From: Asticcacaulis biprosthecium C19 | GTDB taxonomy: Bacteria; Pseudomonadota; Alphaproteobacteria; Caulobacterales; Caulobacteraceae | NCBI RefSeq assembly: GCF_000204015.1 | Contig: NZ_GL883080.1 | Coordinates: forward strand, 686,464 to 749,194 | Reading direction: 5' to 3' | DNA length: 62,731 nucleotides | In this document: one piece after another, positions 1-62,731 of the stretch | How positions within the stretch are numbered: the stretch's first letter is position 1 | Layout of the letters: each line of letters opens with the position of its first letter | Made by a program: the position numbers and the translations under genes | The notes under the pieces: model-generated | What the model saw: only the letters and a program-made list of their open reading frames with translations | What the model was told of the DNA's origin: nothing | Database searches by the model: none

Positions 1-86
1 ACGTCAGTTTCCGTCGTCTTGTATGTCAAAAAAATCGGTGGCATGGCGGGCGTTACAACCGCCACGCCACCGCGCTACGGGGCTAT

Positions 87-1034
87 TCAGCCCTTGGGCT
101 TCATGTAGCCGTGCATGGTCATCCAACTCGCAAAGGCCTCAAACCAGCCGGTGCTGGTCGTTGTCTTCGGATACATGCCGAAACCGTGGCCGCCCTGTTC
201 GTACAGGTGGAACTCGACCGGGCGCTTGGCCGCCTTCCAGCTATCGATCAGGCCGTAACCGGCATTGGCGAAGAAGGGGTCATCAGCCGCCAGAGCGATG
301 AACAGGGGCGGTGCGTCAGCGGGAACGGTGACGGGCATCAGAGGGCCATAGATGTCGCCGATAAAGGCCGGCTTGGCGTCCTCGCCGTACAGCGCGGTCG
401 ATAGGGTCAGCATGGCGCCGGCGGAAAAACCGACCATGCCGATACGATCGGGATCGATGTGCCATTCCTTGGAGCGCGAACGCACCAGGGCGAACGCGGC
501 ACGGGAATCGGCGATCTGCGGCGCCAGCATCTTGGCAGGATCCTGCTGACCCGGAGGCGCTGGCGGACGGGCGCCAGGGGTGAACATCTGCTTCATCGAC
601 TCTTCGAACGCCACCGGGTCGGCCGGCGTCGGGTTGAGGCGGTATTTCAGTACGAAAGCGGCAATGCCCCGGTCAGCGAGCGCCTGGGCCACGTCCCAGC
701 CTTCGTTTTCCATCGACAGGGTGCGGAAACCGCCGCCGGGCGCGACGATGACGGCAGCGCCGGTAGCCTTGGCTGGATCGGGCAGGAATGGGGTGAGGGT
801 CGCCACCGTGACGTTACGGGCGAAGACGCTGCCGTACTGGCTGTGCCAGGCTTCGGGCGCCGTGGCGCCGGGCAGAGGACCGGTGTTCAGGACGATGGCG
901 GTTGGTTGCGCCGGGATGGCGATCGGTGTCATTTTGTCGTCCTGGGCGCTGACGGGTGACGCCATCGCACAGATCAGGGCGATCGCGCCGGCGGCGACGC
1001 CGGCCTTCAACTGACGGAAAATGTTCGGTTTCAT
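87..1034 (-). CDS. secreted alpha/beta-hydrolase, acetyl-xylan-esterase-like
   Basis: A 315-residue alpha/beta-hydrolase, probably removing acetyl or similar ester groups from hemicellulose in the periplasm. It has a Sec signal peptide ending near residue 30 (PVSA|QD), an oxyanion-loop motif PGGGF at 99-103, the nucleophile elbow GFSAG with Ser204, an Asp at 251/252 and a His at 283 (GGHGFG). This order fits the dienelactone-hydrolase/BD-FAE group. It is divergent from the esterase operon starting at 1557 and lies at the edge of the glycosidase cluster, which supports a carbohydrate-esterase role. The substrate is inferred. Its upstream leader on this strand carries a terminator-like hairpin. 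Confidence 0.85.
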   Translation of the reverse strand: MKPNIFRQLKAGVAAGAIALICAMASPVSAQDDKMTPIAIPAQPTAIVLNTGPLPGATAPEAWHSQYGSVFARNVTVATLTPFLPDPAKATGAAVIVAPGGGFRTLSMENEGWDVAQALADRGIAAFVLKYRLNPTPADPVAFEESMKQMFTPGARPPAPPGQQDPAKMLAPQIADSRAAFALVRSRSKEWHIDPDRIGMVGFSAGAMLTLSTALYGEDAKPAFIGDIYGPLMPVTVPADAPPLFIALAADDPFFANAGYGLIDSWKAAKRPVEFHLYEQGGHGFGMYPKTTTSTGWFEAFASWMTMHGYMKPKG

Positions 1035-1125
1035 GGCATTTCCTCTCGTTTATTGTTTTTGGGTACTGCTTTCAGGCTCGGCACGGTGGTCGGAAGCCTG
1101 AGTCGTTGCGTACGCCTAACACTCG

Positions 1126-1157
1126 AAAAAAAAAAGGGCGCATCCGGAAATGCGCCC
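1126..1157 (-). terminator. intrinsic terminator in the leader of the minus-strand esterase gene
   Basis: The stem GGGCGCAT/ATGCGCCC (1136-1143 with 1150-1157) has a 6-nt loop. It is followed on the minus strand by ten consecutive T (1126-1135). It lies about 90 bp upstream of the start codon at 1034, so it would stop transcripts entering that gene from further upstream, either as an attenuator or as the end of a small RNA. Confidence 0.75.
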
Positions 1158-1160
1158 TGT

Positions 1161-1236
1161 GCTGTGCCCTGGAGAAGGGGCAGCAAGATCAGGAGCTAGA
1201 GGTACGAAAACACCTTGCTCTCTCGGGAGGAGCAAG
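1161..1236 (-). other. two further hairpins upstream of the leader terminator
   Basis: Inverted repeats at 1161-1184 (GCTG..CCCT/AGGG..CAGC) and 1214-1236 (CTTGCTC/GAGCAAG) precede the terminator on the minus strand. They could form a structured leader RNA. No known riboswitch class was recognised. Confidence 0.35.
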
Positions 1237-1251
1237 AACATCGCCAACATA

Positions 1252-1265
1252 TGTTAGCGGTCACA
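1252..1265. promoter_or_regulatory. LacI/XylR-type operator (site A)
   Basis: TGTTAGCGGTCACA (reverse complement TGTGACCGCTAACA) differs at one position from the site at 16656 and shares CGCTAACA with the sites at 3155 and 62670. It lies between the divergent esterase genes at 1034 and 1557. It resembles operators of the Caulobacter xylose repressor XylR (LacI family). The regulator itself is not in the window. Confidence 0.5.
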
Positions 1266-1556
1266 CAGGCTAATATATCAGACAATTCTCGTCAATTGCC
1301 GTGGGGACGGTATATTGAAAAAAATCTCACGCAGCCAAGTGTGGTGCGATCGAAATGCGCCCAAAAGTAGTTTAACTTATTGAAAAATAAGATATAATAA
1401 TGTATTATTGTCACGCCAAAAATTTTGCTAATGAAAGGGGGTGTCTCAAAAACGCCATTGCGTGCTTCAAAGTTGCGTTACGATCTAATTCCGCACTTGA
1501 TTTCGCTTTGATATTGTCAGAGGAATTAAAAAACGAATAATTATAAGGGAGAACTA

Positions 1557-2582
1557 ATGCGCCAGGTGCTTTTTGGCCTCTGCGCCGCGCTCATTGTCGG
1601 CGCGGCGGGCCCTGCCATGGCCCAGTCGGTACGCGTGGACCGGATCACGGTTCACAGCCAGGCCCTGGACGGGAATCTTGAAGGTAACACGGCAGAGCGC
1701 AGTGTCACCGTCTATCTGCCGCCGGACTATGACTCCAACAGCCAGAAGCGGTACCCGGTGCTCTACGCGCTGCACGGCTATTCGATCAACAATGACATCT
1801 GGTCCAAGGAGATCAAGGCGCCGGAGACAATCGACAGCGCCTATGCCGCCGGCGTTAAGGGCATGATCGTGGTGCTGCCCAATTCGCAGACCCGGCACAA
1901 TGGCTCCATGTACTCCAGTTCCGCCACGACAGGTGACTTTGAGGGCTTCATCGCCACCGACCTGGTCGCCTATATCGACAGCCACTACCGCACCCTGGCG
2001 CAGCGTGAAAGCCGCGGCCTGGCCGGCCATTCCATGGGGGGGTACGGAACGGTTCGCATCGGCATGAAGCATCCCGAGGTGTTCAGCGCGCTCTACGCCA
2101 TGAGCCCGTGCTGCCTGTCGGCCCGCGGCGCACCGTCACCCGAGGAAGGGCTGAAGCTGGAAGCCCTGAAAACGCCGGAAGAGGCGCAGGCCCTTGGCTT
2201 TTTCGTTCGTGCCACATTGGCCGTGTCGTCGGCCTGGTCGCCGAACCCCAACAAACCACCGTTTTATCTCGACCTGCCGACAAAGGATGGCGTGGCCCAA
2301 CCCGATGTCCTGGCGCGCTGGGCCGCCAATGCGCCGCTGTCCATGGTGCATCAGTATATTCCGAACATGCGCCGCTATACCGCCATCGCCTTTGATGTTG
2401 GTGACCGCGACGGCCTGAAGACCGATACCGAGGCGCTGAGTGCTGCGTTGACGACCTATAAGGTTGCCAATAGCTTCGAACTTTATGACGGCGACCATGT
2501 CAGCGGCGTCGCTGACCGGTTCCAGAACCATGTCCTGCCCTTCTTCGCCAAGCACCTGGCCTTTGTTCCGGTCGGGCAATGA
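1557..2582 (+). CDS. secreted esterase of the esterase-D/feruloyl-esterase family
   Basis: A 341-residue secreted esterase with a signal peptide ending at about residue 22 (AMA|QS). It shows the LYALHGY oxyanion strand (69-75), the nucleophile motif GHSMGG (157-162, Ser159), acid candidates Asp283/285 and His314 (DGDHVSG). The fold class is esterase D/S-formylglutathione hydrolase, which includes bacterial feruloyl and acetyl-xylan esterases. A GGGAG ribosome site 7 nt before the ATG supports the start. The stop overlaps the start of the next gene (ATGA), so the two are translationally coupled. Action on feruloyl or acetyl groups of arabinoxylan is inferred from the neighbouring arabinofuranosidases. 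Confidence 0.85.
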   Translation: MRQVLFGLCAALIVGAAGPAMAQSVRVDRITVHSQALDGNLEGNTAERSVTVYLPPDYDSNSQKRYPVLYALHGYSINNDIWSKEIKAPETIDSAYAAGVKGMIVVLPNSQTRHNGSMYSSSATTGDFEGFIATDLVAYIDSHYRTLAQRESRGLAGHSMGGYGTVRIGMKHPEVFSALYAMSPCCLSARGAPSPEEGLKLEALKTPEEAQALGFFVRATLAVSSAWSPNPNKPPFYLDLPTKDGVAQPDVLARWAANAPLSMVHQYIPNMRRYTAIAFDVGDRDGLKTDTEALSAALTTYKVANSFELYDGDHVSGVADRFQNHVLPFFAKHLAFVPVGQ

Positions 2583-3112
2583 AGCGCGTCTTTAGGCCTT
2601 TACTGGCGGGTCTGGCTCTGGCCGGTGCCGTGTGGTCAGCACCGGCCTTGGCGCAAACGGATCCGCTGTCTCCGCGCCTGGAGTTCGCCTTCGAAGAAGT
2701 TGTGTTGCTGGGCGCAGGCGAAAATCCCGGCAAGACCCCCATGGGCGAGCGCTACATCATCCCCATTACCGGCGGGACATTTGACGGCCCCGGTGACGGT
2801 GGTGGGTTCAAGGGCATTGTTCGGGCCGGCGGTTGGGACTGGCAGTTGAAACGCGCCGACGGGTGCGTGTGGGCGACGGCGGATTATATGTTGCAGACCG
2901 ACGACGGCGCCGTCATCAACGTGCGCAACCAGGGGCCAATGTGTCCGCCGAAGGAAGGGCAGGAAGGTGGCCAGATCTTTTTGACACCCGTCTTCGAAGC
3001 GCCGCTGGGCCGTTACGAATGGCTGAACCAGGCGGCCTTTGTGGCGCGCCTGGAGATCGTCACCCACGAAGGCAAGCCCGCCGTCCGCATTCGTTTCTAC
3101 CGGGTGCGCTGA
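2579..3112 (+). CDS. secreted DUF3237-family protein
   Basis: A 177-residue protein with a Sec signal (about residues 1-25, ALA|QT) followed by one domain that looks like DUF3237: GGTFDGPG, a GWDWQL strand, YMLQTDDG and a C-terminal EWLNQAAFVARL segment. DUF3237 is a small beta-barrel family without an agreed biochemical role. It often sits beside catabolic genes. The ATG overlaps the esterase stop by 4 bp, so the two are co-translated. A role in hemicellulose breakdown is inferred only from position. Confidence 0.75.
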   Translation: MKRVFRPLLAGLALAGAVWSAPALAQTDPLSPRLEFAFEEVVLLGAGENPGKTPMGERYIIPITGGTFDGPGDGGGFKGIVRAGGWDWQLKRADGCVWATADYMLQTDDGAVINVRNQGPMCPPKEGQEGGQIFLTPVFEAPLGRYEWLNQAAFVARLEIVTHEGKPAVRIRFYRVR

Positions 3113-3154
3113 ATGCCGCGAGACTCAACTATACTGTATCCGGCCCGCCGCATC

Positions 3155-3168
3155 TGGTAACGCTAACA
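3155..3168. promoter_or_regulatory. LacI/XylR-type operator (site B)
   Basis: TGGTAACGCTAACA, an imperfect palindrome, lies 67 bp upstream of the GH51 start at 3236. It shares CGCTAACA with sites A and D, as expected for a xylose-type LacI-family repressor controlling the arabinofuranosidase operon. Confidence 0.55.
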
Positions 3169-3235
3169 TCAGGCTGGCAGCAGCCGAAACGAAAAAGGCG
3201 CCGCTAAGCCGGTGCCGCAAACCTTGGGAGGTACT

Positions 3236-4792
3236 ATGAAGTCCATTCTGTTGATGGCTGCCGTGTCGCTGGTGGCTTTGTCACTGCCGGCTCAGGCTCA
3301 GGACAGCGTAACGGTCACGGTTGACGCCGCCAAGCCGGGCGCCAAGATCGACCGGCGCATCTTCGGCCAGTTCGCCGAACACCTGGGCAGCGGCATCTAT
3401 GAAGGCATCTGGGTCGGCAAGGACTCGGCCATCCCCAACACCCGCGGCATCCGCAATGACGTGGTCGCGGCGCTGAAGGCGATCAAGGTTCCGGTGGTGC
3501 GCTGGCCCGGCGGCTGTTTCGCCGACGAATATCACTGGCGTCGCGGCATTGGTCCGGAACGCAAGGCCATGATGAACGCCAACTGGGGCGGCGTGATCGA
3601 ACCCAATACCTTTGGCACCGACGAGTTCATGGATTTTGCCAATCAGGTCGGCGCCGAAGCCTATCTCTCGGTCAATGTCGGCTCGGGCACCGTCGGCGAA
3701 GCCGCCGAATGGCTGGAATACATGACGGCCAATACGAAAGACGCCATGGGCGCCGAACGCGCCGCCAATGGTCATCCTGAACCCTACAAGGTGCCCTTTG
3801 TCGGCCTCGGCAACGAAAGCTGGGACTGCGGCGGCGGGATGACGGCGGACTTCTACACCAGCCAGATGAAGATGCATTCGCGCTTCGTCCGCAACTACAA
3901 CCCGGCCGCGCCGATGCAGCGCATAGCGGTAGGGCCCAATGGCGGAAACACCGAATATACCGAAGCGGTGATGAAGGCCTATGCCGGCCGAAGCTGGGCG
4001 TGGAGCATCGAAGGCCTGTCGCTGCACCAGTACACCACCGGCGGTGGTTTCCCTGTGTCCCAACCGGCCACAGGCTTCACCGAAAAACAATACGCCGTCA
4101 TCCTCAAGGACACTCTTGGGATGGAGGACCTGGTCAAAACGCACTCGGCGATCATGGACAAGTATGATCCGGAGAAGAAGGTCTCCCTGGTCGTCGACGA
4201 ATGGGGCGCCTGGTACGTCGCCACCGCCGGCACCGATCCCGGCTTCCTGATGCAGCAGAATACCCAACGCGACGCCGTTCTGGCCGCGCTGAACATCAAC
4301 ATCTTCGCCCGCCACTCGGATCGCGTCCGCATGGCCAATATCGCCCAGATGATCAATGTCCTGCAGGCCATGATCCTGACCGATAAGGACAAGATGTTGC
4401 TCACGCCGACCTATCACGTCTTCAAGATGTACGTGCCGTTCCAGGACGCCACCTATATTCCGGTGACCTTCGATGCCGGGACCTACACCTACGAGGGCAT
4501 CACGCTGCCGCGTGTCGACGCTGTGGCCGCCAAGGGCGCGGACGGTAAGCTCTATGTCTCGCTGACCAACCTCGATCCGAACAAGCCCGTCGATATCGAC
4601 ACCGCCTTCCTGGGCGTCAAGGCCAAGTCGGTCTCGGGCGAGACCCTGGCAGCGCCGAAGTTCGACTCCTACAACGACTTCGCCGCGCCCAACACGGTTG
4701 CGCCGAAACCGGTCTCGGTGAAGCTGAAGGACGGCAAGGCCGTGGTGCGGCTGGCCCCGGCCTCCGTCACCGTCCTCACGATCACCATGTAA
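3236..4792 (+). CDS. GH51 alpha-L-arabinofuranosidase, secreted
   Basis: A 518-residue enzyme that removes terminal alpha-L-arabinofuranosyl groups from arabinoxylan or arabinan. The Sec signal ends near AQA|QD (residue 21-22). The GH51 TIM barrel shows the acid/base Glu194 in LGNES and the nucleophile Glu322 in VVDEWGAWY. A C-terminal beta-sandwich follows (about 390-518). I chose the ATG at 3236 because GGGAGG lies 6 nt upstream and the signal peptide starts there; an in-frame ATG at 3212 has no such support. It is the first gene of a same-strand run to 10535, behind operator site B. Confidence 0.93.
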   Translation: MKSILLMAAVSLVALSLPAQAQDSVTVTVDAAKPGAKIDRRIFGQFAEHLGSGIYEGIWVGKDSAIPNTRGIRNDVVAALKAIKVPVVRWPGGCFADEYHWRRGIGPERKAMMNANWGGVIEPNTFGTDEFMDFANQVGAEAYLSVNVGSGTVGEAAEWLEYMTANTKDAMGAERAANGHPEPYKVPFVGLGNESWDCGGGMTADFYTSQMKMHSRFVRNYNPAAPMQRIAVGPNGGNTEYTEAVMKAYAGRSWAWSIEGLSLHQYTTGGGFPVSQPATGFTEKQYAVILKDTLGMEDLVKTHSAIMDKYDPEKKVSLVVDEWGAWYVATAGTDPGFLMQQNTQRDAVLAALNINIFARHSDRVRMANIAQMINVLQAMILTDKDKMLLTPTYHVFKMYVPFQDATYIPVTFDAGTYTYEGITLPRVDAVAAKGADGKLYVSLTNLDPNKPVDIDTAFLGVKAKSVSGETLAAPKFDSYNDFAAPNTVAPKPVSVKLKDGKAVVRLAPASVTVLTITM

Positions 4793-4892
4793 GTGCAACG
4801 CCCCCGGTCGCCCGGGGCACCTTCCTCTATCCCTGTTTTCACGGACTTGCCGCGCCGAAAGCCGGCCTGTGTCCGAAATCGCGAGGTTATCC

Positions 4893-6989
4893 ATGCCCCA
4901 AGATCCCATGCCCCAAGACAAGAATTCCTCCCTGTCCAGGCGCCAGGCCCTGATGACCGGCGCCGTCGCCGCCGCCTTCGCGGGTTTCCCCGCAATGGCT
5001 CAGTCCGGGGGCATCGCCTCGACCATCCAGGCTGGCCGCGAAGGCCCGGCCCTCAACCCGTTCCTGTATGGCGGCTTCCTCGAACACATCGGCAACCTGA
5101 TTAATCACAGCCTGTGGAGCGAGGTGCTCGACGATCGGAAGTTCTTCCAGCCCATCAACTCGCAGCCGTCACCCAAGGCCGACGGCCCGGCGTCGCGCCG
5201 GCGCGACATGTTGAAATGGGTGCCGGTCGGCCCTGACAGCGCCGTGACCATGGACAAGACAGCGCCCTATGTCGGCGAACAGTCGCCGGTGGTGGCCCTG
5301 GCCGGCGCCGAACCTCGCGGTATCGCCCAGTCGGGCCTGAGCCTGGCGAAGAAAGACTATACCGGTCGCGTCGTCATCTCCGCTGACGGTTTGGCCGAAC
5401 TCTCCGCCACCCTGGTCTGGGGCAGTGGGCCGGGTGACCGCCAGACCGTCAAGCTTGCGGCCGGCAACGCGTGGAGCACGGTGCCGCTGCGATTTTCCTC
5501 CCAAGCCGATACCGAGGAAGCGCGCCTCGAAATCACCGGCACCGGTACCGGAACATTCTGCATCGGCGCCGTCTCGCTGATGCCGGCGGACAATATCAAG
5601 GGCTTCCGCGCCGACACCATCGCCCTGATGAAGGAAGTTGATTGCAAGATTCTGCGCATCCCGGGCGGCAACTTCATCTCCGCCTACGACTGGAAGAACA
5701 CCATCGGCTATCCGGACAAGCGCCCGCCGATCCTCGATCCGGTGTGGAACTTCGCCCAGCCGAACGATGTCGGCGTCGATGAACTGCTGCAGATGTGCCA
5801 ACTGATCAACGCCGAACCCAGCTGGTGCGTCAGCACCGGCTTCGACGGCCCGCGCTCCGGCGCCGAACAGGTCGAATATGTCAACGGCGCCGCCGACACC
5901 GAATGGGGCGCCAAGCGCGCGGCCAATGGCCACCCGGAGCCTTATCGCGTCAAATACTGGAACATCGGCAACGAGATGTACGGCCACTGGCAGATGGGCC
6001 ACATCCCGATGAAGCAGTACTTCGTCAAGCACAACATGTTCGCCGACGCCATGCGCAAGGTCGATCCGTCGATCTATATCATCGCGCCCGGTGGTTTCGC
6101 CGACGAGATGACGACGGGGCAGGGGATCTTCATCGAAGGCCAGCCCCAGGTCGAATTCGGTTCAGACCGCGACTGGGCTCACGGTATGCTCGCCAATTCC
6201 TGGGGCAAGTTCGACGCCCTGGCCACCCACGCCTATCCGCCGGAAAACAAGAAGTTCGACGTCAAGACCGGCAAGCTGTTTGACGTCGAACGGCCCCTGG
6301 TCGAATGGGCGCGCCAGCCCGCCAACCGCGTCCTCACCATGGTCGAATGCTGGGAGGAGTATAAACGCCGCTTCCCGGCGCTCAACGACGGCAAGGTCAA
6401 GGTCTATTTCGACGAATATGCCTACAGCTTCCGCCAGACCCTGAAGACCTGCCTGGCCATGGGTATGTGCCTGCACGAATTCTTCCGTCATACGGATTTC
6501 ATCGACATGGCCGGCTACACCATGGCCACTGGCTGGATCGACGTCGATCGCACCCGGTCGGTCATCAGCGCCACCGGCCGAATGTACCAGATGTACAACC
6601 AGCATTTCGGCACCATACCCGTAGCCGTGACCGGCAATTCGCCGGTGCCGGCGCCGCAATATCCGGCCGGCGGCGACCAGCCGCGCGTCAATGCCGGTAG
6701 CGCCACCTATCCGCTGGACCTGTCCGCCGCCCTGACCGCCGACCGCAAGGCCCTGATCGTCGCCGTGGTCAATGCCACGGAGCAGGCCCAAAGCCTCAAC
6801 CTGACTTTGGACGGCTTCAAGGCGCGCAAGACCGGACGATGCTGGAAGCTGACCGGCCACGGCGTCGAAGCGCAAAACCAGGTCGGCAAGGCGCCACAAG
6901 TGGTGATTGCCGAAAACACCTTCACCACCGCATCGGCGATCAAGGTCGCGCCGATCAGCGTCGAACTCTACGAATTTGCCCGCGCTTAG
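4893..6989 (+). CDS. GH51 alpha-L-arabinofuranosidase, long form with Tat-like leader
   Basis: A 698-residue second GH51 enzyme. The leader carries a twin-arginine-like SRRQALMTG, then a hydrophobic stretch and AMAQ, suggesting folded export. An N-terminal carbohydrate-binding-like region (about 90-210) precedes the catalytic barrel, with acid/base Glu361 in WNIGNEMYGHW and nucleophile Glu508 in VYFDEYAYS. The ATG at 4893 follows a GAGG; an in-frame GTG at 4869 would add 8 residues. The first codons contain a 15-bp direct repeat giving MPQD twice. It lies 100 bp after the first GH51 gene and 9 bp before the GH3 gene, so one operon is likely. The two GH51 enzymes are only distantly similar and may split arabinan and arabinoxylan work. 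Confidence 0.9.
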   Translation: MPQDPMPQDKNSSLSRRQALMTGAVAAAFAGFPAMAQSGGIASTIQAGREGPALNPFLYGGFLEHIGNLINHSLWSEVLDDRKFFQPINSQPSPKADGPASRRRDMLKWVPVGPDSAVTMDKTAPYVGEQSPVVALAGAEPRGIAQSGLSLAKKDYTGRVVISADGLAELSATLVWGSGPGDRQTVKLAAGNAWSTVPLRFSSQADTEEARLEITGTGTGTFCIGAVSLMPADNIKGFRADTIALMKEVDCKILRIPGGNFISAYDWKNTIGYPDKRPPILDPVWNFAQPNDVGVDELLQMCQLINAEPSWCVSTGFDGPRSGAEQVEYVNGAADTEWGAKRAANGHPEPYRVKYWNIGNEMYGHWQMGHIPMKQYFVKHNMFADAMRKVDPSIYIIAPGGFADEMTTGQGIFIEGQPQVEFGSDRDWAHGMLANSWGKFDALATHAYPPENKKFDVKTGKLFDVERPLVEWARQPANRVLTMVECWEEYKRRFPALNDGKVKVYFDEYAYSFRQTLKTCLAMGMCLHEFFRHTDFIDMAGYTMATGWIDVDRTRSVISATGRMYQMYNQHFGTIPVAVTGNSPVPAPQYPAGGDQPRVNAGSATYPLDLSAALTADRKALIVAVVNATEQAQSLNLTLDGFKARKTGRCWKLTGHGVEAQNQVGKAPQVVIAENTFTTASAIKVAPISVELYEFARA

Positions 6990-6998
6990 GGGAGCACC

Positions 6999-9650
6999 AT
7001 GAAACGAAATCTTACGCACTACAGCCTGAACGCATCGGTCCTGGCTTTGCTCGTCTGCCTCTCGGCGCCCACCGCTCAGGCGCAGAATCCACTGGAGAGC
7101 CCGGCTTATCAGGACACCACCAAAACAGCGGAGCAACGCGCCGCCGACCTGGTGTCACGCATGAGCCTGGAAGAAAAGGCGGCGCAACTGATCAACGACG
7201 CACCGGCTATCCCGCGGCTTGGGGTGCGTGAATATAACTGGTGGAACGAAGGCCTGCACGGCGTCGCCGCCCATGGCTACGCCACCGTCTTCCCGCAGGC
7301 GGTCGGTATGGCCGCGACCTTCGACGAGCCCCTGATCCATAGGGTTGCCGACACGATCAGCGTCGAATTCCGCGCCAAATACGTCGCCAGCCGCCACCGT
7401 TTCGGCGGTTCCGACTGGTTCCGCGGCCTGACGGTGTGGTCACCGAACATCAACATCTTCCGCGACCCGCGCTGGGGCCGCGGCCAGGAAACCTATGGCG
7501 AAGATCCCTACCTGACGGCGCGCATCGGCGTCGCCTTCGTTAAGGGTCTGCAAGGCGAGGACCCGGTCTATTACCGCACCATTGCCACGCCCAAGCATTA
7601 CGCCGTCCACAGCGGTCCCGAAGCCAGCCGTCACCGCGACAATATCAACCCGTCGCGCTACGACCTGGAAGACACCTACCTGCCGGCCTTTCGGGCAACG
7701 ATCGTCGAAGGCAAGGCCGTGTCGATCATGTGCGCCTACAACGCCATCGATGGCCAACCGGCCTGCGCCAATGACGACCTTCTGGTCAAACACCTGCGCC
7801 AGGACTGGGGCTTCAAGGGCTTTGTGGTGTCCGACTGCGATGCCGTCGGCGACATCTATTACAAGACCTCGCACCATTACCGCCCGACCCCGGAAGAGGG
7901 CGTCACCGTGGCCTATCAGGCCGGCACCGACCTGATCTGCGGCAACGCCAATGAAGCCGACCACGTCGCCAGCGCCGTGCGCAAGGGCATTCTGCCGGAA
8001 AGCCTTGTCGATACGGCGCTCGTGAGGCTGTTCTCGGCGCGCTTCAAACTCGGCCAGTTCGATCCGCCCGCCCAGGTCTTCCCGGCGATCACCGCCGACG
8101 ATTACGACACCCAGGCCAATCGTGACTTCTCGCAGCACGTGGCGGAATCCGCCATGGTCCTGCTGAAGAACGACGGCCTACTACCCCTGAAGTCTGAGCC
8201 GCGCACCATTGCGGTCATCGGTCCCAATGCCGATACAATGGACTCTCTGGTCGGCAACTATAACGGCGACCCGTCCCATCCGGTGACCGTGCTGGCGGGC
8301 ATCAAGGCCCGCTTCCCCAACGCCACGGTGCGCTATGCGCAAGGGTCTGGCCTGATCGATCCGGTCATGACCGCCGTGCCCGACGACAGCTTTTGCCGCG
8401 ACAAGGACTGCGCTGCCAAAGGCGTGACCGCCAGCCACTTCGCCTCGCCCGAAATGTCGGGTACGGCGCAAAAATCGGCTGCCGAAGCCGGTATTCACCA
8501 GGCCTGGAAGGGCGAACAACGCAGCGGCGCCGTGCGTTATGACGGCTACCTGACCGCGCCGGAAAGCGGCGAATATCGCTTCCGCTATGACGCCAACGGC
8601 GGCTATCGCATCTGGGTCAACGACAAGCTGGTCGTCGACGCCTGGCGCGTCGACTGGCGGCCGTCGATTGCGACCGGCGCTGTCCGGCTGGAGGCCGGCA
8701 GCCGCAACGCCATCCGTGTCGAATCCTTCCAGCGCCAGGCCGCCGGCGACGAAAAACTGGTCTGGAGCCTGCCGTCCGATACCGGCGCCCAGGAAGCTGT
8801 CGCCGCCGCGAAAGAGTCGGATCTGGTGATCTTTGTCGCCGGCCTGTCTCAGCGGGTCGAGGGCGAGGAGATGCGCGTCGAGACCCCGGGCTTCTCCGGC
8901 GGCGACCGTACCAGCCTGGACCTGCCGCCCGTCCAGCAGAAGGTGCTGGAACAGGTTTCTGCCACCGGTAAGCCCGTCGTACTGGTCCTGATCAACGGCA
9001 GTGCGCTCAGCGTCAACTGGGCCGATAAAAACGTCCCCGCCATTGTCGAAGCCTGGTATCCGGGCGGGCAGGGTGGGGCGGCCGTCGCGCGCCTGATCGC
9101 TGGCGACTTCAGCCCGGCCGGCCGTTTGCCCGTGACCTTCTACCGCTCGGCCGACCAGATCCCAGCCTTCACCGACTACACAATGAAAGGGCGGACCTAC
9201 CGCTACTTCAAGGGGGAGGCGCTTTATCCCTTCGGCTACGGCCTGTCCTACACCAAATTCAGCTATGCCCCGGCGAAACTGTCGGCCGCCAAGGTGGCTG
9301 GCAATGGCGAGGTCACCGTCTCCGTCGACGTCACCAACTCCGGCGCCAGGGACGGCGATGAGGTTGTGCAACTCTACCTCAGCCATCCCGGCCAGAAGGA
9401 CACGCCGATCCGCGCTCTGGCCCGGTTCGACCGCATCCACCTCAAGGCCGGCGAAACCAAGACGGTCACCTTTACCCTCGACAGCCGGGCGCTCAGCACG
9501 GTGAACGCCGACGGCTCGCGCTCGGTCAAGCCGGGCAAGGTCAATCTCTGGCTGGGCGGCGGACAGCCGGACCAACGCCCTGGCCTGGCCAAGGCGCCGG
9601 GTATCGCCACCACGCTTACCGTAACCTCCGCCCAGACCCTGGAGCCCTGA
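6999..9650 (+). CDS. GH3 beta-xylosidase/beta-glucosidase with PA14 insert
   Basis: An 883-residue secreted GH3 enzyme (signal ending AQA|QN), probably releasing xylose from xylo-oligosaccharides. The nucleophile is Asp279 in VVSDCDAV. The (alpha/beta)6 sandwich domain is interrupted at roughly residues 490-595 by a PA14 domain (GYLTAPESGEYRFRYD). A fibronectin-III-like domain ends the protein (about 790-870). PA14 inserts in GH3 enzymes narrow the active site and favour oligosaccharide ends. GGGGAG 5 nt before the ATG supports the start. Xylosidase rather than glucosidase activity is inferred from the neighbouring arabinofuranosidases. Confidence 0.9.
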   Translation: MKRNLTHYSLNASVLALLVCLSAPTAQAQNPLESPAYQDTTKTAEQRAADLVSRMSLEEKAAQLINDAPAIPRLGVREYNWWNEGLHGVAAHGYATVFPQAVGMAATFDEPLIHRVADTISVEFRAKYVASRHRFGGSDWFRGLTVWSPNINIFRDPRWGRGQETYGEDPYLTARIGVAFVKGLQGEDPVYYRTIATPKHYAVHSGPEASRHRDNINPSRYDLEDTYLPAFRATIVEGKAVSIMCAYNAIDGQPACANDDLLVKHLRQDWGFKGFVVSDCDAVGDIYYKTSHHYRPTPEEGVTVAYQAGTDLICGNANEADHVASAVRKGILPESLVDTALVRLFSARFKLGQFDPPAQVFPAITADDYDTQANRDFSQHVAESAMVLLKNDGLLPLKSEPRTIAVIGPNADTMDSLVGNYNGDPSHPVTVLAGIKARFPNATVRYAQGSGLIDPVMTAVPDDSFCRDKDCAAKGVTASHFASPEMSGTAQKSAAEAGIHQAWKGEQRSGAVRYDGYLTAPESGEYRFRYDANGGYRIWVNDKLVVDAWRVDWRPSIATGAVRLEAGSRNAIRVESFQRQAAGDEKLVWSLPSDTGAQEAVAAAKESDLVIFVAGLSQRVEGEEMRVETPGFSGGDRTSLDLPPVQQKVLEQVSATGKPVVLVLINGSALSVNWADKNVPAIVEAWYPGGQGGAAVARLIAGDFSPAGRLPVTFYRSADQIPAFTDYTMKGRTYRYFKGEALYPFGYGLSYTKFSYAPAKLSAAKVAGNGEVTVSVDVTNSGARDGDEVVQLYLSHPGQKDTPIRALARFDRIHLKAGETKTVTFTLDSRALSTVNADGSRSVKPGKVNLWLGGGQPDQRPGLAKAPGIATTLTVTSAQTLEP

Positions 9651-9653
9651 ACC

Positions 9654-10535
9654 ATGATTACCACCCTGAAAAGTACACTGATGATCGCGCTGGCCGCAGC
9701 CGGCATGGCCGGTCACGCCGCCGCGGAGTCCGGTCCCTATAAGGTCGTCGTCGAAGAAGACCCGACCCTGCCCGAACATGTAGTATACCGTCCCGCCGAT
9801 ATAAACGGCGTGAAGTCCGGCGCCTTGCCCGTCTATGTCTTTGGCAACGGCGCCTGCAGCCATGACGGCACCAGTTCGCGCAATCACCTGGCGGAAATCG
9901 CCTCGCACGGCTATCTGGTGGTCGCCCCGGGCATCATCCCGGCAAACCACCCGGCGCCAGCCGAGGAACAGCGCCAGCCGGGTCAGCTCAAGGCGTCGAA
10001 TTCCGCGGAATCCCTGACCCAGGCCATCGACTGGGCGCTCAAGGAAAACGGCCGCAGCGACAGCCGCTACTATGGTCGGGTGGCGGCGGACAAGGTTGCT
10101 GCATCGGGTTTTAGCTGCGGCGGCTTACAGGCGATATCCGTCGCCAGGGACCCGCGCATTTCAACGGTTGTCGTTATGAACAGCGGGGTCTTCAATGACG
10201 GCAATCCCATTGCGGGCATTAATGTCAGCAAGGCCATGCTGGCCGATCTGCATGGATCGGTCATCTATGTTCTGGGCGGTCCAACCGACATTGCTTACAA
10301 CAACGGCCGTGACGACTATAAGCGGATCAACCATATTCCCGCGGCCTATGTTGACATTCCCGTCGGCCATGGCGGCACCTATATGGAACCGAACGGTGGC
10401 ATCGGAGCGGAAATCGTCACCGCCTGGCTGGACTGGAAGCTGAAGGGCGACGCGTCGGCGGCCGATAAATTCAGCGGCGAGAGCTGTGGCTACTGCGTCG
10501 ACAAACGCATCATTTATGAAAAGAAGAACTTCTGA
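9654..10535 (+). CDS. secreted alpha/beta-hydrolase, possible esterase
   Basis: A 293-residue secreted hydrolase with a signal peptide ending near residue 24 (HAAA|ES). The nucleophile elbow is GFSCGG with Ser154, and His239 (VGHGG) is the likely catalytic histidine. The layout resembles dienelactone-hydrolase/chlorophyllase-type esterases. Cysteines near the C terminus (SCGYC) could form a disulphide in the periplasm. It starts 3 bp after the GH3 stop with GGAG in the end of that gene, so it is the last cistron of the operon. The exact ester substrate is unknown. Confidence 0.8.
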   Translation: MITTLKSTLMIALAAAGMAGHAAAESGPYKVVVEEDPTLPEHVVYRPADINGVKSGALPVYVFGNGACSHDGTSSRNHLAEIASHGYLVVAPGIIPANHPAPAEEQRQPGQLKASNSAESLTQAIDWALKENGRSDSRYYGRVAADKVAASGFSCGGLQAISVARDPRISTVVVMNSGVFNDGNPIAGINVSKAMLADLHGSVIYVLGGPTDIAYNNGRDDYKRINHIPAAYVDIPVGHGGTYMEPNGGIGAEIVTAWLDWKLKGDASAADKFSGESCGYCVDKRIIYEKKNF

Positions 10536-10559
10536 CAGCACCCGCCTCTGGCCGAAAGA

Positions 10560-13211
10560 TCAGAGAGTGATCGTCGTTCGGCGGCCGGTGTAGATGATCT
10601 CCACACCCTCACTCACGTCGAGCGGAGGTTGATCCGGTGAGACAAGATGGAGGCGGAAATGCCGTCGATCCGGCATGCCATCGAACCGGCCCGCGCGGGC
10701 GCCAATGGTCAGTTCTCTGCTGCTATCCTTCCAATTTATTGGAATTGTGCTGCACGCGCCGCTTTCGTAGCCATAGGTCAGGCCGTCGTCTTCATAGAGC
10801 GCGAACGTGCCGTCGCGGCCGGGGAAGACCAGGATATCGAGGACCTGACCGGTGATCTCCGCGGTGGACTGGACCGTCGGCCCCAGCGGCAGAACGGTTC
10901 CGGCGCGCACGTGAACGGGAATTTGCGCCAGAGGCGAGGGGACCTGATGGGTTTCACCGCCGCTGCGATGGGCGCCACTCCACAGGTCGTACCAGCCGCC
11001 GGGCGATGGGGGAAGATAGACCGGCCATTGTGTGGCGCCCGGTTCCAGCACAGGCGCCACCAGCAGTCCGGGGCCGAACATGTAGCTGTGTTTCTGGTCC
11101 AGGGCCTGCGTATCCGTGCGGAAGTCGAAGACCAGCGGGCGGATAAGCGGCATGCCCTGGCGGTGGGCGACCGCCGCCAGGCTGTAGATGTAAGGAAAAA
11201 GCCGGTAGCGCAGGTTCAGGTAGTCGCGCGCCACGCCTTCGACCGTCTCGCCGTAGCGCCAGAATTCCGTGTCGGTCATATAGCCATGCACGCGTTGCAA
11301 CGGCAGGAAGGTGGCGTACTGGAACCAGCGGATGAAGCGCTCGTGATAGGCTGTGTCGGTGTATTGCGACGGTCCCGGCCGGAAGAAGCCACCGGCATCG
11401 ACCGTCCAGTAGGGATAGCCGGCCGCCGCCATGTTCAATCCGGCGGGGATCTGCCGCTTCAGCGTCTCCCAGTCGTTGCCGATGTCGCCCGACCATGTGG
11501 CCGCCGCATACTGCTGCTGGCCCAGGAAGGCGGACCGCGTCAGGGTAAAGACCCGCCGGTCGGGATAGTCGCGGCGCTGGCCGTCAAAGACCGTCCGTGA
11601 CACCTGCAACGGATAGGTCAGCCGGACGTGCTCGCCCTTGCCGACATGCGTCTGACGACCGACCAGGTCGTCGTTTTCCGGCTCGGTCGCATCCTGCCAC
11701 CAGGCATCGATACCCAGGGCAGCCAGACGGGTGCTCTGGTTTTGCCAGTAGAAAGCTGACGCCTGCGGATTGAAAAAATCGATCCAGTCCGAGTCGGGGA
11801 TATAGAAGCCGCGCGCCGCCATGGCCTGGCCCAGTTCCGCCTTGCGATCGACCTTCGACCATACCGACAGCATCAGCCGCATATCCATGCCGTGCAGGTC
11901 TTTCACCAGGCCGGCCGGGTCGGGATAATGGTCTTCATCGAAGCGCATGGCGTTCCAGCCATGCTTGCCCCAATATTGCCAGTCCTGCACCATGACGTCG
12001 ACGGGCAGCTTGCGGCGGCGAAATTCCCGGGCATTGTCGAGGATTTCCTGGGACGATTTGAAGCGTTCGCGGCAATGGATGTAGCCATAAGCCCATTTGG
12101 GCATCAGCGGCGTTTCCCCGGTCAGTTGGCGATAGGTCGCCATGATCTGTTCGGCGTCGGGACCGGCGATGACGACGTAATCGATCGCTTGCGCCACATC
12201 GGACCGCCATACCGTCTGGTCGCGCACTGCGCCAAACGCCAGGGACGGCGTGTCGTCGGCATTGGCGATGACGCGGACCTTATGGCGGCCGGCGTCCAGG
12301 TTGGCCAGGAAGCTGGTGGTGGGCGGCAGCCATAGATTGGTCAGGTCGCTATAGACCTTGCCGTCGATCTCGACATAGTGGCGCGAGGCCATCTTGCGTC
12401 CCGTGTCGAGCTGGAAGGCAAAGCGGCCCGCGGTATCCAATTCGAATTCCTGCTCGAACACGGCCTCGGTTCGGGCGATGGTCGCATTGCCGGCGCCGGT
12501 GGTGACATTGACGACCTGTCCCTGGGCGTCGACCTCGACTCGGCTGAGTCGAACCTGACGGGACAACGGATTGAGGTCGCTCTTTCCGCCGTTGAGCCAC
12601 AGGAGGCCATAGCCGCGGCTCGACAGGATGACCGGCAGGCTGATCTGGGTATTGACCTGGGTCAGACGGCGCGGCAGGTGGCGTAGATCGAGCGCGCCAT
12701 CCTGGAAACAGCCGGTGCCGTAGATATGCTCGCCGGGTGGCGAATCAAACGCCTGCTCAGCGATGAAGACGTCTTCGTCGCCCAGCTTCGAGGGTGTGAG
12801 CCGCCGACCGCCTGGCGTTTCGTTGAGCAGAAGGTTGCCGTCCCGGTCGTAGAACCGCGGGCCGGCGGCGTCGATTTCGCACGCTATCGCCGGCAGTTGC
12901 AGGCGAATCCTTTCACCGGAGGTCTTTTGCCGGACTTTCGGGCGCCGCCGTTGCGGCAGAATCAGGGTGTCTGGAGCTGCGAGCGACCCTAGCCCAGGCC
13001 CGTCCCTGGGCCCGTCCTTGGGAACAAATCGCACGCGGAAGGCCGCATCGGTCAGGGCAAAGATCTGCAGAGTGCCGTCCGGCGTCACGGTGATGTGGTC
13101 AGGACCGCGGTCTTTCGGGCTTGACGCGTGGGCGCTGGTCGCTGCGACACCGAGGAGGGCAGCACCGCCCATCAGGACGTGGCGGCGCGCCGGCATACCG
13201 GAAAGTTTCAT
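10560..13211 (-). CDS. GH31 alpha-xylosidase
   Basis: An 883-residue GH31 enzyme, probably cleaving alpha-1,6-xylose from the non-reducing end of xyloglucan oligosaccharides. It has a Tat-like leader (RRHVLMGGAALLG), an N-terminal beta-sandwich, an inserted PA14-like region (about 225-330) as in characterised xyloglucan alpha-xylosidases, and the barrel with nucleophile Asp507 (WWQDATEPEN) and acid/base Asp576 (WSGDI). It is convergent with the preceding operon (24-bp gap) and divergent from the dehydrogenase at 13330. Alpha-glucosidase activity remains possible. Confidence 0.88.
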   Translation of the reverse strand: MKLSGMPARRHVLMGGAALLGVAATSAHASSPKDRGPDHITVTPDGTLQIFALTDAAFRVRFVPKDGPRDGPGLGSLAAPDTLILPQRRRPKVRQKTSGERIRLQLPAIACEIDAAGPRFYDRDGNLLLNETPGGRRLTPSKLGDEDVFIAEQAFDSPPGEHIYGTGCFQDGALDLRHLPRRLTQVNTQISLPVILSSRGYGLLWLNGGKSDLNPLSRQVRLSRVEVDAQGQVVNVTTGAGNATIARTEAVFEQEFELDTAGRFAFQLDTGRKMASRHYVEIDGKVYSDLTNLWLPPTTSFLANLDAGRHKVRVIANADDTPSLAFGAVRDQTVWRSDVAQAIDYVVIAGPDAEQIMATYRQLTGETPLMPKWAYGYIHCRERFKSSQEILDNAREFRRRKLPVDVMVQDWQYWGKHGWNAMRFDEDHYPDPAGLVKDLHGMDMRLMLSVWSKVDRKAELGQAMAARGFYIPDSDWIDFFNPQASAFYWQNQSTRLAALGIDAWWQDATEPENDDLVGRQTHVGKGEHVRLTYPLQVSRTVFDGQRRDYPDRRVFTLTRSAFLGQQQYAAATWSGDIGNDWETLKRQIPAGLNMAAAGYPYWTVDAGGFFRPGPSQYTDTAYHERFIRWFQYATFLPLQRVHGYMTDTEFWRYGETVEGVARDYLNLRYRLFPYIYSLAAVAHRQGMPLIRPLVFDFRTDTQALDQKHSYMFGPGLLVAPVLEPGATQWPVYLPPSPGGWYDLWSGAHRSGGETHQVPSPLAQIPVHVRAGTVLPLGPTVQSTAEITGQVLDILVFPGRDGTFALYEDDGLTYGYESGACSTIPINWKDSSRELTIGARAGRFDGMPDRRHFRLHLVSPDQPPLDVSEGVEIIYTGRRTTITL

Positions 13212-13329
13212 GTTTCACCCATAGTTTCAAGGCATTAGTAGTCAATAGGGACGTCGGTCCAGCATCATCGCAAGCCGGGTCTTGGCAATCTGCATTTTTC
13301 CTATATAAAAGTAAATTCCATATGGGTAA
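13212..13329. promoter_or_regulatory. divergent promoter region, GH31 and dehydrogenase-GH97
   Basis: A 118-bp AT-richer gap between divergent genes must hold both promoters. It contains ATATAAAAGTAAATTCCATATGG (13300-13322) immediately before the dehydrogenase start. No LacI-type site like those at 1252 or 3155 was found here. Confidence 0.4.
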
Positions 13330-14352
13330 ATGAATCGTCACATGCTGACCATCTCCTGCAATAAGCCTTTCGACCTTTCTCTGGCCGAACGTCCGGTTCC
13401 TGTCCGGCGCGACGGGGACGTTCTGGTGCGCATCCGCCGCATCGGTATGTGCGGCACGGATTTCCACATTTTTTCCGGCAATCAGCCCTACCTGTCCTAT
13501 CCGCGCGTCATGGGCCACGAGTTGTCCGGTGAGGTCCTGGATGCCGACCCCGGCTCTCCTATCCGCATCGGGTCCACGGTGACGATCAACCCGTATTTGC
13601 GGTGCAAGACCTGCCATGCTTGCCGGCGCGACAAGCCGAACTGCTGCATGAACATCCGCGTGATGGGCGTCCATATCGACGGCGGCATGGCCGAATATGT
13701 GACGGTTCCGGAAGAGGCGATCGTTGACGTTGAGGGCCTCAGCTTTGACCAGGCCGCCATGGTCGAATTCCTGGCCATCGGCATGCACGCCGTCCGCCGT
13801 GGCGCTGTCACCTCGGCCGACCGGGTGTTGGTCGTTGGCGCCGGTGCGATTGGCGTCGGCGTGGCCTTGTTTGCCAAGATGACCGGTGCGGATGTGGTCG
13901 TAATCGACACCAATGGCGGCCGCCTGAAACGCGCCCGGTCGGTTTGTGCCGGTATCAAGACGACGTTAGCCGATGCCGAAGCCGACGCCTGGCTGAAGGA
14001 AGTGACCAATGGCGATTTCTTCGACGTCGTGTTTGACGCATCGGGCAATGCCGGCGCCATGCAAAAGGGTTTCGCTTACGTCGCCCACGGCGGACGCTAT
14101 GTCCTGGTCAGCGTCGTCAGCAAGGATATCACCTTTTCCGATCCCGAGTTTCACAAGCGCGAAATGCAACTGATCGGCAGCCGCAACGCCACGAAGCATG
14201 ACTTCCAGATGGTCATCGACATGATTCGCGACGGCGCCATCCCCACCGACAAGCTGCACACCCACTCATTGAACGCGGTCGACCTGCCTAGCCAGGTGCC
14301 GGAACTTCTCAAGACGCCCGACGACCTGCTCAAGGCCATCGTCACCATATAA
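13330..14352 (+). CDS. zinc-dependent sugar/sugar-acid dehydrogenase (MDR family)
   Basis: A 340-residue medium-chain dehydrogenase. Catalytic zinc ligands are Cys41 (GMCGTD) and His63-Glu64 (MGHE). The structural zinc lobe is the cysteine run RCKTCHACRRDKPNCC (92-106). The Rossmann motif is VVGAGAIGVG (about 169-178). It most resembles L-galactonate/L-idonate-type oxidoreductases, so it may oxidise a pentose, galactose derivative or sugar acid released by the locus. It has no signal peptide and is therefore cytoplasmic. It lies 17 bp before the GH97 gene. A second in-frame ATG at 13342 is an alternative start. Confidence 0.82.
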   Translation: MNRHMLTISCNKPFDLSLAERPVPVRRDGDVLVRIRRIGMCGTDFHIFSGNQPYLSYPRVMGHELSGEVLDADPGSPIRIGSTVTINPYLRCKTCHACRRDKPNCCMNIRVMGVHIDGGMAEYVTVPEEAIVDVEGLSFDQAAMVEFLAIGMHAVRRGAVTSADRVLVVGAGAIGVGVALFAKMTGADVVVIDTNGGRLKRARSVCAGIKTTLADAEADAWLKEVTNGDFFDVVFDASGNAGAMQKGFAYVAHGGRYVLVSVVSKDITFSDPEFHKREMQLIGSRNATKHDFQMVIDMIRDGAIPTDKLHTHSLNAVDLPSQVPELLKTPDDLLKAIVTI

Positions 14353-14369
14353 AAAACGGAACAGGGAAG

Positions 14370-16241
14370 ATGTTTGCATTCCTGGCGGTTGCCGCGGCAA
14401 CCCAGATTGTCCTGTCGTCTCCGGACGGCAAGGTAGAATTGCGGATGGCGGCAGATGGTTCCGCCTTTACAGCCGCGCGAAACAGCGAAGAGGTGGCCTC
14501 CGGACATCCCGGCCTGCAACTGGCCGGGGCGCCGGAATTTTCAGATCTGGTGCTGATCAAGCAAACAACATTCAGTGAAAACCGCACGTATCAACTCACC
14601 GCGACCAAGGCGGATCACGCCCAGGACAGCTATAACGGCCAACGCCTGACCTTCCGCGAATCGGGCGGCCTGAAGCGCGAACTGTCGATGGAGGTGCGCG
14701 CCTATAATGACGGCGTCGCCTGGCGCTACCTCCTGCCGCAGGGCGCAGCCGTCTCCCTGGCGGGGGAAACAACGCAGTTTCGTCCGGCCGGGGACCCAAG
14801 CTGCCTGGTCTCGGAGTTCAGCGCGTCGCATGAAAATTACTGGAATTCCTTGCAAGTCTCGCAACTCGACCCCGCCAAGCTCTACGACTATCCCGTCCTG
14901 TGTCCGTCACCCAGCGGCAAGACTCATTACGCCATCGTCCAGGCGGGCCTGTCCGGCTATACCGGCTCGGCCCTGAAGCCGGCAGGCGGCGCCTTGACAG
15001 TCCAACTCTTCCCGCGCCAGAACGACAAACAGGTGGCGGTCAAATCAAACGACGGCCTGCAAAGCGGCTGGCGCGTGATCATGATGGGCGACCGGGCAGG
15101 GGACCTGATCGAATCGCATCTGATCGGCAACCTGTCGGCTCAGGCCACGGGTGATTTTTCCTGGGTCAAGCCCGGCATGGTGGCCTGGGATTGGTGGTCC
15201 GGCCCGACGGTCGGCGACAAACCGACCATGGCGCGCTATCGCCGCTTCATCGATTTCGCAGCCGAGTCGGGCTTTCCCTATTTCCTGATCGACGCCGGTT
15301 GGGCGCTGAACACCGGCCCGTGCTGCGCGGCTGATCCGCGCACCGACATTACTAAGGGCGAGGCCGGCATCGACATGCCCGCCCTGGCCGCCTATGCCGA
15401 ATCAAAGGGCGTAGGCCTGCTTCTATGGGCCCACTGGAAACATGTCGAGCCGCGTATGGACCAGGTGCTGGACACCTATAAGGCCTGGGGAATCAAGGGC
15501 ATCAAGGTCGATTTCATGGAACGCGACGACCAGGATATGGTCGCCTTCTATGAGCGCCTTGCGGCCGAGACTGCCAGACGCCAACTGTTGCTCGACATGC
15601 ACGGCGCTTTTCCGCCCGTTGGACTATCGCGGACCTACCCCAACTACATAACTCAGGAAGGCGTGCTGGGGGCGGAATACAACAAGTTCCCGTGGGGCAA
15701 GGTGACGCCGTCGCACAATGTCCAGTTGGCCTATACCCGCATGCTGCTGGGGCCCATGGACTATACGCCGGGTGGTTTCCGCAATGCGTACCCGGAAGCC
15801 TATGCGCAGACTGAGGTGTTTCCATCCACCCGCTTTACTCGTGGTCAGGCCCTGGCGCAGTTCGTGGTGTACGACAGTCCGCTGCAGATGGTGTCGGACG
15901 ACCCGGCGGCCTATGAAAACGCCGCCGGCTTCGATTTTGTCAAACAGGTACCGACGGCCTGGGACGAGACCCGATTCGTAGCGGGCACGCCTGATACCTA
16001 CGTCGTCATTGCCCGCCGAAAAGGACGGACGTGGTACGTGGGCGCCCTGAACAATGAAACCGCGCGAATCATCGACATTCCGCTCGGGTTCCTGGCGCAT
16101 GGCACTCACAAGGCTGTGATCTGGCAGGACGGCGAAACGGCGAATCACGCCGATCGGACAGAAAAGCAGCTATCTCGTGGAGACAGCGTCCGGGTCGAAA
16201 TGGAACGTGGCGGCGGCGCTGTGCTGGTGATCGGCAACTGA
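14370..16241 (+). CDS. GH97 retaining alpha-glycosidase
   Basis: A 623-residue GH97 enzyme with an N-terminal beta-super-sandwich (about 15-260), the barrel and a C-terminal sheet. In GH97 the retaining subgroup uses an Asp on the fourth strand; here it is Asp381 in IKVDFMERDDQ, with Glu430 (TQEG) the likely acid/base. Retaining members include alpha-galactosidases. AGGGAAG before the ATG supports the start, and a short hydrophobic N terminus may export it. With the alpha-xylosidase next door, trimming of alpha-galactose from xyloglucan or galactomannan is plausible but inferred. Confidence 0.88.
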   Translation: MFAFLAVAAATQIVLSSPDGKVELRMAADGSAFTAARNSEEVASGHPGLQLAGAPEFSDLVLIKQTTFSENRTYQLTATKADHAQDSYNGQRLTFRESGGLKRELSMEVRAYNDGVAWRYLLPQGAAVSLAGETTQFRPAGDPSCLVSEFSASHENYWNSLQVSQLDPAKLYDYPVLCPSPSGKTHYAIVQAGLSGYTGSALKPAGGALTVQLFPRQNDKQVAVKSNDGLQSGWRVIMMGDRAGDLIESHLIGNLSAQATGDFSWVKPGMVAWDWWSGPTVGDKPTMARYRRFIDFAAESGFPYFLIDAGWALNTGPCCAADPRTDITKGEAGIDMPALAAYAESKGVGLLLWAHWKHVEPRMDQVLDTYKAWGIKGIKVDFMERDDQDMVAFYERLAAETARRQLLLDMHGAFPPVGLSRTYPNYITQEGVLGAEYNKFPWGKVTPSHNVQLAYTRMLLGPMDYTPGGFRNAYPEAYAQTEVFPSTRFTRGQALAQFVVYDSPLQMVSDDPAAYENAAGFDFVKQVPTAWDETRFVAGTPDTYVVIARRKGRTWYVGALNNETARIIDIPLGFLAHGTHKAVIWQDGETANHADRTEKQLSRGDSVRVEMERGGGAVLVIGN

Positions 16242-16303
16242 TCCATTCACGTCTTCGCTGAGTGCCGTCACCAGGATTGCGGATAACGACGAAATGGTAC
16301 AAA

Positions 16304-16320
16304 TTGGAAGCGCTTCCTAA
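16304..16320. promoter_or_regulatory. perfect palindrome GGAAGCGCTTCC, LacI/GalR-type operator candidate
   Basis: GGAAGCGCTTCC (16306-16317), flanked by TT and TAA, is a perfect 12-bp palindrome with the central CG typical of LacI-family operators. It lies 520 bp upstream of the TonB receptor and differs from the CGCTAACA sites. Confidence 0.45.
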
Positions 16321-16655
16321 CGCTCGGAATGGCAAGGGTTTTTTGCAAAAAGTACGACTATTTATTCGCGCAATGTAGTTTTATCTGTAAAAGCTCTGGT
16401 GCGTTTCCGATGGTCTTGCTGGCCTGTAATGTGGCTATTACATGTCATTGCGTGGGTCCGCATTTCGAAAACCATCATAAATTTAAATAAAAACAATATT
16501 GTAATTCGTCGAATTTGGACACGCGCTCGTGCGAAATCTTGTCTTGACTCATACCAGATATGAAATGAAATGACCCATGCGAAACGAAAGTGTCGCAATC
16601 GCGCCACGGGGGTGACACAATCTTCAAAATTGTCCGACTTTTATACTTGAAAGTA

Positions 16656-16669
16656 TGTGACCGCTATCA
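16656..16669. promoter_or_regulatory. LacI/XylR-type operator (site C)
   Basis: TGTGACCGCTATCA matches 13 of 14 bases of the reverse complement of site A. It lies 170 bp upstream of the TonB receptor, directly after the ATACTT/AAGTAT repeat. Confidence 0.5.
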
Positions 16670-16839
16670 TACCGTCGTTAGGTGTTTGCGAACCGGGTGG
16701 ACGCGAAGGGCATGTGAAACGACATGCGGCCCGGAACGTGAGCGTTACAAGTAAGGTTGTTTAAGGCGCGTCCCTTTCCGGGGAGCATAAAATTACCTCG
16801 TGGCCCAAGTAGCCAGTTGAGGCAGGGAGACTAAATATC

Positions 16840-19800
16840 ATGAAATCCAAAAGGGACGAATCCGTCCAAAATCAAGGCGTTGCCCGTCGTTCTCGTCTGA
16901 GCGTGGCGTTGCTCGGCTCGACGGCTCTGGCCGCCGCGCTTCTGTCGACAGCAGCTTTCGCCCAGGACGCAGCACCGGCCGCCGCCGAGGCCGCCCCGCC
17001 GGCCGATGACACCGTCGTCGTTGTTACCGGTATCCGTGGCGCGCTCCAATCCGCTTCGAGCATCAAGCGCAAGGCCTCGACCTTCGTTGACTCGATCACA
17101 GCTTCGGACGTTTCGGCTCTGCCGGACCTTTCGGTCGCTGAAGCCCTGCAGCGCGTTCCGGGCGTGACTGTCACGCGCTTCACGCTCGGCGGCAGCCCCG
17201 ACTTCCCGTCGCCCGAAGGTCGCGGTAACCTGATCCGCGGTCTGGGTTTTGTGCGTTCGGAATTCAACGGCCGTGACGCTTTCTCGGCCAATGCCGGTCG
17301 TGCACTTGAATGGTCCAGCATTCCGCCGCAGCTCGTCGGCGGCGTTGACGTTTATAAGAACTCGTCGGCCGACTTGATCGAAGGCGGCATCGGCGGCACG
17401 ATTAACCTGCGCACGCTGGAACCCTTTGATCGCAAGGGCTATTTTGCGTCCGTTTCGGCGGATTTCAACTATGGTGACCTGGCCAAGAAGTGGTCGCCAT
17501 CCTACAACGCCATGATCGGCAATCGCTGGCAGACGGATATCGGTGAATTCGGCCTGATGGGCTCCTATTCGACCTCGAAGCTGCTGTCGCGGATCGAAGG
17601 CTGGCAGCAGCCTGCGCCGATCCCGCGCGTTATTGGCGCCAATGGCAACAGCACGGGCGAGCGTCTCACCCACGAGCCGCGGACGACCACTGACCCGATT
17701 GCCGGCGCCATGCTGGGTTTCCAGATGCGTACCAACGATGTCGATCGTAATCGTGACAGCTTCTATATCGCCGGGCAATGGAAGAATGACAATTCCCGCC
17801 TGACCGCCAAGTACATCCGTGTTGACAACGAGACCCAGGGCGTCGAGCGTACGCTCGAATCCTTCCCGGGCGGCAACAATAACCAGCTCTACTCCTTCAG
17901 CAATGCTGTGTACGACACGAGCTGGTCCACCCCGGCTCTGAATCTCTGTAACGACCCGAACGCTGACGCTACGCGCGGTCAGGACTACTGCGAAAAGACT
18001 TTTGCGACTACGGGCGGCCTGATGCAGTCCGGCCTGATCACCAAGGACGAAGATTCGTGGTTTGGAGCCTATGGTCTCCATATCGACGTTCTGTCGATCG
18101 GCAAGACTGAGAAGTCGACGACCGAAGACCTGAGCCTGAACTATAAGTGGCGTCCGACAGACCGCCTGTATGTCGAGCTCGACGCGCAGCAGACCAAGGC
18201 CACGGCCTCGGTTGACGAGCTGTGGGGCGGTACCACGACTTTTGCTATGGCCCAAATTGCGGCTGACCTTGACAACCCGCGTGTTCGTTTGACGATTGAT
18301 CCGCGGACACGGTTCAGCGACGCCTTCAACGGCAACGGCGGTTATGTCTCTACGCCGATTACCGGCACGGACGATCCCAGCAATACGTTCTGGAAGTTCA
18401 ACTCGCAGGGCCATCAGCGCGGCACCGGTGAATTGACGGCCTTCCGCGCCGATGTGCAATACGACTTCGAGGACAATGCCTGGTTCAAGTCGGTGAAGTT
18501 TGGCGTCCGTACGTCCGAGCGTAGCCAGGTCAACAAGCAAGCAGACCTGAACTGGGGCGGCATCGGACCGCGTTGGGGCAATGTCGGTCTCGGCACACTG
18601 GCAGCGATGGATTCCTCGCTGTATGAGAAGATGGATTTCGCTGACTTCTACCGCGACTCCGGCGTGCTGCAGACGGATCAGGGCGGCCAGACCAAGTTCG
18701 CGGTCATCAGTTCCGAACTGCTGCTCAATCCCGAGAAAATGCTGCGCTTCATGCAGGCCGATAGCCGACTGTCGAACCCCGATGGTACGCTGAAGACCAA
18801 CTGGACAACGCAGCTGGATGAGAATTACCAGCCCATCTTTAATCCCGCGAACGTCTCAACCATTGTTGAAAAGACCGACAATGTCTATTTGATGGCCAAC
18901 TTCGGGCATGACTTCGATAATGGCATGTCGCTCGACGGTAACTTCGGCTTGCGCTACACCTCGACCAAGCTGAATTCGGAAGGATTCCTCAGCTATCGAT
19001 CGATCGACGCCGATCCGCAAACGGCCTCGACGACGGCCAATCCCCGGACACCGGATGCTGAAAGCCGTGACTCCGTGCAAGACTTCCTGCCGGAAACGAC
19101 GAGTTTCATGTGCCCGGGACTGTCCGCGGCATTGACGCCAACTGAACAGGCTGCGCCACCCAATGGTGGCGGCTGGACGCCCGCCACAGCACGTTTCCGT
19201 GGCTGCCCGGAAGGCCAGATCGGCAAGTCCGAAGCGCAATCCGTCAACATCGACGACGAACACTGGCTACCTTCGTTCAACGTTAAGTGGAATTTGAACG
19301 AAGACATGTTGATCCGTTTTGGGGCCAGCAAGAACATCAGCCGTCCGAACATCCAGGACATGCGTGCCGGCCAACAAATGCGTGCCGTTACTGCCCGTTT
19401 GGCTTTCCCGGTCATCCCGAGATGTGTGCCCCAAGCCCCCGCAACGACCTGTACCGAGGATCCATTGTTCGGTGTTGACCGCGGTGCGTCGTCCTTCCAG
19501 CTGGAGCAAATGCGTGTCACGGGTGGTAACCCCAGACTTAAGCCGACGACCTCGATCAACTATGATCTGTCATGGGAGTGGTACTTCCAGGGCGGGACGG
19601 TTTCGACGGCCTTCTTCAAGAAGGAACTGAAGAACATCATCCAAAGCGGCGACGAGACGTTGGGGTCCATGACCCTCGATGGCAAGACGGTCAGCGTGGT
19701 CTATGGTGGTCTGGTCAACCAGGAGACAGCCGATATTCAGGGTGTCGAACTGGCCTACCAGCAGTTCTATGACTTCCTGCCGGGTTGGATGTCGCACCTC

Positions 19801-20259
19801 GGTATGCAAGCCAACTTCACCTATATCGACGCAAGCGCTGCTCCCCCGCCGCCCTTCGTCGACGCAGATGGCGATGGCACGCCTGACTCCTACGCCACCA
19901 TCTATCGCTTTGGCGTCAACAACCTGCTGGGGCAATCCAAGTACATCCTCAACGTTGTCGGTATCTATCAGGACGACAAATGGGAAGGTCGCCTGGCTTA
20001 CAACTGGCGCGATGAGAACCTGACCACCTACCGTGACTACATCACCGGTGGTCCGATCTTTAACTCGGCGGTTGGTTTCCTGGACGGCTCGATCAAGTAC
20101 GACGTGAACCAAAAGCTTCAGGTGTCCTTGAACGCGTCGAACCTGCTCGACACCAAGAACAAGGCCGAAGCGCAAATCAGCGCAGATGGCCAACGCGTTG
20201 ATCGCTTCAGCTTCCTGAACGACCGTCGCTTTGTTTTGAGCGTTCGCTACCAGTACTAA
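16840..20259 (+). CDS. TonB-dependent receptor for oligosaccharides
   Basis: A 1139-residue outer-membrane receptor that imports a ligand using TonB energy. It has a long signal peptide (cleavage near residue 42, AFA|QD), a plug domain (about 65-230: VVVVTGIRGALQSA, LPDLSVAEALQRVPGVTV) and a 22-strand barrel ending in an aromatic C terminus (VRYQY). The length and plug features match the large receptor class common in Caulobacterales and xanthomonads. Its place after eight carbohydrate-active genes suggests xylo- or arabino-oligosaccharide uptake. A terminator hairpin follows the stop. Confidence 0.93.
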   Translation: MKSKRDESVQNQGVARRSRLSVALLGSTALAAALLSTAAFAQDAAPAAAEAAPPADDTVVVVTGIRGALQSASSIKRKASTFVDSITASDVSALPDLSVAEALQRVPGVTVTRFTLGGSPDFPSPEGRGNLIRGLGFVRSEFNGRDAFSANAGRALEWSSIPPQLVGGVDVYKNSSADLIEGGIGGTINLRTLEPFDRKGYFASVSADFNYGDLAKKWSPSYNAMIGNRWQTDIGEFGLMGSYSTSKLLSRIEGWQQPAPIPRVIGANGNSTGERLTHEPRTTTDPIAGAMLGFQMRTNDVDRNRDSFYIAGQWKNDNSRLTAKYIRVDNETQGVERTLESFPGGNNNQLYSFSNAVYDTSWSTPALNLCNDPNADATRGQDYCEKTFATTGGLMQSGLITKDEDSWFGAYGLHIDVLSIGKTEKSTTEDLSLNYKWRPTDRLYVELDAQQTKATASVDELWGGTTTFAMAQIAADLDNPRVRLTIDPRTRFSDAFNGNGGYVSTPITGTDDPSNTFWKFNSQGHQRGTGELTAFRADVQYDFEDNAWFKSVKFGVRTSERSQVNKQADLNWGGIGPRWGNVGLGTLAAMDSSLYEKMDFADFYRDSGVLQTDQGGQTKFAVISSELLLNPEKMLRFMQADSRLSNPDGTLKTNWTTQLDENYQPIFNPANVSTIVEKTDNVYLMANFGHDFDNGMSLDGNFGLRYTSTKLNSEGFLSYRSIDADPQTASTTANPRTPDAESRDSVQDFLPETTSFMCPGLSAALTPTEQAAPPNGGGWTPATARFRGCPEGQIGKSEAQSVNIDDEHWLPSFNVKWNLNEDMLIRFGASKNISRPNIQDMRAGQQMRAVTARLAFPVIPRCVPQAPATTCTEDPLFGVDRGASSFQLEQMRVTGGNPRLKPTTSINYDLSWEWYFQGGTVSTAFFKKELKNIIQSGDETLGSMTLDGKTVSVVYGGLVNQETADIQGVELAYQQFYDFLPGWMSHLGMQANFTYIDASAAPPPPFVDADGDGTPDSYATIYRFGVNNLLGQSKYILNVVGIYQDDKWEGRLAYNWRDENLTTYRDYITGGPIFNSAVGFLDGSIKYDVNQKLQVSLNASNLLDTKNKAEAQISADGQRVDRFSFLNDRRFVLSVRYQY

Positions 20260-20281
20260 GTGCGCAACGCATGACGTCCGG

Positions 20282-20313
20282 CAAGGGGTGGGAAATACAC
20301 CCACCCCTTGTTT
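20282..20313 (+). terminator. intrinsic terminator after the TonB receptor
   Basis: A perfect 11-bp stem CAAGGGGTGGG/CCCACCCCTTG (20282-20292 with 20300-20310) with a 7-nt loop, followed by a short TTT. It lies 22 bp after the stop codon. Confidence 0.8.
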
Positions 20314-20466
20314 GGTCATGTTGCGTACATATTTATGTTGAGTAGATGCGGGTAAGCGCCGCTCCGGGGGCCGGTTTGATCAGGCTGTCTGATCGAGCGT
20401 TTTATTCGGTGATCTGTTGCACGGCGGCCAAGGCCGCGTTGGCAGCAGGCGAGAAGGAATTCCACA

Positions 20467-21102
20467 ATGAACAAATTTCTGACCATCGTGGCTTCGGCCA
20501 TAGCCATAAGTGCAGTTGGCGGCCTGCCATCTGTCGCTATGGCGCAAGACTCTCTCTATCAGCCTGTCGCCTCAACGGGTGGTGCGGGTTACACGTCGGC
20601 CTCTATGGGCGATAATCGCTATGTTGTCGTCTTCACGGGCGAAGCGCGCACGAAGAAGGCCGTGGCGGCCAACTATGCCTTGCTGCGCGCCGCGGAATTG
20701 ACGGCAGAATCCGGCTTTGAGTGGTTCGCCGTTCTCAGTTCCACGGTCAAAAGCATCGAGCAGGGCGGCGAAGATGATATTGCGTCGCGCACGGGCTCTT
20801 TCATGGGTAACACCATGTCCGCGACGGGCAGCGCCGGTGGATCGGGCACAGGTCCGGCTGGTGGCAATAGTGCCGGGGGCGGTGACGGCAATGTTCAGAT
20901 GGGCCCTTCCACAGGCGGGTTCGGCGGCGGTGATGTTCCTCCGTCGGTTCTCGAACGTTGGAAGCCAAAGAAGGTCATTCAGGCGGCTCTGATTATCCAG
21001 ATGGGCAGTGGTGATGAAGCCAAGTTCGACGGCGTCAAAAAACAGCCGGAAATCTTCGAAGCCAAGTCGACAATCGAAGAACTCCGCGCGTCCATGCAAT
21101 AG
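20467..21102 (+). CDS. small secreted glycine-rich protein, resembles CC0125/CC1285-type
   Basis: A 211-residue exported protein (signal ending MA|QD near residue 27). The N-terminal domain (YVVVFTGEARTKKAV, YALLRAAELTAESGFEWF) looks like the CC0125/CC1285 lipoprotein-type domain of Caulobacter, but there is no lipobox cysteine. The middle (about 115-155) is a low-complexity Gly/Ser/Asn stretch. The C-terminal part includes WKPKKVIQAALIIQMG. Function is unknown. GAGAAGG ahead of the ATG supports the start. It is a separate unit between the receptor terminator and the hairpin at 21118. Confidence 0.7.
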   Translation: MNKFLTIVASAIAISAVGGLPSVAMAQDSLYQPVASTGGAGYTSASMGDNRYVVVFTGEARTKKAVAANYALLRAAELTAESGFEWFAVLSSTVKSIEQGGEDDIASRTGSFMGNTMSATGSAGGSGTGPAGGNSAGGGDGNVQMGPSTGGFGGGDVPPSVLERWKPKKVIQAALIIQMGSGDEAKFDGVKKQPEIFEAKSTIEELRASMQ

Positions 21103-21117
21103 GTCGGTGCTAAGTTT

Positions 21118-21149
21118 GTGCGCTAAGTCATGATAATGACTTGGCGCAC
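21118..21149. terminator. strong hairpin after the glycine-rich protein gene
   Basis: A 14-bp stem (GTGCGC-T-AAGTCAT pairing with ATGACTT-G-GCGCAC, one wobble) with a GATA loop begins 15 bp after the stop at 21102. It has no T-tract, so it may be a transcript-stabilising 3' end or a weak terminator. Confidence 0.5.
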
Positions 21150-21320
21150 GGCACTTCACGGGTCGCGCCAAGGTGTTTTGAGTATTGAATGTTGTCGTTG
21201 CGCTTCAGTGTGTAGTTCACGCAAGTTGTGATTGGCAAAATGGGCATTTAAATACTTTGTATGCGCGCCTCCAAATCTCAAAGTACAGTAGTTCATAAGT
21301 CTATTTATACATTATATTTG

Positions 21321-21348
21321 TTGACTTTGAATTTGTATGAGTTATAAT
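21321..21348 (+). promoter_or_regulatory. sigma-70-type promoter of the halogenase operon
   Basis: TTGACT (21321-21326), a 16-bp spacer and TATAAT (21343-21348) form the best consensus promoter in the window. Transcription would start near 21355, leaving a leader of about 300 nt before the first halogenase gene. Confidence 0.6.
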
Positions 21349-21661
21349 GATTGTGGTTTCAATTCTTCTCCCGAAAAATTGTGCCAAAGCGATCGGGGGC
21401 GTCGCGCCCGAGAAACGCGGCGCCCTTATCACGTTTTCACCTGTCACATCGAAGCTATGAAACGGTCGCCGTGAGCTATATCCGGCGCGTAGTCGTGCTT
21501 GTGAGTCTCCCCCGCGCCAACCACAAGACGACACGTCGGTACACCGCAAGGACGGTGGCAGATTGACGCAATTGCTCATGATCTTGGTCGTTATGGCGCA
21601 ATTCATTGTATAACTATATTCCAGGCCAGGCCCGACACTCTGGCGGAGAGGACACCGAGCA

Positions 21662-23203
21662 ATGAGCGATAATCCCCAGGCAATTAAAAGCATATGCATT
21701 GTGGGCGGTGGTACGGCGGGCTGGATGGCGGCATCCGCCCTGGCGCACGAATTCAAGAGACTGCCGATCTCCATTACTCTGGTGGAATCCGACGAGATAG
21801 GCACGGTGGGTGTTGGTGAAGCCACCCTGCCTCACATCCGTAATTTCAATACAGCCCTCAACATAGACGAAGTCACCTTCATGAAGGCGACCGAAGCGAC
21901 ATTCAAACTCGGCATCGAGTTCTGCAACTGGGGCCGTATCGGCGACCGTTATATTCATCCGTTTGGCGACTACGGCGAAAAGATCGACGGCATTCCCTTC
22001 TATCAGCATTGGCTGCGCCTGCAGAAACTCGGCCTGGCCTCCCGTCTTGACGATTATGCCTTTCCGACCTCCATCGCCGAAGCCAACCGTTTTCGCCACC
22101 CCTCGACCGACCCGACCCGGATAGAATCGACCTACGGCTATGCCTATCAATTCGACGCGACACGCTACGCCGCCTTTCTGCGTCAGTTTGCCGAGGCGCG
22201 GGGCGTCGTCAGACGGCAGGGCAAGGTCGTTGATACGCGACTGGACGCCGAAACCGGGCATGTCGCAGCGCTGACGCTGGACAGTGGCGAGGTTGTAGCG
22301 GCCGATCTATACGTAGATTGTTCCGGTTTTCGCGGCCTTCTCATCGAGCAGGCGCTGAAAACGGGCTATGACGATTGGAGCCAGTGGCTGCCGTGCAATC
22401 GGGCCTTGGCTGTGCCGTGCGAATCGCGGGGCACTTTGACGCCGTTCACGCGCGCGACAGCCCTCGAAGCCGGCTGGCAGTGGAGGATACCATTGCAGCA
22501 TCGCACGGGCAATGGCTACGTCTATTGCAGCAGTTTCATCAGCGATGAGGACGCCAGTCGCCGCTTGCTTGGCAATCTGGATGCGCCGGCCCTGGCCGAC
22601 CCGCGTCAGCTCTATTTCACAACCGGCCGACGCAAGAAGTTATGGAATCGCAATGTTGTGGCCATCGGGCTTGCCGCAGGGTTCCTGGAGCCGCTCGAAT
22701 CGACCTCGATCCATCTGATTCAGGAAGGCATCAGTGAGTTGCTGCATATCTTCCCCGACAAGAGATTTCTCCAATCCGATATCGACGAATATAACCGGCG
22801 CATGGGGGTGAATTTTGAACGGGTGCGCGACTTCCTTTTATTGCACTATGCGGCGACCCAGCGTGACGATACCGAGATGTGGCGGCATTTCCGCAACTTG
22901 AAACTTCCCGACAGTCTGGAAGAAAAAATCCAGATATGGCTTACGCGCGGGCAACTCATCCGCTACGAGTTCGGCGTTTTCCTGCCACCAAGCTGGGTTG
23001 CCGTCATGTTGGGACAGAACCTGTTACCGCGTCATTATGATCCGCGTGTCGACCGGATGGCGCACGATACCTTGGTCCAGAACGCAGAGGGCTTGCGGCA
23101 GAGGGTGAACGCCGCGGTGTCGGCAACACCCGACCATAAGGACTATATCCGCCAAATGGGGGCGGCGTCCGACACTGGCCCCCTGATCGCGCAGGCCGTT
23201 TAA
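21662..23203 (+). CDS. flavin-dependent tryptophan-halogenase-family protein 1
   Basis: A 513-residue flavin-dependent halogenase-type enzyme: reduced FAD and O2 make hypohalous acid, which is passed to the substrate through a lysine. Visible are the dinucleotide motif VGGGTAGWMA (14-23), VGVGEATLP (49-57), Lys82 in ATFKLG (matching PrnA Lys79), the WxWxIP halogenase signature (GWQWRIP) and EPLEST carrying the second catalytic Glu. The family is often found near TonB receptors in carbohydrate loci, usually with unknown substrate. It heads a four-gene operon. A partner flavin reductase is not in the window. Confidence 0.9.
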   Translation: MSDNPQAIKSICIVGGGTAGWMAASALAHEFKRLPISITLVESDEIGTVGVGEATLPHIRNFNTALNIDEVTFMKATEATFKLGIEFCNWGRIGDRYIHPFGDYGEKIDGIPFYQHWLRLQKLGLASRLDDYAFPTSIAEANRFRHPSTDPTRIESTYGYAYQFDATRYAAFLRQFAEARGVVRRQGKVVDTRLDAETGHVAALTLDSGEVVAADLYVDCSGFRGLLIEQALKTGYDDWSQWLPCNRALAVPCESRGTLTPFTRATALEAGWQWRIPLQHRTGNGYVYCSSFISDEDASRRLLGNLDAPALADPRQLYFTTGRRKKLWNRNVVAIGLAAGFLEPLESTSIHLIQEGISELLHIFPDKRFLQSDIDEYNRRMGVNFERVRDFLLLHYAATQRDDTEMWRHFRNLKLPDSLEEKIQIWLTRGQLIRYEFGVFLPPSWVAVMLGQNLLPRHYDPRVDRMAHDTLVQNAEGLRQRVNAAVSATPDHKDYIRQMGAASDTGPLIAQAV

Positions 23204-23206
23204 CCC

Positions 23207-24691
23207 ATGGGAACATCTGATACATCGCCTGCGCAGACTGCGGGCCGTCACGTAGTGGTTTGCGGCAGTGGTTTGGCCGCTCAGCAGGTTTGCGCCGCCC
23301 TGGCGCCTTATCTTTGCGACGCGCTCAGCGTGACCTGGATTACGGGTATGTCGGGCGCGGATAGCGATATCGTTTATGGCAACCTCGCACCACCAACGGC
23401 CTACGATTTCAACCTGTCGCTGGGGGTCTCCGAACCGGACCTGATCCTGAACAGCGATACGACCTTCTCATACGGAACGCATGTCACGAACTGGGGCGCA
23501 CGCAGGCTGAACTGGGTGCAGGCTTTTCATCAGCCTCTTCCGGTCCTCGAAGGGGCGACGTTCCAACACTACCTGACGCAACAAGGTCAGTCGGCTCTGG
23601 AGCCGTTTCTGGTATCGGCCATGGCGGCACGGCGCGGCGTCTTTGCTCACCCGCCGGAAGACCTTGCCCACCCGTTGTCGCGGGCGGAATACGGCTATCA
23701 CTTTGACGCCGCGGCGTACGGCGCCCTGTTCGAGCTTGCCGCCGCTCGTGGCGGCGTGCGAAAGGTCGCGGCAGATATTTCCGCGATTGATGCCGTCGAT
23801 GGCGTCATTAACGCCGTTCATCTGAGCAATGGCCAGACCCTGACGGCCGGTTTGTGGATCGACGCCACGGGGCCGCAAGCTATGCTTCTGTCGCAGATCG
23901 CCGGGGTGCGTCAAGGCACCCGGCGTCTGTGCTTCCATCTGACGCGCATGGAAACGGAAACGCCTGGCCCGGCCGTTACCACTATCAACGGTACGCCTTA
24001 TGGCTGGCAGGCAAAGACGGCCTTGCGCACCTCAACGCTCATGCTGACGACCAGCGATCCAGACTCGGACCTGGAGGCCCAAGCCGCATTGGAGACGGCT
24101 CCGCTAAGGTCGGCGACCGTCGATATCTGCTGGCGCGACATGGCCTGGGTTGGCAACTGCGTTGGCATAGGTCACGCGGCCTGTGTGGCGGAACCCCTGA
24201 CCATCGCGCCCATGCGCCTGCTTCAGCGAGATATCGAACGCCTGCTGCCCCTGTTGCCGGTTTCTGACGACCTGTCGGTAGAGCGCCGCGAGTATAATCG
24301 CCAGGCCTTGGCGGACTATGTCCATGCCGACCTGTTCACGCGCGCCCTATTCGAGACGCAACCCATGGACGGGGCTCCGTACTGGCGTGCCGCCACCCGG
24401 ACACCTGCCGATGAACGCCTGGTACGCAAGATCGAACAGTTCGAAAGCCGCGGTCTGCATGTCGCTTTCGATCTCGAACCGTTCGGTCCGGAGGACTGGC
24501 TCACGCTTCACTACGGAATGGGGCGCAGTCCGTTGCGATATGATCGCACTGTTGATGGCGCGGACAGTGCCAGGATCAGGCAGTATCTCGAGACACTCCG
24601 CGGCAACATTGAGAATGCGGTCCGATCCATGCCACCTCACGCAAGCTATCTGAACGGTCTGACCAACTATCTTCGACAAACTAAAGGGTGA
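23207..24691 (+). CDS. degenerate tryptophan-halogenase-family protein 2, likely non-catalytic
   Basis: A 494-residue paralogue of its neighbours that keeps the fold pattern (GYHFDAAAYGALFE, IDATGPQAMLLSQ) but not the chemistry. The first glycine motif is CGSGLAAQQ (19-27) instead of GGGxAGWM. The VGVGEAT segment is replaced by VYGNLAPPT. The catalytic Lys is Ser88 (TTFSYG). WxWxIP is lost (YGWQAKT). EPLES has become EPLTI. The reading frame is intact and packed 3 bp from both neighbours, so it is expressed and kept. A structural or regulatory partner of the active halogenases is my inference. Confidence 0.75.
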   Translation: MGTSDTSPAQTAGRHVVVCGSGLAAQQVCAALAPYLCDALSVTWITGMSGADSDIVYGNLAPPTAYDFNLSLGVSEPDLILNSDTTFSYGTHVTNWGARRLNWVQAFHQPLPVLEGATFQHYLTQQGQSALEPFLVSAMAARRGVFAHPPEDLAHPLSRAEYGYHFDAAAYGALFELAAARGGVRKVAADISAIDAVDGVINAVHLSNGQTLTAGLWIDATGPQAMLLSQIAGVRQGTRRLCFHLTRMETETPGPAVTTINGTPYGWQAKTALRTSTLMLTTSDPDSDLEAQAALETAPLRSATVDICWRDMAWVGNCVGIGHAACVAEPLTIAPMRLLQRDIERLLPLLPVSDDLSVERREYNRQALADYVHADLFTRALFETQPMDGAPYWRAATRTPADERLVRKIEQFESRGLHVAFDLEPFGPEDWLTLHYGMGRSPLRYDRTVDGADSARIRQYLETLRGNIENAVRSMPPHASYLNGLTNYLRQTKG

Positions 24692-24694
24692 GGC

Positions 24695-26200
24695 ATGACC
24701 TCGTATATAAAGAAGATCGTCATTCTGGGCGGCGGATCCGCGGGCTGGATGACGGCGGCGGCACTATCCAGCCAACTCGATCCGAAATTCGTTTCGATCA
24801 CCCTGGTCGAGTCTGACCAGATCGGCACGATCGGTGTCGGCGAAGCGACCATCCCTGAGATCATCAATTTCAACCGTCACCTCGGCATTCGCGAAGACGA
24901 GTTCATGAAGGCGACCCACGCCACCTTCAAGCTGGGCATCGAGTTCGTCGACTGGGGGCGCAAGGGCGATGCCTATATACATCCGTTCGGCGGCCATGGC
25001 GTCGACATGAATGGTTACGAGTTCCATCAGTACTGGCTGCGCAGCCGTGCCGACGGCAATACGCATCCGATCGACGCCTACAGCATGTCCGCTGTTGCTT
25101 CCCGCCAAAACCGGTTTGACCTGCCGGGAACGACAAATTCTCCGCGCGGTCATATTCGCTATGCCTATCATTTCGATGCCACCCTGTATGCCCGTTTCCT
25201 GCGCACCTATGCGGAGGCGAGGGGCGTGCGCCGTGTCGAAGGCAAGGTCGAGGAGGTTCTGCAAGCGCCGGAATCGGGAGACATCACCGCGCTGAGGCTC
25301 GACACGGGCGAGACGATCAACGGGGAACTGTTCTTCGACTGCACGGGGTTCAGCGCGCTTCTGATCGGGAAGACCCTGGGTGTTGGGTATAATGACTGGA
25401 GTCACTGGCTGCCCTGCGACACGGCGCAGGCGGTGCCTTGCGCCCATGCCGGTCCGCTCTTGCCCTATACGCGCTCGACGGCCCGGACCGCGGGCTGGCA
25501 ATGGCGGATCCCGACCCAGACCCGTACCGGCAACGGTCATATCTACAGCAGCGCCTTCATGGAGGACGACGAAGCCACCGCGATCCTGCTCGCCAATCTT
25601 GACGGCGAGGCCATGGCATCACCTCGTCAAATTCGCTTCAAGGCCGGCCACCGCCACGCCTTCTGGAAGAAAAATTGCGTCGCCATCGGCCTGTCGGCCG
25701 GTTTTCTTGAGCCACTGGAATCGACCTCGATCTACCTGATTCAGGAAGGCATCAGCCGCTTTATCGCGCTGTTTCCCGACGCTTCGCTGCCCGAGGTGGT
25801 GCGCAAGGAATATAACCAGCACATGCAGACCGAATTCGAGCAGGTGCGCGACTTTATTATTCTGCATTACAGTGCGACCGAACGCGACGATACGCCGTTC
25901 TGGAACTACTGCCGCAACATGAGCATTCCCGATAGCCTCAATCACAAGATCGAATTGTTCCGGACGGCGGGTCGGACCTACGCCTACAGGGAGGAGCTGT
26001 TCGGACGCCCGAGCTGGATTGCCGTGTTCCTCGGCCAGGGCATCATGCCGCGAAGCTTCGACCCTGTGATCGCCATGCTGCCGTCTGATGCCGTGAGGGA
26101 CAGCCTTGACTCCATGCGTCAGGCCATGCACGCCGAAGCTGGCCGCATGCCCACCCACGCCGCCTTTCTGCAAAGCTACTGCCCCGCTGTAAGGGCCTAA
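24695..26200 (+). CDS. flavin-dependent tryptophan-halogenase-family protein 3
   Basis: A 501-residue halogenase-type enzyme with all key features: LGGGSAGWM (11-19), IGVGEATIP, Lys79 in ATFKLG (same number as PrnA Lys79), GWQWRIP and EPLESTSIYLIQ. It starts 3 bp after the preceding stop. It is close in sequence to proteins 1 and 4 and more distant from protein 2. The substrate is not known; Trp itself is not assured, because this environmental subgroup includes enzymes that prefer indole or unidentified substrates. Confidence 0.9.
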   Translation: MTSYIKKIVILGGGSAGWMTAAALSSQLDPKFVSITLVESDQIGTIGVGEATIPEIINFNRHLGIREDEFMKATHATFKLGIEFVDWGRKGDAYIHPFGGHGVDMNGYEFHQYWLRSRADGNTHPIDAYSMSAVASRQNRFDLPGTTNSPRGHIRYAYHFDATLYARFLRTYAEARGVRRVEGKVEEVLQAPESGDITALRLDTGETINGELFFDCTGFSALLIGKTLGVGYNDWSHWLPCDTAQAVPCAHAGPLLPYTRSTARTAGWQWRIPTQTRTGNGHIYSSAFMEDDEATAILLANLDGEAMASPRQIRFKAGHRHAFWKKNCVAIGLSAGFLEPLESTSIYLIQEGISRFIALFPDASLPEVVRKEYNQHMQTEFEQVRDFIILHYSATERDDTPFWNYCRNMSIPDSLNHKIELFRTAGRTYAYREELFGRPSWIAVFLGQGIMPRSFDPVIAMLPSDAVRDSLDSMRQAMHAEAGRMPTHAAFLQSYCPAVRA

Positions 26201-26229
26201 ATTTTTAGCGCCAACCGCAAAGCCACATC

Positions 26230-27771
26230 ATGCAAGATCTGAGAATTCGCAAAGTTGTTATTGTCGGCGGGGGAACCGCCGGATGGATGGCGGCCGCCGG
26301 TATGTCGAAACTGCTGCCGGCCAACCAGGTCGCCTTCCGGGTTGTCGAATCCGAAGCCATCGGCACGGTCGGTGTCGGCGAAGCGACCATCCCGCATATC
26401 CTCTACTTCAACCGACTTTTGGGAATCGACGAGAACGAGTTCGTCAGAAAAACCAATGCAACCTTCAAGACGGGGATCGAATTCGTCAACTGGGGACGGC
26501 TTGGGCAGAGCTATATCCACCCGTTTGGCCCTTACGGCGCCCCAATGGACGGCATCCACTTCCACCATTTCTGGCTGCGTTATGCGGCCATGGGCAAGGC
26601 GCCACCGCTGGAGCGGTACAGCCTGATGATACAGGCCGCACGGGCCGCCAAGTTTCAGCGCCCGGACCCGTCCAAGGTCAATACCGCGCTCAGCCTTATT
26701 GCCTATGCCTTCCATTTCGATGCCAGCCTTTACGCGCGTTTGATGCGCGAGCACGCTGAGGCCCGAGGCGTGACCCGGACAGAAGGCCGTATCACAAATG
26801 TGGTCCAGGATCCGCACTCCGGGCACGTCCAAAACGTCGTCCTGGAAACGGGCGAGGTCATCGAAGGTGACCTGTTCATCGATTGCTCCGGATTTCGCGG
26901 GCTGCTGATCGAGCAGACTCTCAAGGCAGGCTATGATGACTGGAGCCACTATCTGCCGTGTGACCGTGCCGTTGCACGGGCATGTGAGAAGGTCGCTGAT
27001 CCGATCCCCTATACGCGTGCCACGGCCAAGGCATCGGGCTGGCAATGGCGCATCCCGCTCCAGTCGCGAACGGGTAACGGCCATGTCTATTCCAGTGCCC
27101 ACATTTCCGACGATGCCGCGCTGGACAGCCTCAATGCGGATCTGGATGGCGCCCCCCTCACGGAGCCGAACTTTCTGAGGTTTACCGCCGGCATACGAAA
27201 GAGCCCCTGGACGAAAAATGTCGTATCCTTGGGGCTGGCGTCGGGTTTCCTGGAGCCGCTGGAATCGACGTCGATCCACCTGATCCAGACGGCCATCGCC
27301 CGCCTGATGACCAATTTTCCAGACAAGACCTTCAACCAGCCGGACATCGATTATTACAACCGTCGAACTCGGCTGGAATATGAACAGGTCCGCGACTTTA
27401 TCATTCTGCACTATAATGCGACTGCGCGCGACGATAGTCCGTTCTGGAACTATTGCCGGACGATGGAGATACCCCAGACGCTTGCAGACCGTTTGGCCAT
27501 ATACCGGGAGAATGCACGGCAATACCGACACGACAACGAACTGTTCAACGAGGTCAGTTGGCTGGCCGTCATGCAGGGTCAGAATATCGAGCCGAAGCGT
27601 TACCACCCGATCGCCGACATGATCTCGGAGGAGGAACTCGTGCGCCGCATGACTCATTTTGAGGACGACGTCACGCGGTCGCTTGCGACGATGCCCGGCC
27701 ATCAGGCCTTTATCGACCAGCATTGCCGCAGCGCCGGGGGCTGTATTAAAAGCGCATCCCAAAACGTGTGA
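26230..27771 (+). CDS. flavin-dependent tryptophan-halogenase-family protein 4
   Basis: A 513-residue halogenase-type enzyme and last gene of the cluster, 29 bp after protein 3. It has VGGGTAGWM (12-20), VGVGEATIP, catalytic Lys80 in ATFKTG, GWQWRIP and EPLESTSIHLIQ. All catalytic positions seen in PrnA-type enzymes are kept. It is convergent with the IclR gene after a gap of only 22 bp, with no clear terminator between them. Confidence 0.9.
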   Translation: MQDLRIRKVVIVGGGTAGWMAAAGMSKLLPANQVAFRVVESEAIGTVGVGEATIPHILYFNRLLGIDENEFVRKTNATFKTGIEFVNWGRLGQSYIHPFGPYGAPMDGIHFHHFWLRYAAMGKAPPLERYSLMIQAARAAKFQRPDPSKVNTALSLIAYAFHFDASLYARLMREHAEARGVTRTEGRITNVVQDPHSGHVQNVVLETGEVIEGDLFIDCSGFRGLLIEQTLKAGYDDWSHYLPCDRAVARACEKVADPIPYTRATAKASGWQWRIPLQSRTGNGHVYSSAHISDDAALDSLNADLDGAPLTEPNFLRFTAGIRKSPWTKNVVSLGLASGFLEPLESTSIHLIQTAIARLMTNFPDKTFNQPDIDYYNRRTRLEYEQVRDFIILHYNATARDDSPFWNYCRTMEIPQTLADRLAIYRENARQYRHDNELFNEVSWLAVMQGQNIEPKRYHPIADMISEEELVRRMTHFEDDVTRSLATMPGHQAFIDQHCRSAGGCIKSASQNV

Positions 27772-27793
27772 CGCACTTGGGTTGAGAGGCGGT

Positions 27794-28588
27794 TTACGAG
27801 CGGATCGCGCCCAGTTCTTCCGAGATCTGGCGGCAGGTTTCCTGCAGCACGACGCGGGCATCATCGCGCTCCACTTTTTGTGTACCGTCGATCAACTGGA
27901 GAAACGGCACCGTCAAGGCCGCCACGGCGACACCGTTGCCACCGAAGATCGGATAGCTGATGTCGGTCACGCCCACTGTGCGCGCACTTTTCATCATCTC
28001 GTAGCCTCGCGCCCTGACTTTGCGCAACGTCGTCTCGAGCGCGGAATCCAGGCTGAGCGGGGGCACGGCACGGCCGTCGTTCACGGCGTCGAACGCCAGC
28101 AAGACATGGCCGGAACAGCTTGTCTCAAGGACAATCTCGGCACCGACGCGGACGGCGAAAACGGTGGGGCCCGGAGTCTGTTGCCTATGGACGATCATGC
28201 CACGTTCTGCGTTTCGGACAACCAGGTGACACGACTGTTCGATACGGTTGGCGAGGTCGCGCATGAAGGGGGCCGCAGTTTCGACCAGATCGTCGACCGG
28301 TGTCGCCTTAAAACCCATCTCCAGCAGACGGAGCGTCACGCGAAAACGGTCTCCCGGATGGCGCCGCAACCAGGCTAGTCGCTCCATCACCATGATCACG
28401 CGAAAAATCTCGCTGACCGAAAAGCCAAGTTTTCCGGCCATCTCCGTAATCGTCAGGCCGCGCGGAAACTCGGAAAGTAGTTCCAGGATTGTGAAGCCTT
28501 TTTCAAGCGCCGGCGCGCTGTAGACGGGCGCCTTTGTTGCGGTATCGTCAGGGATCTGGGACGAACTGGCCATGGGTGTGGAACTCAT
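27794..28588 (-). CDS. IclR-family transcriptional regulator
   Basis: A 264-residue regulator. An N-terminal winged helix-turn-helix (about 30-90: GFTILELLSEFPRGLTITEMAGKLG) is followed by the IclR effector domain (about 105-260, with GHVLLAF and the conserved GVAALTVP segment). IclR proteins usually control catabolic operons and bind small organic acids or aromatic compounds. It is convergent with the halogenase operon and divergent from the DUF4010 gene, so its targets cannot be read from position alone. Confidence 0.9.
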   Translation of the reverse strand: MSSTPMASSSQIPDDTATKAPVYSAPALEKGFTILELLSEFPRGLTITEMAGKLGFSVSEIFRVIMVMERLAWLRRHPGDRFRVTLRLLEMGFKATPVDDLVETAAPFMRDLANRIEQSCHLVVRNAERGMIVHRQQTPGPTVFAVRVGAEIVLETSCSGHVLLAFDAVNDGRAVPPLSLDSALETTLRKVRARGYEMMKSARTVGVTDISYPIFGGNGVAVAALTVPFLQLIDGTQKVERDDARVVLQETCRQISEELGAIRS

Positions 28589-28997
28589 TAATTTCGACGA
28601 CGATCATGCACGCAAGCAACTGCCTGACTCATCTTAGACACAAGCGGGTGCGGTATAGCAATAGGGCGCGAAGTCCTTGGCTGCAAGGGGTTTGGCAGGG
28701 GAGGGCACCGTCGAGACAAATGGAAGCGCGCCCATTCAGACCATGCCCGTTCGGTCCCGTCCGCCTATTCCGACCATCGGTACCCGCGACATCTTATGAT
28801 CGCCGAATTTGCGCTGGATCAAGGTCCGCCGCCGTAGACGGAGGCAAGGTGGCGCCTGTGACCTGTTACCCCGTAGACTTTCGTAGCAAATCTGACGCGT
28901 CCGAACGGTGCAGGCGCCTGAATCCTTGTACGCGGAATCTGGTACGGGCGGCCCCGCTGGCCGTTCTGCATCTCACCCCCGTTGAGGCGCACGCAAG
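28589..28997. other. 409-bp divergent intergenic region
   Basis: It lies between the divergent IclR gene and the MgtC/DUF4010 gene. GAGG lies before the ATG at 28998. I see no strong promoter, palindrome or small gene in it. A half-matching FNR-like sequence at 28809 was rejected. Confidence 0.4.
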
Positions 28998-30281
28998 ATG
29001 ACCGTCTCCCTTGGCGCGCCCCTGGAGTCTTTTGAAGGTGTGGTCCTGGCCCTCGGCCTGGGTCTGCTGATCGGCATCGAGCGTGGCTGGTCGCGGCGTG
29101 ACGACCCTGACGGTTCACGCGTGGCCGGCATCCGGACCTTTGGCCTGCTGGGGTTCGCCGGTGGCATAGCCGGAAGGCTGGCCGACGGATCGCAGGTACT
29201 GAGCGGAATTATTGTGATAGCGACCGCTGCGGCCCTGGTGACCGGATATGCCCGCCATGCCAGGGCCAGCGGGAATTTTAGCGCTACATCGACGATTGCC
29301 GGTCTGGTGACCCTGGCGGTCGGTCTGTGCGCCGGCCTTGGCGAGATGACGCTGGCTGCGATCTCGGCCGCCCTGATGACGGTACTGCTCTCGTCGCGGC
29401 GGCAACTCCATGGCTGGCTGAGTGGGCTGAACGAGTCAGAGGTGCAGGCGATTGCGCGCTTCGCGGTCATCAGCCTTGCCGTTCTTCCGCTGCTGCCCGA
29501 TGCCGACTTCGGGCCGTTTGGCGCCTGGAATCCGCGGCATATTTGGATGGTCGTCGTTCTGGTATCGGGCCTGTCCTTCGCCGGCTATATGGCGGGGAAG
29601 CTATTGGGACCGTCGCGTGGGATCCTGGCAACTGCAGCCGCCGGAGCGGTGGTGTCTTCGACCGCCGTGACGGTCGCCCTGTCGAGCCGTATCCGTCATG
29701 GGGAGGGCCAGGAAGCTGTTCTGGTTGCAGGTATCGCCATTGCCTCTGCCGTCATGTTTTTGCGTGTCCTGATTTTGACAGCGCTGCTGGCGCCGTTCGC
29801 CTTGCCGAGCCTGGGCCTGCTGGTGGCGCCGGCTGCGATGACGGGCGTGGTATGCGCCGTCTGGCTGATCTGGCGGTCGCGGGCGGCGCCTGGCACCGTC
29901 TCTTCAGGCCTGGGGGTGCGTAATCCCTTCGATCTGTGGCCGGCCCTGTTCCTTGCCGCCCTGGTTGCCGTCCTGTCGCTGGCGGCCCGCTGGCTGTTGG
30001 CTGAGATCGGCGAAGCCGGTTTGGCCATCGCTCTGGCAATATCGGGCATGGTCGATGTCGACTCGGCGATTATCACCATGGGTAGTTTGCCGGACAATGC
30101 CTTGCCCGGCACGACGGCAGGCTTGATCCTGGCGGCACCCGTCATGCTCAACACCCTGGTCAAGACGGGGGTGGCTATCGTCACGGCCGGAGGGCGCAAT
30201 GGCTGGCGCGCCGCCACGCCCTTGCTCCTGAGCCTGGCCGCGGGGCTGGCGGGGGCGCCATTCCTGTTCTGGCACCCCTGA
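28998..30281 (+). CDS. MgtC/SapB-DUF4010 integral membrane protein
   Basis: A 427-residue inner-membrane protein. The N-terminal third matches MgtC/SapB (GLGLLIGIERGWSRRDDPDGSRVAGIRTFGLLG region, residues about 17-50, charged ERG motif). The rest matches DUF4010, giving roughly ten to eleven helices. The family is widespread, with suggested but unproven roles in ion homeostasis or stress. It stands alone between divergent and convergent neighbours. The start is the ATG preceded by GAGG at about 28983. Confidence 0.8.
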   Translation: MTVSLGAPLESFEGVVLALGLGLLIGIERGWSRRDDPDGSRVAGIRTFGLLGFAGGIAGRLADGSQVLSGIIVIATAAALVTGYARHARASGNFSATSTIAGLVTLAVGLCAGLGEMTLAAISAALMTVLLSSRRQLHGWLSGLNESEVQAIARFAVISLAVLPLLPDADFGPFGAWNPRHIWMVVVLVSGLSFAGYMAGKLLGPSRGILATAAAGAVVSSTAVTVALSSRIRHGEGQEAVLVAGIAIASAVMFLRVLILTALLAPFALPSLGLLVAPAAMTGVVCAVWLIWRSRAAPGTVSSGLGVRNPFDLWPALFLAALVAVLSLAARWLLAEIGEAGLAIALAISGMVDVDSAIITMGSLPDNALPGTTAGLILAAPVMLNTLVKTGVAIVTAGGRNGWRAATPLLLSLAAGLAGAPFLFWHP

Positions 30282-30307
30282 AGCCTTTCCGCGCTGTTTA
30301 GCCGGGG

Positions 30308-30325
30308 GCGAAAGCGGGTTTTCGC
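30308..30325. terminator. short hairpin between convergent genes
   Basis: GCGAAA/TTTCGC (30308-30313 with 30320-30325) lies between the DUF4010 gene and the convergent SDR gene. The 6-bp stem without a T-tract makes it a weak terminator candidate. Confidence 0.3.
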
Positions 30326-30329
30326 AAGC

Positions 30330-31097
30330 TCAGCGCGCGGTATAACCGCCGTCGATCACAAGTTCTGAGCCGGTGATGAATTTGGATTCGTCGGAGGCGA
30401 GATAGACGACGCCCCAACCGATATCGTCGGCCTCGCCCATATGGCCGAGTGGGTGCAAACTGCCGACCGTCAATTTGAATGCCTCCGAATCCGTTTGGCT
30501 CTGTTCGGCAACACCGGCCACCATCGGAGTCCAGATATAGCCTGGATGAATGGAATTCACACGGATGCGGTCGGGAGCAAACAGCATGGCGTCGGTCTTG
30601 GTCATCAGCCGGACGGCGCCTTTCGAAGCGTGATAAGGCGGATTGTCCGGCGCGCCGATCAATCCATAGATGGAGGATAGGTTGATGATCGAGCCGCCGC
30701 CGGCCTGACGCATATAGGCGATGACGTGCTTGGTGCAGAAGAAGACGCCCTTGACGTTGACCGCCATGACGGCGTCCCATTCAGCTTCGCTGACCTGGTC
30801 CGTCGGTTTGGCCGTGCCGGCGATCCCGGCATTGTTGACCAGGACGTCGATCCTGCCCCACGTCGCTGCAATCGAAGCGAAGACGTCGGCCACTTGCGTT
30901 TCTTTGGCCGTATCCAGATGCCAGAAGCGGGCCTCGCCGCCTTCAGCGCGAATGGCGGCAGCGACCGCTTCGCCTTTTGAGTCTATGTCCGTGACCGCGA
31001 CCCTGGCGCCTTCGCGCGCCAGGAGACGGCAGGCCGATTCACCCAGGCCCATGGCGCCGCCGGTAACGATGGCAACCTTGTGTGCGACTCTGTTCAT
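30330..31097 (-). CDS. short-chain dehydrogenase/reductase (SDR)
   Basis: A 255-residue classical SDR. It has the cofactor motif TGGAMGLG (about 13-20), Asp in VTDID (NAD preference), NNAG, and the catalytic Ser and YHASK (Tyr-x3-Lys). It ends with the usual GSELVIDGGYTAR. Cytoplasmic NAD-dependent oxidation or reduction of an alcohol or ketone is expected. The substrate cannot be told from sequence. It is transcribed in the same direction as the ArsR gene upstream, 83 bp away. Confidence 0.88.
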   Translation of the reverse strand: MNRVAHKVAIVTGGAMGLGESACRLLAREGARVAVTDIDSKGEAVAAAIRAEGGEARFWHLDTAKETQVADVFASIAATWGRIDVLVNNAGIAGTAKPTDQVSEAEWDAVMAVNVKGVFFCTKHVIAYMRQAGGGSIINLSSIYGLIGAPDNPPYHASKGAVRLMTKTDAMLFAPDRIRVNSIHPGYIWTPMVAGVAEQSQTDSEAFKLTVGSLHPLGHMGEADDIGWGVVYLASDESKFITGSELVIDGGYTAR

Positions 31098-31180
31098 GGT
31101 GGCTCATCCTTATGCGATTTAAGGATTGGAGCTTAGGTCGAGACCGTCTTCGGCGCCTTGATCGCGGTCAATGCCCGGGC

Positions 31181-31486
31181 TCACCCGCCATACAGCTCGC
31201 ACAGCACATCGACGACGCGCCGGGCGCCCTGATCGGCAATCGAGTAATAGATGGTCTGGCCATCGCGCCGCGTTTCGACCAGTTCTTCGGCCCGCATCTT
31301 GGCCAGATGTTGCGATGTCGTCGATACCGACTGACCGACATAGTCGGCCAGGTCCGAAACACTGGCCTCGCCGTCGAACAACCGGCACAGAATTGACAGC
31401 CGATGCTCGCTGGCCATCAGTTTCAGCAGACGCGTGGCCTTGCGGATGTTCGGCGTCAGGCTGTCGATGTCGGCTTCAGCTTTCAT
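31181..31486 (-). CDS. ArsR-family regulator, possible persulfide sensor
   Basis: A 101-residue winged-helix repressor (SVSTTSQHLAKMRAEELVETRRDGQ is the recognition helix and wing, about 52-78). Cys34 sits in ILC and Cys96 in VLCELYGG. In BigR/SqrR/YgaV sensors an equivalent ILC cysteine pairs with a C-terminal cysteine about 66 residues later; here the spacing is 62, one helical turn shorter. No ArsR-type metal CxC motif is present. It overlaps the end of the RND gene by 11 bp and is the last cistron of the rhodanese-HlyD-RND operon, so autoregulation is likely. Confidence 0.8.
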   Translation of the reverse strand: MKAEADIDSLTPNIRKATRLLKLMASEHRLSILCRLFDGEASVSDLADYVGQSVSTTSQHLAKMRAEELVETRRDGQTIYYSIADQGARRVVDVLCELYGG

Positions 31487-34400
31487 GGTGTAGTTCCGTG
31501 GCCCGTTCCTTCATGACGATGTAGATGGCGGGTATGACCAGGACCGTCAACAGGGTCGAGGACAAAAGCCCAAACAGCAGCGATATGGCCAGGCCCTGAA
31601 AGATCGGGTCGGTCAGGATCACCGCCGCTCCGATCATCGCCGCCAGCGCCGTCAGCAGGATGGGTTTGAAGCGCGTAGCTCCGGCTTCGAGCAACACCTC
31701 GCGCAACGGCCGGCCGTAGCTTCCGTCCGGCTGTTTGTAGTGCCGGATGAAGTCGACCAGCAGGATCGAGTTGCGCACGATGATCCCCGCGAGCGCGATG
31801 AAACCGATCATCGAGGTCGCCGTAAACGGCGCCTGGAACAGCATATGGCCGATGACGATCCCGATCAGCGTCAGAGGTACGGGCGTCAGGATGACCAGTG
31901 GCAGCTTGAAGGATTTGAACTGAGCCACCACCAGGGCATAGATGGCCAGCAGGGCCACGCCGAAGGCCGCCCCCATGTCGCGGAAGGTGACCCAGGTGAT
32001 TTCCCATTCACCGTCCCACAAGATGGTCGGGCGGGTTTCGTCGTCCGGCTGGCCGTTCAGCCGGACCACAGGCGTGGGCAGGCCGCCCCAGTCGGCTTTT
32101 TTGATCGCCGCATTGATGTCGAAAATGGCATAGACTGGCGCCTCATACTTTCCAGCCAACTCCGCCATGATCATGTCGGTATCGCGGCCGTTGCGGCGGA
32201 AACCGTGCGTCGATGTGGCTTCCTGACGCAGGGTGGTGACCTCGTCCAAGGCGACCAGTCGAATACCTTCTCCTGTCCGGGCAACAGCGACCGGCATGGC
32301 CAGCAGGCTGTGGCCGGGTGTGCGCTGGGACTGCGGCAGGCGTACGGCGATGTCCAGCGGATCGCGGCCTTCGCCACGGCTTACCTGGGCCAGTACCTGA
32401 CCGTTCAGCAGCGCATTCAAGCTGGCATAGACCTGGCCATCGCTCACGTTCAGCGCTTCCAGTTGGGTGCGGTCGGTGACGACGCGGGTGCGCGGTGCCG
32501 CAACGCCGTAGGAATCATCGACATCAACCACATAAGGAATCGACTTGAAGATGCCTTTCAGTTTTTCGGCCACCTGACGACGGGTGGTGGCATCGGGACC
32601 GTAGACCTCCGCCAGCAAGGTCGCCATGACCGGCGGCCCCGGTGGCGCCTCGACCACCTTGAGCACGCCGCCGGCCGGCAGTGGCACGGCCTTCAGGCGC
32701 TCACGCAGGTCCAGGGCGATGGCGTGGCTGCCGCGATGGCGATGGTGTTTGGCCTGGAGTTGGACACTCAGGTCACCCTGTTCGGGGCCATTTCGGAAAT
32801 AGTAGTGGCGTACCAGACCGTTGAAGTTGAATGGCGCCGCGGTCCCGGCATAGGTGTCGATGGCTTCGACTTCTGATAAGGCGGTGGTGATGCGCGCCGC
32901 CTGGTTCAGCACACGCTGAGTGGTTTCCAGAGTCGTGCCCTCGGGCAGGTCGGCAATGACCTGAAGCTCCGACTTGTTGTCGAAGGGCAGAAGTTTCACC
33001 GTTACCGTCTTGGTGGCAAACAGGGCGCAGGCCAGCAGCGTGGCGACCCCGACGCCGGCGAGAAAACGGCCGGCCGATCGCCGGTCCTTGATGACCGCCC
33101 CGGCCACCCGGCGGTACAGGCGCCCGATCAGGCCTTCGTGGTCGTGGCCGTGCGTCGGCAATGACGTTCCTGCAGGAAGGGTTTGGCCCGCAGGAAGGAT
33201 TTGGCGCGCAAACCGGATCATCAGCCACGGCGCCAGGATGACGGCGACGAAGAAGGAGAAGATCATGGCGGCAGAGGCGTTGACAGGGATGGGCGCCATG
33301 TAGGGCCCCATCAGCCCTGAGACGAACAGCATCGGCAGCAGGGCCGCCACCACGGTCAGCGTGGCGATAATGGTGGGATTTCCGACTTCGGACACGGCAT
33401 CAACCGTGGCCTCGGCCCGGCTGCGGCCGTCGTTCATGCCCCAATGGCGCGAGATGTTCTCGATCATGACGATGGCGTCATCGACCAGTATGCCGATCGA
33501 GAAGATCAGGGCGAACAGGCTGACCCGGTTGATGGTGTATCCCATCAGATTCGACGCGAACAGAGTCAGCAGGATGGTCGTCGGAATCACGATCGCGGTC
33601 ACACCCGCCTCGCGCCAGCCAATGGTGAACCCGATCAGCACGACGATGGAGACAGTGGCGAGGCCCAGGTGAAAGAGAAGTTCATTGGCCTTTTCGTTGG
33701 CACTCTCGCCGTAGTCGCGGGTGACGGCGATGTCGACACTGGCCGGGATCAACGGTCCCTTGAGCGCTTCGACGCGCTTCAGAACGGCGCCCGAGACCAC
33801 GACGGCGTTGGCGCCCTGACGCTTGGCGACGGCCAGGGAGACTGCCGGCGCCTGGGTCCATTCGCCGTGTTTCACTTGGCTGTAGCGGAAGACGTGGACC
33901 TGGTCTTCACGCGCCGCTTCGACGACCCGGGCGACATCGCGCACCAGGACGTTCTCGCCCGTGATCGATGGCACGGTGATCAGCCCGACCGCCTCGGCGG
34001 AAGGCAAGGTCTGGCCGGCGGTCACGGCGACCGCGCGGTTGTCGCTGCGCAGGCGCCCTGCAGGATAGGCGCTGCCGGCCGCCTTGACCGTCGACATCAG
34101 GGTGTCCAGCGCAACACCGCGGGCGCGCATCAGCGCGGCGTCCGGTTCAATACGGATTTCACGCGGGCGGCCGCCGGTCACGAAGGTCAGGCCGACATCG
34201 TCCACCTTCATCACTTCGGTCCGCAACCGCACCGCCAGGTCGTAAAGCGCCTGATCGGTCATGCGGTCGCCCGTGCCGGGGTGGGGGGACAGGGTCAGCA
34301 CAAGGGCCGGAACGTCGTTGATGCCACGCACCTGGACCCGCGGTTCGGCCGTGCCCGACGGCAGGCGGTCGTAATTGGCGCGCAGCTTTTCGTGGATACG

Positions 34401-34742
34401 AACGGCGGCATTGTCGGGGTCGGTGCCGACGTCGAAGCGAGCGGTGACCAGAACGCTGTCGTCATCGACAAAGCTGTAGATGTGCTCAACGCCGGCGACG
34501 CTCTTGATGATGGCCTCCAGCGGCTTGACCACCCGTTCGGTAGCGTCCGGTGCCGCCAGCCCTGGCGCGGCGACCATGATATCGACCATGGGGACACTGA
34601 TTTGCGGCTCTTCCTCACGTGGGATCGACATGACGGCCAGAAGCCCGACCAGAATGGCGACCAACAGAAACAGGGGCGTCAGAGGGGAGTTGAGGGCGGC
34701 TTTGGTCAAATTGCCCGAAATACCCAAACGGTGTCCGCTCAT
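31476..34742 (-). CDS. RND efflux transporter permease (AcrB/MexF superfamily)
   Basis: A 1088-residue inner-membrane proton-driven pump. It has 12 expected helices with two large periplasmic loops (about 45-340 and 570-870) and the conserved charged helix ILVDDAIVMIENI (about 410). Its start ATG shares one base with the adaptor stop (TGATG). A linker near residues 515-530 contains a tandemly repeated ILPAGQ/TLPAGT segment followed by THGHDH. No outer-membrane TolC gene is present in the operon. The rhodanese and ArsR neighbours suggest efflux linked to thiol or sulfur stress rather than classic drug export. Confidence 0.9.
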   Translation of the reverse strand: MSGHRLGISGNLTKAALNSPLTPLFLLVAILVGLLAVMSIPREEEPQISVPMVDIMVAAPGLAAPDATERVVKPLEAIIKSVAGVEHIYSFVDDDSVLVTARFDVGTDPDNAAVRIHEKLRANYDRLPSGTAEPRVQVRGINDVPALVLTLSPHPGTGDRMTDQALYDLAVRLRTEVMKVDDVGLTFVTGGRPREIRIEPDAALMRARGVALDTLMSTVKAAGSAYPAGRLRSDNRAVAVTAGQTLPSAEAVGLITVPSITGENVLVRDVARVVEAAREDQVHVFRYSQVKHGEWTQAPAVSLAVAKRQGANAVVVSGAVLKRVEALKGPLIPASVDIAVTRDYGESANEKANELLFHLGLATVSIVVLIGFTIGWREAGVTAIVIPTTILLTLFASNLMGYTINRVSLFALIFSIGILVDDAIVMIENISRHWGMNDGRSRAEATVDAVSEVGNPTIIATLTVVAALLPMLFVSGLMGPYMAPIPVNASAAMIFSFFVAVILAPWLMIRFARQILPAGQTLPAGTSLPTHGHDHEGLIGRLYRRVAGAVIKDRRSAGRFLAGVGVATLLACALFATKTVTVKLLPFDNKSELQVIADLPEGTTLETTQRVLNQAARITTALSEVEAIDTYAGTAAPFNFNGLVRHYYFRNGPEQGDLSVQLQAKHHRHRGSHAIALDLRERLKAVPLPAGGVLKVVEAPPGPPVMATLLAEVYGPDATTRRQVAEKLKGIFKSIPYVVDVDDSYGVAAPRTRVVTDRTQLEALNVSDGQVYASLNALLNGQVLAQVSRGEGRDPLDIAVRLPQSQRTPGHSLLAMPVAVARTGEGIRLVALDEVTTLRQEATSTHGFRRNGRDTDMIMAELAGKYEAPVYAIFDINAAIKKADWGGLPTPVVRLNGQPDDETRPTILWDGEWEITWVTFRDMGAAFGVALLAIYALVVAQFKSFKLPLVILTPVPLTLIGIVIGHMLFQAPFTATSMIGFIALAGIIVRNSILLVDFIRHYKQPDGSYGRPLREVLLEAGATRFKPILLTALAAMIGAAVILTDPIFQGLAISLLFGLLSSTLLTVLVIPAIYIVMKERATELHHES
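33172..33207. repeat. 18-bp tandem duplication inside the RND gene
   Basis: Two adjacent 18-bp units (33172-33189 and 33190-33207) match at 16 of 18 positions and keep the frame, giving a repeated LPAG segment in a cytoplasmic or membrane-border linker. Confidence 0.7.
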
Positions 34743-35755
34743 CACTGGCCTCCATAGGCAGCGAGGCGGTCACCGCTGTTCAGCCCGCCGATAATTTCAA
34801 TCTGGGTGGCGTCATAGTCCGTCGTTTCCACCGTCGTTTCAACCACATGTCCATCCGGCTGGACCAGGCGGACATAGTCCAGGCCATAGCGGGTCTGAAC
34901 ATAGCTACGCGGCAGCACAACAGCCGGTCGCCGGCCCAGCCGAATATAGGCCGTGACCCTGGCGCCGATGGGCAGGTCCTGCAAGCCCGAAGGGGTGACA
35001 TCGGCCGTTATCTGGCCAAGGCTAACCGACGGGTAAACCTGGGTGATGGTGCCGGAGGCGGTTCGGCCAGGAACCGATAGTTCGACCGTATCGCCGGGTT
35101 TCAAGGCACGACCCTGACCTTCCGGCAGCTCAATGCGCACCACAGGCTCGCCAGCCGTGATCGTGGCGACCGACTGTCCCATCATCACGACCGAACCCTG
35201 GGGGACGGGTGCACGCAGGATGCGACCGGAATCGGGTGCATAGATCGCACCCTCATTGCCATAGGCATTGCTGGCGGCGACCTGAGCGTGGGCGGCACGC
35301 GCCGACGCCTCGGCGGATTTATAGCCAGCCTCGGCCTGATCCAGTGCCGCTTGAGCATAGATGCCCTTGTCGAAAAGGGTTTTGACCCGGTTGTACTGCG
35401 CCCTGGCCTGGACGGTTTGAGCGTCGGCCGCGGCCGCCTGGGCGCTGTAGGCGCTGGTCTGGGGGGCGATCTTGCTGTCCTGGACCCGGCCAATCAGCTG
35501 TCCCTTCTGCACGACGTCGCCCTCACGCACACGCAGGTCGACCAGCGTGCCCGACAATCGCGCCGAGGCTTCGGCCATCTTGTAGCTGGTCAAGGTACCG
35601 GCGATGGGCTTGAGGTCATCGACCTCTGTTCGGGCGGCGGTGAACACGTGGCCGGCAGCCTTTTCGGCGACAGGCGGTTCCGGCTTGTCCCCGCAGGCGA
35701 CCAGCCCCATAAGGCTGGCGGTCAGAAGCAGGGCGGGTAACAGACGGCGCGGCAT
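34742..35755 (-). CDS. RND periplasmic adaptor (HlyD/membrane-fusion) lipoprotein
   Basis: A 337-residue adaptor. The lipobox LVAC (about residues 16-19) marks it as a lipoprotein. It has barrel-sandwich halves (SGTLVDLRVREGDVVQKGQLIG; YAPDSGRILRAPVPQG), an alpha-hairpin between them (about 85-150) and a beta-barrel with a membrane-proximal domain. I chose the ATG at 35755 because GGGAG precedes it and the lipobox then fits; a longer frame to 35809 would put the lipobox too deep. It joins the RND pump to an outer-membrane channel encoded elsewhere. Confidence 0.88.
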   Translation of the reverse strand: MPRRLLPALLLTASLMGLVACGDKPEPPVAEKAAGHVFTAARTEVDDLKPIAGTLTSYKMAEASARLSGTLVDLRVREGDVVQKGQLIGRVQDSKIAPQTSAYSAQAAAADAQTVQARAQYNRVKTLFDKGIYAQAALDQAEAGYKSAEASARAAHAQVAASNAYGNEGAIYAPDSGRILRAPVPQGSVVMMGQSVATITAGEPVVRIELPEGQGRALKPGDTVELSVPGRTASGTITQVYPSVSLGQITADVTPSGLQDLPIGARVTAYIRLGRRPAVVLPRSYVQTRYGLDYVRLVQPDGHVVETTVETTDYDATQIEIIGGLNSGDRLAAYGGQ

Positions 35756-35771
35756 GACAAAGTCTCCCAGG

Positions 35772-36104
35772 TTATCGAACGGTCGGCAGGCCGCTGGCCT
35801 TCCACGCACTCAGCCCGCCGGCCAGGTGATGGCTTACGGCGACACCGGCCTTGCGACAGGCGTCCAAGGCGCGCCCCGAGCGGACGCCCCCGGCGCAATG
35901 CAGGACGACGGTCTTACTGCCGTCAACCGGGAGTGATTTCGGGTCGAAACTCGACAGCGGCGCATTGATGGCGCCGGCAATTCGCTCCGCCTGATATTCT
36001 TCCGGTTCACGGACGTCGACCAGAAGGAAGTTGCCCTGGCGGAGGCCGTCGCGCACGTGATCCGGATCAAGGTTTTGCGTGGACGTTGAGGACAGATTGA
36101 ACAT
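35772..36104 (-). CDS. single-domain rhodanese (sulfurtransferase)
   Basis: A 110-residue rhodanese domain: LVDVREPEEYQAERIAGAIN and the active-site loop HCAGGVRSGRA with catalytic Cys70. It takes persulfide sulfur on that cysteine. There is no signal peptide, so it is cytoplasmic. GGAG precedes the ATG at 36104; the frame continues far upstream but codes nothing recognisable there. It is the first gene of the minus-strand operon with adaptor, RND pump and ArsR, 16 bp before the adaptor start. The set points to reactive-sulfur handling. Confidence 0.9.
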   Translation of the reverse strand: MFNLSSTSTQNLDPDHVRDGLRQGNFLLVDVREPEEYQAERIAGAINAPLSSFDPKSLPVDGSKTVVLHCAGGVRSGRALDACRKAGVAVSHHLAGGLSAWKASGLPTVR

Positions 36105-36309
36105 GACGAACTCCGGGGGGCAAGAATGTATTTGCGTAATTAAGAATATGCGATAATATAAATATATCAATATGTCAACCGGCGCATGTGCGCAGGCGGC
36201 AAATATGAAACCTGTCATCCCCCCGGGTGCCCCCAACACGAACGTCAGGATCGAGTGGATGGCGCTCGATCTGATGGGCGCCCACAAGCTGAAAAGAGGA
36301 GACCAAGGC
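36105..36309. promoter_or_regulatory. AT-rich divergent promoter/operator region
   Basis: It lies between the rhodanese operon and the divergent DUF2892/AhpD-like genes. An AT-rich block at about 36124-36176 contains imperfect inverted A/T-rich repeats (GATAATATAAATATATC core). It is the natural binding place for the operon's ArsR repressor; the exact operator cannot be fixed by eye. Confidence 0.45.
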
Positions 36310-36512
36310 ATGACCCTTGACCGCGCAATTATGGCCTTCGCAGGCCTCGTCGTTCTGACCGGCCTTCTACTGGGTTGGTTGATATCCCCTGGTGGTACCT
36401 GCTGTCGGCCTTCGCCGGCGCCAACCTGATCCAGGCGGCGATAACCGGCTTTTGCCCTGCCGCCATCGTCTTCAAGGCCCTGGGCGTGAAGCCCGGCACG
36501 GCGTTCAAATAG
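36310..36512 (+). pseudogene. DUF2892 (YgaP-like) membrane protein, frameshifted
   Basis: The ATG at 36310 has GAGGAG upstream and starts MTLDRAIMAFAGLVVLTG, a DUF2892 first helix. The frame then breaks in a run of four C near 36386. In the shifted frame the family continues perfectly (WYLLSAFAGANLIQAA, TGFCPAA with its conserved Cys) to a stop at 36510-36512. One missing C, either a real mutation or a sequencing error, explains it. Intact, it would be about 66 residues with two helices. DUF2892 is the membrane part fused to rhodanese in YgaP, which fits the rhodanese gene facing it. Confidence 0.75.
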
Positions 36513-36519
36513 GTGCATC

Positions 36520-36876
36520 ATGACCAAGTCCTATCCCGATATCACCAAACGCATCTCCACCGGCATCCGGTCGCTGCGCAAGGACATCCCGGACACTATG
36601 GCGGGGTTTTCCGCTCTGGCGACGGCGGCCACCAGGGACGGCGCGCTCGATAAGAAGACCAAGGAGTTGATTGCCTTGGCGATCGGCGTTGCGACCCGCT
36701 GTGACGGCTGCATCGGGTTTCACACCGAAGCCCTGGTCAAACTCGGGGCCTCCCGGGCCGAGGTCGAGGAATGCCTAGGCATGGCGATCTATATGGGCGG
36801 AGGTCCGTCGCTGATGTATGCCGCCGACGCCTTGCTGGCCTACGAACAATACGGCGGCGGACCGGCCATTGCTTGA
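36520..36876 (+). CDS. carboxymuconolactone-decarboxylase/AhpD-like protein
   Basis: A 118-residue CMD-family protein with the AhpD-type redox centre CDGCIGFH (Cys-x2-Cys-x3-His, about 50-57) and the helix GASRAEVEECLGMAIYMGGGPS. Members with this motif act as alkylhydroperoxidase-like thiol reductases. It starts 7 bp after the DUF2892 frame and shares its promoter, divergent from the rhodanese. Peroxide or persulfide detoxification is inferred. Confidence 0.85.
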   Translation: MTKSYPDITKRISTGIRSLRKDIPDTMAGFSALATAATRDGALDKKTKELIALAIGVATRCDGCIGFHTEALVKLGASRAEVEECLGMAIYMGGGPSLMYAADALLAYEQYGGGPAIA

Positions 36877-36886
36877 TCCGTATCAA
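36873..36886. promoter_or_regulatory. FNR/FixK box 1
   Basis: TTGATCCGTATCAA overlaps the AhpD-like stop codon and ends 50 bp before the universal stress protein start at 36937. It fits the TTGAT-N4-ATCAA consensus exactly. Confidence 0.8.
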
Positions 36887-36936
36887 GGTGATCTCCCGCG
36901 CCTCTGTCATTCTGTCGGCGGTCTATGGAGGTTCAC

Positions 36937-37827
36937 ATGTCCATCAAGTCGCTTCTTCTTGTCTTTGACGGCTACAACCACGATCTGCCCGCTCTGAATC
37001 AGGCTCTGTCCCTGACACAGCACAGCCGATCCCATTTGCGCGTTGTGCATTTTGCCGAACCGCCGATCCTGCCCGAAACCCTCGGGCTCGGCCTGTATGC
37101 CGGCGCGATCGCTGACGGCCCGGTCATAGATCTGCTCGAAGCCACCTCGCGCGAGCTCACGGACACCGCCCGCGCCCACACAGGCAGCCAATGTGTGCAC
37201 CATGGTGTGCCTCTGCTCAGCGATGGCGAACCGGGGGTTATGGGCCAGGCGGCCGCCACCTTCCGGGTGGTGGTGGGTACCGCGGCCGATGCCCTGGCCC
37301 GCGAAGCCCTGGTAACGGATCTGGTCATCCTGAGTTGGGATAATCAGCCTCATGGCAATTTCGCGGGTGTGCTGACGGCACTGTTCGGAGCCGACCAGCC
37401 GGTGCTCCTGCTTCCGCGACATTCTGCGGTGACGGGTTACGCCGATGGCTTTGCACGCACGGTGGTCTTCGGCTGGGACGGCAGCCGCGCATCGGCCCAG
37501 GCGCTTCGCGAGGCCGTGCCGCACATGCTGCACGCCGACGAGGTTTTTCTGTTGCGCATCGCCCCGCAGCGCCAGGATGCCGACCTGGTCTCGGAGGAGG
37601 ATCTTCTCGCCTACCTGCATAGCCATAGCGTCTCTGCCGACTTCGTACGCGCCGAGCGTGGCACCCGAACGATCGGTCAAGCCCTGCTGGAGGAGGCGCA
37701 GCGGCTGGGCGCGGACCTGCTGGCCATGGGCGCCTATGGGCATGGCCATCTGAGCGAGATGATCCTGGGCGGGGTTACGGACCACGTCCTCAAGCATGGC
37801 AGCCTGCCGTTGCTGCTGGCGCACTAG
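36937..37827 (+). CDS. universal stress protein (tandem UspA type) 1
   Basis: A 296-residue cytoplasmic protein of two UspA-like halves. Only the C-terminal half keeps the ATP-loop pattern G-x2-G-x9-G (MGAYGHGHLSEMILGG, about 262-277). Start at 36937 follows GGAGG 5 nt away; an in-frame ATG at 36925 lies inside that site. FNR box 1 precedes it, so low-oxygen induction is expected. It is a paralogue of the protein at 51586, which has the same layout and the same type of box. Confidence 0.87.
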   Translation: MSIKSLLLVFDGYNHDLPALNQALSLTQHSRSHLRVVHFAEPPILPETLGLGLYAGAIADGPVIDLLEATSRELTDTARAHTGSQCVHHGVPLLSDGEPGVMGQAAATFRVVVGTAADALAREALVTDLVILSWDNQPHGNFAGVLTALFGADQPVLLLPRHSAVTGYADGFARTVVFGWDGSRASAQALREAVPHMLHADEVFLLRIAPQRQDADLVSEEDLLAYLHSHSVSADFVRAERGTRTIGQALLEEAQRLGADLLAMGAYGHGHLSEMILGGVTDHVLKHGSLPLLLAH

Positions 37828-37847
37828 ATCGGACAAATGAGCGTTTG

Positions 37848-38288
37848 TCAGTCCGCGAACGCGCGGAAGAGGCGCTGCGGTCCAAGAGCGGCGCGGGCGA
37901 CGATCGGATCAACCGCATGGGACCAGGCTTCGAAAAGGCCACAATATATCCGGCTGGCATCGGCAACGGAGTCGGTCAGGTTTTCCAGGGATCGTTGCTG
38001 CAGGGTGAGAGCGTCGGCCAGGGTCCTGCACATCAAAGTGTCACGTGAAAGGGCGGTGAAACGGCCCACGGACGCCAGGCAGGCTTCGGTGGAAGACTTC
38101 CGGATGTCATCGATCCGCCGTGACGTCTCGTCGCTGGCGGCCATGGTGGCGGCAAGACCGTCGGCGTAGAGCGCCAGGCATTCCCCCGACATCTGGTTCA
38201 GACTATCGCTGGCGCGGCCGATCGTTTCGTTGATTTCGTCGGCGGCCGGCAAGGCGATGGCATTCAAAGGGCTGGGGGAGGCGGGCAT
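37848..38288 (-). CDS. phasin-family protein
   Basis: A 146-residue, mostly helical protein matching the phasin_2 pattern: repeated Ala/Leu/Asp helices, LNQMSGECLALYADGL, RTLADALTLQQRSLENLTDSVADASRIY. Phasins coat polyhydroxyalkanoate granules; some bind other partners. The ATG at 38288 starts the conserved part. FNR box 2 lies 65 bp upstream inside the end of ackA. It is convergent with the stress protein gene (20-bp gap). Confidence 0.72.
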   Translation of the reverse strand: MPASPSPLNAIALPAADEINETIGRASDSLNQMSGECLALYADGLAATMAASDETSRRIDDIRKSSTEACLASVGRFTALSRDTLMCRTLADALTLQQRSLENLTDSVADASRIYCGLFEAWSHAVDPIVARAALGPQRLFRAFAD

Positions 38289-38338
38289 GTGTGGAGCCTT
38301 TGCGGAGCAGGTGGATGATCGGACCTTTATGCGCTTTT

Positions 38339-39475
38339 TCACACGCAGGATGATTGATCCGGATCAAGGCGAAGTGACCGGCCTGAGAGCTGCGGGGCGA
38401 CGTCGAGGGCCATTGCGCGCTCCTCGTCCGCTGGTATGACCAGGGTCCGAAACGGCGGCAGCCAGGCCAGCGCGGCGAGAATCCGCTCCCGCACCGGTGT
38501 CGCATTCTCGCCAATGCCGCCGGTGAACACCAGGCCGTCGAGCCCGCCCAGGCTGACCGCCATGGCGGCGATCTGCTGCGCCGTCTTGCGCGCGAAGTAG
38601 TCGAGAGCGAAGATAGCATCGGGTGACGAGCTTTCCAGCAGGTCCCTGACGTCGTTGCTAATGCCGGAAAGGCCTTTCAAACCGGAGTCCTGATACAGGA
38701 GACGTTCGACATCATCGAGGCTGAGCCCCAGTTCGCGCTGCATGTAGAGAACGGCTCCGGGATCGAGCGCGCCGCACCGGGTGCCCATCGGCAGGCCGTC
38801 CAGCGCGGTCAGGCCCATGGTCGTGTCGACGCTGCGGCCGTTCGCCATGGCGCACAGGCTGGCGCCGTTACCGAGGTGGGCGACGACGACACGGCCGCCA
38901 TGGAGTTCCGGATGGTCAATGGCCAGCCTTCGTGCAATCCAGGCGTAGGACAAGCCATGAAAGCCGTAGCGGCGGACCCCTTTGTCCCGGATATGGGCCG
39001 GAAGAGCGAACGCGGTGGCCACGCGTTCTCGATGTGCGTGAAAGGCGGTGTCGAAACAGCCGAACTGCGCGAGGCCGGGATGCGATTCGGCCAGGGCATC
39101 GACCGCGGCCAGATTATGCGGCTGGTGCAGCGGCGCCAGAGGGATCAGGGTTTTCAAGACATCGAGAGTCGATGGATCGAGCTGCACGCATTGGTCAAGG
39201 TTTGGGCCACCGTGAACGATGCGATGGGCAGCGGCAGAGATATGGCAGCCGGCATGACCTTCCAGCCATTCCAGCATGAAGGCCACGGCATCGGGCATGT
39301 CCATGTCACGGCTCAGGGGGCGGTCATCCGTTTCGCCGGCCAGGCGCAGGGCTGGATTTCCACCGATACCCGTGATCTTGCCACCGCCCAGGACCGGCAG
39401 ACCGTCCTGAAGACCGAACAATCGGAATTTCAGGCTGGATGAGCCGGCGTTGAGGGTGAGCAGGGCATCGCTCAC
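38339..39475 (-). CDS. ackA: acetate kinase
   Basis: A 378-residue acetate kinase (acetyl-phosphate + ADP to acetate + ATP). Signatures include LTLNAGSSSLKFRLF at the N terminus, HRIVHGG, FDTAFH, RYGFHGLSYA, VVAHLGNGASLCA, TTMGLTALDGLPMGTRCG and VFTGGIGENA. The start is GTG at 39475, giving a GTGA overlap with the pta stop and the usual N-terminal position of the NAGSSS motif. With pta it forms a substrate-level ATP module. FNR box 3 upstream of pta implies use under oxygen limitation. Confidence 0.93.
   Translation of the reverse strand: MSDALLTLNAGSSSLKFRLFGLQDGLPVLGGGKITGIGGNPALRLAGETDDRPLSRDMDMPDAVAFMLEWLEGHAGCHISAAAHRIVHGGPNLDQCVQLDPSTLDVLKTLIPLAPLHQPHNLAAVDALAESHPGLAQFGCFDTAFHAHRERVATAFALPAHIRDKGVRRYGFHGLSYAWIARRLAIDHPELHGGRVVVAHLGNGASLCAMANGRSVDTTMGLTALDGLPMGTRCGALDPGAVLYMQRELGLSLDDVERLLYQDSGLKGLSGISNDVRDLLESSSPDAIFALDYFARKTAQQIAAMAVSLGGLDGLVFTGGIGENATPVRERILAALAWLPPFRTLVIPADEERAMALDVAPQLSGRSLRLDPDQSSCV
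38354..38367. promoter_or_regulatory. FNR/FixK box 2
   Basis: TTGATCCGGATCAA, a perfect palindrome, lies within the last codons of ackA and 65 bp upstream of the phasin start. It gives the phasin its own low-oxygen promoter besides possible read-through from pta-ackA. Confidence 0.75.
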
Positions 39476-40413
39476 TTGATCCGTCCCTGCCGCCGCGCGG
39501 CGGCCAGATACACGGCGCAGACGCATGACATCAGCCGCGTTGCCTGCGAATCGGCGCGGCTGGTCAGGATGATGGGCACCCGGGCGCCCAGCACAATGCC
39601 GGCCGCCTGGGCACCACCCAGATAGATCAGTTGCTTGGCCAGGGCGTTGCCGGTTTCGATATTGGGAACCAGGACGATGTCGGCGTCGCCGGCGACCTCC
39701 GACACGATGCCCTTGTCCGCAGCCGCCTCGCGGCTGATGATATTGTCATAGGCCAGCGGCCCGTCGATGATGGCGCCGGTAATCTGACCGCGGTCGGACA
39801 TCTTGCACAGTGCTGCGGCATCCAGCGTCGACGGCATGTCTGCCGTGACGGTTTCCACCGCCGCCAGTACCGCCAGTTTCGGCGGCCGGTCCTCACCGAA
39901 CAGGCTGCGCCACAGGGCGATGGCATTGCGGCAGATATCGGCCTTTGCCGCCAGGTCGGGCGTTATGTTGACGGCAGCGTCAGTGATGATCAGGGGTTTG
40001 GGATAGGTCGGTACATCCAACAGGTAGGCATGACTGATCCGGCGTTCGGTGCGCAGGCCTGAACCTGCGGCTACCACGGGCCGCAGCAGTTCGTCGCTGT
40101 GCAGGGCGCCCTTCATCAGGGCGTCTACCCGTCCGCTTGCCGCCAGCCCGACGGCCGTTTCCGCGGCGGCGTGGCTGTGCTCGGTATCGATGATTTCCCA
40201 GCGCGATATGTCGACAGCGCCAGCCGCGTCCCGGATGCGGGCCGCGGGGCCAATCAGGACCGGCTCGATCAACCCGTGCGAAGCTGCGTCCGCCGCTGCT
40301 TCAATCGCATCGCTGCTAACGGGATGGACGATGGCCACCCTGAGCCGCGGCAGGGTTTTGGCGCCGTCGAGAAGGCCGGCATAGGGGTGCTGTATCAAAA
40401 TCTCATCTGGCAT
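39472..40413 (-). CDS. pta: phosphate acetyl/butyryltransferase
   Basis: A 313-residue phosphotransacetylase domain protein (acyl-CoA + Pi to acyl-phosphate + CoA). Motifs include DALMKGALHSDELLRPV, THE-type ITDAAVNITPDL, GPLAYDNIIS and VPNIETGNALAKQL. The short single-domain form is the kind also called phosphate butyryltransferase. The start MPDEIL at 40413 has no clear ribosome site, but upstream residues are not family-like. It overlaps ackA by 4 bp, so the pair is coupled. Confidence 0.88.
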   Translation of the reverse strand: MPDEILIQHPYAGLLDGAKTLPRLRVAIVHPVSSDAIEAAADAASHGLIEPVLIGPAARIRDAAGAVDISRWEIIDTEHSHAAAETAVGLAASGRVDALMKGALHSDELLRPVVAAGSGLRTERRISHAYLLDVPTYPKPLIITDAAVNITPDLAAKADICRNAIALWRSLFGEDRPPKLAVLAAVETVTADMPSTLDAAALCKMSDRGQITGAIIDGPLAYDNIISREAAADKGIVSEVAGDADIVLVPNIETGNALAKQLIYLGGAQAAGIVLGARVPIILTSRADSQATRLMSCVCAVYLAAARRQGRIK

Positions 40414-40447
40414 GGGGCAGGCATGGCACAGTGCGGCCCGGCGCGAA

Positions 40448-40461
40448 TTGAGGTGTATCAA
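40448..40461. promoter_or_regulatory. FNR/FixK box 3
   Basis: TTGAGGTGTATCAA, one mismatch from the TTGAT-N4-ATCAA consensus, lies 34 bp upstream of the pta start, in the gap to the P-type ATPase gene. Confidence 0.6.
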
Positions 40462-40483
40462 ATCCCGTCGGCCTTGGGGAAGT

Positions 40484-43006
40484 TTATACCGGCCGGGATT
40501 TTCCGGGCAGGGCGCGGCGCAAGATAACCTTCGTCGCCTCCAACGCGACCAGGGCAACTCCCGCCAGCACGGCGGCAATCGCCAGATGGCTCAGGCCCAG
40601 CTTGCCGAAGTTCAGAGCATTGCGCGCCCAGGGCCACAGGAAGGCCAGGCTCAGGCCAGCCGTGACGGCGACAACGACGGCGGCCAGCATGGGATTCGGC
40701 CGCCGCAGCGCGGTCAGGATGGAGGCGCTGAACGACCGGTTGATCAGCGTCAGGCTGACCACGGCCAGGACCAGCGTAAGAAAAGCCGTTCCGCGCATGA
40801 CGGTTTCGCCGGCGTCTTTCAGGATCAGGACGGGCGAAGCTACGAGAACGAACAGAATGGCGCCTTGAAAGACGCTCCACAGCAAGAGGGGCAGGGACAG
40901 GAGTGGGGCATCCGTGGCGGCCGGCGGTCGTTGCATGATGTCCTTTTCTTCGGGCTCATTCTCGAAGACCAGGGAACAGATAGGGTCGATCACCATTTCG
41001 AGCAGGGCGATGTGGACAGGGCCCAGAAGAATTGGGAGGCCAAAGATCAGAGGAAGCAGAGCCAGGCCGGCAATGGGGACATGGACGGCGACGATGAAAC
41101 ACATGGCCTTGCGCAGATTGTCGTGGATCCGGCGACCCAGGCGGATGGCCGTAACGATGGAACCGAAGTCGTCGTCCAGCAGCACAAGCGACGATGCTTC
41201 GCGCGCGACGTCGGTGCCACGGCCGCCCATGGCAATCCCGATGTGGGCGGTTTTCAGAGAGGGAGCGTCGTTCACGCCATCGCCGGTCATGGCCACGACC
41301 TCGCCCTGGCGCTTGAGCGCCTCGACGATGCGCAATTTTTGCTCTGGCGCTATGCGTGCAAAAATATTTGTGGCCCTTACGCACGCTGCCAGCGCCTCGT
41401 CATCCATCGCGCGCAGGACGTCTCCGGTCATGACGGCATTGCCGTTCAACCCGGCCTGTTGCGCTATGGCTCTGGCGGTGACGGGATAGTCGCCGGTGAT
41501 CATGATCACCCGGATCCCCGCCCGCCCGGCTTCGGCGACGGCCTCCGCAACGCCCGCGCGCAACGGATCGGCCAGACCAACCAGGCCCATGAAGACCAGA
41601 GGCAGATCACGGTGTGACGGCGGCAGGTCGCCGCTCTCCAGGGTGGCGCTGGCGACGGCAAGGACGCGCAGCCCCTCGGCGGCCATTTCGTCGGCCTGGT
41701 TCAACAAGTGTCTCCGCGTCGCGGCGTCCAGACGGCACAATTCGGCGACGGCTTCCGGCGCCCCCTTGGTGGCGGCAACGAGCGAACCGTTGGTGGTCTG
41801 CCACACCTGGGTCATGGCCAGCAGATCGGGACGCAGGCCATAGGCGCGGAGCAGTTGCCAGTCCTCAACGGTGTTGTCATCGGTCACGGCCCCCAGACTG
41901 TGGCCCAGGGTATGAAAAGCCAGCTCCATCGGGTCGTAGGGCTCGCGATCGCTGGCCATCAAACCCATCAGCGCGAGGCGGGACATTTCCTGAGAGGGGG
42001 GTGTACCGGCGCCGGCCGCAGTCCAGCCTTCGCCGCTCGGTACCTGCATGCGGGCGACGGCCATACGGTTTTCGGTCAGGGTTCCGGTCTTGTCCGTGCA
42101 CAGAACTGTGGCGGTTCCAAGAGTTTCGATCGTCGCGGCCCTCCGCGTCAGTACACGGGCACGGGAGATGCGCCATGCGCCCATGGCGATGAAAACCGTC
42201 AGAACAACGGGAAATTCTTCCGGCAGCATGGCCATGGCCAGGGCGATCCCGGCGAGAATTCCTTGCAGCCAGTCGTTGCGCAGAAAGCCATACAGGATAA
42301 CCATCGTCAGACAGATCGCGCCGGCGCCGGTCGCGAAAAGGCGCACCAGCCGGCGCGTCTCTGCCAGAAGACGTGGCGGTTCTTCGGTGAGAGTGTTCAA
42401 GGTCGAGCCGATCCGGCCGATCCGGCTGGAAATGCCAGTCGCTGTCACGATGGCCAGGCCGGTGCCCCGTACCACCAGCGTGCCGGAATAGATGTCGGGA
42501 GTACCGACGGTCTTGTAGACCGGCACGGATTCGCCAGTCAGAAGCGATTCATCGACCTTCAGATCATGACTTTCGAAGAGATCGGCGTCCGCCGGTATCC
42601 GGCTGCCTTCCTCGACGACGATAAGGTCTCCCGGCACAACTTCGCGTCCGGCGATAATCTTGCGGACACCACCACGAATAACCAGAGCGCGAGGGCTGGT
42701 CAGGTCACGCAGGGCCGCCAGGACATGTTCGGTGCGGAACTCTTGTGTCACGGTGATAGCCATGGACAGACCGGCAAATATCAGCAGGATCAGAGCTTCG
42801 CCGGTATCGCCGAGCAACAGGTAGAGCAGTCCCGCCGCAAGCAAAAGCATCATCATCGGCTCACGGGCGACGGTGAGCACGATGCTGAGAAAAGCGCGCT
42901 TTTCCTTACTCGGCAGTTCGTTGAAGCCGTGCGTAGCGAGGCGTGCCGTCACCTCGGCGTCATCGAGTCCCGTCCGTAGAACGGGCGTGGGCGGTTTGGC
43001 GTTCAT
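40484..43006 (-). CDS. cation-translocating P-type ATPase (P2-like)
   Basis: An 840-residue P-type ATPase with an N-terminal cation-ATPase domain, actuator motif LLTGESVPV, phosphorylated Asp305 in DKTGTLTEN, hinge GDGVNDAPSLKTAHIGIAMG and about ten helices. The transmembrane-4 motif is PEEFPVV, which is not the CPC of copper or zinc pumps and resembles Ca2+/P2-type or uncharacterised pumps. It has no heavy-metal domain. FNR box 4 (43085) lies 78 bp upstream. Such pumps often sit with universal stress proteins and pta-ackA in low-oxygen regulons; the ion is not known. Confidence 0.87.
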   Translation of the reverse strand: MNAKPPTPVLRTGLDDAEVTARLATHGFNELPSKEKRAFLSIVLTVAREPMMMLLLAAGLLYLLLGDTGEALILLIFAGLSMAITVTQEFRTEHVLAALRDLTSPRALVIRGGVRKIIAGREVVPGDLIVVEEGSRIPADADLFESHDLKVDESLLTGESVPVYKTVGTPDIYSGTLVVRGTGLAIVTATGISSRIGRIGSTLNTLTEEPPRLLAETRRLVRLFATGAGAICLTMVILYGFLRNDWLQGILAGIALAMAMLPEEFPVVLTVFIAMGAWRISRARVLTRRAATIETLGTATVLCTDKTGTLTENRMAVARMQVPSGEGWTAAGAGTPPSQEMSRLALMGLMASDREPYDPMELAFHTLGHSLGAVTDDNTVEDWQLLRAYGLRPDLLAMTQVWQTTNGSLVAATKGAPEAVAELCRLDAATRRHLLNQADEMAAEGLRVLAVASATLESGDLPPSHRDLPLVFMGLVGLADPLRAGVAEAVAEAGRAGIRVIMITGDYPVTARAIAQQAGLNGNAVMTGDVLRAMDDEALAACVRATNIFARIAPEQKLRIVEALKRQGEVVAMTGDGVNDAPSLKTAHIGIAMGGRGTDVAREASSLVLLDDDFGSIVTAIRLGRRIHDNLRKAMCFIVAVHVPIAGLALLPLIFGLPILLGPVHIALLEMVIDPICSLVFENEPEEKDIMQRPPAATDAPLLSLPLLLWSVFQGAILFVLVASPVLILKDAGETVMRGTAFLTLVLAVVSLTLINRSFSASILTALRRPNPMLAAVVVAVTAGLSLAFLWPWARNALNFGKLGLSHLAIAAVLAGVALVALEATKVILRRALPGKSRPV

Positions 43007-43084
43007 GGGTGGCCTCTGACTGGGGCCTTCGCCCCGGATTTCGACGACAGTTATGCCGTGTAAGCCGAAGGCGATCGAAGGTCA

Positions 43085-43098
43085 TTGACCGGAGTCAA
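43085..43098. promoter_or_regulatory. FNR/FixK-type box 4 (TTGAC class)
   Basis: TTGACCGGAGTCAA, a palindrome of the TTGAC-N4-GTCAA class, lies in the divergent gap 78 bp upstream of the P-type ATPase start. Confidence 0.6.
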
Positions 43099-43127
43099 TA
43101 TGAAACAATAGCGGCGTGACGGCAAAT

Positions 43128-43141
43128 TTGATCGTGATCAA
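43128..43141. promoter_or_regulatory. FNR/FixK box 5
   Basis: TTGATCGTGATCAA lies 56 bp before the TauE/SafE-like gene that leads the ccoNOQP cluster. With box 4 it makes this a divergent low-oxygen promoter. Confidence 0.8.
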
Positions 43142-43197
43142 ATACCCACCCGGCGTTCCGTGCGACGGAAAGGTCGAATACGAAGCCGCCGAGTCGG

Positions 43198-43935
43198 GTG
43201 GCTGATTTGCCGGCGGCCTTTAAAGTGAATCTCCTGAGTTGGTTATATGATTGCGGATCGATCCTCGCGGCGGCAAATGTGCCGCTGGTCCTGGGTCTGT
43301 TCCTCGCCGGCCTGGCCGGGAGCCTGACTCACTGCACCACCATGTGCTCGACCTTTGTTCTTGGGCAGTCGGAAGCCATGACCGGCCGGGGTGTCATCGC
43401 CCAACTCCTGTTGCCCTACCATGCGGGACGGCTTGTGACCTATGCTGCACTTGGCGCTGCGGTTGGGTTTGGCTTTCACCTCGTCAGCGTTTCGCCGGCT
43501 TTCATCGTTATCCGCCATTTCCTTCTGACCCTGGTCGGCCTGACCTTCCTCGCAGTCTTTGCCGAACGCGCCCTGGTCCGGCTCGGGGTGACGCTGCCGT
43601 TAGTGCCCGTCTGGAAGCCGAAGTGCGCCGTTGGCGCGATGCGTCGCATTCGTACGACGCGCGGCCCGTTGGCGCGCTTCGGCCTCGGTGCCGCGTTGGG
43701 ATTTTTGCCGTGTCCGATGGTTTTTGCCGCACTGATGGTCGTCGCCGCCAAGGCTGACCTGATCGGCGGCGCCATGGCCATGGCCGCTTTCGCCGCTGGC
43801 ACCATGCCTGTCCTGATGGGACTGGGTGTGGCCGGCTTTCGTTTTCTCAACCAGCGTCCGCGCACCCGCCAGGCCCTTACCCTGGCGGCGCTCGGCGTCA
43901 ACGGCGCGGTTTTGCTGACCCTTGCGTTCGGCTGA
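43198..43935 (+). CDS. TauE/SafE-UreH-like membrane protein
   Basis: A 245-residue inner-membrane protein with about six helices, of the sulfite-exporter/UreH_2 (DsbD-like) type. An early helix carries GSLTHCTTMCSTFVLGQ, a His-Cys-x3-Cys arrangement reminiscent of metal-handling members of this family. The GTG start at 43198 is tentative; a second GTG follows about 27 bases later. It lies 18 bp before ccoN, so it is probably co-transcribed and may help copper or cytochrome assembly of the cbb3 oxidase. This is inferred from position. Confidence 0.75.
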   Translation: MADLPAAFKVNLLSWLYDCGSILAAANVPLVLGLFLAGLAGSLTHCTTMCSTFVLGQSEAMTGRGVIAQLLLPYHAGRLVTYAALGAAVGFGFHLVSVSPAFIVIRHFLLTLVGLTFLAVFAERALVRLGVTLPLVPVWKPKCAVGAMRRIRTTRGPLARFGLGAALGFLPCPMVFAALMVVAAKADLIGGAMAMAAFAAGTMPVLMGLGVAGFRFLNQRPRTRQALTLAALGVNGAVLLTLAFG

Positions 43936-43953
43936 ATCTTCAGGAGCCCTCAC

Positions 43954-45435
43954 ATGTCCACCGTCCAGCCCACAGCCGGAACAGATTTCCCGGCGCCGGT
44001 CGCGGCCGCGCCGCCACGCTACGACGAAACCATCCTCAAATACTTCACCATTGCCGCCATGTTCTGGGCGATCGCCGGATTTGCCGTCGGTGTCCTTCTG
44101 GCGTTGCAGATGGCCTTTCCGGCGTTCAATCTTGAGCCGTACCTGACGTTTGGCCGGGTGCGGCCGCTGCACACCTCAGCGGTTATTTTCGCCTTCGGCG
44201 GCAACATCCTGTTTGCCACCTCTTACCATGTGGTCCAGCGGACCTGTCAGACGCGGCTTTTCAGTACAAAAATGGCCTGGTTCCACTTCTGGGGTTACCA
44301 AGCCTTTATCCTGATGGCTGGGCTGGGCTACCTGTTCGGCGTTACGCAGGGCAAAGAATATGCCGAGCCGGAATGGTATGCCGATCTGTGGCTGACCGTC
44401 GTTTGGGTGGTCTATCTGGTGAATTACCTGATGACCCTGACGCGCCGTAAGGAAAAGCATATCTATGTCGCCAACTGGTTCTTTCTGAGCTTTATCGTCA
44501 CCGTTGCCATCCTGCATCTGTGCAACAATGTCAGCCTGCCGGTGTCGTTCGTTGGGGTAAAGAGCTACTCGCTGTGGGCGGGCGTCCAGTCGGCACTGAT
44601 CCAGTGGTGGTACGGCCACAATGCCGTGGGTTTCTTCCTGACCGCCGGTTTCCTGGGGATGATGTACTATTATGTCCCGAAACAGGCCGATCGTCCCGTC
44701 TATTCCTACCGCCTGTCGATCATCCACTTCTGGTCGCTGATCTTCATCTATATCTGGGCCGGGCCGCACCACCTGCTGTACACATCTCTGCCCGACTGGG
44801 CCCAGACCCTGGGCATGACCTTCTCGATCATGCTGTGGATGCCGTCGTGGGGCGGAATGATCAACGGCGTGATGACCCTGTCGGGCGCCTGGCACAAGCT
44901 GCGCGATGATCCCATCCTGCAGTTCATGATCATCGCCCTGGCCTTCTATGGCATGTCGACCTTCGAAGGTCCGCTGATGTCGATCAAGACGGTCAATGCC
45001 TTGTCGCACTACACCAACTGGACCGTTGGCCACGTGCATGCCGGAGCCTTGGGTTGGGTCGCTTACATCTCGTTCGGTGCCATCTATTACCTGGTGCCGC
45101 ACCTGTGGAAGAAACCGGCCATGTTCTCCAAGGGCCTGATCTCCGTCCACCTGTGGATATCGACCGTCGGCATCGTGCTCTACATCACCTCGATGTGGGT
45201 CGCCGGCATCATGCAGGGCCTGATGTGGCGCGCCTATGATGAGATGGGCTTCCTGACCTATTCCTTCGTCGAAGTCGTCCAGGCCATGCATCCCTATTAC
45301 ATCATCCGCGCCCTTGGCGGCCTGCTGTTCCTCACCGGCGGACTGATCATGGTCTGGAACATCTGGCGCACCATCAACGAACCAAAGCCCCGCGTCGCAC
45401 GCCCTGCCAAACCGACCCTGGCAGCGGCGGAATAG
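43954..45435 (+). CDS. ccoN: cbb3-type cytochrome c oxidase subunit I
   Basis: A 493-residue catalytic subunit of the high-affinity cbb3 oxidase, reducing O2 to water with proton pumping. It has 12 helices. Metal ligands are visible: low-spin heme His in [10 protein letters not shown], CuB His in WYGHNAVGF and GPHHLLYT, and the two heme histidines in [19 protein letters not shown] precedes the ATG. It is the first structural cco gene, followed by ccoO after 9 bp. Confidence 0.97.
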
Positions 45436-45444
45436 GAGGCCACA

Positions 45445-46203
45445 ATGTTAGAATCGCACAAAAAACTCGAACGAAACTCGATCTGGCTGCTGATCTTCAC
45501 GGTCGTCGCCGTCTCTATCGGCGGCCTGGTCGAGATCGTGCCCCTGTTTCGCATGCAGACCACGATCGAGCCGGTGAAGGGCATGCGTCCTCTCACTCCG
45601 CTGGAACTGGCCGGGCAGGACATCTACATCCGCGAAGGCTGTAACACCTGCCATTCGCAGCAGATCCGCCCGTTGCGCGACGAAGTGCAGCGTTACGGCC
45701 ATTACAGCCTGGCGGCTGAGAGCATGTACGACCACCCCTTCGTTTGGGGTTCGGAGCGCACCGGGCCTGACCTGGCGCGGGTTGGCGGCAAATACTCCAA
45801 CACCTGGCACCTGGAACACCTGAAGGACCCGCGCGCCGTCGTGCCGGAATCGATCATGCCGCGCTACAGCTTCCTGGCCAGCCGGCAGGTTCGCACCTGG
45901 GATGCCGGCGACAAGATGAAAGCGCTGGCGGCTGTCGGCGTACCCTATACCAAGGACCACATTTCTAACGCGGCCTTGGATCTGCAAATCCAGACCATGC
46001 CCGATGAAGACCCGACCGGCTTGCAGGAACGCTATGGCGCCAAGGTCGTGCCGCAGGACTTCGGTAGCGGCGACCCGGGCGCACCCACCGAAGCCGACGC
46101 CCTGATCGCCTACCTGCAGCAACTGGGCACCCATGTCGACTTTACGACCTACGACCCCGACTACGAACTGAAGCAGCAGCCGGAAAAGGAACGCGCGAAA
46201 TGA
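45445..46203 (+). CDS. ccoO: cbb3-type cytochrome c oxidase subunit II (monoheme)
   Basis: A 252-residue membrane-anchored c-type cytochrome. One N-terminal helix (about 12-34) precedes the single heme site CNTCH (about 67-71), and the probable Met ligand lies in SIMPRYSF. It carries electrons from CcoP to CcoN. AGGAGG precedes the ATG, and its stop overlaps the ccoQ start (ATGA). Confidence 0.96.
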
Positions 46204-46349
46204 GTCAATCGGATATCGCCCTCGCTGTCCTGGTGATCTTCACCGCCAGCTTCTGCGGCATCTGCGCCTGGGCGCTGTGGCCGGCAAACCGCGAACGCCT
46301 GAAAAGCTACGGGCTCATTCCCCTGAATGAGGACAAGAACCATGACTAA
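46200..46349 (+). CDS. ccoQ: cbb3-type cytochrome c oxidase subunit IV
   Basis: A 49-residue single-helix protein (helix about 7-28, ending [15 protein letters not shown]), the standard CcoQ form that stabilises the complex. Its ATG overlaps the ccoO stop and its end overlaps ccoP by 8 bp, which explains tight coupling. Confidence 0.92.
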
Positions 46350-47232
46350 GGATCACAAGGGAGAAGGCAATCCGTCCGGTCCCGAGGTTGACGAAGTATC
46401 CGGCATCCAGACGACCGGCCACGAATGGGATGGTCTGCGGGAACTCGACAATCCGGCGCCGCGCTGGTGGTTGATTGTGTGGATGGTGTCGATCGTCTTC
46501 GCCGTTGGCTATTGGGTCATTTATCCGGCCTGGCCGACCTTGGGCGGTCACACCAAGGGGCTGTTTGGCTGGACGCAGTTCGAAAAGCTGAAAGTTGAGC
46601 AGGGCGAAATTTTTGCCCGTCAGCGCGAACATCGCCGCAAGTTCCATGCGGCCTCATTCGAGCAGGTCAATCAGGACCCGGCTCTGTTCGAATTCGCCCG
46701 AGCCGGCGGCGCGGTGGTTTTCAAGGAAAATTGCGTCGCCTGCCATGGCGCCGGCGGAGAAGGCCGCAAGGGCTATCCCAACCTGAACGACGATGACTGG
46801 CTGTTCGGCGGCGCGGTCGGGGATATCTATCGCACCATCCAGGTCGGGTCGCGCTCGACCCATGTCGATACCCATGCGGCGATGATGCCAGCCTTTGGCG
46901 CCATGCTGAAACCTCAGGAGATTGACGATCTGGCGACCTATGTTGGCAGCATGAATGCGAGCCAGCCGCCGTCAGTGGCCTGGACCAACGGCAGGGTGTT
47001 GTTTGAAACCAATTGCGTCTCATGTCATGGCGCAATGGGTGAAGGTAACCGTGCGCTGGGCGCCCCGCAATTGAACGACGCCATCTGGCTGTACGGCGGT
47101 GATCACGACACCCTGGTGCAATCCATCACCAAGTCGCGGGCGGGGGTCATGCCGGCGTGGGAGCAACGCCTGAGCGTTGACGACCAGCGGATGGTGGCCG
47201 TCTACGTCCATTCCCTGGGCGGCGGCGAATAG
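46342..47232 (+). CDS. ccoP: cbb3-type cytochrome c oxidase subunit III (diheme)
   Basis: A 296-residue diheme cytochrome c. The N-terminal helix (about 38-60) is followed by two cytochrome domains with CVACH (about 133-137) and CVSCH (about 226-230). It receives electrons from the bc1 complex or soluble cytochromes. The ATG at 46342 lies inside the end of ccoQ. Confidence 0.96.
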   Translation: MTKDHKGEGNPSGPEVDEVSGIQTTGHEWDGLRELDNPAPRWWLIVWMVSIVFAVGYWVIYPAWPTLGGHTKGLFGWTQFEKLKVEQGEIFARQREHRRKFHAASFEQVNQDPALFEFARAGGAVVFKENCVACHGAGGEGRKGYPNLNDDDWLFGGAVGDIYRTIQVGSRSTHVDTHAAMMPAFGAMLKPQEIDDLATYVGSMNASQPPSVAWTNGRVLFETNCVSCHGAMGEGNRALGAPQLNDAIWLYGGDHDTLVQSITKSRAGVMPAWEQRLSVDDQRMVAVYVHSLGGGE

Positions 47233-47238
47233 CGCGGT

Positions 47239-47252
47239 TTGATCCGGATCAA
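47239..47252. promoter_or_regulatory. FNR/FixK box 6
   Basis: TTGATCCGGATCAA, a perfect palindrome, starts 7 bp after the ccoP stop and ends 60 bp before ccoG. It gives the assembly genes their own low-oxygen promoter. Confidence 0.85.
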
Positions 47253-47312
47253 GGCAGCAAGGTCAGGGGCGGCGTACGTCTCCTGACCTGACGTCTCGAG
47301 TAACTGTATCCC

Positions 47313-48725
47313 ATGGCCCAATTGTTTGAAAAGGCGGAGAAGATCTATCCCCGTCGTGTCTCCGGCACTTTCCGCAACCTCAAATGGGCCGCGATGATCG
47401 TGTTGTTGGGCATCTACTACGGTGCCCCCTGGCTACGTTACGATCGTGGACCGCATGTCCCCAACCAGGCCATTTTCGTCGACCTGGCCGGTCAGCGGGG
47501 TTATTTCTTTGGCATCGAGATCTGGCCTCAGGAGGTCTATCTCCTGGTCGGACTCCTGATCCTGGCGGCGATCGGCCTGTTCTTCGCGACCTCGCTGCTT
47601 GGCCGCGCCTGGTGCGGCTACGCCTGTCCGCAAACCGTCTGGACAGACCTGTTCGTCTGGGTCGAGCGCTTCGTCCAGGGCGATCGCAACGCCCGCAAAC
47701 GGCTGGACGACGGTCCATGGACGCTGGAGAAGATCGGGAAAAAGACCCTGACTCACGCCATCTGGCTGGTCATTGGTGCCCTGACCGGCGGCGCCTGGGT
47801 TTTCTATTTCAATGACGCCCCGACCTTGGCGGAAGGCCTTGTTCACCTCGACCTGCCGGCGTCCGTTTGGTCGTGGATCGTCGCGCTGACCCTGTCGACC
47901 TATTTCATGGCCGGTTTTGCGCGCGAAAACATCTGCAAATATGTTTGCCCCTATGCGCGGTTCCAGTCGGCCATGTTCGACCGCGACACCCTTATCATCT
48001 CCTACGCCCACGAGCGCGGTGAGCCCCGCGGCAAGCACAAGCGCGGCGACAGCTGGGAGGGGCGGGGACACTGCATCGATTGCGATTCCTGCGTCGTCGT
48101 CTGTCCCATGGGCATCGATATCCGCAATGGACTGCAGTTTGACTGCATCTCGTGCGGCCTGTGTATCGACGCCTGCAACACCGTTATGGAAAAGGTCATG
48201 CTGCCGCGCGGCCTGATCCACTACGATACGGAAAACAATCAGGAACAGCGCTTCGGCGCCCTGCGTGCCGGCCAACTGCCGCCCAAGGGGCGCATGCGCT
48301 GGATTCGGCCGCGCACGGTATTTTACGCTGCGATCATGTCGTTGGTCGGCGCCCTGATGCTGGGGGCCATCCTGTTGCGCAGCGAGACCGACGTGAATGT
48401 CATTCATAATCGCTCACCGCAGTACGTCCGACTGTCCAGTGGCGATATTCGCAACAACTACCAGCTCAAGGTGCTCAACAAGACGCATTTTGACCGCAGC
48501 TATGACATTGCCGTCGATGGCCTTCGTCCGAAAAATATTGAAATGCTGGCCGCCGGCGACGTCAAGGTGTCGGCCATGGCGGTTCCGGCCAACACGGTCG
48601 GTGAATTTCGTGTGCAAGTGATAACCGCTCCGGTGGGCGCCGGTCGCACACCGGTGACCTTCCGCCTCATCGACCGCAGCACTGGAAAGGTGGCCAAACA
48701 TGCCAGCTATTTCGTCCAACCCTGA
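47313..48725 (+). CDS. ccoG: cbb3 oxidase accessory polyferredoxin
   Basis: A 470-residue membrane protein (FixG). It has about five helices, a CGYACPQTVW motif, two 4Fe-4S clusters (CIDCDSCVVVCPMG and CISCGLCIDACN) and a C-terminal immunoglobulin-like periplasmic domain. CcoG reduces Cu(II) to Cu(I) during cbb3 assembly. It is the first gene of the G-H-S-I assembly operon behind FNR box 6. Confidence 0.95.
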   Translation: MAQLFEKAEKIYPRRVSGTFRNLKWAAMIVLLGIYYGAPWLRYDRGPHVPNQAIFVDLAGQRGYFFGIEIWPQEVYLLVGLLILAAIGLFFATSLLGRAWCGYACPQTVWTDLFVWVERFVQGDRNARKRLDDGPWTLEKIGKKTLTHAIWLVIGALTGGAWVFYFNDAPTLAEGLVHLDLPASVWSWIVALTLSTYFMAGFARENICKYVCPYARFQSAMFDRDTLIISYAHERGEPRGKHKRGDSWEGRGHCIDCDSCVVVCPMGIDIRNGLQFDCISCGLCIDACNTVMEKVMLPRGLIHYDTENNQEQRFGALRAGQLPPKGRMRWIRPRTVFYAAIMSLVGALMLGAILLRSETDVNVIHNRSPQYVRLSSGDIRNNYQLKVLNKTHFDRSYDIAVDGLRPKNIEMLAAGDVKVSAMAVPANTVGEFRVQVITAPVGAGRTPVTFRLIDRSTGKVAKHASYFVQP

Positions 48726-49203
48726 CCAGACACAGGCGCAGATCGACCGCCGCCGGGGCCGCTTCGTGCCGTGGATTATCGTCGCCTTCTATGTTGCCTT
48801 CATGTCCGGCTTCATGGCCTTCGTTGTCATCGCCTTCCACAATCCGCCCAATGAATATACCGCCGAGGCCTACGCCAAGGGGTTGGCCTACAATGAAACC
48901 CTCGCCAAGGCCGATGCCCAGGCGAAACTGGGGTGGCGTACCCAAGCCGTCTACAGCAAGGGGCACTTGGATGTTGCCTTGTCAGACAGTGAAGGCCGTC
49001 CGTTGGACGGCGCCCGCGTCCGCGCCTGGTTCGTCCATCCGAGCGTGAAGGCCCATGACCGCGCTTTCGACCTCCGCCCCGATGGCGCGGGTCGCTATAG
49101 TGTGGCGGCGGACCTGCCGGTAGAGGCCGTTTGGAAGGTGCATGTCACAGCCGAACAGGGCGGGCGCCAGTTCCAATCCATGATCATCGTCGAAGGACGC
49201 TAG
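48700..49203 (+). CDS. ccoH: cbb3 oxidase assembly protein
   Basis: A 167-residue FixH protein with one N-terminal helix (about 20-42) and a periplasmic domain (YAKGLAYNETLAKADAQ is the family hallmark). It starts inside the last 26 bp of ccoG. It helps late assembly of the oxidase with CcoI. Confidence 0.9.
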   Translation: MPAISSNPDQTQAQIDRRRGRFVPWIIVAFYVAFMSGFMAFVVIAFHNPPNEYTAEAYAKGLAYNETLAKADAQAKLGWRTQAVYSKGHLDVALSDSEGRPLDGARVRAWFVHPSVKAHDRAFDLRPDGAGRYSVAADLPVEAVWKVHVTAEQGGRQFQSMIIVEGR

Positions 49204-49204
49204 T

Positions 49205-49354
49205 GTGGCCGTTTTCCTCATCCTGATTCCCATGGCCTTCTTGCTCGGCATTGCCGGGCTGGCGGCCCTGCTGTGGGCGCTGAACAGCGGTCAGTATGAG
49301 GACCTGGAAGGGCAGGCCGCGCGAATCCTCAAGCCCGACGAGGACGAAGCATGA
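49205..49354 (+). CDS. ccoS: cbb3 oxidase maturation protein CcoS
   Basis: A 49-residue single-helix protein (LIPMAFLLGIAGLAALLWAL, then SGQYEDLEGQAARIL), the full CcoS signature, needed for heme b and copper insertion into CcoN. The start is GTG, 1 bp after the ccoH stop, and the stop overlaps ccoI (ATGA). It lies before ccoI, whereas the textbook order is G-H-I-S. Confidence 0.9.
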   Translation: MAVFLILIPMAFLLGIAGLAALLWALNSGQYEDLEGQAARILKPDEDEA

Positions 49355-51528
49355 ACCTCGCCACAGACTTCAGCTGTTTTACCCATGAGGAAGACGGCCG
49401 GCGGTCCCTGTATATGCAGATCGAAGGCATGCGTTGCGCCACCTGTGCCTGGAAAATCGAGCAGGCGCTGACGGCGCATGCGGGCGTTGAGGCGCGCGTC
49501 AACTTCTCGACCCAACGCCTGCGCGTCACCTGGCCCGATACCGCTCCAGGGCACGCCGCCAACGATTTCGCCGGCGAAATCGAAGCCCTTGGCTTCCATG
49601 TGGCGCCGTTCGATCCGGACAGCCGTGCAGCGGCAGCGAAGGCCGAGGAAAGGGAACTCCTGACCTGCCTGGCGGTCGCGGCCTTCGCCACCGCCGCTAT
49701 CATGTTGTTTGCGGACGCCCTGTGGTTCGCCCGCGATCTTGAAGGGCCGTCGCGCGACCTGATGCACTGGCTGATGGGTCTGATCGCTATGCCGGCGACT
49801 CTGTATTGCGGCCGGCCCTTTTTCCGATCGGCCCTGGGCGCCTTGCGTCACGGCCGTACCAATATGGACGTGCCGATCTCTCTGGCCGTGATCCTGGCCA
49901 ATGCCCTGTCGCTGTTCGAGACCGTTCGCCATGGCCAGTACGTTTATTTCGATGCCTCGGTCATGCTGCTGTTTTTCCTGCTGATCGGCCGCTATCTCGA
50001 CCTCAAGGCGCGCGGAAAGGCACGTGAAGCCGCCCAGGGCTTGCTCGCGATGCTGGAGGGCACGGCGCGGGTGATCAGAAACGGCCGCTCCGAAGCCCTG
50101 CGCATCCGCGACATCCGGCCCGGTGACACGCTGATTGTTGCAGCAGGAGAGAAGATCGCCGCCGATGGCGTTGTCGTTTCGGGGACTTCGGACATCGATA
50201 CGCGGCTGGTTACGGGAGAGACCCTTCCGCGCCCGGCAACGGTCGGGGACCGGCTTTATGCCGGCATGATCAATCAGTCGGCGCCCTTGCAGGTCGAGGT
50301 GGCCGCGGCGGCCGACAACAGCCTTCTGTCCGAGATCGTTGCCTTGATGGAGAAGGCGGAACAGTCGCAAAGCGCCTATGTCCGGTTCGCTGATCGTGTC
50401 GCGGCCCTTTATGCGCCGGTCGTACACGTCCTGGCCCTGGCCACCTTCGTGGGCTGGGTTGTCTGGGGATATGTCGCCGGGCCCGCCGTGGCATGGGAAG
50501 AGGCCTTGCTGAAGGCGATGGCCGTTCTGATCATTACCTGTCCGTGCGCGCTGGGGCTCGCGGTTCCCGTTGTGCATGTGCTGGCCTCGTCGCACCTATT
50601 CGCCCGTGGGGTCCTTGTAAAATCGGGCAAGGGCCTGGAGGTCCTGGCAGGCGTTGACACAGTCGTCTTCGACAAGACCGGCACCCTTACGCGCGGTGCA
50701 CCGCAATGGCTGAACCCCCATGTCCTGCCGGAAAAGGATCGCCGCCTGGCCGTAGCGATGGCGGCACACAGCCAACATCCCCTGTCGCAGGCGGTCGCCA
50801 GTGCCGACTATGTCGGAAGCCTCCCGGACATGACTGTGACGGACCATCCGGGCCAGGGTCTTGACGCTGTGTGTAATGGGGAAAGTCTGCGCCTGGGCAG
50901 CGGCGCGTGGCTCGGCGTCCCCGATAGTGGCAGCAGCCAGTTGGAACTGTGGTTTCGCCGGGGGCAGCAGCCGGCCATACGCCTGGCCTTCGCCGATGTC
51001 GAACGCAGCGATGCGGCCGACACCATCTCGCTTTTGAAACGCAGGGGCTTTCGCGTTCTCATGCTATCGGGTGACCGTCCTGCCGTGGCCGACGCCCTGG
51101 GCGTCCGCCTCGGTATCGACGAAGTTCGGGCCGGGCTGTCGCCGGTCGACAAGGTCGCGGCTATTGACACGCTGCAAGGCGAGGGCCGCAAGGTGTTAAT
51201 GGTAGGCGACGGCCTGAACGACGCCGCTGCCCTGTCAGCAGCACAGGTGTCGATGTCACCGTCGAGCGGCATGGACATCACCCAAAATGCGGCCGATTTC
51301 GTCTATCGCGGCGAGGGCCTGATGTCGGTGGTAACCGCCATCGACATCGCCCGTCTGACCCGCGTTCTCGTCGCCCAGAACTTCGCTCTCTCGCTGGTCT
51401 ACAACCTGGTCGCCGTGCCCGCGGCGATTTTTGGGTTTGTCACGCCGCTGATTGCAGCCATCGCCATGTCGAGCTCGTCCTTGGTCGTCGTCGCCAATTC
51501 TCTTCGCCTGAAGCTTTTTAAGGATTGA
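49351..51528 (+). CDS. ccoI: copper-transporting P1B-type ATPase of cbb3 assembly
   Basis: A 725-residue P1B ATPase (FixI). It has an N-terminal metal domain with MRCATCAW (about 29-36), CPC in TCPCALGLAVP, phosphorylated Asp in DKTGTLT, and GDGLNDAAAL. It exports Cu(I) for the CuB centre of CcoN. The ATG overlaps the ccoS stop. FNR box 7 lies at its 3' end. Confidence 0.94.
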   Translation: MNLATDFSCFTHEEDGRRSLYMQIEGMRCATCAWKIEQALTAHAGVEARVNFSTQRLRVTWPDTAPGHAANDFAGEIEALGFHVAPFDPDSRAAAAKAEERELLTCLAVAAFATAAIMLFADALWFARDLEGPSRDLMHWLMGLIAMPATLYCGRPFFRSALGALRHGRTNMDVPISLAVILANALSLFETVRHGQYVYFDASVMLLFFLLIGRYLDLKARGKAREAAQGLLAMLEGTARVIRNGRSEALRIRDIRPGDTLIVAAGEKIAADGVVVSGTSDIDTRLVTGETLPRPATVGDRLYAGMINQSAPLQVEVAAAADNSLLSEIVALMEKAEQSQSAYVRFADRVAALYAPVVHVLALATFVGWVVWGYVAGPAVAWEEALLKAMAVLIITCPCALGLAVPVVHVLASSHLFARGVLVKSGKGLEVLAGVDTVVFDKTGTLTRGAPQWLNPHVLPEKDRRLAVAMAAHSQHPLSQAVASADYVGSLPDMTVTDHPGQGLDAVCNGESLRLGSGAWLGVPDSGSSQLELWFRRGQQPAIRLAFADVERSDAADTISLLKRRGFRVLMLSGDRPAVADALGVRLGIDEVRAGLSPVDKVAAIDTLQGEGRKVLMVGDGLNDAAALSAAQVSMSPSSGMDITQNAADFVYRGEGLMSVVTAIDIARLTRVLVAQNFALSLVYNLVAVPAAIFGFVTPLIAAIAMSSSSLVVVANSLRLKLFKD

Positions 51529-51538
51529 TCCGGGTCAA
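51525..51538. promoter_or_regulatory. FNR/FixK box 7
   Basis: TTGATCCGGGTCAA overlaps the ccoI stop and ends 47 bp before the second universal stress protein gene. One arm is of the ATCAA class with a G in place of A. Confidence 0.7.
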
Positions 51539-51585
51539 GGCGTCGCCGGCAGATACCGTCATGCTCGGCCATAGGAGTTTCCCCT

Positions 51586-52473
51586 ATGTCCGCCGTGTCG
51601 CCAAAACTGCGTCTTCATCTGTTCGGAGGCCACGCCCACGAACTCAATGCCCTGAGCCTTGCCCTGGCCATGGCGCGTCACGATGGTGCACACCTGCGTA
51701 TCCTGCACATCGCCGAAACCCCTTTCCTGCCAGAGATTTCCGGCCTGGGGGCATATGGCGCCGGCGCTGAGGCGAATCTGCACGAGCCGGACCACGTCCA
51801 GTTGGCGCAGGACGCTGCTGCCTATGTCCGTGCCTACTGCTTGCACGAAAAGGTCCCCTTGTTGCGACCTGGCGACTCGCCCGTAGCCGGTCAGGCCAGC
51901 GCCGAATTCCGCAATGTGAGTGGGACGCCTGCCACGGTTGTGATGCAGCAAGCCCTGTCCTGCGACCTCGTGGTCAGCGACTGGAACCATCAGCCGGACG
52001 AAGATCTGTCGACAACACGTTCCGTGCTGTTTGGGGCGCGTCGCCCCATCATGCTCCTGCCGCGCCAGCCGCACCATCCCTTGTCCGTCTCGGGCGTAAC
52101 CCGCGTTTTCGCCTTCGCCTGGGATGGTAGCCGTACCGCGGCGCAGGCCCTGCGTGCAGCCGTACCGTCGATGCAAAACGCCAGCGAGGTCTACATCCTT
52201 CATGCCATGACGGGCAGGGCGGCCTTGGATACGGTGGCGGCCGCAGATGTTTTGGCCTATCTGCGCAGCCACGGCATTTCGGCGACCTTTGTCCAGTGCG
52301 ATCGGGGGGGCCGATCCGTGGGCCAGACCATCGTCGCGGAAGCCGAGGCGCGAAGCGTTGGCCTCCTGGCGCTGGGCGCCTACAGTCGAGGCCATCTCGC
52401 CGAACGGGTCTTCGGCGGTGTCACCCGGCATGTCCTGCGCCACGCCCGCCTGCCGTTGCTATTGGCGCACTGA
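51586..52473 (+). CDS. universal stress protein (tandem UspA type) 2
   Basis: A 295-residue paralogue of the protein at 36937. It has the same two-half layout, a similar N terminus (LHLFGGHAHELNALSLALA) and an ATP-loop pattern only in the C half (LGAYSRGHLAERVFGGVTRHVL). Its gene carries its own FNR-type box. Cytoplasmic; it probably acts in low-oxygen survival. Confidence 0.87.
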   Translation: MSAVSPKLRLHLFGGHAHELNALSLALAMARHDGAHLRILHIAETPFLPEISGLGAYGAGAEANLHEPDHVQLAQDAAAYVRAYCLHEKVPLLRPGDSPVAGQASAEFRNVSGTPATVVMQQALSCDLVVSDWNHQPDEDLSTTRSVLFGARRPIMLLPRQPHHPLSVSGVTRVFAFAWDGSRTAAQALRAAVPSMQNASEVYILHAMTGRAALDTVAAADVLAYLRSHGISATFVQCDRGGRSVGQTIVAEAEARSVGLLALGAYSRGHLAERVFGGVTRHVLRHARLPLLLAH

Positions 52474-52492
52474 TCCTCAGTCCTAAGGATCA
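52471..52492 (+). terminator. hairpin at the stop of the second stress protein gene
   Basis: TGATCCT/AGGATCA (52471-52477 with 52486-52492) with an 8-nt loop begins at the stop codon. It has no T-tract. Confidence 0.4.
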
Positions 52493-52562
52493 TGCCTTTC
52501 GGATAGGGCGCATTGTAACACATGCCTGGATCAGCGACGCAAGTCTGAGGTCGGGTTGAACG

Positions 52563-52599
52563 AAAAAAACCGGCCGCTCCCGGGGGAAGGAACGGCCGG
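52563..52599 (-). terminator. intrinsic terminator of the fixK-type gene
   Basis: The stem CCGGCCG/CGGCCGG (52570-52576 with 52593-52599) is followed on the minus strand by seven T (52563-52569). It lies about 90 bp beyond the stop at 52689. Confidence 0.85.
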
Positions 52600-52688
52600 C
52601 GGATCCCCGTCAAACCACTTGGGGTGTGACGGGTCGGCCCGTCCGGCGCTCGAAGGTCAGGTATACGCCGGGTGGGTTTGCGTAAGCG

Positions 52689-53348
52689 TCAGGCGGTCAG
52701 ATCTTCCAACGCGTCCCAGCGCAGGACCTGCAATTCGCGGGACGAGGTCAGGCGCAGAATTCGGGCTTCTTTCAGGCGTGTAAGGACGCGCGATACGGTT
52801 TCGATGGTCAGGCCCAGATAGTCGGCAATATCCGTGCGCGACATCGGCAGGTTGATCTGCGCCCGTCCGGTTTGCTCGCCATGGGTACCCTGGCGGTCGG
52901 CCATTTCTAACAGGAAGGCGGCGACACGGCCGGCGGCATCGTTCCGGCCGACGGTCAGCAGGTGATCGTGAGCATGGCCCAGGGACTGCATGGCCAGACG
53001 GTAGAGTTCACGCGACAGGTCGGCGTCTGAACTGGGCCGTATGGTGCGCAGACCGGTGGTGGTCACGGCATCCGCAAAGACGTGACGCGCAATGCCGGCT
53101 TCGAAGCCGAAGACGTCGCCGACCATATGGAAGGCGCAGATTTGACGGCGACCGTCGGCCAAAAGTCGGTAGACGCGAACCACCCCGAAGGCGACCTGAT
53201 AGAGCGTGCCGGCCCGGTCGCCCTGGGCATAGATTTCACTTCCCGCCGAAAAGGTCGCCACCGGACCGTTCAGCGCCGGCAGATGGGCGACGTCGCCATC
53301 GCGGGGGGAAAGCGGGCGGGCCTGGGTGAGGGGGCTGGCGTCGAACAT
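52689..53348 (-). CDS. fixK: Crp/Fnr-family regulator of the FixK type
   Basis: A 219-residue regulator with a cyclic-nucleotide-like beta-roll (about 25-115), dimer helix and winged helix (MSRTDIADYLGLTIETVSRVL, Glu-x2-Ser-Arg as in FNR, which reads TTGAT). It has one cysteine only (RRQICAF) and no N-terminal Cys cluster, so it cannot hold the FNR iron-sulfur cluster and fits FixK. FixJ-type sites lie upstream. It is the obvious reader of the eight boxes in this window. Confidence 0.88.
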   Translation of the reverse strand: MFDASPLTQARPLSPRDGDVAHLPALNGPVATFSAGSEIYAQGDRAGTLYQVAFGVVRVYRLLADGRRQICAFHMVGDVFGFEAGIARHVFADAVTTTGLRTIRPSSDADLSRELYRLAMQSLGHAHDHLLTVGRNDAAGRVAAFLLEMADRQGTHGEQTGRAQINLPMSRTDIADYLGLTIETVSRVLTRLKEARILRLTSSRELQVLRWDALEDLTA

Positions 53349-53416
53349 GTTGTCGTCTCCGAAACTACCCCGAGAAGGTGATCGGAAATTTGGCCGCGCG
53401 CTATTCGGTTATGTCC

Positions 53417-53447
53417 CTACGTACTCGCCCTACGGGATTCTACGTAG
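53417..53447 (-). promoter_or_regulatory. FixJ-type binding motifs upstream of fixK
   Basis: On the minus strand GTACGTAG (53417-53424) matches the rhizobial FixJ consensus GTAMGTAG exactly. CTACGTAG (53440-53447) matches 7 of 8. They lie about 70 and 92 bp upstream of the fixK start, the right place for activation. Confidence 0.6.
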
Positions 53448-53778
53448 TCAGGGCCTGCTTCAGGGCATCAAGCAGGGAGTGGTCGAGCAGAGGCTTGCGG
53501 ACCAGTGTCACGGACGGGGGCAGGCCGGACATGTCGGGATGGCTGGCAAGGACGACAGCGCGACGCTTCAGGGCGCCCAAACGCACGTCACCGGCGGATT
53601 TGCGATCAAGCGCCGAGTGGTCGATAACGACGGCATCGTAGGCCTGAGACGGTTCTTGCGGCGGCCACGCCGTGGCGGTCGCCACCCCGTAACCTTCCGC
53701 GGTCAGCATGAAGGCGAGGGAATGCAGCAGGGTCGCATCGGGTGCGACAACAAGTACATGTGAAAGCGGAGTGGCCAT
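53440..53778 (-). CDS. degenerate receiver-domain protein, FixT-like
   Basis: A 112-residue single receiver-like domain. The phospho-acceptor position is Asp53 (VVIDHSAL) and the conserved Lys is Lys95 (VRKP). The acidic pocket before the first loop is reduced to one Asp (VVAPDA). It lies between fixJ and fixK with FNR-type box 8 35 bp upstream. In Caulobacter the FixK-induced FixT is a receiver-like inhibitor of FixL, so a feedback role is likely, but this protein has no cysteine, unlike iron-sulfur FixT. The name FixT-like is my inference. Confidence 0.65.
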   Translation of the reverse strand: MATPLSHVLVVAPDATLLHSLAFMLTAEGYGVATATAWPPQEPSQAYDAVVIDHSALDRKSAGDVRLGALKRRAVVLASHPDMSGLPPSVTLVRKPLLDHSLLDALKQALTT

Positions 53779-53813
53779 GGCGCCGAAATTACAGGCCCGA
53801 AAAGATGCCTGCA

Positions 53814-53827
53814 TTGACTCCGGTCAA
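53814..53827. promoter_or_regulatory. FNR/FixK-type box 8 (TTGAC class)
   Basis: TTGACTCCGGTCAA overlaps the fixJ stop and lies 35 bp upstream of the FixT-like gene, giving it a FixK-dependent promoter separate from fixLJ. Confidence 0.65.
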
Positions 53828-54438
53828 ATCGGCTTTTTCGCCATTGTCAGCGTCATACGGACCAGTTCGGGCAGGCTTTTCGCCTGCATCTTGGTCATGA
53901 TATTGGCCCGATGCACCTCAACCGTACGCGGACTTATCTGCAGGTCGTAGGCGATGGTCTTGTTGGGCAGGCCGGCGACGATCCCCGTCAAGATTTCGCG
54001 CTCGCGCGTTGTCAGTTGGCCCATGCGAAGCTGGATGGCCGCAGTATCGGGACCCTGGTCGCCGCGCGCATCGGCAGAGGCATTGGCGCGTTCGATGGCG
54101 GCGATCAGCACCGCGTCCTCGAACGGCTTTTCGATAAAGTCGATGGCGCCCGCCTTCATCGCCGCGACGGCCATCGGGACGTCGCCGTGACCTGTGATGA
54201 CAATGGCCGGAACGTGCAGGCCTTTGGCAGACAAGGCTTCCAGCAATTCGACGCCGTTCATCTCCGGCATCCGCAGGTCGGTGACCAGGCAGGCGCCGGC
54301 TGTGTCGCCAATCGCATTTAGAAAGGCAGGACCGCCGTCGTGAGCACGTACCGCATAGCCCGCGCTCATCAGCAGGAAGGCAAGTGAAGCGCGCACCGGC
54401 GCTTCGTCGTCGACAATATGTACGATACGGTCGCTCAT
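53824..54438 (-). CDS. fixJ: response regulator FixJ
   Basis: A 204-residue LuxR-type response regulator. The receiver (1-120) has the acidic pair DDE at 10-12 and the phospho-Asp at 54, the same number as in Sinorhizobium FixJ, then ITGHGD and EKPF. The C-terminal LuxR helix-turn-helix (about 140-200) is LTTREREILTGIVAGL. ATGs at 54441 and 54438 both fit; I chose the second because it gives Asp54. The start overlaps the fixL stop. It should activate fixK. Confidence 0.93.
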   Translation of the reverse strand: MSDRIVHIVDDEAPVRASLAFLLMSAGYAVRAHDGGPAFLNAIGDTAGACLVTDLRMPEMNGVELLEALSAKGLHVPAIVITGHGDVPMAVAAMKAGAIDFIEKPFEDAVLIAAIERANASADARGDQGPDTAAIQLRMGQLTTREREILTGIVAGLPNKTIAYDLQISPRTVEVHRANIMTKMQAKSLPELVRMTLTMAKKPI

Positions 54439-55943
54439 CATGACTCCTCAGCTTCGGTCATCAGGGGCAGGGTAAAGCGGAAGGTGGCCCCGCCATCGCT
54501 ATTGCGGCGGACCTCGATCGTGCCGTCATGGGCTTCGATGATTCGCTTTGAAATAGCGAGGCCAATACCCATACCTCCGGGTTTGCTGGTGACAAAGGGT
54601 TGAAACAGTTGCGCCGCTACGTCTTCGGCAATGCCAGGACCGGTGTCGGCCACCTCGACCGCTACCATGTCCGGGCTCGCATCCAACGTGGTAAGGGTCA
54701 ATTCGCGGCGTTCTGAAGTCCGCATGGCCTCCCCGGCATTGCGGATAAGGTTGATTAGCACCTGCTGAATCTGGACCCGGTCGATCAGCACCTGATCGGC
54801 TATAGCCTGATAGCCGAACACTGTCTTGATGCCTTTTTCCTTTGACCCTGCGAGGGCCAGGGCGGCAGCTTCCTCAATAATGGAGCGCAGGCTGTCCGGT
54901 CGCATCTCGGTCGTTCCATGGGTCGCCGATTGACGCAGGTGGTGAATGATCTTCCCGGCGCGCAGGGCTTGTTTGGCTGTTTCTTCCAGCGCAAAGCGGA
55001 CAGTGCTTGCCGGCTCTGTCTCGACATCTTTCAGCAACCGGACACTGCCCTGGACATAGTTGGCGATGGCCGAAAGGGGCTGGTTCAATTCGTGGGCGAG
55101 GGTTGAAGCCATTTCGCCCAGTTCGTTAAGCCGCGACAGTCGCGCCAGTTCGCCGTGCAATTGTTCGAGTTGCGCCGTCGTGTCCTGGCGTTCTGTCAGG
55201 TCGCGGATGAAGCCGGTAAAATAGACCTGGCCACCGGATCTGAATTCGCCGACCGCCAGCATGATGGGAAAGGTTGAACCATCTGCGCGTTGGGCTGCGA
55301 CCACGCGCCCCTTGCCTATGATGCGTTTCTCGCCGGTCGTCATATAGCGATGCATATAGGCGTCATGCTCGCCCTCGTAAGGTTGCGGCATGAGCATCTT
55401 TATATTTTTGCCAAGGACATCGACTTCGCTGTAACCGAACTGGTTTTCCGCGGCAGCGTTGAAGGAAATGATCAGACCACGGTGATCGATGACAATAGCG
55501 GCATCCGGGCTTGTCCGCAGTATGGCGCGGATCTGGGCCTCACGATCGCCCAAGTTCTGTTCAGCAGCAACGGTGCGACGACGGCTGCTGTGGACGAGTT
55601 CCAGCATACCGGCGATCAGACCGCCGGCCACCACATAGACCAGAATCAGACTGAGCGTGTCAGCCAGACCCGCCTGTGGTGCGGCAAATACAAGTGCGAT
55701 CACCAGGGAAAGGCCGGCAGCGAGTAGTCCTGGCCAAAGCCCCCCCATGACGGCGCTGAGCAAAATCGCCGGGACCATTATGGCGAACGCCAGTCGACCG
55801 CCAATGAGCGGATCGAGAATACTGCGCAGACCCAGGGCAAGCGCGCTGCAACCAACAGCGAGCGCATAGGCCGGCCAGCCTGTGTACCGCCCTTCCAGCA
55901 CATCCTGGTAAATCCGCTGCCAGCGGCCCTGCATCTGGGTCAA
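54438..55943 (-). CDS. fixL: oxygen sensor histidine kinase FixL
   Basis: A 501-residue membrane kinase. It has four N-terminal helices (about 22-115), a heme PAS domain (about 135-250) and a HisKA-HATPase core with His284 ([10 protein letters not shown]). The PAS heme site is intact: His193 (EHDAY), Arg199 and Arg213 (GKGRVV) have the spacing of His200, Arg206 and Arg220 of Bradyrhizobium FixL. O2 binding should shut the kinase off. Its stop overlaps fixJ. Confidence 0.94.
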
Positions 55944-56491
55944 AACTCCACCTGATGGGTTCGCTCAGCCGATGGCTTTTGATCGGTATGGGTTCTGGTG
56001 ATGATCAATGCGCGCCGGTGTTCGCTTGCCGGGAACCTGTCCATTGCCATTGCACCCTTCCGATTTCGATCGTAATCTGGAGTTCCGGATCTAAAACCGA
56101 TTCAATCTCACTTCATGATACGTATGGACGGCTTTATCAAGGACACTTGGTGGGAGAACACAGGACCTTGTGTCGCACGGAATGGCAAGCCGGCGATAAG
56201 GTCAACGAACTTTGCGCCATTCCTGCTGAATTTGGCAGCTTTCGCTGGGTATGCGGTAACCGACGCATCCATTGACGTTGTACGTCAGCGCCACGTCCAG
56301 ACGCCAGGATGCGTCGTTTTGATGATCATCTCAATACAAAATAGATATGAGCAATACTAAATAATGTGCATATTTAATATGCCGCATGTAAGAAGGTTGG
56401 GTCGCAATGAAAACCCAAGGCATTCGCCAGGCCCTGGAGCGAAATCCGATAACGGTTGCGACACATTTTTGAGATGAGGGGATGACCAGTG
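55944..56491. other. 548-bp divergent intergenic region
   Basis: It lies between the divergent fixL and CocE-like genes. The left two-thirds shows nothing clear. The right part (56330-56420) is AT-rich with a perfect palindrome (56368) and an inverted repeat TTGGGT/ACCCAA (56397-56418). Confidence 0.45.
56368..56382. promoter_or_regulatory. perfect palindrome GCATATT-T-AATATGC
   Basis: A 7-1-7 perfect inverted repeat lies 110 bp upstream of the CocE-like gene, an operator candidate. It is followed by TTGGGT/ACCCAA. Confidence 0.45.
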
Positions 56492-58243
56492 ATGTACCGC
56501 CGCAAAACCTTCCTGACGCTGCTCGCGGGCCTGGCCGGCCTGTGTGTGCTGGTTTTCACTGCCTTCGCCGCCAAGGCCGACACGGCTTCTGCGGCGGACT
56601 ATGTCCGTCAGTCACTCTACGTCCCGGTGCGCGACGGTACGCGCCTCGCCGTCAATATCTATCGACCGGCGGTCGATGGCCAGGCCATGACCGCAAAGCA
56701 CCCGGTTGTGTTCGTGTTCACGCCGTATCGCGCCCGCTTTCGTAACGACAAGGGTGAGGTGGTCGAGACCGCATTGAACGACCAGCTTGCCTTGCAGTCC
56801 CTGGTCCGCGCAGGCTACGTCGTCGCTGTCGCCGATATTCGCGGCAAGGGCGCCTCCTTCGGCCATCGCCGTGGCTTCCAGGATCGTACCGAAGCCTATG
56901 ACGGCTACGATCTGGTGGAATGGCTGGCGCGCCAGACCTACACGACCGGCGCTGTCGGCATGATCGGCTGCTCCTACTACGGCGGCACGACCTTCCACAC
57001 GGCATCGACAGCGCCGCCGTCTTTGAAAGCTGTCTTCATCGGCGCCTCCGACCTCGATAAGTACAATTTCGTCCGCGCTGGCGGCATCACCGCCCAGTTC
57101 AACACCCGCCCGGATGAACCGCTGTCGGTCGATCTGGCCAGCCTGCCGGTCGATGCCGATCCCGACGGCAATCTGCTGCGCCAGGCGGTCGCACAGCACG
57201 CGCAGAACACCCCCATGGGGCCGCTGTGGTATGGGATGCCAAACCGTGACAGCATGTCTGCCTATACCGGCAATGCCTATTGGGAAGAGGTTGGCGTCTA
57301 TAACTATCTTGACGCCATCCGAAAGGCGGGCATCGCCACCTATTTCTGGAGCAATTGGCAGGACGAGCCGACGGCCCAGACCCTGTTGGGCGCCAAAAAC
57401 CTCGGCGGAAAGTTCCTGGGCGGACCAGGCAGTCATTGCGTGCCGCCGCCAGGATTCGACTTTACCGGCGAAATCACCCGCTATTTCGACCACTATCTCA
57501 AAGGTATCGACAACGGCATCGAGCGCGAACCACGCGCCACCTACTGGGTCGAGGGCCTGGACGGCAGGGGAGGCTATGTCCGTTCGGATCAATTGCCGGG
57601 CGTCCGGTCGCAAACCCTGTCCTGGTTCCTCACGGGTGACCGCAGCGGAACGGCGCAATCGGCGAACGATGGCGGCATGGCTGCCAAAGCGGCCGCGGCC
57701 GGAAAGGATACCTTCACCGTTGACTATGACCTGCCGCCGCCGGAATATTTCGCCTTCTGGCCCCAGCCGATGGACAAGCACGGGCTGAGCTACACCAGCC
57801 CGGCCATGGAATCGCCGCTAACCCTGATCGGTTCTCCGGTCGCTCATCTGGCTGTGACCGCCAGCCATCCAGAGGCGGACATTTTCGTTTACCTCGATCA
57901 GGTGGCGGCTGACGGCTCGGCCGAGGTTGTCGCCTTCGGTCGGCTCAAAATCAGCCATCGCAAGCTGTCGCCACCGCCCTATGACAATTTCGGCCTGCCG
58001 TGGCATTCCGGGCGCTCGGCCGATATTCTGCCCCTGGCTGAAGGGGAAGTGGTCCAGATGTCGATTGCCCTGACGCCCGTCTCTCGCGTCGTGCCCGCCG
58101 GCGCGCGGCTGCGGTTGACCGTCACCGGCGCCGATCCACGGCAACGGAACCTCAAGGACATCAAGCTCGAACCCGCCCCCCGCATCACTGTCCTGTTGGG
58201 CGGCGCGGAAGCCTCACGCCTCGACCTGCCACATGCCCAGTAA
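56492..58243 (+). CDS. CocE/NonD-family hydrolase
   Basis: A 583-residue secreted alpha/beta-hydrolase of the X-Pro dipeptidyl-peptidase/CocE family. The signal anchor covers about residues 1-32 (AFAAKA). The nucleophile is Ser161 in GCSYYGG. DIRGKGASFG is the family strand, GPGSHC carries the likely catalytic His, and the C-terminal half is the jelly-roll XPP domain (about 350-580). It acts on acyl esters or amides; the substrate is unknown. The ATG at 56492 is preceded by GAGGGG. Confidence 0.85.
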   Translation: MYRRKTFLTLLAGLAGLCVLVFTAFAAKADTASAADYVRQSLYVPVRDGTRLAVNIYRPAVDGQAMTAKHPVVFVFTPYRARFRNDKGEVVETALNDQLALQSLVRAGYVVAVADIRGKGASFGHRRGFQDRTEAYDGYDLVEWLARQTYTTGAVGMIGCSYYGGTTFHTASTAPPSLKAVFIGASDLDKYNFVRAGGITAQFNTRPDEPLSVDLASLPVDADPDGNLLRQAVAQHAQNTPMGPLWYGMPNRDSMSAYTGNAYWEEVGVYNYLDAIRKAGIATYFWSNWQDEPTAQTLLGAKNLGGKFLGGPGSHCVPPPGFDFTGEITRYFDHYLKGIDNGIEREPRATYWVEGLDGRGGYVRSDQLPGVRSQTLSWFLTGDRSGTAQSANDGGMAAKAAAAGKDTFTVDYDLPPPEYFAFWPQPMDKHGLSYTSPAMESPLTLIGSPVAHLAVTASHPEADIFVYLDQVAADGSAEVVAFGRLKISHRKLSPPPYDNFGLPWHSGRSADILPLAEGEVVQMSIALTPVSRVVPAGARLRLTVTGADPRQRNLKDIKLEPAPRITVLLGGAEASRLDLPHAQ

Positions 58244-58285
58244 AAACCAGCGCCCATCCGTCGGGCAGTCAGTCGGGAACTGGGA

Positions 58286-59062
58286 TCAGGATTCCGCGTC
58301 TCGCCTTTTGACAATGTCCTTTTGAGCATGGCGGATGAGCGATTCCATACACCAGCGCGCCTCAGCGGCATCGCCATGGGCAATGGCGTCATAGACCGCT
58401 CGGTGGGCGGCGACCGGGTCCAGCCCCAGCACGTCGTGCTCGATCTTGTAGCGTGTCGAGAGGGCTACCGACACGCCGATCGAGGCGTTCAGCGATGTCA
58501 ATTGGTCGTTGTCCGCTGCCGCCAAAAGCGCGGCGTGAAAATCCTTGTCAGCCTGCTGTCCTGTCTCTGTGAGCAGGGTGTCACGGTCCATGATCTCGAG
58601 CGCCCGGAACATCGCAGTCAGATGCGAGGCCTTGCGCCTCACAGCCGCGAGAGCCGCGGCCGCCGGCTCGATAATTAGCCGCAACTCGAACAGGTTGCGC
58701 ACCAGCCGGTCGTCGGGTTCGCTTGAGAACATCCAGCCGATCACGTCTGGATCCAACAAATTCCACGAGCTCTTCTCGGTAACGCAGGTGCCACGTTTGG
58801 GGCGCGGCTCTATCAGACCCTTTGAGGTCAGAATCCGCATGGCTTCCCGAACGGCCGTTCGAGAGATGCCCAGGGAAATCGACATATCCAGTTCCGTCGG
58901 CAGGACATCGCCGGGTAGTCGGTGGCCTGAGATAATCTCGGTGGCCAGCTTCTCCGACAACAGGTCGTGGAGACGCGACGAGGGGCGGCCTGGCGCCAGT
59001 GGACCTCCGCCGGCTGCGTTGTCCCAGGTAACGACCTGCCGCCGTTTTGGCATTTTGCTCAT
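58286..59062 (-). CDS. GntR-family (FadR subfamily) regulator
   Basis: A 258-residue regulator: a GntR winged helix (LATEIISGHRLPGDVLP, ISRTAVREAMRILTSKGLIE, about 30-95) and an FCD all-helical effector domain (about 110-245) with metal-type His and Asp positions. FCD regulators commonly answer to sugar acids. The frame is open 57 codons further upstream, but the conserved part and an ATG start at 59062. It is divergent from the MFS-GH43 operon and probably controls it. Confidence 0.88.
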   Translation of the reverse strand: MSKMPKRRQVVTWDNAAGGGPLAPGRPSSRLHDLLSEKLATEIISGHRLPGDVLPTELDMSISLGISRTAVREAMRILTSKGLIEPRPKRGTCVTEKSSWNLLDPDVIGWMFSSEPDDRLVRNLFELRLIIEPAAAALAAVRRKASHLTAMFRALEIMDRDTLLTETGQQADKDFHAALLAAADNDQLTSLNASIGVSVALSTRYKIEHDVLGLDPVAAHRAVYDAIAHGDAAEARWCMESLIRHAQKDIVKRRDAES

Positions 59063-59759
59063 AAGGGGCCGTGCAAAATCAAATATACATCTCCGATACT
59101 TCGTGCGACCCGAGCCTTTGCCGTTCCTCGCACGCAGATCCATAGGGTTATCGTTAGTGCCATACCCACGCCGGAATGCAAAGCATTCCATGAAGAGGCG
59201 GTTGCCGCCATCCGCAAACGACTCATGCCGCACAGGATTCGTCTATTCGATTATATAAGCAGACTAAATATTTCGTTTAGGTGGGTAAAATTCAGGCGGC
59301 CATGCTTGCGCCTCATCGAGTCCTACCGCGAGATGGAAGTCGGAAAGGCTAATTTATACGATATTTATCAATGTAATGAAAAGGGTTGCGTAGGTTTTTG
59401 AAGCGGTGCGCTAAGAATTTCTATTGACGAATATGCGCACTCTGACCCATGATACAATCAGACCTAATTGCGCTTGGCGCGACGGCTGGCGGCCCTGCCA
59501 ATCGTACTCGCTCCGTGCGACAGTCTTAAAAACAAGCCGCGAAGACTTGGGGCTTTCGGCCCCTTGCCGACCCTGAGCCTTCGCCCCGGACCAAAACCGA
59601 CCGGAATCTGCCCCCGAGACTCACCGCCGTTTCTACCACGTCGGCGTCCGGTTCAAAGACTGAGTTTCTGCATCCTTGATGTGTGTGTTCTTCCTCTGGC
59701 CCCCCTTTTTTTCCGTAAAGGAGGGCGTTCTTTTCCTTTGAGGTCCGCAAGGTTTTTTT
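59063..59759. other. 697-bp divergent intergenic region
   Basis: It lies between the GntR regulator and the MFS transporter. It is AT-rich at about 59250-59290 and 59340-59470, where operators are likely. It has a small GC hairpin GGGGC/GCCCC (59549-59563). AAAGGAGG (59717-59724) is too far from the MFS ATG to serve it; AAGG (59749-59752) is at a normal distance. No gene was found. Confidence 0.45.
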
Positions 59760-61022
59760 ATGGTGCGATTTAACAGCGGTGGCGTGAGGTGGGGCATCAT
59801 TGCCTTGCTGACAGTCGGCACCATACTCAACTATCTGACGCGTAGTACGCTCAGCGTTGCGGCGCCGACGCTCATGACCACCATGAACATGAGCGAAAAG
59901 GACTATGGCTTCATTACGGGTGTTTTCCAGTTCGGCATCATGCTGCAGCCCATCGCCGGCTTTGTCCTTGATGTCGTGAAGCTCAAGATGGGTATGTTTC
60001 TGTTCGCCCTGGCCTGGGGCGTGATCACCATGTTGCATGCTCTGGCGGGTAACTGGCAGACGCTGGCCTGGTTGCGGGGATTCCAGGGTTTCGCCGAGGG
60101 CACGGCCCAGCCGGGCGGTCTCAAGGTCGTTTCCGAATGGTTTCCGGCCAAGGAACGCGGATTCGCCAGCGGTCTCTACAATATCGGCGCATCGGTTGGT
60201 TCCATGCTGGCGCCGCCTTTGGTAGCGTTTGCCATCCTTTACTACAACTGGCAGGCGGCGTTTGTGTTTACCGGCGCCTTGGGCGTTCTGTGGGCGATAC
60301 TGTGGTTCTTCACTTATCGCTCACCGCAAGACCACAAGGCGCTGAAAGATAAGGAGAAGAGCTACATTCTGGACGGGCAGGAAAAGCATCTTGCCGCGAC
60401 CGGAGAGCGGCCGTCCATGCTCAAGATATTGAAACAGCGGAACTTTTGGGGCATCGCGATTCCGCGCTTTCTGGCCGATCCGACCTGGAGCACACTGGTG
60501 TTCTGGATGCCGCTGTACCTGGCCACGGTGAGAGGGTTCGACCTGAAACAGATCGCCCTGTTCGGGTGGCTGCCATTCGTCGCTGCGGACATTGGATGCC
60601 TGTTCGGGCCGTTCCTCGTTGCGACATTTCAACGATTCGGGATTTCTCTGATTACGGCACGAAAGCTGACCTTCTCGGTCGGCGCGATATTGATGATGGG
60701 GGTCGTTTTTGTCGGCTTCGTGGAGAGCCCTTATGTGGCCATCGCGCTGCTGTGTCTGGGGGCCTTCGCGCACCAGACCCTGTCAGTGACGGTGATCACC
60801 ATGTCGTCCGATCTGTTCCGGCAGAGCGAGGTCGCCACCGTGGCAGGCATGGCCGGAACGGCGGCCAATCTGGGCGCCCTTCTGTTTTCGGTCGCCATCG
60901 GGACTCTGGTTGCAACGACGGGCTACACGCCCTTCTTTTTCATCCTGGGTGGCATAGATCTGTTGGGCGCGCTGCTGTTGTGGTTCCTGGTCAAGCCCAT
61001 GGAGGCGGCGCGTGATCAGTAA
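59760..61022 (+). CDS. MFS transporter, anion:cation symporter (hexuronate-type)
   Basis: A 420-residue major-facilitator protein with 12 helices. RSTLSVAAPTL, then GFQGFAEGTAQPGGLKVVSEWFPAKERGFASGLYN region (about 100-135), matches the ACS family that carries hexuronates and other sugar acids. The C-terminal end overlaps the GH43 gene by 11 bp. It may import glucuronate, galacturonate or oligosaccharide products for the hemicellulose pathway. The substrate is inferred. Confidence 0.87.
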   Translation: MVRFNSGGVRWGIIALLTVGTILNYLTRSTLSVAAPTLMTTMNMSEKDYGFITGVFQFGIMLQPIAGFVLDVVKLKMGMFLFALAWGVITMLHALAGNWQTLAWLRGFQGFAEGTAQPGGLKVVSEWFPAKERGFASGLYNIGASVGSMLAPPLVAFAILYYNWQAAFVFTGALGVLWAILWFFTYRSPQDHKALKDKEKSYILDGQEKHLAATGERPSMLKILKQRNFWGIAIPRFLADPTWSTLVFWMPLYLATVRGFDLKQIALFGWLPFVAADIGCLFGPFLVATFQRFGISLITARKLTFSVGAILMMGVVFVGFVESPYVAIALLCLGAFAHQTLSVTVITMSSDLFRQSEVATVAGMAGTAANLGALLFSVAIGTLVATTGYTPFFFILGGIDLLGALLLWFLVKPMEAARDQ

Positions 61023-62670
61023 TCCTGTGTTGCCGGGCTTCAACCCGGACCCGTCGATCATCCGCGTCGGCAGCGACTATTACATCGCCACTTCGACCTT
61101 CGAGTGGTTTCCAGGCGTGCAGATCCATCATTCCACTGACCTCGTCAACTGGCGTCTGGTGTCACGGCCCTTGCGGCGGCCATCGCAACTGGATCTGCGC
61201 GGGGTGCCTGACAGTTGCGGCATCTGGGCGCCGTGCCTGAGCCATGCCAAGGGCCGGTTTTATCTCACCTATTCGCTGGTTAGGCGGTATGGACGGACGA
61301 CCGAATACGGCGCCCAGGGCACATCGCTGCGCGATTTCCACAACTATGTCGTCACGGCCGAGGCGATCGAGGGGGACTGGTCCGATCCCGTCTATCTCAA
61401 CAGCAGCGGCTTCGATCCATCTCTGTTTCATGATGCCGACGGCAAGAGCTATCTGCTCAACCTGTTGTGGGATCATCGCCGCGGTCATAACCGCTTCGCC
61501 GGCATTCTCATGCAGCCGTATGACACCGAACGCGAGATCCTGACCGGGGAACCGAAGCTGATTTTCGAAGGCACTGAGCTGGGTTATACCGAGGGCCCCC
61601 ACCTCTATCGCCGGGACGGATGGTACTACCTTGTCGTCGCCGAGGGCGGGACGGGATGGGACCATGCCGTCACCCTGGCGCGATCGCGTGCTTTGTATGG
61701 GCCGTATGAGGTCTGTCCCTATGGTCCGATCCTGACCAGCCGTGGGCGGCCGGACCTGGCGCTGCAGCGGGCTGGGCATGGCGACCTGGTCGAGGCCGAG
61801 GACGGAACGTGGCTGATCGCCTATCTGTGCGCCCGGCCGGTTCCGGGAACGCAACACTGCGTGCTGGGGCGCGAAACGGCTCTGCAGCCAGTTCGGTGGA
61901 CGCAGGACGGATGGATCGAGCCATCGGATCCTTTGCCTCAGCTTGACCAGGCGGCCGACGCCACGGCCGCCGACGCGCAGGTCTACATGTTTGATGGCGC
62001 GTTGCCATCCGACTTCCAGTGGCTGCGTACGCCCTATCCAGAGGCGCTGTTCAGCCTGAGCGCCCGGCCGGGGCATCTGACCCTGTTCGGGTGCGAGTCG
62101 ATCGGAAGCCTGTTCGAGCAAAGCCTGGTGGGCCGGCGGCAGACATCGTTCTGTTACGAGGCGACGACAGTTGTGGACTTTGAGCCCGAGAGCTTCCAGC
62201 AATCAGCAGGGCTGGTCTGCTACTACAATTCGACCAAGTTCCACTACGCCTATATCAGCCTCGACGAGGTCGCCGGGCGGCATCTGTGCGTCATGTCGGC
62301 CTTACCGGATCCGGCATGTCCGGAAGCCTTGTCGAGGCTGTATCCGCTTCCCGACGGGCCGGTCGAATTGCGCGTCGTGTCGGATGGCCGGCAACTGCGG
62401 TTCAGCTATCGCACGGGCGGAGCGTGGCAGGACCTGGAGGAGGTCTTCGACGCGACCTGTCTGTCAGACGAGGCGACCTTGCCGGGGCATCCGAGTTTCA
62501 CCGGAACCTTCGTCGGCATGGCCTGCCAGGATACGTCCGGCCGGGCCTGCCCGGCGCACTTCGCCGGGTTCGCCTACACCAACCGGGGGCGGCGACGGAA
62601 ACGGCGAGCGTGCCACGACGTCGCGGCGTCGCGTGATGGATTGTTGACAATTTTGTCTGCACGGTCTTAG
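61012..62670 (+). CDS. GH43 beta-xylosidase/alpha-L-arabinofuranosidase
   Basis: A 552-residue GH43 enzyme. The five-blade propeller has base Asp13 (NPDPSI), Asp135 (GFDPSL) and acid Glu194 (YTEGPH). A C-terminal beta-sandwich (about 325-525) is the usual beta-xylosidase partner domain. There is no signal peptide, so it acts in the cytoplasm on imported oligosaccharides. The start is GTG with GGAGG upstream, inside the end of the MFS gene. The last 25 residues are Arg-rich and not family-like, so the natural end may have shifted. Confidence 0.9.
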   Translation: MISNPVLPGFNPDPSIIRVGSDYYIATSTFEWFPGVQIHHSTDLVNWRLVSRPLRRPSQLDLRGVPDSCGIWAPCLSHAKGRFYLTYSLVRRYGRTTEYGAQGTSLRDFHNYVVTAEAIEGDWSDPVYLNSSGFDPSLFHDADGKSYLLNLLWDHRRGHNRFAGILMQPYDTEREILTGEPKLIFEGTELGYTEGPHLYRRDGWYYLVVAEGGTGWDHAVTLARSRALYGPYEVCPYGPILTSRGRPDLALQRAGHGDLVEAEDGTWLIAYLCARPVPGTQHCVLGRETALQPVRWTQDGWIEPSDPLPQLDQAADATAADAQVYMFDGALPSDFQWLRTPYPEALFSLSARPGHLTLFGCESIGSLFEQSLVGRRQTSFCYEATTVVDFEPESFQQSAGLVCYYNSTKFHYAYISLDEVAGRHLCVMSALPDPACPEALSRLYPLPDGPVELRVVSDGRQLRFSYRTGGAWQDLEEVFDATCLSDEATLPGHPSFTGTFVGMACQDTSGRACPAHFAGFAYTNRGRRRKRRACHDVAASRDGLLTILSARS

Positions 62671-62672
62671 GT
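62644..62672 (+). promoter_or_regulatory. promoter reading out of the window
   Basis: TTGACA (62644-62649), a 17-bp spacer and TTAGGT (62667-62672) form a promoter whose -10 region overlaps operator site D. It would serve a gene beyond the right edge. Confidence 0.5.
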
Positions 62673-62683
62673 TAGCGCTAACA
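62670..62683. promoter_or_regulatory. LacI/XylR-type operator (site D)
   Basis: GGTTAGCGCTAACA contains the perfect 12-bp palindrome GTTAGCGCTAAC (62671-62682), the best of the four related sites. Position over the -10 element fits repression. No coding sequence follows within the remaining 48 bases. Confidence 0.65.
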
Positions 62684-62731
62684 CGGGCCAGTCAAAGCGC
62701 GCGGAGAGCATCCCGAAAAGTGTGGCGCACT

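Follow-up and report, generated by a model that had tools for sequence, protein, structure and literature searches.

A degenerate halogenase homologue in Asticcacaulis biprosthecium C19, probably retained as the obligate partner of its catalytic neighbor

Organization of the locus

The window, i.e., the whole stretch of 62,731 nucleotides from A. biprosthecium C19 that was analyzed, contains four FDH-like halogenase genes in tandem (H1, X2, H3, and H4), located behind a receptor and a lipoprotein gene; these genes and the residues given below lie on the + strand. The cluster is headed by a TonB-dependent receptor of the TonB-Xanth-Caul type (16840..20259; TIGR01782, 574 bits), followed by a CC0125-family lipoprotein (20467..21102; NF047637, 78 bits against a cut-off of 40). 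H1 (21662..23203; PF04820, 638 bits) carries the catalytic motifs, including Lys82 (21905..21907), the equivalent of PrnA Lys79, and is placed in the FDH clade associated with X2; its Gly438 (22973..22975) occupies a lid position that is non-acidic in all 56 H1 proteins. X2 (23207..24691), a degenerate FDH and the proposed obligate partner of H1, is recognized from its PF04820 score, its orthologues, and its omega values. Two ordinary FDHs complete the series, namely H3 (24695..26200; PF04820, 626 bits), in which Lys and Glu are kept together with the lid acid Glu434, and H4 (26230..27771; PF04820, 640 bits). An IclR-type regulator on the - strand (27794..28588; PF01614 and PF09339) faces the cluster.

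The surroundings of X2 form a glycan-use locus with two arabinofuranosidase-domain proteins, GH3, GH31, and GH97, and a GH43 at its far end. In Asticcacaulis sp. AC460 (L054), the IclR, GntR, MFS, and GH43 genes stand directly behind the FDH cluster, whereas in the window some 30 kb (28.6-58.3 kb) lie between IclR and GntR; this stretch holds what we take to be efflux, cytochrome oxidase, and P-type ATPase-like genes.

A Pfam profile search of the 5.4-Mb genome (G000) found 25 PF04820 proteins, among which X2 is the weakest match. Second from the bottom, at 328 bits, stands a further degenerate copy, which is again gene two of a trio linked to a receptor, and the catalytic Lys and Glu are present in 23 of the 25 proteins, i.e., in all but these two X2. 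A Cupin_8 (JmjC-like) protein (L009:17645-18664) is divergent from the receptor of this second H1-X2 cluster. A separate group of FDHs (L010:8780-10354, L011:8301-9908, and L009:6996-8588), with 419-434 Pfam bits, reads GVGEG(T/S) for GVGEAT and keeps Lys and Glu.

Sequence features of X2

The preliminary description of this DNA had depicted the second halogenase gene as a degenerate copy with an open frame, packed between active paralogues. Both observations hold, as 23207-24691 is an uninterrupted ORF of 494 amino acids with a 3-bp gap to the stop of H1 on one side and a 3-bp gap to H3 on the other, and both of these FDHs keep their catalytic residues. The sole Pfam match of X2 at E <= 0.001 is PF04820, with 175 bits vs. 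626-640 bits for the neighbors; since this lies above the curated cut-off of 21 and spans profile positions 2-456 of 458, X2 is a member of the family by descent.

Three of the four motif losses that had been claimed were also found. The equivalent of PrnA Lys79 is Ser88 (23468..23470) and the catalytic second Glu of EPLES (PrnA E346) is Thr332, each being the same in all 10 full-length orthologues, window included; residues 329-335 read EPLTIAP in place of EPLESTS (24191..24211), and WxWxIP has become WQAKTA (residues 267-272; 24005..24022). In addition, GVGEATLP, which is kept in the neighboring FDHs, is replaced by VYGNLAPP (residues 56-63; 23372..23395). The claimed loss of the FAD glycine motif, on the other hand, was not confirmed: residues 20-25 read GSGLAA (23264..23281), an altered yet recognizable dinucleotide motif, with Gly20 and Gly22 invariant in the 10 full-length orthologues and the third glycine being Gly in five and Ala in five. 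The second flavin signature, DATG (residues 219-222; 23861..23872), is present as well, with D219 and G222 invariant in the same 10 proteins. FAD binding may therefore be retained in the window branch of X2, because the glycines of GxGxx(G/A) and DATG are conserved.

Over the 10 full-length orthologues, down to 39% identity, 106 positions are invariant, and 19 of these (including Ser88 and Thr332) differ from the residue conserved in at least 90% of 29 neighboring FDHs. Judged from this conservation, the residue replacements in X2 are constrained rather than random. When X2 of all types are considered, the K79 column holds Lys in 6/56 and the E346 column Glu in 4/56, a few of these rows being short and possibly misaligned there, and no X2 has both together. 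The second Trp of WxWxIP is found in 2/56 X2 vs. 161/161 FDHs, the Glu of GVGEAT in 3/56 X2, and the Thr after EPLES in 1/56.

Distribution and synteny

The preliminary description had proposed searching for the same degenerate paralogue beside halogenases in relatives, and it was found there. With X2 as the query, orthologues were detected in 10 of 60 relatives (own genome excluded) at 39-87% identity, while the next-best matches in these 60 genomes were ordinary FDHs and other X2 types at no more than 32% identity. A profile search recovered X2 orthologues in 29 of 398 genomes of the order (own included), the lowest at 469 bits. Outside the order, G436 was the only carrier (642 bits) in a class sample of 337 and a phylum sample of 349 genomes, with the next matches at no more than 257 bits. 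Among named relatives, Asticcacaulis sp. AC402 and AC460 are the nearest to have the window cluster, and X2 is carried, among other named genomes, by Asticcacaulis, Litorimonas, Parvularcula, and Hyphomonas or Hellea MAGs. Open X2 frames thus occur across several families of the order, and beyond.

The gene order H1-X2-H3 is seen in the fetched window-type loci wherever the contig permits. Orthologues of H1, defined by at least 61% identity, a cut chosen after a gap between 61% and 59% was seen, are also present in 29/398 order genomes; those matches at 59% that were fetched are H1 of other subtypes, each with its own X2. Among the 30 genomes with either window-type H1 or X2, 28 hold both, and the two mismatches are contig ends carrying a fragment of the partner. 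In G018 (L052:3749-10555), H3 is intact and the receptor, H1, and X2 are all broken; either the cluster seems to be decaying as a unit or this part of the assembly contains errors.

The receptor stands beside H1-X2 in 10/10 loci of relatives in the first fetch and in most loci of the later fetches; the stretches fetched for two pairs of another X2 type (L167 and L169) gave no receptor match. Receptor linkage of H1-X2 is hence usual, not universal. The CC0125-family lipoprotein is at the same place in 9/10 fetched loci of relatives and was not found in G059.

Pairing of H1-type FDHs with X2

Other receptor-linked FDH clusters contain further degenerate second genes of very different sequence. 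In a phylogenetic tree with 104 rows, the 25 first genes (H1) all fall into one group (SH-aLRT 94), which excludes all 20 other rows, namely 18 further FDHs of the own genome and the two halves of a fusion protein. This fusion (L141:5896-9006, G012) is a protein of 1036 amino acids with two complete FDH domains joined head to tail, each carrying the catalytic Lys and EPLES, and a TonB-receptor match adjoins it. All 23 X2 included in the same tree form one group as well (SH-aLRT 99), the two most reduced X2 being omitted; the program warns of long branches, and the status of X2 as a single group is less sure because it rests on them.

Profiles of H1, X2, and other FDHs were built from 25 clusters and the FDHs of the own genome and then applied to 40 further loci (20 from the order and 20 from the phylum), chosen mostly by score rank and never by the next gene. 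The order sample comprised 20 matches below 61% identity. As far as G118 these were taken by rank with three exceptions, namely G398 and G316 (omitted as presumed near-duplicates of G326) and G247:C139:903-2375, the H3 gene of the window-type cluster L099, which is an ordinary FDH and is not followed by X2. The 20 were completed with G147 and with G206 and G116, chosen because their open frames were long, and G169, G213, G209, and others between them were passed over; farther down, the order list also contains H4-type genes from clusters that had been counted before. The phylum sample consisted of 20 stretches taken mostly by rank, leaving out loci already in the set and several lower ones (e.g., G920:C1:3554403, G955:C6, G1104, G1028, G1012:C7, and G062).

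In the order test, all 20 H1-like FDHs have X2 directly downstream, and the X2 profile beats the H1 and other-FDH profiles each time. In the phylum test, X2 is next in 11/11 loci with an H1-type FDH and in 0/9 loci without one. Pooled over 82 near-complete FDHs (more than 440 amino acids and more than 600 bits), X2 is next to 31/31 H1-type vs. 0/51 other FDHs, where next means within 400 bp on the same strand and ORFs shorter than 130 amino acids are unlisted, so that a very reduced X2 behind an ordinary FDH could be missed. An earlier tally of 12/13 among clusters of at least three genes came from nine genomes picked for tandem matches; it is biased and was not used as a test. At L175 (9943-11526), an ordinary FDH that falls 6 bits short of the H1 type has no X2. 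The three FDHs of G014 C38, considered as a counter-example in view of their lack of X2, were ruled out, none being H1-type by profile.

Across 161 FDHs, only members of the H1 clade have X2 as their immediate downstream neighbor, and in the tree of these FDHs the trait of being followed by X2 changes once (SH-aLRT 92). Repeated, independent degeneration of neighboring genes is disfavored, because a single branch separates the X2-followed FDHs from all others in a tree built without X2 rows. At four loci (L164, L167, L169, and L177), H1-X2 stands with no further FDH in the approximately 4 kb fetched behind X2, and the unit is therefore the H1-X2 pair. The two genes form an obligate pair in the sense that no partner-type FDH lacked X2 wherever enough sequence was available to tell.

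Selection, co-divergence, and origin

An analysis of dN/dS had been proposed as a further check, and it showed X2 to be non-neutral. In a codon model with eight informative pairs, omega is 0.08-0.28 for X2 vs. 0.03-0.12 for H1, H3, and H4; a ninth pair (window vs. L046), saturated at synonymous sites, was left out of this range. The comparison further set aside L132 and L136 at the third gene, where they are not orthologous. Neutrality (omega 1) is rejected for X2 in all eight informative pairs, with 2dlnL of 58-207. By this codon model, X2 is under purifying selection and neutral drift is excluded. With a fold predicted by homology to be kept, catalytic residues lost, and selection maintained, X2 reads as a probable pseudoenzyme.

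The identity matrices of H1 and X2 over 56 pairs correlate with r 0.81, a value that none of 2000 permutations reached. For the 25 loci, the correlation of distances is 0.93 between X2 and H1, 0.86 between X2 and H3, and 0.83 between H1 and H3. A topology in which X2 and H1 form one clade is not rejected (p-AU 0.683) and has a likelihood 11.8 above that of the free search, in a tree from which near-duplicates, X2s on long branches, and some divergent FDHs had been removed. This is in line with, not proof of, an origin of X2 as a tandem duplicate of H1.

Lid residue and reduction of X2

The two genes complement each other in the lid beside the substrate site. The column of the lid acid, represented by Glu434 in H3, Glu424 in X2 (24476..24478), and Gly438 in H1, is E or D in 105/105 FDHs not followed by X2 and in 0/56 of those that are (55 Gly and 1 Ser), whereas it is E or D in 48/56 X2, the other 8/56 being without the lid acid. 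Among 172 columns conserved to at least 80% in other FDHs, two are lost in H1: the lid acid and an Ile in the GEAT loop. Loss of the lid acid in H1 and presence of X2 fall on one branch and therefore represent one evolutionary event, not a replicated correlation.

The H1 clade can also be told apart at the columns of residues 56 and 58 of the window H1, the former being Ile in 4% of H1 vs. 90% of other FDHs and the latter His in 88% of H1 vs. 8% of other FDHs. One H1 of the 56 (L132:9839-11386) reads EPLKS, the catalytic Glu being replaced by Lys, while the H1 of L134 and L136 read EPLES.

X2 proteins range in length from about 500 down to 266 amino acids. Those of 266, 329, 330, 369, and 433 amino acids lack the bulk of profile positions 222-310, where WxWxIP is located. 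The smallest (G048) retains a single Pfam trace, PF04820 positions 405-450 (14.3 bits, below the cut-off of 21), which is the lid segment; the matching segment in the window X2 is R415-W431 (24449..24499).

Proposed role of X2 and alternative explanations

The preliminary description had suggested that the second gene encodes a pseudoenzyme partner, which might serve in forming a complex or delivering substrate, and had named proteins 1, 3, and 4 alike for co-purification. Its partner role is supported by the X2 orthologues, by selection, and by the 31/31 vs. 0/51 pairing. The likely partner can be narrowed to H1 (protein 1), because, among the FDHs sampled, X2 follows every H1-type FDH and no other, and some pairs stand without H3 or H4. 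We contend that X2 is probably a pseudo-halogenase retained as an obligate, non-halogenating partner of H1. An ancestral FDH would have duplicated in tandem, after which the H1 copy retained catalysis and gave up the acidic lid residue next to the substrate, and the X2 copy lost catalysis and kept the lid segment and its acid. H1, which carries Lys and Glu, would make the hypohalite, and X2 would most likely bind H1 as a heteromer, possibly in place of one subunit of an FDH homodimer. X2 could then position a large substrate at the solvent-exposed site of H1, or close this site, with its conserved lid segment giving it shape. The linkage to TonB receptors suggests that the substrate of H1-X2 is connected with uptake.

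A more specific version can be speculated upon, and we hold it only tentatively: the two products may share one active site, in which H1 supplies the flavin chemistry, Lys, and Glu, X2 provides the acidic lid in trans, and the halves jointly hold a large substrate. If so, FDHs with Gly in the lid would be functional only with their X2.

That X2 is a flavoenzyme with a new reaction in a rebuilt active site, such as hydroxylation or the supply of reduced flavin to H1, appears unlikely. The GxGxx(G/A), D219, and G222 kept by window-type X2, the 19 invariant positions with a residue unlike that conserved in FDHs, and a weak match to GoxB would all fit such an enzyme, but in other X2 lineages (266-433 amino acids) much of the flavin and substrate domains is gone, and the near-complete absence of the GVGEAT Glu and of the Thr after EPLES speaks against it as well.

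We consider it quite improbable that X2 regulates H1 as an inhibitor, dominant-negative subunit, or stability factor while taking no part in substrate binding or catalysis. Regulation would be compatible with the obligate pairing, with the rapid change seen in X2, and with the catalytic Lys-Glu pair being kept in 0/56 X2; even in the smallest X2, however, the Pfam match still touches the lid segment beside the substrate site, and the lid acid of X2 is complementary to its loss in H1.

A role of X2 as a shared scaffold or substrate carrier for the cluster as a whole, or for H3/H4 in place of H1, is highly improbable. Although X2 is flanked by H1 and H3 in the window and in most clusters, and its distances also track those of H3, they fit H1 better (0.93 vs. 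0.86); X2 is directly behind an ordinary FDH in none of 51 cases, and L164, L167, L169, and L177 have H1-X2 and no FDH in the stretch fetched after X2. Lastly, a decaying pseudogene or a hitchhiker in a mobile operon, to which the faster evolution of X2 than of its neighbors and the broken G018 cluster might point, is rejected with near certainty by the selection test (2dlnL of at least 58 in each pair tested), by the occurrence of open frames in several families of the order as well as outside it, and by the 106 invariant residues.

Relationship to known systems

Enzyme/pseudoenzyme pairs that arise from gene duplication are a known general class. H1-X2 resembles them in combining a catalytic member and a faster-evolving non-catalytic paralogue in one operon. 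The flavoprotein maturases GoxB/LodB/QhpG (NCBIfam) give weak profile matches with X2 (GoxB) and with its neighbors; membership of X2 in the GoxB family was rejected at 28.5 bits against a cut-off of 400.

By sequence, H1, H3, and X2 have their closest solved relatives among FDHs of the BrvH/Xcc4156 type (PDB 6frl and 6y1w; also 9luq). These three score 677, 702, and 726 bits with the ordinary-FDH profile vs. 652, 637, and 671 bits with the H1 profile, respectively, and are therefore not H1-type. BrvH has the Lys, Glu, and WxWxIP, unlike X2, which is without all three. In published accounts, BrvH and Xcc4156 are described as having an open substrate site with a short lid loop (PMC5945002; PMC7336383), the BrvH exchange K83A as abolishing activity, and BrvH as a dimer by gel filtration and in the crystal (PMC5945002). 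For BrvH, S447, M442, and F443 are placed at the indole, and a short loop 432-444 is described as leaving the site open (PMC5945002). Counting ungapped from a shared Ser-Trp would place the lid acid at BrvH residue 441. The native substrates of BrvH and of three Xanthomonas enzymes are reported as unknown (PMC7336383). BrvH has been compared with MibH, one of the peptide-acting FDHs, which combine an open site with a large substrate, and the structure section of the paper making this comparison does not mention a degenerate partner (PMC5945002).

Structure prediction with AlphaFold, in which two genes were modeled as one chain, gave a pTM of 0.66 for H1-X2 and 0.54 for X2-H3, based on unequal alignments of 9 and 4 paired rows, respectively, as only in-frame neighbors could be read through. 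The X2 half is well predicted in both models (blocks mostly 80-95), and the partner halves are shallow. A Foldseek search with the X2-H3 model returned FDHs first, the top 7 of the 50 shown having 44-49% identity; this result is uninformative on X2 because such identity fits the H3 half.

A pair of a halogenase and a pseudoenzyme was not found in the open-access papers searched, and among the matches listed there no title or abstract start described an FDH with a degenerate partner. For FDHs, an obligate enzyme/pseudoenzyme pair that is marked by a diagnostic residue appears to be new.

Implications

TonB-linked FDHs are numerous, as illustrated by the 25 PF04820 proteins in this genome alone. 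If one clade of them depends on a dead twin for its function, testing H1-type enzymes on their own would give failed or misleading assays, and, should the obligate pairing be true, X2 would be the missing subunit of H1-type enzymes, which can now be named. A single lid position (Gly, once Ser, for Glu/Asp) marks 56/56 partner-followed FDHs and 0/105 others and is thereby usable for mining. Moreover, the X2 family offers a natural series of pseudoenzyme shrinking, from about 500 to 266 residues, in which the partner H1 stays intact.
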